From positions 1 through 36,015 of the forward strand of contig CAOKQK010000032.1 of NCBI GenBank assembly GCA_948470905.1: a stretch of DNA of 36,015 bases, read 5' to 3'. Both the position numbers and the translations under genes were made by a program. Positions 1-36,015 of this stretch are shown one piece after another. The DNA is from an uncultured Lachnospiraceae bacterium (lineage in GTDB: Bacteria; Bacillota; Clostridia; Lachnospirales; Lachnospiraceae). The notes under the pieces were generated by a model. The model saw only the letters and a list, made by a program, of their open reading frames with translations. It was not told the DNA's origin and ran no database searches. Positions within the stretch are counted from its first letter, which is position 1, and every line of letters begins with the position of its first letter.

Positions 1-1
1 C

Positions 2-514
2 AGAGGCGTAGGGCTGGATGTGGTGAAATCTAAGATTGAATCCTTAAGCGGCGAGGTGGAGGTGAAGTCACAGCTTGGCGTAGGCAGTACCTGGACGGTA
101 AGGCTTCCGCTGACACTGGCTATCATCCAGGCGCTGATGGTGGTTGTGGGCGGCGAAAAGTACGCGATCTCGCTGGGCTCCATCCAGACTCTGGAGGATA
201 TCCCCGCCAGCGATGTAAAGCTGGTGCAGAACAAGGAGGTCATCAATCTCCGCGGCTCTGTTATCCCCCTGATCCGTCTGCATAATGTATTGGACGTAGA
301 GAGTTCCAACAAGGACGATTCCAACCTGATCGTGGTGATCGTCAAGAAGGGAGACCAGCTGGCGGGCCTGGTCATCGACGAGCTGATCGGACAGCAGGAG
401 ATTGTTATCAAATCCCTTGGAAAATATATCAGGCAGTGTAAGTTTATCAGCGGCGCAACCATTCTGGGAGATGGTGAGATCGCCCTGATCCTTGATGCCA
501 ATGCGTTGATTTAG
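2..514 (+). CDS. cheA: Chemotaxis histidine kinase CheA, C-terminal part (5' end outside window)
   Basis: The frame is open from the window edge, so only the last 170 residues are visible. It begins inside the kinase ATP-binding domain: RGVGLDVV is the G2 box, followed by the GVGSTW...LPLTLAI stretch that closes the HATPase fold. The rest is the CheW-like regulatory (P5) domain, with the NLRGSVIPLIRL signature that docks on CheW and receptors. CheA autophosphorylates on His in response to chemoreceptors and passes the phosphate to CheY and CheB. The stop is 17 bases before cheW, whose ribosome binding site lies in the gap, so the two are one transcription unit. The P1-P4 domains and the start lie upstream of the window. 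Confidence 0.96.
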   Translation, partial: RGVGLDVVKSKIESLSGEVEVKSQLGVGSTWTVRLPLTLAIIQALMVVVGGEKYAISLGSIQTLEDIPASDVKLVQNKEVINLRGSVIPLIRLHNVLDVESSNKDDSNLIVVIVKKGDQLAGLVIDELIGQQEIVIKSLGKYIRQCKFISGATILGDGEIALILDANALI

Positions 515-531
515 AAAGGGGTGCATAAGAT

Positions 532-1014
532 ATGGAATTGAGCGCAATAAATAAAAATGTGATTGAAGAAGATCAGAGAGCTGCGGAGACATTACAATAT
601 ATCGTGATCCGTCTGGGAGAGGAGCAATATGGCATTGATATCCGCTACATTGACAATATAGTGAGAATGCAGCATATTACCAGGGTGCCGAAGATGCCTG
701 CATATCTGAGGGGAGTCATCAATCTCCGCGGAGAGGTGATACCGGTCATCAGCATCCGACTGAAGATGGGGTTTGATGCGGACGAAATCACAAAGACTAC
801 CAGGATTATCGTTGTCAAGCTGGAACAGGAGGGCAATGTGGGCTTTTTGGTGGATGAGGTCATGGAGGTAGTGCAGCTCACTGTTGACGATATCGAGAAG
901 ATCACTTACAATGTCAAGGATGATAAGGCAAATCTGATCAGTGCTGTGGGAAAGCACAACGGGGAACTGATCTCCCTGTTTGACCTGAATACCATCAGCC
1001 TTGAGAGTAATTAA
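532..1014 (+). CDS. cheW: Chemotaxis adaptor protein CheW
   Basis: This 160-residue protein is almost entirely one CheW domain, of ordinary length for the family. Residues 61-76 hold the hallmark GVINLRGEVIPVISIR segment. CheW is the cytoplasmic scaffold that bridges chemoreceptor tips and the CheA P5 domain. The AAAGGGGTG ribosome binding site just before the ATG supports the start. It follows cheA directly. An imperfect hairpin with ACAGCCTGGC on its left arm lies in the gap before cheC (about 1021-1048). It has no T run, so it is more likely an RNA-stability or processing element than a terminator. Confidence 0.97.
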   Translation: MELSAINKNVIEEDQRAAETLQYIVIRLGEEQYGIDIRYIDNIVRMQHITRVPKMPAYLRGVINLRGEVIPVISIRLKMGFDADEITKTTRIIVVKLEQEGNVGFLVDEVMEVVQLTVDDIEKITYNVKDDKANLISAVGKHNGELISLFDLNTISLESN

Positions 1015-1081
1015 AAAATAACAGCCTGGCTTTGGGCCTGGCTGCTGTATCAAAACCCATAGGCAAAAGGAGCGGCGACTT

Positions 1082-1705
1082 ATGAGTGACATGAGTTTAG
1101 ATCAGGTAACTGAAAATTATTATGATGTTCTCAAAGAAATAGGTAATATTGGCGCGGGAAATGCCATGACAGCCCTGTCGCAGATGCTGCAGTGTAAGGT
1201 TGACATGAAGGTCCCGCAGGTACGGCTTCTTGAGTTTGCGGAGGTCGGCGACATGATGGGCGGAGAAGAACAGATCATGGTAGGCGTATTCCTTGGCGTG
1301 GAAGGGGATATCACCGGAAGCATGATGTTCATGGTGGAGGAGGAAAGCGCCAGGCATCTGATCCAGAAGATCACTATGGGGATGCTGCCGGCGGGCGGGG
1401 AGTTTGAGGAGATGGGGCTCTCCGCCATGAAGGAGGTCGGCAATATTATCACGGGAGCTTACCTGAATTCCCTTTCCACGCTGACCAATCTGAAGATTTT
1501 TCCCACGCCTCCTGCACTGACGGTGGATATGGCGGGGGCAATATTGAGCGTGCCGGCGATACAGTTCGGTATATTTGGAGACAAAATTCTGCTGATCCAG
1601 TCTCAGTTTTATGATGAAATACAGTTGGATGGTTATTTTATACTGATCCCTGATCTGGAATCCTATGCAAAGATATTGACTGCACTGGGGCTGCCAGTGG
1701 TATAA
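1082..1705 (+). CDS. cheC: CheY-P phosphatase CheC
   Basis: 207 residues with two copies of the CheC/FliY/CheX phosphatase signature ExxN-x22-P. The first is E19, N22 and P45 (KEIGNIGAGNA); the second is E118, N121 and P144 (KEVGNIITGAY). In the family, the Glu and Asn of each motif position the water that hydrolyses CheY-phosphate. CheC also binds CheD, so it links dephosphorylation to receptor adaptation. Both motifs look intact, as in two-site CheC proteins. AAAGGAG about 9 bases upstream supports the ATG at 1082; a second ATG four codons later (1091) is less well placed. It lies between cheW and cheD in the chemotaxis operon. Confidence 0.96.
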   Translation: MSDMSLDQVTENYYDVLKEIGNIGAGNAMTALSQMLQCKVDMKVPQVRLLEFAEVGDMMGGEEQIMVGVFLGVEGDITGSMMFMVEEESARHLIQKITMGMLPAGGEFEEMGLSAMKEVGNIITGAYLNSLSTLTNLKIFPTPPALTVDMAGAILSVPAIQFGIFGDKILLIQSQFYDEIQLDGYFILIPDLESYAKILTALGLPVV

Positions 1706-1755
1706 CATGCTTTGACGCTTGACAAAATGATAGGATGAGGGAAGTGGAATGAGTC

Positions 1756-2247
1756 ATGAGTGAGATGATAAAAGTTGGAATGGCAGACTTGAAGACCTGC
1801 GTGAGCCCTGACAGCGTGATCACGCTGGGGCTGGGGTCCTGTGTGGGTATTGCAATCAGAGACCCGTTGACTAAGATTGGAGGTCTGGCACATATCATGC
1901 TGCCGGACAGTACAGCTATGATAAATGGATGTCAGAACATTGCCAAGTTTGCGGATACAGGTATCACTGAGCTGGTCAGGCAGATGGAGAAGCTTGGTGC
2001 ATCCAGATTCCGTATGGTGGCCAAAATAGCCGGGGGTGCGACTATGTTTGCTTTTGAGGGGAACAGCAGCACGGTTGGACAGGTTGGGAACCGCAATGTA
2101 GAAGCGTCCAAGGCAAAGCTCAAGGAATTAAAAATTCCGCTTTTGGCACAGGATACAGGGGCAAATTACGGAAGGACAGTCGTTTTTTATCCTGAGACCG
2201 GTGAGTTTCATATCCGCGCCGTGGGTAAGAGTGAGTCAATTATCTGA
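1756..2247 (+). CDS. cheD: Chemoreceptor glutamine deamidase CheD
   Basis: 163 residues, normal for CheD. The catalytic residues are visible: C29 in GLGSCVG, H46 in GGLAHIMLP, and T23 two residues before GLGSC. This is the Cys-His-Thr set known from Thermotoga CheD, offset by two positions. CheD deamidates specific glutamines on chemoreceptors, and its activity is controlled by binding CheC, encoded immediately upstream. The ATG at 1749 is closed by a stop after four codons, so the ATG at 1756 is the start, preceded by a GGATGAGGGAAGTGG purine tract. Confidence 0.97.
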   Translation: MSEMIKVGMADLKTCVSPDSVITLGLGSCVGIAIRDPLTKIGGLAHIMLPDSTAMINGCQNIAKFADTGITELVRQMEKLGASRFRMVAKIAGGATMFAFEGNSSTVGQVGNRNVEASKAKLKELKIPLLAQDTGANYGRTVVFYPETGEFHIRAVGKSESII

Positions 2248-2260
2248 ATGAGGATGGGAT

Positions 2261-2515
2261 ATGGACAGGAAAAATATACCGCTGCTTATGATGCTGACAG
2301 CCGGCGCTGTCATGTGCATCATATCATATGTACAGAGATTTACGATTCTTGCGAAGCTGGTATCGCTTTTTGTGGTACTGCTGGTCTTTTATTTGTTGGG
2401 AAGTGTCTTGGTCTGGATTCTGAACCGCTTTGAACAGCAGAATGAAGAAAGGCTCAGGGAAGAAGGAGAAATGATCGAGAAGGACGGCGAGGCTGTAGAA
2501 GAAGTGCAGTCATGA
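2261..2515 (+). CDS. Small two-helix membrane protein of the chemotaxis operon
   Basis: 84 residues, function not recognised. Two hydrophobic segments are visible at about residues 7-25 and 32-54, followed by a highly charged acidic tail rich in Glu (residues about 57-84), so it is predicted to be a small inner-membrane protein with a cytoplasmic tail. A GAGGATGGG motif precedes the ATG. It sits between cheD and the motility sigma factor, in the same direction with short gaps, so it is probably co-transcribed with them and may have a motility role. That link rests only on position. Confidence 0.8.
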   Translation: MDRKNIPLLMMLTAGAVMCIISYVQRFTILAKLVSLFVVLLVFYLLGSVLVWILNRFEQQNEERLREEGEMIEKDGEAVEEVQS

Positions 2516-2584
2516 TAAGGCAGTATGGAAAGAACGGCATGAGAGGGTTGTATTATAGATGAAAGGGTGAGGAGCGGATGATCG

Positions 2585-3358
2585 ATGGATGAGGCTTCCA
2601 GAAAAAAGCTTTTAGAAGAATATGCAAAGACAAAATCTCCGGAGGCAAGGGAAAAGATCATTTTGGAGTTTGCTCCTCTTGTAAAGGTTGTGGCAGGACG
2701 TCTCAGCATGTATCTGGGATACAATGTGGAATACGAGGATCTTGTCAGCTACGGCATTTTCGGATTGATAGACGCCATAGACAAATTTGACTGTTTTAAG
2801 GAGGTCAAGTTTGAGACTTATGCGAGCCTGAGGATACGGGGAGCCATCCTGGACCAGATCCGCAAGATGGATTGGATCCCAAGGACGATCCGGCAGAAAC
2901 AGAAAAAGATCGAAGGCGTGATCAAGGAAATAGAACAAAATACGGGGCGCGCGGCAACGGACGGGGAGATCGCTGTCGGGTTGGGCATTTCGGAGGATGA
3001 ATATCTGGAATGGCAGTCGCAGATGAAGATCACAGGGCTTGTTTCCTTAAATGAATATATGGAACAGGGCAATGATGTGACACAGGAATATGGCAGGACT
3101 GCAGCTTCCCATTTTGAGGCACCCGAGGAGAGGGTGGAGAAAGAAGAACTGGCAAAGATACTGGGAGAGGCACTGGAATTACTCACAGAGAAAGAGAGGA
3201 AGGTGATCACTCTCTATTATTACGAGGAATTGACCTTGAAGGAGATCAGTAATATCCTGGAGGTGACAGAGTCGAGAGTATCCCAGCTCCACACAAGGGC
3301 GCTGCAAAAGATGAAAGTCAAAATGGGGAATTATATGGGAATTTTAACAGATAGCTAA
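2585..3358 (+). CDS. fliA: RNA polymerase sigma factor for flagellar operon, FliA/WhiG (SigD, sigma28) family
   Basis: 257 residues with the full sigma70-family order. Region 2 (about 25-95) contains YGIFGLIDAIDKFD and FETYASLRIRGAILD, which contact the -10 element. Region 3 follows with WIPRTIRQKQKKI. Region 4 (about 195-250) ends in a helix-turn-helix (LTLKEISNILEVTESRVSQ) for -35 recognition. The length and the WIPR motif are typical of FliA/SigD. The sigma factor drives late flagellar, filament and chemotaxis genes. The ATG at 2578 ends after four codons, so 2585 is chosen, with a GGTGAGGAGCGG ribosome binding site. It lies inside the chemotaxis operon, a common clostridial arrangement. 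Confidence 0.96.
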   Translation: MDEASRKKLLEEYAKTKSPEAREKIILEFAPLVKVVAGRLSMYLGYNVEYEDLVSYGIFGLIDAIDKFDCFKEVKFETYASLRIRGAILDQIRKMDWIPRTIRQKQKKIEGVIKEIEQNTGRAATDGEIAVGLGISEDEYLEWQSQMKITGLVSLNEYMEQGNDVTQEYGRTAASHFEAPEERVEKEELAKILGEALELLTEKERKVITLYYYEELTLKEISNILEVTESRVSQLHTRALQKMKVKMGNYMGILTDS

Positions 3359-3414
3359 TATTGAAGCTTGTTTTTATTATAGTAATACTATGCAATATTA
3401 CATGGAGAAAACCT

Positions 3415-5004
3415 ATGCAGAATGGCTATTTTAGATTAGTAAATGATTTTGACGGTTACGGGGTCGCGTTGTATCAGCCCAGGGATGGCGGGGATGAAAT
3501 CCAGTTGGATGAGCTGACGTCATATCTGGACAGTGTAAAGATATCCTATGACAGGAAGAAGCTGGAATTGCTGATCTTGGCGGAGGAGGACTGCATATGC
3601 CGTCTTGGGCGGGGAAGCTGTCCTGTCTTTTCGGAGACTTACCGGCTCAATATCAGTACAGATGGCATGGTCGCCATTGTGCGTTTTATCGCGCCTTCCC
3701 AGGGAGGAAAGAGGCTTACATATGATGATTTCCTGCATGACCTGAAAGATCGTAATATCAAATATGGGATCCAGGAGAAGGTACTGCAGGAGCATTTTAC
3801 AAATGAAGACAATTTCTGCACAGATATCCTGGTGGCAAGGGGTACAGAGCCTATACAGGGTACGGATGCCAGGATAGAGTATTGCTTTAATACGGATAAC
3901 CACAAGAAGCCGGCTCAGAGGGAAGATGGAAGCGTGGATTATTTCCGCCTGACTACCATCAACCACTGCAAAAAGGGTGATGTGCTTGCGAGGATCATTC
4001 CCGAGACGCCGGGGACGCCGGGGTCAGACGTGTATGGCAATATCATCAAGCCCCGGGAATGCAAGCGCGAAAACCTGAAATTCGGAAGAAATATACAGCT
4101 GTCCGAGGATAAGTATTCCATTACCTCCCTGGTAGACGGGCATGTGTCCCTGGTGGACGACAAGGTGTTTGTGACTGATGTCTATCAGGTGGAAAATGTG
4201 GATGTGTCCACCGGAAACATTGATTATGACGGCAGCGTGGAAGTCACAGGCTATGTGGCGGCGAATTTTGAAGTCAAGGCAGGCGGAAATGTAGTCGTCA
4301 ACGGGCTGGTGGAAGGGGCAAAGATCATCGCAGGCGGCAATATTATCATAGCCAAGGGAATGAACGGCATGAACAAGGGCTATCTGAAGGCGGGCGGTGA
4401 TATCGTGGTCAAATTCCTGGAGAATACCCGTGTGGCATCCGGCGGCAGCGTGGACGCGGAGGCGATCATGCACAGCAAGGTTTCGGCAGGTACCGAAGTT
4501 CGGGTGGACGGGCGCAAGGGTATCATCGTGGGAGGCTATGTGCAGGCTGCCAACAGGGTTACGGCGAAGGTGATCGGGGCTGCCATGGGCGCCTCCACAA
4601 TCCTGGAAGTGGGTGTGAACCCCTTGATAAAAACACAGTATAACCGTATGCAAAAGGCCATTGCTGACGATACTAAGACAGTCAAAAATGCCCAGGTCAT
4701 CCTGGAGAATTTCAAGGAAAAGCTGTCCAAGGGCGTCCAGTATAATGAAAGCCAGCTGAAATACCTCAAGAGCGTTTCCTCCCTGGTGGAAGAAAAGAAC
4801 CGGCAGATAGAACAGATGAATGTCCGCATGGAGCGTTTCCGCGCTTTGATGGAGACACAGAAAAATGCAGAGGTTATCGTAAATGATCAGATTTATCCGG
4901 GTACGACTATCATCATCAGCGATGCCACCAAGACGATTCAGAATGATTATCATTACTGCAAGTTTATAAGGGAGCAGGGTGAGGTGACAATGAAGGCACT
5001 GTGA
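3415..5004 (+). CDS. FapA family protein (DUF342)
   Basis: 529 residues. The N-terminal part carries the FapA/DUF342 sequence; the middle (about residues 220-400) is a repetitive Gly/Val-rich beta-helix-like stretch with recurrent AGGN/AGGD turns, and the C-terminal third is a predicted coiled coil. The family is linked to flagellar and polar-localisation functions in other bacteria, and its biochemical role is unsettled. The frame is open 18 codons further upstream to a TTG at 3361. The ATG at 3415 is preferred because GGAGAAAA stands just before it and the family sequence (MQNGYFRLVNDFDG) begins there. It follows the sigma factor by 56 bases in the same operon. Confidence 0.9.
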   Translation: MQNGYFRLVNDFDGYGVALYQPRDGGDEIQLDELTSYLDSVKISYDRKKLELLILAEEDCICRLGRGSCPVFSETYRLNISTDGMVAIVRFIAPSQGGKRLTYDDFLHDLKDRNIKYGIQEKVLQEHFTNEDNFCTDILVARGTEPIQGTDARIEYCFNTDNHKKPAQREDGSVDYFRLTTINHCKKGDVLARIIPETPGTPGSDVYGNIIKPRECKRENLKFGRNIQLSEDKYSITSLVDGHVSLVDDKVFVTDVYQVENVDVSTGNIDYDGSVEVTGYVAANFEVKAGGNVVVNGLVEGAKIIAGGNIIIAKGMNGMNKGYLKAGGDIVVKFLENTRVASGGSVDAEAIMHSKVSAGTEVRVDGRKGIIVGGYVQAANRVTAKVIGAAMGASTILEVGVNPLIKTQYNRMQKAIADDTKTVKNAQVILENFKEKLSKGVQYNESQLKYLKSVSSLVEEKNRQIEQMNVRMERFRALMETQKNAEVIVNDQIYPGTTIIISDATKTIQNDYHYCKFIREQGEVTMKAL

Positions 5005-5116
5005 GCAGGGCTGTCCAGCCTGTTTTCTCTGGGAACCTGCAGTTTCAGATTATCCAGGGGTCAGAATGCGAAAAGGCTGTTGCGGTTTGGCATGCAATTA
5101 AAAAAGGGGGGTTGTT

Positions 5117-5428
5117 ATGGCATTTGGATCAATAGAATTTACAACCATATCCAGGCTGCAGGATTATTCTGGAATCAAACAGAATGAGGACAACAAGGGC
5201 ATGATAGACCAGGGGCATATCGTAGACCATGTCCAGAAGACAACGGAACAGCGCAGCCAGGAGGTTCAGGGCAGTGACAACGCACAGTGGCGGGAGCACA
5301 AGCCCGATGCCAGAGAGAAAGGCAGCAACGAATACGCCGGCGACGGCGGCAGGAGAAGGAATAAGAACGGAAAGCCCATGGAGCGGATGGTAGTGAAGGG
5401 CCAGGGCGGTTTTGACATGAAAATATAA
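5117..5428 (+). CDS. Small charged protein of unknown function in the flagellar gene cluster
   Basis: 103 residues, not recognised. The protein is hydrophilic and rich in Gln, Asp, Arg and Gly, with no membrane segment or signal peptide. The first 45 residues look structured and the Gly/Arg/Asn-rich middle (about 65-90) looks disordered. A very strong GGGGGG purine tract precedes the ATG. It is 112 bases after the FapA gene and 23 bases before the DUF6115-like gene, all in one direction, so co-expression with motility genes is likely. Composition and codon use do not differ visibly from its neighbours, which supports a real gene over an out-of-frame artefact. Confidence 0.75.
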   Translation: MAFGSIEFTTISRLQDYSGIKQNEDNKGMIDQGHIVDHVQKTTEQRSQEVQGSDNAQWREHKPDAREKGSNEYAGDGGRRRNKNGKPMERMVVKGQGGFDMKI

Positions 5429-5451
5429 GGCTTGGGATGGGCAGATAAACA

Positions 5452-6453
5452 ATGGAAATGATGGAGGTCGTGCTGCTGATTGCAGGAGGGATTATCTTTA
5501 TACTGAGTTTTTTTATTCCTGACGGGAAAAAGGATTCCGGCAGCGCGGAAAGTGCAAAGGCTTTGACGGAAGGGGAGCTGCAGGGGCTTATCAGCCGGGA
5601 AATGAATTCTATCAGAACGCATGTGGACGATGTGGTTGAGGAGGCAGTGACCTATGCCATGGAAAAGACGGAGCGTTCTCTGGAGAGGCTTTCCAATGAA
5701 AAGATAATGGCGGTGAACGAGTACTCAGACACGGTGCTGGCAGAGATCCACAAAAATCACGAAGAGGCGATGTTTCTCTATGATATGCTCAACAATAAGC
5801 ACGCCAATCTGAAAAATACTGTCTCGGAGGTGAACCGCACCATAAAGGAGGCTGAGACCACGGTGATGAGCTTCCAGAAGCTGGCGCCGGAAACGCTTTC
5901 CATTTCAGAAGAAAGTGTCGAAGTGTTCGGGATGGGAGCGCCGGGATGGTCCCAGCCGGATGACTCTGGGTGGGAAAGCCTGGGGGCGGATCGGATGGGG
6001 CTGGATGATTTTGGACCAAGGAATGAGCAGATGGAGATGCTGGGGCTGAGGGCGTCAGAGCCGGGAAAGCCCGGAGTGCAGAATCCAGAGGCGGCACAGG
6101 CCCGGATCGGTGATCCCACAGCTGTAAAAGGCGGCACAAATGCCGGCAACGGAAATAAAAGTGGAACAAATGATTCTGCAATACAGAATATCAGGCTGGA
6201 AAGAGATATCATGCAACAGGCTGTAACAGATAGGCCAGGACTGGAGGGCGCCAGGCAGGAAGGTGCCGGTTCAGAAACAGCAGGTTCAGACAGAGCAGAT
6301 TCTGTGAGAAACCCGGAAGGGCAAAGAAATAACAACAATGACAGGATCCTGGAACTTTACCAACAGGGAAAATCCATTGTTGACATTGCCAGACAGCTGG
6401 ATCTGGGCGTAGGAGAGGTAAAGCTGGTGATAGACCTGTTTAAAAACCAGTAG
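5452..6453 (+). CDS. DUF6115-like membrane protein with coiled coil and C-terminal helix-turn-helix
   Basis: 333 residues. An N-terminal membrane anchor (about 5-24) is followed by a long charged helical region (about 40-150) with heptad-like patterning. A low-complexity Gly/Pro/Glu/Ala-rich linker (about 160-290) comes next. The last 38 residues (ILELYQQGKSIVDIARQLDL and on) look like a small helix-turn-helix. This architecture matches the DUF6115 proteins often found next to flagellar genes in Clostridia; the function is unknown. A DNA-binding-like domain tethered to the membrane is notable, although such domains can also bind proteins. It is 23 bases after the previous gene. Confidence 0.8.
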   Translation: MEMMEVVLLIAGGIIFILSFFIPDGKKDSGSAESAKALTEGELQGLISREMNSIRTHVDDVVEEAVTYAMEKTERSLERLSNEKIMAVNEYSDTVLAEIHKNHEEAMFLYDMLNNKHANLKNTVSEVNRTIKEAETTVMSFQKLAPETLSISEESVEVFGMGAPGWSQPDDSGWESLGADRMGLDDFGPRNEQMEMLGLRASEPGKPGVQNPEAAQARIGDPTAVKGGTNAGNGNKSGTNDSAIQNIRLERDIMQQAVTDRPGLEGARQEGAGSETAGSDRADSVRNPEGQRNNNNDRILELYQQGKSIVDIARQLDLGVGEVKLVIDLFKNQ

Positions 6454-6500
6454 GCATGTGAGGGACTCTTATAAAGTATAAGGCAGGAACGAGGAAACAA

Positions 6501-7139
6501 GTGAAACTGAGATATCAGATGAGAGGGCTGGGAATTGGGATTTTTGTGACAGCCCTTTTGATGGGTGTGGCGACAAATAAAGGGCGTCCTTTGACTGACG
6601 CTGAGATTAGGGCAAAAGCATATGAGCTGGGAATGGTGGACAGCGATTCCATCAGGCTGACAGATTTAAAGGGCAGTACGCCGTTTCCCCAGGGTACAGT
6701 GCCCCCTGAGGGAACACAGCAGCCGGGACAGACTGCAGCGCCCCAGGGAACGCAGCAGCCGGGGCAGACGGCAACCCCTGCAGAGACGCAGCAGCCGGGA
6801 CAAACAGCATCCCCTGAGGTGACACGGCAGCCGGGACAGACGGCAGCCCCCCAGGGGACACAGCAGCCAGGTCAAACGGCGGATCCCCAGACGCCCCAGA
6901 AGCCGGCACCGGACGGCGGCGCCTCTGGGGAGGCAGTCACAGTGATCATCATGCAGGGAACCCATTCTTACAATGTAAGTGTCCAGCTGGCAGAGGCAGG
7001 ACTGATAGAGGATGCCTTAAAATTTGATTCTTTTTTATGCAATAACGGATATGCCGAAAAGCTCCGTGCAGGCACTTACGAGATCATTCCCGGAACCAGC
7101 GAAGAACAGATTGCCAGGATCATCACCAAGACAAAGTGA
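6501..7139 (+). CDS. Membrane-anchored protein with Pro/Gln/Thr repeats and MltG-like C-terminal domain
   Basis: 212 residues with a GTG start, chosen because GAGGAAAC lies just upstream and the sequence opens with a signal-anchor (about residues 8-25). Residues 72-131 are five 12-residue repeats of the type TQQPGQTAAPQG, probably an extended spacer crossing the wall. The C-terminal 75 residues resemble the small LysM-like/YceG N-terminal module of the endolytic transglycosylase MltG (the VQLAEAGLIEDALKFDSFL and LRAGTYEI elements). The MltG catalytic domain is absent, so this is a binding or scaffold protein rather than an enzyme. A terminator follows at 7243. Confidence 0.8.
   Translation: MKLRYQMRGLGIGIFVTALLMGVATNKGRPLTDAEIRAKAYELGMVDSDSIRLTDLKGSTPFPQGTVPPEGTQQPGQTAAPQGTQQPGQTATPAETQQPGQTASPEVTRQPGQTAAPQGTQQPGQTADPQTPQKPAPDGGASGEAVTVIIMQGTHSYNVSVQLAEAGLIEDALKFDSFLCNNGYAEKLRAGTYEIIPGTSEEQIARIITKTK
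6714..6893 (+). repeat. Five in-frame 36-bp tandem repeats
   Basis: Five consecutive 36-base units encode the 12-residue Thr-Gln-Gln-Pro-Gly-Gln-Thr motif of the surrounding gene. The units differ mostly at synonymous positions and in the last four residues. Such coding repeats change copy number easily and would alter spacer length. Confidence 0.9.
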
Positions 7140-7190
7140 GGAACCTCCCGGCCGCCGGTAACGGTGTACTGTTATCAGCTCTTGTATAAT

Positions 7191-7226
7191 ATGGAAGAAA
7201 AGCATTCCATGGAAGAAAAGCATTCC
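7191..7226 (+). repeat. Perfect 18-bp tandem duplication before the rpsB promoter
   Basis: ATGGAAGAAAAGCATTCC occurs twice head to tail with no differences (7191-7208 and 7209-7226). It lies in the intergenic region upstream of the terminator/promoter hairpin. No gene role is evident. Confidence 0.9.
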
Positions 7227-7242
7227 AATGATAATTCATCAA

Positions 7243-7274
7243 ACAACCCTCTTGTCAGGAGAGGGTTGTTGTGT
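7243..7274 (+). terminator. Rho-independent-type hairpin ending the flagellar block
   Basis: A perfect 10-bp stem pairs ACAACCCTCT (7243-7252) with AGAGGGTTGT (7260-7269) around a 7-base loop, followed by the T-rich TGTGTT. It stands about 100 bases after the MltG-like gene. It overlaps the rpsB promoter. Confidence 0.75.
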
Positions 7275-7280
7275 TATAAT
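7252..7280 (+). promoter_or_regulatory. Sigma-A-type promoter for rpsB-tsf
   Basis: TTGTCA at 7252-7257 and TATAAT at 7275-7280 are separated by exactly 17 bases. The -35 box lies at the top of the left arm and in the loop of the preceding terminator hairpin, and the spacer contains its right arm. Transcription would start near 7287, giving an rpsB leader of about 150 bases. That leader includes a GCAGGG/CCCTGC hairpin (near 7365-7395). Confidence 0.85.
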
Positions 7281-7435
7281 CCATATTGTTGTGAAAAAAC
7301 ACGCATGTCGATTCGGCAACGGTGCTTTTGGGCTGTTTACAGCGGCGGAGGTATTTGCCGGAGCAGGCAGGGGGTCTTAACGCTGAACCCTGCTGAAAGG
7401 ACAGGGCGGAAGATTAACCAAATGGAGGTAAGATT

Positions 7436-8197
7436 ATGAGCGTTATTTCTATGAAACAGTTACTTGAAGCAGGTGTTCATTTCGGGCATCAGACAAGAAG
7501 ATGGAACCCTAAAATGGCTCCCTATATCTTTACGGAGAGAAATGGTATCCACATTATTGACCTGCAGAAATCCGTGGGCAAGGTTGACGAGGCGTACAGG
7601 GCGGTTTCCGAGATTGCGGCACAGGGCGGCACCATCCTCTTTGTGGGCACCAAGAAGCAGGCGCAGGACGCTGTGAAGGCCGAGGCTGAGCGCTGTGGCA
7701 TGTATTATGTGAACGAGAGATGGCTGGGCGGCATGCTGACCAACTTTAAGACCATCCAGTCCCGTATCGCAAGGCTTCGGGCAATTGAGAAGATGTCCGA
7801 GGATGGAACCTTTGATGTTCTTCCCAAGAAAGAAGTTATCGCTCTCAAGAAAGAGTGGGATAAGCTGGAGAAGAACCTTGGCGGTATTAAGAATATGTCC
7901 AGAGTACCGGATGCTATTTTTGTAGTAGACCCCAAGAAGGAGAGAATCTGCGTACAGGAGGCACATGCGCTGGGTATCACCCTGATCGGTATCGGCGACA
8001 CCAACTGTGATCCTGAGGAGCTTGATTATATCATTCCCGGAAACGACGACGCTATCAGGGCGGTCAAGCTGATCGTGGCTAAGATGGCGGACGCTGTGAT
8101 CGAGGCAAACCAGGGCGAGGCTGTCTATACTGCAGAGCAGGTGGCAGCTGCCAACGAGGAGGCTTCCGATATCGAGGAAGTGGCGGACGCAGAGTAA
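7436..8197 (+). CDS. rpsB: 30S ribosomal protein S2
   Basis: 253 residues, full length, with the S2 opening [22 protein letters not shown] and the conserved [13 protein letters not shown] and [18 protein letters not shown] segments. S2 assembles late on the small subunit and is needed for binding S1 and mRNA. GGAGG seven bases before the ATG fixes the start. The acidic Glu/Ala-rich C-terminal tail is common in Clostridia. It is followed by tsf after 49 bases in the usual rpsB-tsf operon, driven by the promoter at 7252-7280. In many bacteria S2 represses this operon through its leader; whether that occurs here cannot be told from one sequence. Confidence 0.99.
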
Positions 8198-8246
8198 GCT
8201 TCCGCAATGATTCACAAGATTATGCAGAATTGGAGGAAATATAGAT

Positions 8247-9185
8247 ATGGCAGAAATAACAACAGCTATGGTGAAGGAGCTGCGTGAGCAGACCGGCGCC
8301 GGCATGACGGATTGCAAGAAGGCTCTGAGCGAGACCAATGGAAATATGGAAGAGGCTGTGGAAATCCTGAGAAAGAACGGTCAGGCTAAGGCTGTCAAGA
8401 AAGAGAGCAGGATTGCAGCGGAGGGCATCTGCTGTGTGGCTGTAAGCGGTGACAGTGCGGCGGCAGTTGTGGAGGTGAACTCCGAGACGGATTTTGTGGC
8501 AAAGAATGATACTTTCAGACAGTTTGTTGAGGCAGTTGCACAGCAGGCGCTGAAATCCGATGCTAAGGACATGGATTCCTTTATGGAGGAAAAGTGGGTT
8601 GAGGACAGCGCCAAGACTGTCAAGGAAGCCCTGGTTGACAAGATTGCCGTGATCGGTGAGAAGCTCAGCATCAGGAGATATGAGAAGCTGGAGACGTCAG
8701 AGGGCTGTGTGGTTTCCTATGTGCATGGCGGCGGACGTATCGGCGTTATCCTGCAGGCCAAGGCGGATACAGTAAATGACGCGGTGAAGGAAGCCTTCAC
8801 CAATCTTGCAATGCAGATTGCTGCCCTGAGCCCCAAGTATATTGCTACAGGCGATGTGCCTGAGGACTACAAGGAGCATGAGAAGGAGATTATTGCGGCA
8901 CAGATTGCCCAGGATCCCAAGATGGCAGGCAAGCCTGACCAGATCATCCAGGGTGCCGTGATGGGACGCCTGAACAAGGAGCTGAAAGAGGTATGCCTGT
9001 TGGAGCAGGTATATGTCAAGGATCCGGAGGGCAAGCAGACAGTGGCGCAGTATATTGCGCAGGTTGCAAAGGAGAACAATGCAAGCTTAAGCGTGGAAAA
9101 GTTTGTGCGCTTTGAGACCGGTGAAGGGCTGGAGAAGAAGCACGAGGACTTTGCTGCTGAGGTTGCGGCGCAGATGAACGCATAA
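8247..9185 (+). CDS. tsf: Translation elongation factor Ts
   Basis: 312 residues, full length. The N-terminal UBA-like module has the signature LREQTGAGMTDCKKAL, and the core has the TDFVAKN motif that inserts into EF-Tu to release GDP. The C-terminal part is the dimerisation core seen in longer EF-Ts proteins. It recharges EF-Tu during elongation. A TGGAGG ribosome binding site precedes the ATG. It is co-transcribed with rpsB and closed by the strong hairpin at 9214-9255. Confidence 0.98.
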   Translation: MAEITTAMVKELREQTGAGMTDCKKALSETNGNMEEAVEILRKNGQAKAVKKESRIAAEGICCVAVSGDSAAAVVEVNSETDFVAKNDTFRQFVEAVAQQALKSDAKDMDSFMEEKWVEDSAKTVKEALVDKIAVIGEKLSIRRYEKLETSEGCVVSYVHGGGRIGVILQAKADTVNDAVKEAFTNLAMQIAALSPKYIATGDVPEDYKEHEKEIIAAQIAQDPKMAGKPDQIIQGAVMGRLNKELKEVCLLEQVYVKDPEGKQTVAQYIAQVAKENNASLSVEKFVRFETGEGLEKKHEDFAAEVAAQMNA

Positions 9186-9213
9186 GTGAAGTGTGCTTAA
9201 TTATTTTAAAATG

Positions 9214-9258
9214 AACCCCCTGTAAATGGCGTGGGAATGCCATTTACAGGGGGTTTGC
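9214..9258 (+). terminator. Terminator after tsf
   Basis: A perfect 17-bp stem pairs 9214-9230 (AACCCCCTGTAAATGGC) with 9239-9255 around an 8-base loop. The T run after it is short (TTT), but the left flank is A-rich, so it could also stop minus-strand transcription. Confidence 0.85.
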
Positions 9259-9259
9259 T

Positions 9260-9436
9260 ATGTGGTATTATAAAAATTGTGATGGATATTGTTTATGGAA
9301 TATGGTAAAATCAATAAAAAAGAACCCAGGAATTGATTTTATGCAGTTGTTCAGCGGAACCGAAAGAAAAAGGCTTAGGAGCAGGAAAAAACATCCTTGG
9401 TTTTTCTTTAATGTGGGTCCGCCAGGAATTCATTAA
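9260..9436 (+). CDS. Possible small ORF, up to 58 codons, in the tsf downstream gap
   Basis: The 360-base gap after tsf holds an uninterrupted ORF starting with ATG at 9260. Internal ATGs are at 9302 and 9341. The last is preceded by CCAGGAATTG at suitable spacing and would give a 31-residue basic peptide containing RKRLRSRKKHPWFFF. The 58-residue version has two Cys and many aromatic residues. No homology is recognised and no clear promoter is seen, so this may be chance. The remainder of the gap (9437-9545) shows nothing else. Confidence 0.25.
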   Translation: MWYYKNCDGYCLWNMVKSIKKNPGIDFMQLFSGTERKRLRSRKKHPWFFFNVGPPGIH

Positions 9437-9545
9437 GGAAAATTAAGGCTGTATTGAGAGTGGACAAAAAACTGCGGCAGAACGGCTTTGAAGGGTGGAA
9501 GAAGCTGTCTATGGATGTTGCAGCAGAGAGGAGCGCTGAAAGGGC

Positions 9546-9794
9546 ATGTCGGAAGTGGAAATGCTGATTTCCGGATTCTTTACAAAGGACGGCAGGAAAA
9601 TGATGAGGGTTTCCTTCATGCGGGGGAAGAATTTTGCAGAAGGACTTCTGCCGGACGGAATCATTGACAGATCGGAGGGGTTCTCCCAGGAGGAACTTGA
9701 CAGGCTGGAGAAATTTCTCCGGACCAACAGTGGGGAGATCATGGAGCAGGCGAAAACGATCAATCCGATCAGGAGCTGGCTGAAGGATAAGTGA
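9546..9794 (+). CDS. Conserved-looking small protein of unknown function
   Basis: 82 residues, hydrophilic and soluble, with no signal or membrane segment. It opens with a predicted beta-strand region (MLISGFFTKDGRKMMRVSFM) and ends in an amphipathic helix around ELDRLEKFLRTNSGEIMEQA. A weak GAAAGGGC lies just before the ATG. No family is recognised with certainty. Codon use matches its neighbours, which argues for a real gene. It is transcribed apart from the aldolase that follows, which has its own promoter at 9845-9873. Confidence 0.65.
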   Translation: MSEVEMLISGFFTKDGRKMMRVSFMRGKNFAEGLLPDGIIDRSEGFSQEELDRLEKFLRTNSGEIMEQAKTINPIRSWLKDK

Positions 9795-9844
9795 AGTGTT
9801 ACTGCAAAGTAATGGTAGGCAACGGAAGGGAAAATATTTGACTC

Positions 9845-9873
9845 TTGACTTTGTTGCTTTAAACTGCTAAAAT
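9845..9873 (+). promoter_or_regulatory. Extended -10 sigma-A-type promoter for the aldolase gene
   Basis: TTGACT at 9845-9850, 17 bases, then TAAAAT at 9868-9873 preceded by TGC (an extended -10). A second TTGACT lies seven bases earlier at 9838. The aldolase ATG is 49 bases downstream of the -10. Confidence 0.85.
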
Positions 9874-9921
9874 AATCTTTGGTTGTGTAAAAAGATTTTG
9901 CAGGAATGGAGAGTGTTGATC

Positions 9922-10893
9922 ATGAAAGAGATATCCAGTTTGATGGCTTACCGCCCCGGCGTCAGGGTAGTTGACGCCACATTGCGAGATGGGGGGCTGG
10001 TGAATGATTTTTATTTTACTGATGAGTTTGTCAAGGCGCTGTATCTGGCAAATCTCCGTGCCGGCGTGGATTATATGGAGTTTGGCTATAAAGCGTCCAG
10101 GGAGATGTTTGATGTAAATAAGTTTGGCAAGTGGAAGTTCTGCAGAGATGAGGACATCCGTGCAATCGTGGGGGAGAACGCCACGGACCTGAAGCTTGCA
10201 GTCATGGCGGATGTGGGAAGATGTGACAAGACGGATATTATCAATCGCGCGGACAGCCCTGTTGACCTGATCCGGGTTGCCACCTACCTGAATACCATTC
10301 CCGGTGCGGTGGATATGATTGAGGATGCGGTGAAGAAGGGTTATGAGGTCAGCTGTAATATCATGGCGATATCCAACACCCAGGAGGGGGACCTGAAGGC
10401 AGCGCTTGACATTCTGGGGCGGTCCCCCGTGGATGTTTTTTATATTGTGGACAGCTACGGCGCCATGTATCCTGAGCAGATTGCCCGGCTTGCGGACATT
10501 TATCTGGAAGCGGCGGCAAAGTATGACAAGAAAGTGGGGATTCATGCCCATAATAACCAGCAGCTTGCTTTTGCCAACACTATTGAGGCGGTGGGCGACG
10601 GGGTGGACTGGCTGGATGCCACATATGCCAGCATGGGAAGAGGTGCAGGCAACTGTGCCATGGAGCTTCTGCTGGGATTTCTGCGCAATCCAAAGTACAA
10701 CGTGTACCCCGCAATCCAGTTTGTGGACAAGTATATGAACAAATTGAAGGCGGACGGCGTGCGGTGGGGTTATGACCTGCAGTATCTGATGACAGGGCTT
10801 TTGAATCAGCACCCCCGTGCGGCGATCCAGTTCACCAAGGAGGGACGGGCGGATTACGCGGAATTTTACAGGGAGATTGTGGCGCTGGACTGA
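9922..10893 (+). CDS. DRE-TIM (HMG-CoA lyase-like) aldolase-family enzyme
   Basis: 323 residues from the ATG at 9922, preceded by GGAGAG. The frame extends 13 codons upstream to 9883, but that start lacks a good ribosome binding site. The DRE-TIM signature is DATLRDGG at residues 18-25, and the metal-binding HxH is GIHAHNNQ at H208 and H210. These place it with HMG-CoA lyase, isopropylmalate synthase and 4-hydroxy-2-oxovalerate aldolase catalytic domains, which cleave or form C-C bonds next to an enolised pyruvate-like substrate using a divalent metal. The C-terminal communication domain of DmpG-type aldolases is lacking and no acetaldehyde dehydrogenase gene is adjacent. The substrate cannot be named. 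It appears monocistronic, between a promoter and a terminator. Confidence 0.85.
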   Translation: MKEISSLMAYRPGVRVVDATLRDGGLVNDFYFTDEFVKALYLANLRAGVDYMEFGYKASREMFDVNKFGKWKFCRDEDIRAIVGENATDLKLAVMADVGRCDKTDIINRADSPVDLIRVATYLNTIPGAVDMIEDAVKKGYEVSCNIMAISNTQEGDLKAALDILGRSPVDVFYIVDSYGAMYPEQIARLADIYLEAAAKYDKKVGIHAHNNQQLAFANTIEAVGDGVDWLDATYASMGRGAGNCAMELLLGFLRNPKYNVYPAIQFVDKYMNKLKADGVRWGYDLQYLMTGLLNQHPRAAIQFTKEGRADYAEFYREIVALD

Positions 10894-10913
10894 AGAAGCG
10901 CATATACAGGCAG

Positions 10914-10948
10914 CGGGCAGGGAGAAAAAATTCTCTGTCCGTTTTTTT
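10914..10948 (+). terminator. Rho-independent terminator after the aldolase gene
   Basis: A hairpin of CGGGCAGGGAG with TTCTCTGTCCG (a few G-T pairs) and an A-rich loop is followed by seven T at 10942-10948. It is a classical intrinsic terminator. Confidence 0.9.
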
Positions 10949-10952
10949 ATGG

Positions 10953-10981
10953 TTGAATTTCCCACGCTGAATGTGTATACT
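10953..10981 (+). promoter_or_regulatory. Sigma-A-type promoter for metY
   Basis: TTGAAT at 10953-10958, 17 bases, TATACT at 10976-10981. It begins immediately after the T run of the previous terminator, 56 bases before the metY ATG. Confidence 0.8.
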
Positions 10982-11036
10982 GGAAAGTGAGTTATTGTGT
11001 ATTTAAAACCACAGAAAGGGCAGAGGTAAGGACGAG

Positions 11037-12311
11037 ATGAATATTGACAGCATATGTGTGCAGGGCGGCTATATACCGGGAAACGGGGAGCCGCGCCAGA
11101 TTCCCATTGTGCAGAGCACGACTTTTAAATATGACACCAGCGAGGATATGGGAAAGCTATTCGATTTGGAGGCAGAAGGGTATTTTTATACCAGGCTCCA
11201 GAATCCCACCAACGATTACGTGGCAGCCAAGATCGCGCAGCTGGAGGGAGGAACCGCGGCAATGCTGACCAGCAGCGGGCAGGCGGCAAATTTTTATGCG
11301 TTGTTCAATATCTGCAGCTGTGGGGATCACATTGTGTCTTCCAGCACCATTTACGGAGGTACTTTTAACCTGATTTCCGTGACCATGAAGAAGATGGGGA
11401 TTGACGTGACCTTCGTAAGCCCCGACGCCTCGGAGGAGGAGCTGGATGCGGCGTTCCAGGACAATACGAAAGCAATGTTTGGGGAAACCATAGCGAATCC
11501 GGCGCTGACGGTGCTGGATATAGAGAGGTTTGCAAAGTGTGCCCATGCCCACGGTGTGCCCCTGATCGTGGACAATACTTTTGCTACACCCATCAACTGC
11601 AGGCCTTTTGAGTGGGGGGCGGATATTGTCACCCATTCCACCACAAAATATATGGATGGGCATGGTGCGGCGGTGGGCGGCGCTGTCGTGGACAGCGGCA
11701 GATTTGACTGGATGACCCACGCGGACAAGTTTCCGGGGCTATGCACTCCGGACGAAAGCTATCACGGCATCACCTATGCGGAAAAGTTCGGCAGAGAAGG
11801 CGCTTTTATCACAAAGTGTACTGCCCAGCTTATGAGGGATTTTGGCTCTATCCAGAGCCCTCAGAATGCTTTTATCCTGAACCTGGGGCTTGAGAGCCTG
11901 CATGTGCGCGTGAAGCGCCACTGTGAGAACGGGCTTGCGGTGGCAGAATATCTGTCCGGACATCCGGCGGTTGCCTATGTGAATTACTGTGGCCTGCCCG
12001 GAGACAAGTATTATCCTCTGGCGCAGAAGTACCTGCCGGGCGGCAGCTGCGGCGTGGTGTCCTTTGGCTTAAAGGGCGGCAGGGAAGCGGCGGGCATCTT
12101 TATGAAGAACCTGAAGATTGCCGCAATCGAGACTCATGTGGCAGATGCCAGGACCTGCTGTCTGAACCCGGCGTCCAGCACCCATCGCCAGCTCACGGAC
12201 GAGCAGCTTAAAGAGGCAGGGGTTCCCGCAGAGCTTATCCGTATCAGCTGCGGGATTGAGGATAAAGCTGATTTGATCGCGGATATCGCGCAGGCATTGG
12301 AGAAGTGCTGA
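11037..12311 (+). CDS. metY: O-acetylhomoserine sulfhydrylase (PLP-dependent, Cys/Met metabolism family)
   Basis: 424 residues, typical of MetY and longer than MetB/MetC (about 380-400). Visible family features are the N-terminal PIVQSTTFKY, the PLP-phosphate region TSSGQAAN, and the PLP lysine K204 in HSTTKYMDGHG. The enzyme makes homocysteine from O-acetylhomoserine and sulfide, a direct-sulfhydrylation route to methionine; some relatives accept O-acetylserine. GAGGTAAGGACGAG stands before the ATG. It has its own promoter and no S-box or T-box was seen in its short leader. The next gene begins 40 bases later with no terminator, so read-through is possible. Confidence 0.93.
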   Translation: MNIDSICVQGGYIPGNGEPRQIPIVQSTTFKYDTSEDMGKLFDLEAEGYFYTRLQNPTNDYVAAKIAQLEGGTAAMLTSSGQAANFYALFNICSCGDHIVSSSTIYGGTFNLISVTMKKMGIDVTFVSPDASEEELDAAFQDNTKAMFGETIANPALTVLDIERFAKCAHAHGVPLIVDNTFATPINCRPFEWGADIVTHSTTKYMDGHGAAVGGAVVDSGRFDWMTHADKFPGLCTPDESYHGITYAEKFGREGAFITKCTAQLMRDFGSIQSPQNAFILNLGLESLHVRVKRHCENGLAVAEYLSGHPAVAYVNYCGLPGDKYYPLAQKYLPGGSCGVVSFGLKGGREAAGIFMKNLKIAAIETHVADARTCCLNPASSTHRQLTDEQLKEAGVPAELIRISCGIEDKADLIADIAQALEKC

Positions 12312-12350
12312 ACAGGCGGCTTATATTAGGAACGGACAACAGGTATAAGT

Positions 12351-12671
12351 ATGGACTGCAAAGAGTTTGAGAAGGGGATTTCTGGTTTTATTGCCAGAAA
12401 GCTGGATTATCCCACCTTGAAAGGTTTTAACGAGCATATGGAAAAATGTGAGAACTGCAGGGAAGAGCTGATGATCCAGTTTTTCGTGACGGAGGGTATC
12501 CAGCGTCTTGAGGACGGCGGTACCTTCGACCTGCAGGCGGAGCTGGACCAGCGTCTGAACGAGGCGCGGCACAAACTCCGCTTTAACAGCAGGATCCTGC
12601 GTGTCGGTATTGCCCTGGAGATCCTGGCGGCGGTGATGCTGGCCGGGATTGTGATCTGGGCAGTGGTGTGA
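12351..12671 (+). CDS. Membrane-anchored putative zinc-finger (zf-HC2, anti-sigma-like) protein
   Basis: 106 residues. A zf-HC2-type site is visible: C3, then H29-x3-C33-x2-C36 (EHMEKCENC), the pattern of zinc-binding anti-sigma factors. One membrane segment lies at the C-terminus (about 84-105). Anti-sigma factors of this type hold an ECF sigma factor at the membrane, but no ECF sigma gene is adjacent, so the partner is unknown and the protein could instead be a general membrane-bound zinc-finger protein. The start has CAGGTATAAGT upstream, a moderate ribosome binding site. It lies between metY and a chemoreceptor gene in the same direction. Confidence 0.75.
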   Translation: MDCKEFEKGISGFIARKLDYPTLKGFNEHMEKCENCREELMIQFFVTEGIQRLEDGGTFDLQAELDQRLNEARHKLRFNSRILRVGIALEILAAVMLAGIVIWAVV

Positions 12672-12747
12672 ACAGTAATTTTATAATGAAATTATATTAC
12701 GAAGGAATGCTGTAATGGATTGTTACAATATCAGTGGTAATGGCTGG

Positions 12748-12771
12748 ATATGGGAATGGAAGATCCCATAT
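12748..12771 (+). other. Perfect hairpin in the leader of the chemoreceptor gene
   Basis: ATATGGGA (12748-12755) pairs with TCCCATAT (12764-12771) around an 8-base loop, 30 bases before the chemoreceptor ATG and followed by TTATG. It is too weak in T to be a sure terminator. Confidence 0.45.
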
Positions 12772-12800
12772 TTATGTCATGTGACAGGGGGTAAATTGAA

Positions 12801-14774
12801 ATGAAAAGTATTCGAACTAAAATCACCTTATGCATGATACTGACTGTTCTGGTTGGATTAGTGGCGTCAGGATCTTCGAGCATCATGCTCAATTACAACA
12901 ACACCATGGATACTGTGAAGCGGATGATGAGCCAGACGGCAGTTCTGGCGGCGGGACGCGTGCAGCAGGAACTGGAGGTGTATAAAAACGTTGTCATGGA
13001 GGTGGGCTGTATTCCGCAGCTTTCCGATCCGGAGGTGTCAGTGGAAGAAAAACAGGCTATCATTAACACGCGCGTCTCCATGCATAATTTTAAAAGAGGA
13101 AATATTGTGGGTGCAGATGGCATCAGTATTTTTGACGGAAATGATTATTCCGACCGTGAATATGTACGCCAGGCCCTGCAGGGGAATATTTTTGTGTCGG
13201 AGCCACTGATCAGCAAGATTACGGGAGAACTCTCCATTATGGTAGCGGCGCCTCTGTATTCTGAGGGAGACTATGGGAAATCCATTGTAGGTGTTGTATA
13301 TTTTGTCCCTCATGAAACTTTTTTGATCGATATTGTATCAGCCATCCAAATTGGTGAAAACAGCAGGGCTTATATGATCAATAAGTCCGGGGACACGATT
13401 GCGGACATCACCCTTGATACGATCATGGTGCAAAACATAGAAGCGGAGGCCCAGCGTGTTTCCTCATTGCAGGAACAGGCGGCAATCCACGGGGAGATGC
13501 GTCAGGGAAGAAACGGATTTGGAAGCTATGTAAACGGAGAAGATAAAATGTTTGCGGCATATGCTCCCGTGCCGGATACAGACGGCTGGAGTATCGCGGT
13601 GACTGCGCCGCAGATTAATTATTTGGCATCCACCAGGGACGCCATGGTGATCAATATCGCAGTGATCGTTATTTCCATATTGATTTCCGTGGTGGTTGCC
13701 CTGGCTCTGGCGCTGAATATCGGCAATCCCATGAAGGCATGTGTCAAACGGATGAAGCTCCTTGTGGAAGGAGACTTGGATACCCCCATGCCTGAGGTTG
13801 CCAACAGGGATGAAACAGGGGTGCTTGTCAGGTCCACCGAGGCCCTGGTGGAGGGGCTGCGCACCGTTATCAACGACATCAGCTATCTGCTCAACGAGAT
13901 GGCAAGTCAGAATCTGGATGTCCATACGGAGCACGAGGCGGTGTATGTGGGCAGTTTTCAGGCTATCTTACATTCCATGCGCAATATGAGGATTCAGCTG
14001 AGCAACGCAATGCGGCAGGTAAATCAATCGGCGGAAGGGGTGGCGGATGCCAGCAGCCAATTGTCCGCAAGCGCCCAGACACTCAGCCAGGGTACTACAG
14101 AGCAGGCAAGCTCGGTACAGGAACTGGCGGCAAGGATCAGCGTGATTTCCGAGGAGGTTAAGGATACGGCCGGCGGGGCGCTGGATGTCAGAAGCCAGAC
14201 ACATCAGACCGGAAAAGAAGTGTTGCTGTGTAACCAGAAGATGCAGAATCTGGTAGAGGCCATGGACAAAATCCAGGTCAGCTCCGTGGAGATTGAGAAG
14301 ATTCTCAAGACAATAGACGATATTGCATTTCAAACCAATATACTTGCCCTCAATGCGGCGGTGGAGGCTGCCAGGGCTGGCAGTGCAGGGAAAGGGTTTG
14401 CCGTTGTGGCGGAGGAGGTTCGCAATCTGGCCAGTAAATCGGCGCAGGCGGCAAAAAATACATCGGAGTTGATCGCGAATTCAACGGATGCGGTACATAC
14501 CGGCACGGAAATTGCTCAAAATACGGCAGGTGTGTTGATGGGTGTGGTAGACAGTATTCAATCTGTGGTTGCCGCCATCGACCATATCGCGGTAGTTGCT
14601 AACGAGCAGTCAGAGTCGGTGGAGCAGGTTTCTGAGGGTATCAACCAGATATCCATGGTAGTGCAGAGCAACAGCGCTACTGCGGAGGAGGGAGCAGCTG
14701 CCAGTGAACAGCTTTCCGCCGAGGCGGTCTGCCTGAAGGAATTGGTGGGGCATTTTACTCTGGCTTCGGATTGA
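12801..14774 (+). CDS. Methyl-accepting chemotaxis protein with dCache-like sensor
   Basis: 657 residues. Order: first membrane helix (about 8-28); extracellular ligand domain (about 35-275) with Cache-type [11 protein letters not shown] and GVVYFVP elements; second membrane helix (about 281-304); HAMP (about 305-360); long coiled-coil signalling domain with the conserved hairpin tip [20 protein letters not shown] near residues 505-527, which contacts CheA and CheW. No C-terminal CheR-binding pentapeptide is present, as usual in Firmicutes. The ligand is not predictable; dCache sensors often bind amino acids or organic acids. AGGGGGT precedes the ATG. No sigma28-type (TAAA...GCCGATAA) promoter was found in the 130-base leader. 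Confidence 0.93.
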
Positions 14775-14844
14775 ATGGAGGTTGATTCTGAAAGGCAAAT
14801 TAGCAGTAGCTTAAGAAATTTGGTTCAGGACGGAAAGGAAAGTT

Positions 14845-17559
14845 ATGCAGGGAAACAGGAAGCTGGTATTGATAGACGGGCACAGTATTTTGAACAGGGC
14901 GTTCTATGGGGTGCCTGAACTTACAAATGCACAGGGACTGCACACCAATGCGGTGTATGGTTTCCTGAATATCATGTTCAAGATCCTGGAGGAGGAGAAG
15001 CCGGAGTATCTCGCTGTGGCTTTTGACGTGCATGCGCCGACCTTCCGCCATGAGATATATGAGGCTTACAAGGGTACCAGGAAGCCCATGCCGGAGGAGC
15101 TGAGGGAACAGGTTCCGGTGATGAAGGATGTGCTGCGTGCCATGAATATAGTCATTGTGGAGCAGGCGGGGCTGGAGGCGGACGATATACTGGGAACCCT
15201 TGCGAAGAAGGCCGCAGCCTCCGGCATGGAGGTCTCTCTCGTATCCGGTGACAGGGATCTGCTGCAGATTGCGGATGAGCATATCAAGATCAGAATTCCA
15301 AAGACCAAGGGAGGCAGGACGGAGATTGAGGACTATTATCCCCAGGATGTGCTGGAGGAATATCAGGTGACGCCCCTGCAGTTTATTGACTTGAAGGCTT
15401 TGATGGGGGATACGGCGGACAATATTCCCGGCGTTCCCAAGGTAGGGCAGAAGACCGCTGCGGAGCTTATGGTAAATTACGGCTCTCTGGAAAATATTTA
15501 TGCCCATGTGGAGGAGATCAGCAAAAAGAGTATCCGGGAATCCCTGATCGCAAACAGGGATCTGGCGGACTTAAGCAAGGTGCTGGCTACTATTAAGACG
15601 GACTGTGAACTGACCCTGGATTATGAGGCGGCGAAGGCGGAAGGGTTTTATACAAAAGAGGCTTACCAGCTTTTCAAACAGCTGGAATTCAAAAATATGT
15701 TAAGCCGTTTCAAAAATGCAGGGGTGGATTTCGGAGAAGGTGGGGAAAGTGTACAGGATGCGGCGGAAAGCTTCCACATTCTAAGGACACAGAAGGAATT
15801 GACAGGCAGGCTAAAGAAAGTGAAGGGAGGGCAGCGGATCGGGCTGCACCTGGCTATTGATGGGGACAGGCTTCTTGGCGTAGCCGTGTCTGTGGAAGAA
15901 GAAACCTATTATTACGGGCTCCCTGTCCAGGAGAATGTGCAGCTGTCGCTGTTTTCGGACGCGGATTTCGTAAGCGGTCCCTGCGGGGATATGCAGTTCC
16001 TGCGGGAGGCACTGCTTGAACTGTCCCGGAAAGCAGAGATCGCCGCCTTTGATATCAAAAGGCAGTATGCTTATCTGGCGCAGGACAGCGTGGAGCGGTA
16101 TTTTGATATCTTGATAGGGGCATATCTGTTAAATCCCTTAAAGAGCGATTACGATCTGGAGACGATCGCCTCGGAGCATCTGAGCATGATGATCCCGGGC
16201 AGGGCGGAGGCTTTGGGAAAGCTCCGTGATGCGGAGGCGGCAAAATCCCAGCCGGAGGAATTTGCGCGTTATTGCTGTTATGGGGCATATGTGTCCCGCA
16301 GGGCGGCTGCGGTGCTTGCGGATAAATTAAAAGAGGCGGGCATGGACAGGCTGAACCGTGAGATCGAGATGCCGTTGTCACTTGTCCTGTACGATATGGA
16401 GAAAGAGGGCGTGGAGGTGCGCAGGGAGGAGCTGAAGGCTTATGGGGACGCGCTGGTGGAGCGGATCCGGGAGCTGGAGGAGTCCATCCATGAGCAGGCT
16501 GGGGAGAAGTTTAATATCAATTCCCCCAAGCAGCTGGGCGAGATTCTCTTTGACAAGATGAACATGCCCGGCGGGAAGAAGACAAAGACCGGTTATTCCA
16601 CGGCGGCGGATGTGCTGGAGAAGCTGTCGGAGGATCATCCCATCGTGAAGGATATCCTGGAATATCGTGGGCTTACGAAATTAAAGTCAACCTATGCGGA
16701 CGGGCTGGCGGTGTTCATTGGGCCGGACAGGAGGATCCACACGAACTTTAACCAGACGATCACAGCCACGGGGCGTATCAGTTCCACAGAGCCCAACCTG
16801 CAGAACATTCCCATGCGCATGGAGCTTGGCAGGCGCATCCGCAGGGTGTTCGTGCCCGGGGAGGGCTGCGTGCTCATGGATGCGGATTATTCCCAGATCG
16901 AGCTGCGGGTACTGGCGCACATGTCAGGGGACGAACAGCTGATAGAGGCGTACCGCATGGATCAGGACATCCACAGGATCACGGCTTCCAAGGTGTTCCA
17001 CACCCCCTTTGAAGAAGTCACGGACCTCCAGCGGCGCAACGCAAAGGCGGTGAACTTCGGCATTGTATACGGGATCAGCTCCTTCGGGCTGAGCCAGGAT
17101 CTGAGTATCAGCAAAAAGGAAGCGGCGGAATATATAGAGCAGTATTTTGCCACCTACCCGAAGGTGAAGGAGTTCCTGGACGGACTGGTAAATACGGCAA
17201 GGGAAAAGGGTTACGCCGTAACCTTGTTTGGCAGGCGCAGGCCCATACCGGAGCTGGCGAGCTCCAACTTCATGCAGCGTTCCTTTGGGGAGCGCGTGGC
17301 GATGAACTCTCCCATACAGGGGACTGCCGCTGACATTATCAAGATAGCCATGATCAGGGTCTGGAAGTCTCTGCGCGAAGCGGGGCTTAAGTCCAGGCTG
17401 ATCCTGCAGGTTCATGACGAGCTGGTCATCGAAACCCGCAGGGAGGAGGAAGAACAGGTGAGAAAGATCCTGGCTCAGGAGATGCAGAACGCCGCGGAGC
17501 TGGCGGTGGCGCTGGAGATAGATCTGAAGACAGGGGAAAACTGGTATGAGGCCCATTGA
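14845..17559 (+). CDS. polA: DNA polymerase I
   Basis: 904 residues. The 5' nuclease (flap) domain covers about 1-300 (LIDGHSILNRAFYG, EADDILGTLA). The middle exonuclease-like domain (about 305-480) lacks the Asp-x-Glu of exonuclease motif I, so proofreading is predicted absent, as in Bacillus-type Pol I. The polymerase domain has motif A from D679 (DADYSQIELRVLAH), motif B (RRNAKAVNFGIVYG, near residue 730) and motif C (QVHDELV, residues 855-861). It replaces RNA primers and fills repair gaps. A GGAAAGGAAAG tract precedes the ATG. coaE follows after 31 bases, an old and common linkage in Firmicutes. Confidence 0.98.
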   Translation: MQGNRKLVLIDGHSILNRAFYGVPELTNAQGLHTNAVYGFLNIMFKILEEEKPEYLAVAFDVHAPTFRHEIYEAYKGTRKPMPEELREQVPVMKDVLRAMNIVIVEQAGLEADDILGTLAKKAAASGMEVSLVSGDRDLLQIADEHIKIRIPKTKGGRTEIEDYYPQDVLEEYQVTPLQFIDLKALMGDTADNIPGVPKVGQKTAAELMVNYGSLENIYAHVEEISKKSIRESLIANRDLADLSKVLATIKTDCELTLDYEAAKAEGFYTKEAYQLFKQLEFKNMLSRFKNAGVDFGEGGESVQDAAESFHILRTQKELTGRLKKVKGGQRIGLHLAIDGDRLLGVAVSVEEETYYYGLPVQENVQLSLFSDADFVSGPCGDMQFLREALLELSRKAEIAAFDIKRQYAYLAQDSVERYFDILIGAYLLNPLKSDYDLETIASEHLSMMIPGRAEALGKLRDAEAAKSQPEEFARYCCYGAYVSRRAAAVLADKLKEAGMDRLNREIEMPLSLVLYDMEKEGVEVRREELKAYGDALVERIRELEESIHEQAGEKFNINSPKQLGEILFDKMNMPGGKKTKTGYSTAADVLEKLSEDHPIVKDILEYRGLTKLKSTYADGLAVFIGPDRRIHTNFNQTITATGRISSTEPNLQNIPMRMELGRRIRRVFVPGEGCVLMDADYSQIELRVLAHMSGDEQLIEAYRMDQDIHRITASKVFHTPFEEVTDLQRRNAKAVNFGIVYGISSFGLSQDLSISKKEAAEYIEQYFATYPKVKEFLDGLVNTAREKGYAVTLFGRRRPIPELASSNFMQRSFGERVAMNSPIQGTAADIIKIAMIRVWKSLREAGLKSRLILQVHDELVIETRREEEEQVRKILAQEMQNAAELAVALEIDLKTGENWYEAH

Positions 17560-17590
17560 CGGCAAATGAACACAAGAAGGGTATGGTTTT

Positions 17591-18196
17591 ATGAGATTCA
17601 TCGGTATTACCGGGGGGATAGGAGCCGGTAAATCTGAATTATTAAATTATATAAAAAAACATTACAAATGTGAAGTTTATATGGCTGATGAGGTGGCACA
17701 TCTGGTGAAGGAGCCGGGGACGGCATGCTTTGAGAAGCTGGTGGAGCTGCTGGGAGAGGACGTGGTGGGCAGCGGCGGACGGATTGACAAAGCGTTTATG
17801 GCTGAGAAGATATTTGCGGATGCTTCCCTGCTGCAGAAGGTAAATGACGTCCTGCACCCGGCGGTGAGGGAGTTTTTGCTGGAACGCCTGGAGGCGGCAA
17901 GACGCCTGGGGGCGGTTGAACTTTTTTTTGTGGAAGCCGCACTGCTCATCGAGGCGGGCTATGGCAGCCTGGTGGACGAGATGTGGTATGTTTATGCGGA
18001 TGAGGAAGTCCGCCGGGAGAGGCTTAAGCGGAACAGGGGCTACAGCGAGGAGCGGATCGACAATGTGATCCGCAGCCAGCTTGGCGAGGAGACTTTTCGT
18101 AAGAACTGCGATTTTGTGATAGATAACAGCGGTTTCCTTGAGGAGAGCTGCAGGCAAATAGACAGAAAACTGGAGGCTTTTACATGGCAGGAGTGA
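17591..18196 (+). CDS. coaE: Dephospho-CoA kinase
   Basis: 201 residues, standard length. The Walker A P-loop is GGIGAGKS at residues 8-15, and the family motifs MADEVAHLVKEPG and LHPAVREFL follow. It phosphorylates the 3'-OH of dephospho-CoA with ATP, the last step of CoA synthesis. The start follows AAGAAGGG at suitable spacing. The last 13 bases overlap the next gene in another frame, and the GGAGG ribosome binding site of that gene lies inside coaE, so the two are translationally coupled. Confidence 0.97.
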   Translation: MRFIGITGGIGAGKSELLNYIKKHYKCEVYMADEVAHLVKEPGTACFEKLVELLGEDVVGSGGRIDKAFMAEKIFADASLLQKVNDVLHPAVREFLLERLEAARRLGAVELFFVEAALLIEAGYGSLVDEMWYVYADEEVRRERLKRNRGYSEERIDNVIRSQLGEETFRKNCDFVIDNSGFLEESCRQIDRKLEAFTWQE

Positions 18197-20412
18197 GAGA
18201 AGGGCAGGGACAGCTGGTATTCGGTCTGGATATTGGCACGAGGAGCATTGTCGGCATAGTAGGGCATTTGAGCGGAGGCAGGTTTCATGTACTGGCGCAG
18301 CGTTTCAGGGAACATGAGACACGCGCTATGGTGGACGGGCAGATCCACGATATCGGTAAGGTGGGGCAGGCAATCAGCCAGGTGAAGGAGCAGCTGGAGG
18401 AGGATCTGAACAGAAAGCTGACGGATGTCTGTATCGCCGCCGCGGGACGTGTGCTGCGCACGGTTGTGACCCATGTGGAACAGGAGTTTGACGAGGAGCA
18501 CGAGGTGACGGAGGAGGATGTCTATTCCCTTTCCACCATGGGCGTGGAGCAGTCCCATGATGAGTTTATGAAGGATAACGACACAGATCTGAAATTTTAC
18601 TGTGTTGGCTATACTCCCATGCACTATTACATGAACGGCTACCAGATCGGCAATCTTGTGGGTCATAAGGTGAGGAATGCAGCCATAGACATGATTGCCA
18701 CCTTCCTGCCGGACGATGTTGTAAATGGGCTCTATAAGGCAGTGGAGCTTGCGGGACTGCGCGTGGCGAACCTGACACTGGAGCCCATCGCTGCGATCCA
18801 GGTGGCGATTCCCGAGAAGTTTCGTATGCTGAATATGGCGCTGGTGGATGTGGGGGCAGGCACCAGCGATATTTCCATCACAAAAGACGGGACCATCACC
18901 GCTTATGGCATGATCCCGGTGGCGGGGGACAGCCTGACGGAAATCCTGGTGCAGCACTGTCTGGTGGACTTTGACACTGCGGAGCGCATCAAGAGACAGA
19001 CAGGCGCCCAGGAATCTGTGGAATACCAGGATATCATGGGGCTGACCCAGGTGATCACCAGGCAGGAGGTGGAGTCCATTCTGGAGGAGCATGTGCAGGA
19101 GATGGCAGAGCAGGTTGCCGCATGTATCCGGGAGCTCAACGGCGAAAAATCGGTCAGCGCCGTGTTCGTGGTGGGAGGAGGCGGCATGGTCCCGGGCTAT
19201 ACGGAACGGCTGGCGAAGGCTCTTGACATTGTAAAGGAACGTGTAGCCATCCGCGGACAGGAGGTCATGCAGGGCATTGATTTTGAGCTGGAAAATCCCC
19301 GCAGGGATTCCATGATGGTAACTCCTGTCGGCATTTGTCTCAGTTATTACTCACAGTGCAACAACTTTATTTTTGTGGACTTTAACGGTAAACATATCAA
19401 GCTCTACGATAATGGCAGGCTGTCCGTGGCAGATGCGGCGGTACAGTCGGAATTTTCAAATGAGGATCTATTCCCCAAGCGTGGCACGCCGCTGACTTTT
19501 GTGGTCAACGGGAAGAACCGCATGGTGCGGGGAAACCTGGGCGAGACAGCTGTTATCAGGCTGAATGGTGAGATAGCGGATATGTACACCCAGGTACATA
19601 ACAGTGACCGCATTAAAGTGACGCCTTCCACAGCAGGGACCCCGGCAGTCATGGAGATCGGCAGGCTGCCGGAGCTGTCCGAGCAGCTCCATGTCTATGT
19701 GAACGGCACCAGGATAAACCTGCCCAAGACGGCAACCGTGAACGGCAGGCTGGAGAATGAATATTATCTGATCCGGGAAGGGGATAACATCCATGTGCAG
19801 AATTACAGCACTGTACAGGAAATTGCGGAATTCATGGATGTGCCTCTCGTGGGCAGGATTTATGTGAATGACACGCCTGCAAAGCCGGATACCAGGGTTT
19901 ATGAGAATTTTACCTTGAGCTGGGATGTGAATGCGGAGATATCCTATGAAGACCTGGAAGAAGAAACAGAGGAGGATGCCAGAAAGCGCAGGGAGGCAAA
20001 GGAGGCTGCCGCGGTGAAGGAAGCCGAGGAGGAGGCAAAGCGCCTTGCAGAAAGTTATTCGGCGGACAGGGCAGGCGTGACCGTGGGAAGTGACGGGCTT
20101 CTGGTCAGGGAGCCGGCTGGTCAGGGGAGCGGCGCCAATGCGGGAGCAGGAGCCTCCCAGGGCGGTGAGCCTGCGGGAAATACCGGTCCTGTGGACATTA
20201 CAGTGCTGGTAAATAAGTATCCGGTAGTATTGAAAGGGAAAAAAGAATATGTCTTTGTGGATGTGTTTTCCTTTATTGACTTTGACCTGAATGCAGGGGG
20301 AGGGCGCGCCATCGTGACAAACCTGAACGGAAGAAAGGCGGAGTATATGGAAACGCTCCGGGAGGGGGATGTCATAGAGATATATTGGGAAGAAGTGGGC
20401 AGGAAAAGGTAA
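18184..20412 (+). CDS. FtsA-like actin-fold ATPase with long beta-rich C-terminal extension
   Basis: 742 residues against about 420 for ordinary FtsA. The first about 390 residues show the actin/Hsp70 ATPase signatures: phosphate-1 VFGLDIGTRSIVG near 12-24, an FtsA SHS2-like 1C region (VDGQIHDIGKVGQAI), phosphate-2 LVDVGAGTSDISI near 220, and adenosine motif FVVGGGGMVPGYTERLA near 328. The rest (about 395-742) is not canonical FtsA. It has several strand-rich modules with repeated VNGxxxxV-type segments, a charged helix (about 595-628), a Gly/Ala linker and a last strand-rich module. The usual C-terminal membrane-targeting helix is not seen. GGAGG inside coaE sets the ATG. A cell-envelope or division role is likely; no ftsZ is nearby. 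Confidence 0.8.
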   Translation: MAGVREGQGQLVFGLDIGTRSIVGIVGHLSGGRFHVLAQRFREHETRAMVDGQIHDIGKVGQAISQVKEQLEEDLNRKLTDVCIAAAGRVLRTVVTHVEQEFDEEHEVTEEDVYSLSTMGVEQSHDEFMKDNDTDLKFYCVGYTPMHYYMNGYQIGNLVGHKVRNAAIDMIATFLPDDVVNGLYKAVELAGLRVANLTLEPIAAIQVAIPEKFRMLNMALVDVGAGTSDISITKDGTITAYGMIPVAGDSLTEILVQHCLVDFDTAERIKRQTGAQESVEYQDIMGLTQVITRQEVESILEEHVQEMAEQVAACIRELNGEKSVSAVFVVGGGGMVPGYTERLAKALDIVKERVAIRGQEVMQGIDFELENPRRDSMMVTPVGICLSYYSQCNNFIFVDFNGKHIKLYDNGRLSVADAAVQSEFSNEDLFPKRGTPLTFVVNGKNRMVRGNLGETAVIRLNGEIADMYTQVHNSDRIKVTPSTAGTPAVMEIGRLPELSEQLHVYVNGTRINLPKTATVNGRLENEYYLIREGDNIHVQNYSTVQEIAEFMDVPLVGRIYVNDTPAKPDTRVYENFTLSWDVNAEISYEDLEEETEEDARKRREAKEAAAVKEAEEEAKRLAESYSADRAGVTVGSDGLLVREPAGQGSGANAGAGASQGGEPAGNTGPVDITVLVNKYPVVLKGKKEYVFVDVFSFIDFDLNAGGGRAIVTNLNGRKAEYMETLREGDVIEIYWEEVGRKR

Positions 20413-20414
20413 AA

Positions 20415-21227
20415 ATGAGATTATGTAGTATTGCAAGCGGCAGCAGCGGTAATTGTATCTATGTGGGCTCGGAGGCGACACACCTGCTTGTGGATGTAGG
20501 GATCAGCGGGAAGCGCACGGAGAGCGGGCTTGAGGAGCTGGGGCTCACAGGGCGGGATATCGACGGTATTCTGATCACTCACGAGCATGCAGACCACATA
20601 CAGGGCCTGGGGATCATTGCCAGAAAATATGAGATTCCCATTTATGCCACGGCGGGTACGCTGGGCGAAATAAGGAGGCTGTGCGCCTCGGAGAAGGGAG
20701 GTCTTGGCCCTATTGAGGACAGCCTGTTCCATGAGGTGAAGGAGGATGTGAGGTTCATCATCAAGGATCTGACAGTGAACCCCATGCGCATATCCCATGA
20801 TGCGGCGCAGCCGGTAGGATATCGTATATCCTATGGACATAAGAGGGTGGCGGTATGCACTGACCTTGGAGTCTATAATGATTATACCATAGAGTGTCTG
20901 AGAGGAATGGATGCCATGCTCCTGGAGTCCAACCACGATGTGAATATGCTGCAGGTGGGACCTTATCCCTATTATCTCAAGCAGCGGATTCTGGGGGAAA
21001 AAGGACATTTATCCAACGAAAATTCCGGCAGGCTGCTGTGCAGGATCCTTCATGATGGGCTTAGGACCGTGCTGCTGGGACATTTAAGCAAAGAAAACAA
21101 TCTGCCGGAGCTGGCTTACGAGTCGGTGAGGATGGAGATCAACATGGACGATAATCCCTATAAGGCAGGGGATTTCGACATCCGTGTGGCCAGGCGCGAC
21201 AGGGTAACGCCTGCGGTGGAAGTATAA
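20415..21227 (+). CDS. MBL-fold metallo-hydrolase, YycJ/WalJ type
   Basis: 270 residues from the ATG at 20415, two bases after the previous stop, with GGAAAAGG upstream. An in-frame ATG ten codons earlier (20385) lies inside the FtsA-like gene and is less likely. The metal site HxHxDH is H56, H58, D60 and H61 (THEHADHIQG). The opening CSIASGSSGNCIYV is typical of the YycJ/WalJ/VicX family. Members are proposed to act as DNA exonucleases in mismatch repair or at the envelope; the substrate is not established. It is translationally close to the FtsA-like gene, so the two are probably co-expressed. Confidence 0.88.
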   Translation: MRLCSIASGSSGNCIYVGSEATHLLVDVGISGKRTESGLEELGLTGRDIDGILITHEHADHIQGLGIIARKYEIPIYATAGTLGEIRRLCASEKGGLGPIEDSLFHEVKEDVRFIIKDLTVNPMRISHDAAQPVGYRISYGHKRVAVCTDLGVYNDYTIECLRGMDAMLLESNHDVNMLQVGPYPYYLKQRILGEKGHLSNENSGRLLCRILHDGLRTVLLGHLSKENNLPELAYESVRMEINMDDNPYKAGDFDIRVARRDRVTPAVEV

Positions 21228-21252
21228 TTCGTACTGGAACAGGAGAACAAAA

Positions 21253-21504
21253 ATGTTGGAATTCAGGTATGACACACAGCTTTTAGTCGAGGGCGGGAAC
21301 CTTGACGAAGATACGATCAATGAGTATTTCACAAATAATTTCAAGGGAGACTGTCTTCTGGCGGTTGGTGATGATGAACTGATCAAAATTCACTTCCACA
21401 CCAACGAGCCCTGGAAGGTGTTGGAATACTGTGCGACCCTTGGGGAGATATATGATATTGTCATAGAGGATATGGACAGGCAGGCGCGGGGACTGCAGGG
21501 GTGA
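21253..21504 (+). CDS. Small stand-alone domain related to the C-terminal part of FakA/DAK-like proteins
   Basis: 83 residues. The segment IKIHFHTNEPWKVLEYCATL followed by GEIYDIVIEDM resembles the IHVHTxxPxxVLEYxxxxGE motif in the C-terminal domain of FakA (YloV), the fatty-acid kinase subunit related to dihydroxyacetone kinase. The kinase (DAK2-like) domain is absent, so no catalysis is expected. It could be a remnant or a free-standing accessory domain. CAGGAGAACAAAA before the ATG is a strong ribosome binding site, and the frame is intact, which favours a functional small gene. Confidence 0.7.
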   Translation: MLEFRYDTQLLVEGGNLDEDTINEYFTNNFKGDCLLAVGDDELIKIHFHTNEPWKVLEYCATLGEIYDIVIEDMDRQARGLQG

Positions 21505-21616
21505 TGCCTGGGAAGGCGGCACAGGGATGAGATTGGCTGTTTTTACACGGCAGGATTTCGGAGCAGGAAATCCGTGAAGGATCAAAGTGCGCGCAGGCGC
21601 GGAAACGGAGAGGGAT

Positions 21617-21889
21617 ATGAACAAGACAATCATAACGGTGGTGGGAAAAGATACGGTGGGCATTATCGCCAGGGTCTGCACTTACCTGGCGGGAAACGGC
21701 ATCAATATTCTGGATATCTCCCAGACCATTGTGCAGGGATATTTTAACATGATGATGATCGTGGACACCACAGGCATGGACAAGCAGTTCGGAGACATGG
21801 CGGATGAGCTTGCCGCATTGGGAGAGGAGATCGGTGTGGTCATCAAATGCCAGAAGGAAGAAATCTTTGACAAGATGCACCGCATTTAG
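21617..21889 (+). CDS. ACT-domain protein (UPF0237 type)
   Basis: 90 residues from the ATG at 21617, preceded by GGAGAGGGAT; an in-frame ATG ten codons upstream (21587) has no good site. It is one ACT domain with the [20 protein letters not shown] start and [20 protein letters not shown] strand, as in the UPF0237 proteins. ACT domains bind small ligands, usually amino acids, and regulate partners. It stands 14 bases before the UPF0210 gene. This pair recurs in many Firmicutes, so the two probably act together, though no biochemical function is established. Confidence 0.92.
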
Positions 21890-21903
21890 GACGGAGGTTT
21901 GCC

Positions 21904-23268
21904 ATGATAAATTTATATGAGGTGACAGAGACCAACAAGATGATATCGGAGGAAAACCTGGATGTGCGGACCATTACACTGGGGATCAGCCTTCTGGACT
22001 GCATGGACTCCGACTTGAAAACCCTTAATGAGAAGATATACAGCAAAATATATGAGGCGGCAAAGGATCTGGTAAAGACAGGGGAGGAGATATCCAGGGA
22101 ATTTGGCATCCCCATTGTCAACAAGAGGATTTCCGTGACGCCCATTTCCCTGATCGGCAGCGCCGCGTGCAGGAGCATAGAGGATTATGCGGCTGTAGCC
22201 CAGACCCTGGACCGGGTAGCGCATGACGTAGGGGTCAATTTTATCGGCGGGTATTCGGCGCTTGTGAGCAAGGGCATGACCCAGGCGGACTTTACTTTGA
22301 TCCGCTCCATCCCGCTGGCTCTCTCCACCACGGAGAGGGTGTGCAGTTCTGTGAACCTGGGCTCCACCAGGACTGGCATCAACATGGACGCCGTGAAGCT
22401 CATGGGTGAGATGATCCTGTCCACAGCAGAATCTACAAAGGAGCAGGATTCCCTTGGCTGCGCCAAGCTGGTGGTGTTCTGCAACGCGCCGGACGACAAT
22501 CCCTTTATGGCGGGCGCTTTCCACGGTGTCACCGAGGCGGACAAGGTGATCAATGTGGGAGTCAGCGGTCCTGGCGTGGTAAAGACGGCGCTGGAGCAGG
22601 TGCGGGGAGAGAGCTTTGAGGTGTTGTGTGAGACTATCAAGAAGACGGCGTTTAAAGTGACCCGGGTGGGGCAGCTGGTGGCGCAGGAGGCTTCTGCGCG
22701 CTTGAATGTGCCTTTTGGCATCGTTGACCTGTCCCTTGCGCCCACCCCGGCGGTGGGAGACAGCGTGGCAGACATCCTGTGCGAGATCGGGCTGGAACAC
22801 GCAGGCGCGCCGGGGACGACCGCGGCGCTTGCCCTCCTGAACGATCAGGTAAAGAAGGGCGGCGTCATGGCGTCCTCCTATGTGGGAGGTTTGAGCGGCG
22901 CGTTTATCCCGGTCAGCGAGGATCAGGGCATGATCGAGGCGGTGAAGGCGGGAGCGCTCACCTTAGAAAAGCTGGAGGCTATGACCTGTGTGTGTTCCGT
23001 GGGGCTGGACATGATCGCCATACCGGGGGATACTAAGGCGACCACAATTTCCGGGATCATTGCGGACGAGATGGCCATAGGCATGGTGAACCAAAAGACA
23101 ACCGCGGTGCGCCTGATCCCTGTGATCGGCAAGGGCGTGGGGGAGACGGTTGAGTTTGGAGGTTTGCTGGGCTATGCACCCATTATGCCGGTGAACCGTT
23201 TCTCCTGTGATGCTTTTGTGAATCGGGGAGGGCGGATACCTGCGCCCATACACAGTTTCAAAAACTGA
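21904..23268 (+). CDS. UPF0210 (DUF711) family protein
   Basis: 454 residues, full length for the family, which is distantly related to pyruvate-formate-lyase-like folds and of unknown activity. Characteristic stretches include the N-terminal [15 protein letters not shown], the Gly-rich [15 protein letters not shown], and the C-terminal [15 protein letters not shown] and [23 protein letters not shown] precedes the ATG. It pairs with the upstream ACT-domain gene, which may be its regulatory subunit. The last codons overlap a small CAGTTT/AAACTG hairpin, and the repeat array begins seven bases after the stop. Confidence 0.93.
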
Positions 23269-23275
23269 CATGCTT

Positions 23276-23595
23276 CTTCCAGCCAAGGGGGCACAGGAGA
23301 GAAGAAGGCGGACAAGTTCCCATTTATGGGAACTGGAATACAGCTTCGGAACGGATGTGCCCCGGAAGGAAATTACAGCTGCGACCTTTGCAGATGAAAT
23401 TTCCTTCCAGCCAAGGGGGCACAGTAGAGGAGAAGGCGGATAAGTTCCCATTTATGGGAACTGGAATACAGCTTCGGAACGGATGTGCCCCGGAAGGAAA
23501 TTACAGCTGCGACCTTTGCAGATGAAATTTCCTTCCAGCCAAGGGGGCACAGGAGAGAGGAAGCGGACAAGTTCTCATTTATGGGAACTGGAATA
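23276..23595 (+). repeat. 2.5 copies of a 128-bp palindrome-rich intergenic repeat
   Basis: The 340-base gap between the UPF0210 gene and the 185-aa gene is filled by this array. CTTCCAGCCAAGGGGGCAC recurs at 23276, 23404 and 23532, an exact 128-base period. The third copy stops after 64 bases. About 110 bases (from 23314) match exactly between copies 1 and 2. Each full unit can fold: GTTCCCATTTATGGGAAC (23316-23333) is a hairpin; GGGGCAC (23288-23294) pairs with GTGCCCC (23357-23363) around it; GGAAGGAAATT (23364-23374) pairs with AATTTCCTTCC (23398-23408). The third copy changes GTTCCC to GTTCTC, which keeps pairing as G-U. The array ends 13 bases before the next ATG. Confidence 0.93.
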
Positions 23596-23608
23596 GGAGA
23601 AAGACAAG

Positions 23609-24166
23609 ATGATATATCATGTTTCCGGCGTGCCGGGGTTGAAAGTACTGGAGCCTCATGTATCTACACATGGGAAAGCGTGGGTGTATGCAATTGAGGA
23701 TCTTGTGACAGGGCTGCTTTTTGGCGTAAAGCATGATGATTTTGACTTTATGCTCTATACGGATGAAAAGGGCAGGCCGGTTCTCTGGGAGTGCTATCCC
23801 GGTGCGTTTGAAGGCGTATACAGGGGCAGGGGCTGTTCTGTGTATGAGCTTGATGACAGGGATTTTATGAGGGGAATGACCTCATGGTCGCCGGAGCTGG
23901 TATGCGAACACGAGGTGCCGATTTTAAATGAGGTTCCGGTAGAAGATATTTTTGCCAGACTTCTGTCTGAGGAGTCACAGGGTAATCTTGTGATTTATAG
24001 ATACCAGGAGGATATGGCTTACAGGAAACGGATTTCGGCTCATGTGGTTGACAGGCTCATCCGTTTTGATGCCATGGGGCGTCTGGAGACGGATGAACGA
24101 TTTCAGAAATATTACAGAAGCTTGATCGGGGGGCTGCAGGATGTAATGGATGGGCATTTAATATGA
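23609..24166 (+). CDS. Protein of unknown function next to the repeat array
   Basis: 185 residues, soluble, no signal peptide or membrane segment. The opening MIYHVSGVPGLKVLEPHVSTHGKAWVYA, with alternating strands and conserved-looking His and Tyr, is faintly reminiscent of the small ADP-ribosyltransferase/KptA-like fold. That resemblance is weak and no catalytic triad can be assigned. The middle contains aromatic segments (FDFMLYTDE, WECYPGAFEG) and the C-terminus is helical. TAGGAGAAAG before the ATG gives a good ribosome binding site, directly following the third repeat copy, so the repeats form the leader of this gene. Two hairpins and a bidirectional terminator lie downstream. Confidence 0.75.
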   Translation: MIYHVSGVPGLKVLEPHVSTHGKAWVYAIEDLVTGLLFGVKHDDFDFMLYTDEKGRPVLWECYPGAFEGVYRGRGCSVYELDDRDFMRGMTSWSPELVCEHEVPILNEVPVEDIFARLLSEESQGNLVIYRYQEDMAYRKRISAHVVDRLIRFDAMGRLETDERFQKYYRSLIGGLQDVMDGHLI

Positions 24167-24243
24167 AAGTCCCACTTTCATGCCACAGTGGTGCTGCTGC
24201 GGGGCATGGGAGTTTACTATGAAAATCACAGATTTTCATAGTA
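24164..24243. repeat. Two palindromes after the 185-aa gene
   Basis: TGAAAGT/ACTTTCA (24164-24170 and 24174-24180) overlaps the end of the 185-aa gene. TACTATGAAAATC/GATTTTCATAGTA (24215-24227 and 24231-24243) is a perfect 13-bp stem with a 3-base loop. The left half, GTTTACTATGAAAATC, recurs near 24286. The two lack T runs and are unlikely to be terminators. Confidence 0.7.
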
Positions 24244-24331
24244 GGGATGGCCATCCGGCCGCTTTCTGCCGAGACTATGGTCCGGTTTACTATGAAAATC
24301 CCGGGATTATGGTTGAGTTTACTGTAAGGAT

Positions 24332-24359
24332 AAAGGGGGCTGCTGCGGCAGCCCCCTTT
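24332..24359. terminator. Bidirectional terminator between convergent genes
   Basis: AAAGGGGGCTGC (24332-24343) pairs perfectly with GCAGCCCCCTTT (24348-24359) over a TGCG loop. The A run on the left and T run on the right suit both directions. It lies between the plus-strand 185-aa gene and minus-strand tmcAL. Confidence 0.9.
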
Positions 24360-24373
24360 GATATGTACCGCGC

Positions 24374-25609
24374 CTACAATATTGTCAGGGGCGTTGAATA
24401 TTCATTTACAGAAGGCTTTGCGGTGCCTGCATAGACCGCAGACTGATAAATTTCTCCGGCGAGAACATCCTGTCTGAGCATGGCATAGGCTGCAGGCTCA
24501 AGGAGGGCCTCCGCATCTGCAAGCTTTGAGATCAGCGGAATGGAGGACTTTTCCTTGATGGCGGTAAAGAGCGGCTCAGAACCCTTGCGGAAACCCAGTA
24601 TCCGTGCGTAGGGAACGTAATCCATTGCCTTTCCCATCTCCATGTCCGTCTTTGTGATATCCAGCAATATGTGGAGCAGGCAGCGGCTGATACGGTTGTA
24701 GGTCATTTCTTTTGTCTTCAACAGATCGCAGAAGCTGTCGAAATCAACGTATTCATCCAGCCTGTTCCGGATGCGTGCAGACAGATCCGGAGAGACGTCC
24801 AGGTAGTCCTGATAGCCATGGTCCCTTTCCAAAAGCAGCTTGTAGTGCAGCATGGTGGAGAAATGATTCGAGCGCAGTAGCCTGTTCCTGGAAAGCCTGT
24901 CCGTGAGTATCCGGGCTGCCTCCAGGGGCATGTGATAACCCAGCTGCTCCGGGGCGTTGCCAGCATAGAGCGCCTGCCGCAGAGCGAGGGCGGAACAGAT
25001 TTCTATGTCAGTCTGCCTGTCATGATAGCCGGCTCCTGTGCGCTTCGTCGTCACCGGCTGCAGGGCGCAGCCGCGCCTGTGGAGGGTCTTGATGTATTCG
25101 ATTCCCAGGATATTATTGGGGGAGGAAAACACCTGCCAGTACCCGTCCAGGAATGGATAGAGCTGCATGAGTGCGTTGACCCTGGCATTGGGATAGGAAT
25201 ACCCCTGCTGCAGAAAGCGCTTTAGAGCGGAAGAATACTCTGGAGGCTCGTCCGCAAGGATCTCCGCAATTCTGGTCAGGATCGAGACATCACCGCATTC
25301 GCTGCCAAAGCAGAGATGGGTGACAACTCCCAGCCGATCCAGCAGGGCTACGGCGCCGGAGGCGAAATATTCTGCGCTGGACGAGGCGTATAAAGTGGGC
25401 AGCTCCAAAACCAGGTCCGCGCCGCAGCGCAGGGCCATCTCAGCCCGGCTGTGTTTGTCCAGGAGCGCAGGCGAGCCGCGCTGGACGAAATTGCCGCTCA
25501 TGACAATTATCGTGTATCTGGCGCCTGTGCGGCGGCGGGCCTCCTCCATCTGGTATTTATGACCGTTGTGGAAGGGATTGTATTCAGCTATGATTCCGTT
25601 TACCTGCAT
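24374..25609 (-). CDS. tmcAL: tRNA(Met) cytidine acetate ligase TmcAL
   Basis: 411 residues. It begins with the nucleotidyltransferase-fold motif GIIAEYNPFHNGHKYQM, whose HNGH is the HxGH ATP site, then SGNFVQRGSPALLDK and the long C-terminal region of the YlbM/TmcAL family. TmcAL uses acetate and ATP to make N4-acetylcytidine at the wobble position of elongator tRNA-Met. On the minus strand GGAGGT lies five bases before the ATG. It is divergent from pta across 244 bases. No convincing minus-strand promoter was picked out in that gap. Confidence 0.93.
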   Translation of the reverse strand: MQVNGIIAEYNPFHNGHKYQMEEARRRTGARYTIIVMSGNFVQRGSPALLDKHSRAEMALRCGADLVLELPTLYASSSAEYFASGAVALLDRLGVVTHLCFGSECGDVSILTRIAEILADEPPEYSSALKRFLQQGYSYPNARVNALMQLYPFLDGYWQVFSSPNNILGIEYIKTLHRRGCALQPVTTKRTGAGYHDRQTDIEICSALALRQALYAGNAPEQLGYHMPLEAARILTDRLSRNRLLRSNHFSTMLHYKLLLERDHGYQDYLDVSPDLSARIRNRLDEYVDFDSFCDLLKTKEMTYNRISRCLLHILLDITKTDMEMGKAMDYVPYARILGFRKGSEPLFTAIKEKSSIPLISKLADAEALLEPAAYAMLRQDVLAGEIYQSAVYAGTAKPSVNEYSTPLTIL

Positions 25610-25749
25610 AGTGGACCTCCATAATGTACAGCGTCACTGTGATAAAAGGTGCTTTTTATATCAGTACTTTATACAGCTGCTACTGTGGGAATTGTGAAAA
25701 AAATAACATGCAATATCTGAAAATGTACAATTTAACTGTCTATTTTCCC

Positions 25750-25778
25750 TTGTGCATTACCCTTTTATTTAGTATAAT
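25750..25778 (+). promoter_or_regulatory. Sigma-A-type promoter for pta
   Basis: TTGTGC at 25750-25755, 17 bases, then TATAAT at 25773-25778, 76 bases before the pta ATG, in a strongly A+T-rich stretch. Confidence 0.75.
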
Positions 25779-25853
25779 ATAAAAAATGCAGTTTGTTAAG
25801 TAAAATTTTGTAAAACTGCACAAACGGGATAACCGTCGGAAAGGAGAAGAAGT

Positions 25854-26855
25854 ATGTCATACATTGATAAGATTAAGGAGAGAGCAAGGCTTGACAAAAA
25901 AACGATCTGCCTGCCGGAATCCAACGATAAAAGGACTCTGTTGGCTGCGGCAAAGATCGTGGAGGAAGGGATTGCAGATATCATTATGATCGGCAACGAA
26001 GAAAAGATCATGGATGGTGCCGGCTGGCTGGAGGTGGATTTGTCCGGGATTACTGTGGTAAATCCCCAGAACACCTCCAAGCTGGACGAGTATGTGACGC
26101 TTCTGTATGAGACGAGGAAGGCGAAGGGAATGACGGAGGAGAAAGCGAGAGAGATCCTTCTGAGCGATCCCCTGACTTTCGGCATTGTCATGGTCAAGGC
26201 CAACGACGCGGACGGTATGGTCGCCGGCGCGTGCCACTCCACGGCGGATACCTTAAGGCCTGCTCTGCAGATTTTAAAGACAGCGCCCGGCGTAAAGCTG
26301 GTCTCCGCATTTTTTGTCATGGATACGCAGTTTAAGGATCAGGGAGAGGAGGGAGCGTTCCTTTTTGCAGACTGTGGCCTGAACCAGGATCCCACGGCGG
26401 AAGAACTTGCTGCGATTGCGGATTCTTCTTCCAGAAGCTTCAAATCCCTCATCGGGCCCAAGCCTGTGATCGCAATGCTGAGCCACTCCACCAAGGGAAG
26501 CGCAAAGCACGCATTGGTGGACAAGGTGGTAGAGGCGACCAAGATTGCCCAGGAGCAGTATCCCCATCTGACCATAGACGGCGAGCTGCAGCTTGACGCG
26601 GCGCTGGTTCCCGGCGTTGCAAAATCCAAGGCGCCCGGAAGCCCTGTGGGAGGCAAGGCGAATGTATTGATCTTCCCGAACCTTGACGCGGGCAATATAG
26701 GCTATAAGCTGGTGCAGAGGCTTGGCGGCGCGGAAGCTTACGGCCCCATGCTCCAGGGGATCGCAAAGCCTGTGAACGATCTGTCCCGCGGCTGCTCCTG
26801 GCAGGATATCGTGGGCGTTGTGGCTCTGACCGCAGTCCAGGCGCAGCTGGTCTGA
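25854..26855 (+). CDS. pta: Phosphate acetyltransferase
   Basis: 333 residues, the short form without the N-terminal regulatory domains of enteric Pta. Family sequences include [18 protein letters not shown] near the start, [29 protein letters not shown] and [14 protein letters not shown]. It converts acetyl-CoA and phosphate to acetyl-phosphate and CoA. AAAGGAGAAG before the ATG is strong. ackA follows in the same direction after 185 bases, forming the ATP-yielding acetate pathway. Cytosolic acetyl-phosphate could also feed response regulators, a general possibility not shown here. Confidence 0.98.
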
Positions 26856-26886
26856 TGGGAGGGGGCTGAACGCCGTATTTTGGTGA

Positions 26887-26920
26887 CAGGCATTCATCGA
26901 ATGCTATTCTGCAATGCCTG
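26887..26920 (+). other. Hairpin in the pta-ackA spacer
   Basis: CAGGCATT (26887-26894) pairs with AATGCCTG (26913-26920). An alternative small stem, GCATTC/GAATGC, shares its left arm. There is no T run after either. It may mark a processing or partial-termination point that sets pta/ackA levels; function not shown. Confidence 0.4.
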
Positions 26921-27040
26921 GTTCATAGCCTGGCGGAAAATCAATGGTTCCCCCAGGTGCCTGCGCATTTTCATCTCTGTATGTATGGCTTTTGTATGGT
27001 AATAATTATGAAATAATGATAGGAAAGGATATTGAAAACA

Positions 27041-28237
27041 ATGAAAGTATTAGTTATCAACTGCGGAAGTTCTTCCCTGAAATTCCAGCTCATCGACTCT
27101 GAATCCGAGCAGTGCCTTGCAAAGGGCCTGTGCGAGAGGATTGGCATCGAGGGCAGCATGATCACCTATTCTCCCGAGGGCGGCGAGAAAGAAAAGACCG
27201 TTACCCCCATGCCCGACCACACGGAGGCAATCCGCCTGGTGCTGGACGCATTGATGAACCCCAAGACAGGCGTTGTCAAAAGCCTGGACGAGATTGGTGC
27301 GGTCGGCCATCGCCTGGTACATGGCGGTGAGAAATTTGCAGGCTCCGTCGTCATCAACGACGAGGTGATCGCTGCGGTGGAGGAGTGCAATGACCTTGCG
27401 CCCCTGCACAATCCCGCCAACCTGATCGGTATTAATGCCTGCAAGAAGCTGATGCCCACAACTCCCATGGTGGGCGTGTTTGACACCGCTTTCCACCAGA
27501 CCATGCCCGAGGAGGCTTATATGTACGGGCTTCCTTATGAGTATTACCAGAAGTACAAGATCAGGAGATACGGCTTCCACGGCACCAGCCATTCTTACGT
27601 GTCCAGGAGAGCGGCGGAGGTGCTGGGCAAGAACTACGAAGAACTGAAAATAATAGTATGCCACCTGGGCAACGGCGCCAGCATTTCCGCTGTCAAGAAC
27701 GGCAGGTGCGTTGACACTTCCATGGGACTGACCCCTCTTGAGGGCCTGATCATGGGCACACGTTCCGGCGATATCGATCCCGCCATCATCGAGTTCATCG
27801 CCCACAAGGAGGGCAAGAACATCGACGAGATCATGTCCATCCTGAACAAGAAATCCGGCGTCCTGGGCCTGTCCGCCAACCTCTCCTCCGATTTCCGTGA
27901 TCTGGAGGACGGCTACAACAAGGGTGATGCAAACGCGGTCCGCACCATGAAGACCTACTGCTATCATGTGGCAAAATACATAGGCGCCTATGTTGCTGCC
28001 ATGAACGGCGTGGACGTCATCTGCTTTACCGCTGGCGTAGGCGAGAACGCAGCCCTGGTGAGGACCATGGTCTGCAATTATCTTGGATATCTGGGCGTGG
28101 AAATTGACGAGGACGCAAACCACAAGCGCGGCGAGGATATTGCGATCACAACGCCTGGCAGCAGGACAACTGTCATGGTGATCCCCACCAACGAGGAGCT
28201 TGCCATCGCGAGAGAAACGGTGCGCCTGGTGAAATAA
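27041..28237 (+). CDS. ackA: Acetate kinase
   Basis: 398 residues from the ATG at 27041. An in-frame TTG three codons earlier (27032) sits too close to the AGGAAAGGA site, and the family N-terminus MKVLVINCGSSSLKFQ starts at the ATG. N7 and the GSSS motif bind phosphate. Other signatures are GHRLVHGGEKF, YGFHGTSHSYVS, CHLGNGASISAV and TAGVGENA. It makes ATP and acetate from acetyl-phosphate. It is closely linked to pta and both are well preserved. Confidence 0.98.
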   Translation: MKVLVINCGSSSLKFQLIDSESEQCLAKGLCERIGIEGSMITYSPEGGEKEKTVTPMPDHTEAIRLVLDALMNPKTGVVKSLDEIGAVGHRLVHGGEKFAGSVVINDEVIAAVEECNDLAPLHNPANLIGINACKKLMPTTPMVGVFDTAFHQTMPEEAYMYGLPYEYYQKYKIRRYGFHGTSHSYVSRRAAEVLGKNYEELKIIVCHLGNGASISAVKNGRCVDTSMGLTPLEGLIMGTRSGDIDPAIIEFIAHKEGKNIDEIMSILNKKSGVLGLSANLSSDFRDLEDGYNKGDANAVRTMKTYCYHVAKYIGAYVAAMNGVDVICFTAGVGENAALVRTMVCNYLGYLGVEIDEDANHKRGEDIAITTPGSRTTVMVIPTNEELAIARETVRLVK

Positions 28238-28285
28238 TTAATCCTGCTGTCTGCTTACTGGACTTATATCTATCAGGGGGTATGT

Positions 28286-28544
28286 ATGCGGCGTAGAGTC
28301 AGACCAACAGATAAATCATATGTAAAGTATGAAGATAAAGATTATATGATTTACAGGGCAGAACAATGCACGAAGATAATATTGCAATCATTTTGCAGGA
28401 TGATTTTGGAAACTACAGGCATATATTTAATGGTTCAGTTATATTGAGCGATGGTACGTTCATTTTTACTGGTGGAGGCGGTAAGGGGCACTTGGAAGAA
28501 TGGAATGCAGCAATTAAAAAGTTAAGAGATTATGATATGGGTTA
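28286..28544 (+). pseudogene. Small gene split in two frames, or two overlapping small ORFs
   Basis: Two reading frames follow ackA. The first starts at ATG 28286 after AGGGGGT and gives 53 residues, beginning MRRRVRPTDKSYVKYEDKDY, ending at 28447. The second starts at ATG 28366, with CAGGGC upstream, and runs 58 residues to 28542, opening MHEDNIAIILQDDFGNYRHI. The frames are offset by -1 near 28366. Joining them there gives a continuous, better-looking small protein of about 85 residues, so one lost base is the simplest reading. Genuine overlapping genes or programmed frameshifting remain possible. Family not recognised. The region is A+T-rich and is closed by the terminator at 28571. Confidence 0.55.
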
Positions 28545-28570
28545 AATGACAGCAGAGAGTAATCAGTGGG

Positions 28571-28609
28571 AAAAGGCTACAGCACCTATTTAGAGTGCGT
28601 AGCCTTTTT
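28571..28609 (+). terminator. Rho-independent terminator
   Basis: AAAAGGCTAC (28571-28580) pairs with GTAGCCTTTT (28599-28608), extended inward by GCAC/GTGC after a one-base bulge, and five T follow the GTAGCC. It ends the ackA/small-gene region. Confidence 0.92.
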
Positions 28610-28759
28610 CTGTATTTCCTGTCCTCCCAATTACATAAAATTTGCAGTTGAATCAAAAAAGTAACAAATCTGATACATCAGCGTGCGAGAATAAGACATA
28701 CAAATTTTTATGGGCGGGGATATTTTCCCGTCTGTGGGAATCCAGGGAGGAAGGCACGG

Positions 28760-29920
28760 ATGAGGCACGAAAGAGAAAACGGCGGGACAAGGCAGGAAGT
28801 GGAGCGCCGATTGAAGCAGAGACAAAAGAGAAGCGGGAAAATTCTGCTTGCATATATTATGACCACAGGATTGCTGATCGGCTTAAACATGGTGCTGATA
28901 TTGAAAACACAGGGCGATATTGGCAGGATGCAGGAACAGATCGATAAATTAAGGAGTTCACTGGTATTGCTGCAGCAGGGCTCCGTGGTTCCGGTGGGGG
29001 CGGAGGTGCTGCCGGAGGATGGTCAAAACAGGGGTAAGGGAGAAAGTGCCGGCAATCTAACAGGAATCCAGGGCAGCAGCAATATGCCTGGTTCCAGCCT
29101 GCCGGGAAATTCGGAAGGACAGGTGCTTGCCGAGGGCAGCTACGGGGCGCTGTGGGGTCTGGACGAGGTTGACAAGCCCAGGGAACGCAACAGGGAAGAA
29201 GTGTTGTACAGGCTTGGCGAGCTTGGGAAGAATAATGAACTTATAGCCAGGGTCAGCAGAGACAGTTCACAGTATCCGGAGAAAATGCTGGAGGCTCTGG
29301 CGAATAATCCGGAGATGGCGGATTTTGTGAGCGGCTATACCGGAAACAAGACAAAGGCTTCCGGAGGGTTTTCCAAGGAAGAACTTGCCCTGGAGTTTCC
29401 GCTGTTTTTGCAGTGGGATCCAAGGTGGGGGTATGTAAGGTACGGGGATGGGAGCTGCATCGGGCTTGCGGGCTGTGGCCCTGCATGTCTGTCCATGGCG
29501 TTGTATTATCTGACTGGGGATGATAGTATCACGCCGGACAGCGTTGCCGCCTACAGCATGGATAAGGGGCATTATGTGCCAGGCGTCGGGACAGCCTGGA
29601 GCCTTCTCACGGAGCTGCCGTCAAAGTATGGCGTGAAGGTGAGTGAACCGCAGCACTCGGAGCAGGCTCTGAAAGATGCCCTGGATAAGGGCAGGATTGT
29701 TATCTGTTCCATGGGACCGGGTGATTTCACCGTTGCAGGCCATTTTATTGTGATCTATGGATATGACAAAGAGGGTTTTAAGATAAATGATCCAAACTGT
29801 GTGGCAAGGAGCATGAAGCGTTGGACTTACAATGAGATTGCCACACAGATCAAGCATATCTGGGTGCTGGGAGGCGAGGCGGTCCCTAATGGGGGTGTCA
29901 TGTATGTGGAGAAAGACTGA
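28760..29920 (+). CDS. Membrane-anchored C39-like (papain-fold) cysteine peptidase
   Basis: 386 residues. A short basic N-terminus is followed by one membrane helix (about 28-48), a heptad-like stretch (about 52-75), a Gly/Asn/Ser-rich linker, and from about residue 220 a Peptidase_C39_2-type domain. Likely catalytic residues are C239 (in GCGPAC), H328 (in GHFIVIYG) and D344 (in INDPN). The domain is probably extracellular. Relatives cleave double-glycine leaders or peptidoglycan-linked peptides, but no ABC transporter is fused or adjacent, so the substrate is unknown. GGGAGGAAGG before the ATG is strong. Confidence 0.87.
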   Translation: MRHERENGGTRQEVERRLKQRQKRSGKILLAYIMTTGLLIGLNMVLILKTQGDIGRMQEQIDKLRSSLVLLQQGSVVPVGAEVLPEDGQNRGKGESAGNLTGIQGSSNMPGSSLPGNSEGQVLAEGSYGALWGLDEVDKPRERNREEVLYRLGELGKNNELIARVSRDSSQYPEKMLEALANNPEMADFVSGYTGNKTKASGGFSKEELALEFPLFLQWDPRWGYVRYGDGSCIGLAGCGPACLSMALYYLTGDDSITPDSVAAYSMDKGHYVPGVGTAWSLLTELPSKYGVKVSEPQHSEQALKDALDKGRIVICSMGPGDFTVAGHFIVIYGYDKEGFKINDPNCVARSMKRWTYNEIATQIKHIWVLGGEAVPNGGVMYVEKD

Positions 29921-30512
29921 AACTTCAGATTCTTACATGACCGGAAGATGTCTGTTGCCGCCCGAAGTGGGCGCTTAAGGGATGGAAGTCCCAAACAGGG
30001 CAGCGGCAGAGCGGGAGCGACGCAGGTTAGTGTGAAGGAGGATTGACGGGAGTTTTTAAATGTTGTATTTCTGCTTTTTGGAATTACCATTACTATAATA
30101 TAGTATAAAATAGAAAGTTCCTGCTGGTCAAGGGACAGAGTGCTAAAATTTTTTGCACTCTGCCCCTTGACCAGCAGGAACAAATAGTGTAAGATGAAGA
30201 CATGGGAAGATTACGCCTGCAGGAAGTTGTTAATCCCTGTACATATCAGGAGCATGTGGAACGGTTAGATCTCTGCTGATAAAGAAAAGCGAGTAGGCAA
30301 GGCTTCGTGTTTACTGATATGTTAATAGCAAAAATATATTATTTTTTAAGAACAAAGAAAATGAGAAAAGTTTTTAATGAAAGGTAATATATTTGGGAGA
30401 ATTTGCCAAGTTCTCAAAAACGGACGTGAACAGAAAAAGAACAGATAAAAGTTGAAGGTTGTTCAGAGCTTGGAGGGTTTCTGAAACTACTTTTTAAGAA
30501 AATGGAGGTATA
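29921..30512. other. 592-base gap without a convincing gene
   Basis: Between the peptidase and the matrixin-like gene no good ORF is visible. The gap contains a TATAATATAGTATAAAAT-rich tract (near 30094-30111), the long hairpin at 30117-30181, and A+T-rich leader sequence (30310-30500). A sure promoter for the metalloprotease was not identified. The low GC suggests acquired DNA. Confidence 0.6.
30117..30181. repeat. Isolated 27-bp near-perfect inverted repeat
   Basis: GTTCCTGCTGGTCAAGGG and the next 9 bases (30117-30143) pair with 30155-30181 with one mismatch, over an 11-base TAAAATTTTTT loop. The stem is unusually long. AAATAG occurs on both sides, but at different distances, so no clean target duplication is shown. 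It could be a MITE-like element, a bidirectional terminator or a structured RNA. Confidence 0.85.
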
Positions 30513-31169
30513 ATGAGATTGATGAGACTAGAGAAAAGGATTTGTAATGTTAAAAAAAATGTTTGGGTACTTGTAATGTGTTTTTTACTCTTTGCTACAT
30601 TTTCAACTACGGTTTTGGCTGACACGGATTTAGGAACACTCTCTTGTTGGTATTCCGATGATAACCGTATTGCAAGATGGAATGAAAGCAGTATTGATGT
30701 TTATGTAAATAAGATAAATTCAAATGGAAATTTTTATTTTTCTATGGGAATAAGCGAAGGATGCAGTCAATGGGATGATGCAATCAATATGGCAGTTAAC
30801 TACAGTCCATTAAATACTTCTGCCCTGATACAGTATCACGGAGGTACAGTAGATGAAATAAACGAATATGGCGAATTTGTAGTAGATTCATCAGTAAATG
30901 GGGTGACACAAATAACAAAATCTTTAGAGGGAACCTGGAAATATGGCAATACATCTAAAAAAGGGTATCTATTGTCAAGCGCGATTGGATGTGTTGTAGA
31001 TAACGACCGTACGACAGATGAATATAGGAAAACATGTGCGCATGAATTAGGTCATGCATTAGGATGGTTAGGACATTCTGGTAATTCTAATGATATAATG
31101 TTTTCCTGGGGAACTCATAAAACATCCTTGACTTTTCGTGATATAGATCATCTATCCCAAGTTTATTAG
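30513..31169 (+). CDS. Secreted matrixin-like zinc metalloprotease
   Basis: 218 residues. A signal peptide occupies about 1-36, with a hydrophobic core VWVLVMCFLLFATF and a VLA-D cleavage-like site. The zinc motif HExxHxxGxxH is H177, E178, H181, G184 and H188 (HELGHALGWLGH), and M196 in DIMF fits the Met-turn of metzincins. The family is matrixin/astacin-like; no propeptide with a Cys switch is evident, though several Cys (C45, C84, C158) lie between signal and active site. The gene is much A+T-richer than its neighbours, which suggests transfer. GGAGG stands four bases before the first ATG (30513); a second ATG at 30522 would keep a good signal. The lipoprotein follows. Confidence 0.87.
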   Translation: MRLMRLEKRICNVKKNVWVLVMCFLLFATFSTTVLADTDLGTLSCWYSDDNRIARWNESSIDVYVNKINSNGNFYFSMGISEGCSQWDDAINMAVNYSPLNTSALIQYHGGTVDEINEYGEFVVDSSVNGVTQITKSLEGTWKYGNTSKKGYLLSSAIGCVVDNDRTTDEYRKTCAHELGHALGWLGHSGNSNDIMFSWGTHKTSLTFRDIDHLSQVY

Positions 31170-31184
31170 CAGGAGGTAATGAAA

Positions 31185-32063
31185 ATGAAAAAAATATGCA
31201 TGGTATGTCTGCTGGCAGCTGCGGCAGTCATATCCTTTATGATGACAGCCTGTTCTTCTGAAAAACCATTGGCGATAACATATATGGAATATGAAAAAAC
31301 TTTTTTGACATTGGAAGAAATGATCAAAAAAAGCGATGTGGCTATTGTCGGCGAATATGTGGAAACCATACGGCATGACAATTATATCGAGCAGAAATTT
31401 AAGGTAAAAGAGTGTCTTTACGGAGACGTGGCTGACAGCGAAATATATTTGTATTCAGGCACAGGCGTTGGTCATATTGAGGAAATAGATTACACATATG
31501 AGCTTGGCGCCGATGTTTACGAAGTGGGTATGGAATACATTTTAATTCTGGAAAGGGCGCAGTCTGTAATGTATGAACATGACAGGTATATGCAGTCTGC
31601 CGATGTATTCCTGTGCGATAGTGTCGGCGAGTATCGCATGTATTCCCAGAGGGTTGAGATCCCTGCGGAAGTCACCCTGAAAGATTATATCACTTCCACT
31701 TACGAGGCTGTATCACATCCGGCTGGCCAGGCTGCTTCTGTTTTATATGAAGATGAGATTGCCAGAATGATGGGAGAATCGGATTATGTTGGCAGGGTTA
31801 AAATTTTGGAACTGGTGAATGAGGGTAAGACCCATAACGGAAATGTTTACAGATGTTCTGTGGAGTCTTTGTCTAAAGGCGACGACCTTAATACCTATGA
31901 TGACGGTACGGTTTTGATCGTAATCCTTAAGAATACCGTAGAGACGGATAACAGTTATATCATTGGATTTTCTTCTGTGGACGAAGGCTCCCTGATTTAT
32001 ACACAATCCACAGATGCAAGCGTATATGATATAGATGACGAGAGGATATTCGACATTTTATGA
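31185..32063 (+). CDS. Lipoprotein of unknown function, partner of the metalloprotease
   Basis: 292 residues from the ATG at 31185, which is 8 bases from AGGAGG; the ATG two codons earlier (31179) is only 2 bases away and is less likely. A signal peptide ends in a lipobox-like MTA-C with C23. The mature part seems to hold two similar strand-rich halves, beginning with EEMIKKSDVAIVGEYVE and DEIARMMGESDYVGRVKIL. It is 15 bases after the metalloprotease stop, so the two are probably co-translated. It might be a substrate, inhibitor or surface partner of the protease; none is shown. The family is not recognised. Confidence 0.85.
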   Translation: MKKICMVCLLAAAAVISFMMTACSSEKPLAITYMEYEKTFLTLEEMIKKSDVAIVGEYVETIRHDNYIEQKFKVKECLYGDVADSEIYLYSGTGVGHIEEIDYTYELGADVYEVGMEYILILERAQSVMYEHDRYMQSADVFLCDSVGEYRMYSQRVEIPAEVTLKDYITSTYEAVSHPAGQAASVLYEDEIARMMGESDYVGRVKILELVNEGKTHNGNVYRCSVESLSKGDDLNTYDDGTVLIVILKNTVETDNSYIIGFSSVDEGSLIYTQSTDASVYDIDDERIFDIL

Positions 32064-32175
32064 TCCCCGTTGGCTTAGCGTAAAGCTGAACCAATGTCAG
32101 CCGCCAATAGCCTGAACAATTCAGCCAAGTGAACAAGGGGGGGTATAGATTGGAGCGTCTGGGTGAAAAAATCGG

Positions 32176-32204
32176 TTGACACATTTTTATAATTGGCGTA
32201 TCAT
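32176..32204 (+). promoter_or_regulatory. Sigma-A-type promoter for the trpBA leader
   Basis: TTGACA at 32176-32181, 17 bases, TATCAT at 32199-32204. The predicted start is near 32211, about 75 bases before stem I of the T-box. Confidence 0.85.
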
Positions 32205-32284
32205 ATTAACATGCAATTGAATAACGGAACAAACCGTAGATGTGGAGATAAAAACAGTTCGCGGGCCAGAGGGCATAAGCCTGA

Positions 32285-32702
32285 AGTCCTGCGTGGGCAC
32301 TTACAGAGAAACCGGAGGCTGAGAAAGGTTGGAGAGCAGGCTGTTAAATGGACCACGGAGGGCGCAGGGAACGAGACAGGGGTCTTTAGTATTCTGCGAC
32401 GTAAGGCACACGTCAGCTGCCAGGGATAAAATAGTACACTTTGTATGTGCAGCCTGAATTTATTCCCGCAGGCAATGAGTCATAAGTCCATGGGACCTTG
32501 ACGAATGTCGTGAGGGTTAAAAACCCCGTCAGCTTGCTGTGGGGTTTTTGATTATATTTCATGTGCATGATGCATTGTGTAGATAGTATCCTGAATGAGA
32601 GCACTTAGTTTAAGTGAAGCCAGGGTGGCACCGCGGGAAGGCAAGATTTGGCATCCCGTCCTTGACAGAGTAAAGATGTTTCTGTCTCGGACGGGATTTT
32701 TT
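32285..32702 (+). promoter_or_regulatory. T-box riboswitch for tryptophan, with unusually long linker
   Basis: Stem I: CCTGCG (32288-32293) pairs with CGCAGG (32363-32368); AACC and GGTT (32310-32313, 32327-32330) close a distal GGAGGCTGAGAAA loop. The likely specifier is TGG at 32349-32351, in the loop before CCAC and followed by A, which is the Trp codon. A small CACTT/AAGTG hairpin precedes the T-box AGGGTGGCACCGCG (32622-32635). Its TGGC (32626-32629) is complementary to an NCCA end with G discriminator, as in tRNA-Trp. The final terminator is ATCCCGTCC/GGACGGGAT (32653-32661, 32689-32697) with six T. Uncharged tRNA-Trp should prevent termination. About 250 bases separate stem I from the T-box, longer than usual. 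Confidence 0.93.
32519..32549 (+). terminator. Extra terminator-like hairpin inside the trp leader
   Basis: AAAAACCCC (32519-32527) pairs with GGGGTTTTT (32541-32549) and is followed by G. It lies before the T-box, so it could end transcription before the switch is made. An alternative pairing, GGGTT with AACCC (near 32513-32526), would sequester the left arm and act as an antiterminator. Confidence 0.75.
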
Positions 32703-32883
32703 GCGTGTTCCCCACAGGGGGACTGGGGTGAAGAAGGCGGAAACAGCAGGGCACGGCATGAGGGCAGAAAAGTTTCAGGAGGAAGGGCTGCCGCAAGCGG
32801 TGCAATGGGTCCCAAAAGCGCTGTATTATAAAAGAAATATGCCCGCGCTGAAAGAGGCAGGCGGGCAGGAAACGGAGATCAAA

Positions 32884-34068
32884 ATGAGCAAAGGACGTTA
32901 TGGAATACACGGAGGGCAGTATATTTCCGAGATATTGATGAACGAGCTGATCCATCTGGAGGAGTGCTATGAGCATTATAAAAATGATCCGGATTTTCAG
33001 AGGGAGCTGAGCACCCTTTTGAATGAGTATGCGGGCAGGCCGTCACTGCTGTATTATGCGGAGAAAATGACCAGAGATCTGGGCGGGGCGAGGATTTATT
33101 TAAAGCGTGAGGACTTAAACCACACCGGCTCCCATAAGATTAACAACGTGCTGGGGCAGGCGCTGCTTGCCAGGAAGATGGGTAAGACAAGGCTGATCGC
33201 GGAGACGGGAGCGGGGCAGCATGGGGTTGCCACAGCCACGGCGGCTGCGCTCCTTGACATGGAGTGCGAGATTTATATGGGCAGGGAGGATACACAGCGG
33301 CAGGCGCTGAATGTGTATCGCATGGAACTGCTGGGGGCGAAGGTGCATCCCGTCGCCACCGGGACCATGACCCTGAAGGATGCAGTAAGTGAGTGCATGG
33401 GGGAATGGACGAACCGGGTAAATGACACGCTGTATGTTCTGGGTTCTGTCATGGGTCCTCATCCTTTTCCCATGATCGTAAGGGATTTTCAGAGCGTCAT
33501 CAGCCGGGAGGCAAAAGGACAGATTCTGGAAAAAGAAGGAAAGCTGCCTGCGGCGGTAGTTGCCTGTGTGGGCGGCGGAAGTAATTCCATGGGCATGTTC
33601 TACCATTTTATAGAGGAAAAGGAAGTGAAGTTAATCGGCTGCGAGGCGGCTGGCAAGGGAGTGGACACGGCACTCACGGCGGCGACTATCGCCACCGGGA
33701 GCCTGGGTATTTTTCACGGGATGAAGTCCTATTTCTGCCAGGATGAGTACGGGCAGATCGCGCCGGTGTATTCCATTTCCGCAGGGCTGGATTATCCGGG
33801 TATCGGGCCGGAACACGCCTATCTGCACGATATCGGCAGGGCGCAGTATGTGCCTGTTACAGACGATGAGGCGGTGGACGCCTTTGAATACCTGGCACGG
33901 ACGGAAGGGATCATCTGCGCCGTGGAGAGTGCCCACGCGGTGGCGCATGTGAGGAAGATTGCGAAAGATTACAGCCCGGATCAGAGCATTATCATATGTC
34001 TCTCCGGGCGCGGAGACAAGGATGTGGCGGCAATCGCCAGATACAGGGGGGCGGATATTCATGAATAG
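32884..34068 (+). CDS. trpB: Tryptophan synthase beta chain
   Basis: 394 residues from the ATG at 32884. The frame is open upstream to a GTG at 32701, but TrpB proteins begin at [13 protein letters not shown] and GGAG lies six bases before this ATG. The PLP lysine is K85 in [10 protein letters not shown]; other signatures are [16 protein letters not shown] and the C-terminal LSGRGDKD. TrpB joins indole and serine into tryptophan. It overlaps trpA by 8 bases and is controlled by the T-box leader. Other trp genes are not in the window. Confidence 0.98.
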
Positions 34069-34846
34069 ACAGTTGGCAAAGGTATTTGACACACCGAACA
34101 AAAAGGCTTTTATCCCATTTCTGACGGCGGGGGATCCCGCACCGGAATGCACAGTGGAATTTATCCTGGAGATGGAGAGGGCAGGGGCAGACCTGATAGA
34201 AATTGGCATTCCTTTCTCCGACCCTGCGGCGGAGGGCGTTGTGATCCAGGAGGCGGGCATCCGTGCCCTTAAGGGCGGGATGACTACGGACGGGGCGTTT
34301 GATATCGTGCGCAGGGTCCGGGAGAAGTCGGATATTCCCCTTGCCTTCAGGACCTATGCAAACCCTGTCTTTCACTATGGCTATGACAGATTTTTTGCAA
34401 GATGTGAGGAGCTGGGTGTGGCGGCGGTCATCATACCTGACCTGCCCTTTGAGGAGAAGCAGGAGATGGAGGAGCCTGCAAAGAGGCACAGTGTGACGGT
34501 GGTATCCGTGATCGCCCCCACCTCAGAGAGCCGCATCCGGACTATTGCCAGCCAGGCGGAGGGATTTATCTATGTGGTGCCCTCCATGGGCGTCACCGGT
34601 GTCCGCAGCGAGCTCAAGACGGATTTGGGAGCCATCGTGGAGAGCATCCGGAAAGTGACGGATGTGCCCTGCGTCATAGACTTCGGCATCAGTACGCCAA
34701 AGCAGGCGGCAAAGATGGCGGCGGTGTCCGACGGCGCCGTCGTGGGCAGCACCATTGTGAAGATTATTGCGAAATACGGAGCGGAGGCGGCGCCGGAGCT
34801 GTACCGGTATGTCAGGCAGATGAAGGAAGCGGTTGCAGGGGGCTGA
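34061..34846 (+). CDS. trpA: Tryptophan synthase alpha chain
   Basis: 261 residues from the ATG at 34061, within the ATGAATAG overlap with trpB; a longer frame to 33959 lies inside trpB and does not fit the family. TrpA splits indole-3-glycerol phosphate to indole and glyceraldehyde-3-phosphate. The catalytic Glu is E47 ([11 protein letters not shown]). At the position of the catalytic Asp60 of the Salmonella enzyme there is a Glu (E58, in AAEGVVIQE). To my knowledge this substitution is common in clostridial TrpA. The overlap implies translational coupling and tight stoichiometry with TrpB. Confidence 0.97.
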
Positions 34847-34937
34847 TACCATAGCACCGCCTATTTGCACCAGTGCTGCGTTGTCATCAGTCAGCGATGG
34901 AGCCAAACGTCCAATAAACGCGGTTGGATTAAAATGA

Positions 34938-34973
34938 GGGCAGGACCAGAAGAAAATCCGGACCTGCCCCTTT
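34938..34973. terminator. Terminator after trpA
   Basis: GGGCAGG (34938-34944) pairs with CCTGCCC (34963-34969), with CC/GG continuing inward past one A-A mismatch, then CTTT. The T run is short. A separate CACAAGAC/GTCTTGTG hairpin (35013-35036) stands between it and the minus-strand gene. Confidence 0.65.
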
Positions 34974-35048
34974 GTGACTACTTGCAAATCTTGTATCGGT
35001 TTTTTGAGTTTACACAAGACTTGATGCGGTCTTGTGGTATATGGTTTC

Positions 35049-35480
35049 TCATTTCTTCTTTTCACTGAATATTTTGCGCATCCAAATATGTGGGCAGGAT
35101 TCGTCGAAATCCATTTCACCGTATTTCATATAACCATTTTTTTCATAGAATTTTACAGCTCCAATCTGTGCATGTAGGAAAGCATATTTTCCACCATTTT
35201 TTTCAATTTCAGTTTCAGCACATTTTAGTAGAAGTGAGCCGAGATTTTTTCCACGATATTGCTTGATTACTGCAAGGCGGCCTATGAAATAGTTTCCGGC
35301 AGCATCATCTTCAAAAAAGCGGCATGTGGCAACAGGAAAGTTATTGTCATACAACAGGATATGCTTTGCGTGTTTATCTATTTCATCAAACTCATTATGA
35401 AAACCCTGTTCTTCCACAAAAACATTCCGCCTGATTTCCACTGCTTCATCTGGCAAGGCATCGTAAATTCTTACATTCAT
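35049..35480 (-). CDS. GNAT-family N-acetyltransferase, ElaA-like
   Basis: 143 residues. The single GNAT domain opens with VRIYDALPDEAVEIRRNVFVEEQGF, close to the ElaA/YitI type, and the acetyl-CoA pyrophosphate loop is visible in GRLAVIKQYRGKNLGSLLL (an R/QxxGxG-like segment). A C-terminal YEKNGYMKYGE strand is typical. It transfers acetyl from acetyl-CoA to an unknown amine. On the minus strand AGGAGG lies seven bases before the ATG, giving a very strong ribosome binding site. It has a near-perfect promoter (35612-35640) and a structured leader that can form a terminator. Confidence 0.92.
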   Translation of the reverse strand: MNVRIYDALPDEAVEIRRNVFVEEQGFHNEFDEIDKHAKHILLYDNNFPVATCRFFEDDAAGNYFIGRLAVIKQYRGKNLGSLLLKCAETEIEKNGGKYAFLHAQIGAVKFYEKNGYMKYGEMDFDESCPHIWMRKIFSEKKK

Positions 35481-35505
35481 TTTCTAACCTCCTGAAAACG
35501 AAAAA

Positions 35506-35596
35506 CATTCAAGAATTAACCTTATAACACTTGTTTAGTGCCGTACCTGCGGTTAATTCCTGAATGCTTTAAATCACTCTATCCGGTGATAAAGTG
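35506..35596 (-). promoter_or_regulatory. Structured leader with terminator-like hairpin before the acetyltransferase
   Basis: Read on the minus strand, CACTTTATC/GATAGAGTG (plus 35588-35596 and 35575-35583) forms the first hairpin. CATTCAGGAATTAACC (plus 35551-35566) then pairs with GGTTAATTCTTGAATG (plus 35506-35521), one mismatch, followed directly by TTTTTCGTTTT. This is a 16-bp terminator-like stem between promoter and ribosome binding site. The 29-base apical region holds CACTAAACAAGTG, which can itself form a small stem. No upstream ORF was found in it. Confidence 0.7.
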
Positions 35597-35611
35597 CAGC
35601 GATTTTTAAAA

Positions 35612-35640
35612 ATTATAGCAATCCACGTTAAAAAAGTCAA
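35612..35640 (-). promoter_or_regulatory. Sigma-A-type promoter for the acetyltransferase
   Basis: On the minus strand TTGACT (plus 35635-35640), 17 bases, TATAAT (plus 35612-35617). The predicted start is near 35605, about 125 bases before the ATG. Confidence 0.9.
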
Positions 35641-36015
35641 TCCTTTTTTAACTTCAACGGGCGGCATGAAGCGGGCGGCATTTTCCTGGAAAGGGGCGGC
35701 AAATATGTGTTGTTCATTTTGACCGCCTTCTGTCCTGAAGATTTGGTGATTTTTCGGTTTTGAATAATCTGTCAAGAGTGTCTTCGGTAATAGAGAAGCC
35801 CTTTAACATCATTGCTTTTGAAAAATGGCAGTAGGGCAGGCGGCAGGAAGAATGCAGCCTGGGGAGTCTGATATAAGCACTGCTGCCATGGGGATAAGCT
35901 TGGAATTGGATTGCGACTGACAAATTTTGCAGTACAGAAAAAAGGTTTTTGAGAAAAATCAGTGTCAAGCATTTTTGAAAATGTCCCGAAAAATTTATAA
36001 CATTAGCCCTGGCTT
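35641..36015. other. 375-base end region without a supported gene
   Basis: No ORF here has both a ribosome binding site and family sequence. Visible structure: GGGCGGCA occurs three times (35659, 35673, 35694) just upstream of the minus-strand promoter. The remainder is mixed composition, and the last 100 bases are A+T-rich. It could be a decayed gene or the edge of the next unit. Confidence 0.5.

Follow-up and report, generated by a model that had tools for sequence, protein, structure and literature searches.

A probably mobile palindromic repeat in the stem III loop of a tryptophan T-box leader from an uncultured Lachnospiraceae bacterium

The tryptophan leader and the genes behind it

The window discussed here, by which I mean the whole stretch of 36,015 nucleotides analysed from an uncultured Lachnospiraceae bacterium, carries on its forward strand the genes trpB (32,884 to 34,068; TIGR00263, 622.5 bits) and trpA (34,061 to 34,846; TIGR00262, 272.7 bits), both above the cut-offs of their families, and upstream of them, at 32,211 to 32,702, a leader with the anatomy of a tryptophan T-box. 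It is preceded by a sigma-70-like promoter, TTGACA-17-TATCAT (32,176 to 32,204, forward strand), with 11 of 12 matches, purely a match to consensus. The specifier TGG (32,349 to 32,351), read from the sequence, agrees with the trpB and trpA that follow, and AAATGG is present in all 29 related leaders that were fetched (one from each of 29 genomes, the best matches among the 109 further genomes of the genus that match 32,160 to 32,720), as is the T-box sequence GGTGGCACCGCG. The T-box bulge TGGC (32,626 to 32,629), within GGGTGGCACCGCG, finds its pairing partner in the GCCA of tRNA-Trp; by reading of its sequence, the host tRNA-Trp has the anticodon CCA, a G as the base after the acceptor stem (the discriminator) and no CCA encoded in its gene, and the bulge matches this discriminator G in the TGGN pairing between bulge and acceptor end. 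The leader closes with a terminator (32,653 to 32,702), found by both a terminator scan and folding, in which ATCCCGTCC (32,653 to 32,661) pairs with GGACGGGAT (32,689 to 32,697) ahead of a T run. Specifier, bulge and final terminator had all been named in a first-pass annotation of this DNA, and all are confirmed from sequence.

The Rfam T-box model RF00230 aligns over its full length (model positions 1 to 219) with 32,274 to 32,666 of the forward strand at 27.5 bits (E 4.8e-4), where gathering requires 93, and at that threshold Rfam returns no match in the window; the alignment leaves model positions 148 and 149 separated by 171 nt of inserted sequence. A low score alone does not exclude the leader from the T-box class, because just three of the 11 T-box matches of this genome stand above the RF00230 cut-off.

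The trpE family (TIGR00564) has no match in the assembly (89.9% complete) versus matches in 14 of 14 control genomes; the trpBA genes here may serve the use of indole only, and a missing contig could also account for the absent trpE. If indole use is indeed their only task, a lower ceiling on their expression could be tolerable. Only two of the 29 related loci hold trpB, most of the related T-box leaders fetched not having it behind them.

A repeat of two hairpins

Inside the leader lies a dispersed palindromic repeat of 95 nt (32,459 to 32,553, forward strand), recognized from its blast copies and scoring 84.0 bits with a covariance model of the repeat, the 26th of 108 model matches in this genome. 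Its consensus reads TTTATTCCCGCGrGCAATGAGYCAAG, a variable hairpin, TTGRCGAATGCCGCGAGGGTCAAATACCCC, a loop and GGGGTATTTGAYT, and it is drawn as a left hairpin (32,465 to 32,516; CCC.GC..GCA..GYCAA / TTGRC..TGC.GC.GGG, with a variable tip) supported by the covariation of helices 1 and 2, followed by a right hairpin (32,517 to 32,551; AAAAACCCC/GGGGTTTTT) supported by sequence, fold and the covariation of helices 3 and 4. The left hairpin holds an invariant CAATGAG/CGAATG internal loop (ATGA/GAA, in the region of 32,475 to 32,478), which I take to resemble a kink-turn (UGA/GA).

The right hairpin is the one that the first-pass annotation had singled out as a terminator-like structure for which a T-box has no need, and in this it was correct: AAAAACCCC (32,519 to 32,527) and GGGGTTTTT (32,541 to 32,549) are 100% complementary, lie about 75 nt upstream of the T-box and, folded alone, reach -15.0 kcal/mol with a T5 tail. 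A simple terminator scan gave the final terminator only, the internal hairpin probably being missed because of the bulged U in its stem.

Both hairpins are supported in an alignment of 32 copies (those whose core does not exceed 106 nt, among 70 with a clean right end, the other 38 having longer inner hairpins), where 98.2% of 883 cells are paired and two-sided changes occur in six pairs. The covariation score of 0.142 stands against a shuffled mean of 0.071, none of 500 shuffles reaching it and slid versions of the structure scoring far lower. Both comparisons are generous to the structure: it was drawn from the same sequences, giving it an advantage over slid versions, and relatedness among the copies inflates its result against the shuffles. 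The covariance model of the repeat was built from these 32 copies, eight of them from this genome, the copy in the leader included.

The tail of the right hairpin is less constant than its stem. A T5 tail follows it in 20 of 29 matches from this genome (GTTTTT in 17, TTTTT in two, ATTTTT in one), and among 122 matches from other genomes the tail is GTATTT in 47, GTCTTT in 23 and GTTTTT in three, with 23 unparsed; with tails elsewhere being mostly TATTT or TCTTT, a U-tract terminator is not a conserved property of the repeat, and on the sequences compared the conserved part of the right hairpin is its stem, not the U tract. At several loci (L044, L048, L052, L055, L070 and others) the right hairpin is enlarged, as it often is, by a second palindrome (GCAGCTTGCTGCGCATCAAGCTTGATACCCCG...), and the repeat family therefore comprises several architectures.

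Copies, edges and the site in the leader

At E up to 0.001 the model finds 108 matches in this genome, on both strands, a count for which 150 of 1,760 first-look candidates were scored and of which the weakest members, near 35 bits, are less certain. A blast of 32,430 to 32,590 against the same genome returns 83 pieces (E up to 10), which include reverse-strand matches of the palindrome to itself. Searched against 138 genomes of the genus, the T-box portions of 32,160 to 32,720 match related leaders, and bases 300 to 394 of the query match other sites in this genome and elsewhere. Inspection of 30 copies places 24 between predicted open frames, three near contig edges and three inside open frames, the latter being heuristic frames of 104 to 144 codons that may not be genes. 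Two copies flank a tRNA-Met/tRNA-Val pair (G000:C69:3386-3953), and the copies at L056 and L067 share flanks beyond the repeat (..CTTCGTCA.CT.CACAAGTTATTTTCGGA..), as if nested in another repeat.

Beyond the genus, the repeat occurs in 136 of 397 genomes of the family, drawn evenly and including this one, and in 119 of 334 genera, and a sample across the class has it in seven of 391 genomes, six of them within the family, again including this one; stricter filters and the few candidates scored per genome make all of these counts lower bounds. The seventh (G752), outside the family, is weak, with five matches and a best E of 5.0e-5. An exact core pattern has at least 108 matches in the genome collection, the 80 matches listed carrying titles of the Lachnospiraceae type apart from one plain 'bacterium'. 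A search of the plasmid collection gave no match. Rfam has nothing above threshold for the copy in the leader, nor does a second copy give any match up to E 0.2; PyrR aligns at full length with both tested copies at 19.2 and 22.6 bits against 54 (E 5.7 and 0.31) and was treated as chance, as were rnk_pseudo and anti-hemB in the leader's copy and six others in the second, all far under their gathering scores. A literature search at the level of titles and the beginnings of abstracts met no description of the repeat or of an insertion in a T-box stem III.

The edges of the copies are sharp. Over 109 copies the left edge reads TTTAT (T.87, T.97, T.93, A.95, T.98), and this edge formed no part of the search expression, which did contain the right-end motif TTGA[CT][TA]; beyond both edges no strong base preference is seen (at most.42), and none of the 109 copies is flanked by direct repeats. 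Multiple dispersed copies with sharp ends and without target duplication, set beside a fixed pentanucleotide (TTTAT, whether as target or as element sequence), are what would be looked for in palindrome-associated elements of the PATE type, which lack a transposase, have palindromes close to their ends and do not duplicate the target (PMC3119063); IS200/IS605 elements go in on the 3' side of a particular tetra- or pentanucleotide, likewise leaving the target unduplicated (PMC7290912). The outer pairs of the right hairpin, GTCAAA/TTTGAC, would be a candidate guide sequence.

A transposon with the same ends was sought among 30 Y1 transposase loci (the one of this genome and 29 others from the genus, from 62 match rows), where the only common stretches were two 11-nt matches (E 0.83), which I attribute to chance. 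The single Y1 match of this genome (G000:C39:32019-32375, L210) has an in-frame TGA and adjoins an IS200-like hairpin, its ends unrelated to the repeat, and TnpB (PF07282) has no match in the genome. Of the 138 genomes of the genus, 49 have a Y1 match and 39 a blast match of the repeat, and two of them (G003 and G005) hold the repeat and lack a Y1 match. No autonomous copy, with a gene between repeat ends, was found in 108 contig stretches located by the exact core pattern, among the matches listed, the orphan ends in these stretches being diverged, truncated or at stretch edges; a distant LE/RE pair at one locus (L147) is by my reading a chance coding match.

In the leader, the repeat sits within an extended stem III (GGGATA ... 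TATCCT, 32,423 to 32,592, forward strand), folded both with and without it; the latter fold is one long hairpin (-24.5 kcal/mol) whose apical loop contains the insertion point. Stem III is short in the related leaders, typically GGGATATGATGGTATCCT, and none of the 29 has the repeat core near its T-box. They are 68-79% identical to the window over the matched stretches (for rows with long matches). The two loci that hold trpB are L018 (TrpB 89.6% identical) and L038 (83.8%), and the leader of L018, which lacks the repeat, agrees with that of the window up to GTACACTT and, by eye, again around ATAGTATC. Between these points the window is longer by some 130-135 nt, that is, by the 95-nt repeat and about 35-40 nt of palindromic flank, a difference that rests on reading both sequences, the alignment program having misplaced the stretch past the insertion. 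The palindromic flanks (32,442 to 32,458 and 32,554 to 32,575) lengthen stem III and are not accounted for by the repeat. An exact empty site from a close strain was not among the related leaders fetched. The other 10 T-boxes of this genome are free of the repeat core, and in the fetched loci no copy lies within 1,200 nt of a T-box motif, a search that T-boxes lacking the motif escape. Prompted by this leader and by L047, a preference for insertion into hairpin loops was tried over 108 copies and dropped, the means equalling those of shuffled flank pairs; with 12-nt flank arms two copies fall under -14 kcal/mol versus 0.07 expected, and single cases of hairpin-loop insertion may be real.

How the repeat may act and what it resembles

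The firmest ground is provided by the anatomy of the T-box, by how many copies the repeat has and where they end, by the lack of it in 29 related leaders and by the covariation of its two hairpins. Upon this I would build a reading in which I have considerable confidence, namely that a class I tryptophan T-box governs trpBA and that a probably mobile, non-coding palindromic repeat sits in the apical loop of its lengthened stem III. By analogy with IS200/IS605-type elements and the non-autonomous elements derived from them, the repeat would have been inserted beside a TTTAT-like site, and stem III would tolerate it because it lies at the tip. Because the copy in this genome ends in GGGGTTTTT, RNA polymerase would meet, some 75 nt ahead of the T-box decision, a strong hairpin and a U5 tract, and a share of transcripts would then end there whatever the charging of the tRNA, lowering the maximal expression of trpBA and not adding a regulated step; to this last part I would give an even chance.

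The main alternative to a lowered ceiling is a neutral insertion, with the tip of stem III accommodating a hairpin that causes no appreciable termination. Its apical-loop position, the intact specifier, T-box and terminator, and the rarity of the T5 tail in the copies of other genomes all fit, but the strong stem of this copy, with TTTTT after it, does not, and I regard neutrality as rather unlikely. Doubtful to a greater degree is the notion that the repeat is not mobile DNA, being instead a structured RNA with a function, or a portable terminator, that cells keep and ordinary duplication has multiplied. Two covarying hairpins, the frequent position between open frames and the T5 tails of 20 of 29 local copies would suit such a role, yet the copies lie on both strands among unrelated neighbours with the sharp TTTAT left edge, their occurrence is patchy (136 of 397 genomes), T5 is nearly missing elsewhere (GTTTTT in three of 122), and no Rfam family rises above threshold, the best weak match being PyrR.

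The first-pass annotation had itself offered a second attenuation step, in which the internal hairpin and a mutually exclusive GGGTT/AACCC pairing would together act as a switch placed in series with the T-box, and had asked for covariation in both structures. Both pairings can be drawn and the hairpin is stable with its T5 tail, but the answer on covariation is split: the hairpin covaries within the repeat family, and GGGTT/AACCC shows two-sided change in none of its four pairs over the 32 copies, no better than shuffles. The same sequence recurs at many unrelated sites of the genome, the other 10 T-boxes do without it, and its presence in none of 29 related leaders is the lack of conservation that the annotation had named as telling against its own proposal, which I consider very improbable. 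The annotation's other suggestion, a vestige of tandem T-boxes prompted by the loose likeness of AGGGTTAAAAACCCCG to a T-box sequence, is practically out of the question, for AGGGTTAAAAACCCCG is the junction between the repeat's two hairpins, present also in copies away from T-boxes, and 32,050 to 32,900 gives a single RF00230 match even at E up to 10. Judged from these comparisons, the internal hairpin is not a tandem T-box, nor is it a second attenuator conserved among relatives.

Returning to a mobile repeat in stem III, a wider and more tentative picture can be sketched, in which an unnamed family of single-strand-type mobile palindromes of about 90-155 nt, present in roughly one in three of the genomes sampled from the family and apparently without a resident transposase of its own, has in this genome had its right hairpin shifted to a T5 tail, such that each insertion might be a ready-made terminator on both strands and the one in the T-box stem III loop might reset trpBA expression. 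What matters more generally is that a riboswitch leader can be altered when a short structured repeat lands in a loop that tolerates it, that terminator-like hairpins within leaders may be repeats and not regulatory parts, and that the mover of a repeat family found in so many genomes is a searchable question.

Set beside T-boxes as presented in TBDB (PMC7778990), this leader has in common with them the specifier, the TGGN bulge fitting the tRNA discriminator, the antiterminator/terminator and the downstream amino-acid biosynthesis genes, and differs in that its stem III loop holds a 95-nt repeat that brings along a terminator-like hairpin; from RF00230 it differs by a score far under gathering. 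In its edges the repeat resembles a PATE, and it is a candidate member of that group: with PATEs and IS200/IS605 elements (PMC3119063 and PMC7290912) it shares near-terminal palindromes, no room to encode a transposase, no target duplication and a short fixed left-edge sequence, but no related IS200/IS605 element was found in its own genome or at the fetched Y1 loci. It resembles the small mobile repeats (SMR) of Haloquadratum in being about 100 nt long and present in tens of copies or more without target duplication and with no known mover (PMC3119063), and it is like the REP/RAYT repeats in being palindromic and present in tens of copies or more (PMC8266576 and PMC3733652, the latter giving REPs as 20-40 bp). 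It differs from both SMR and REP/RAYT in having two different hairpins in place of terminal inverted repeats, and from REP/RAYT also in that no RAYT is seen to be linked to it here.
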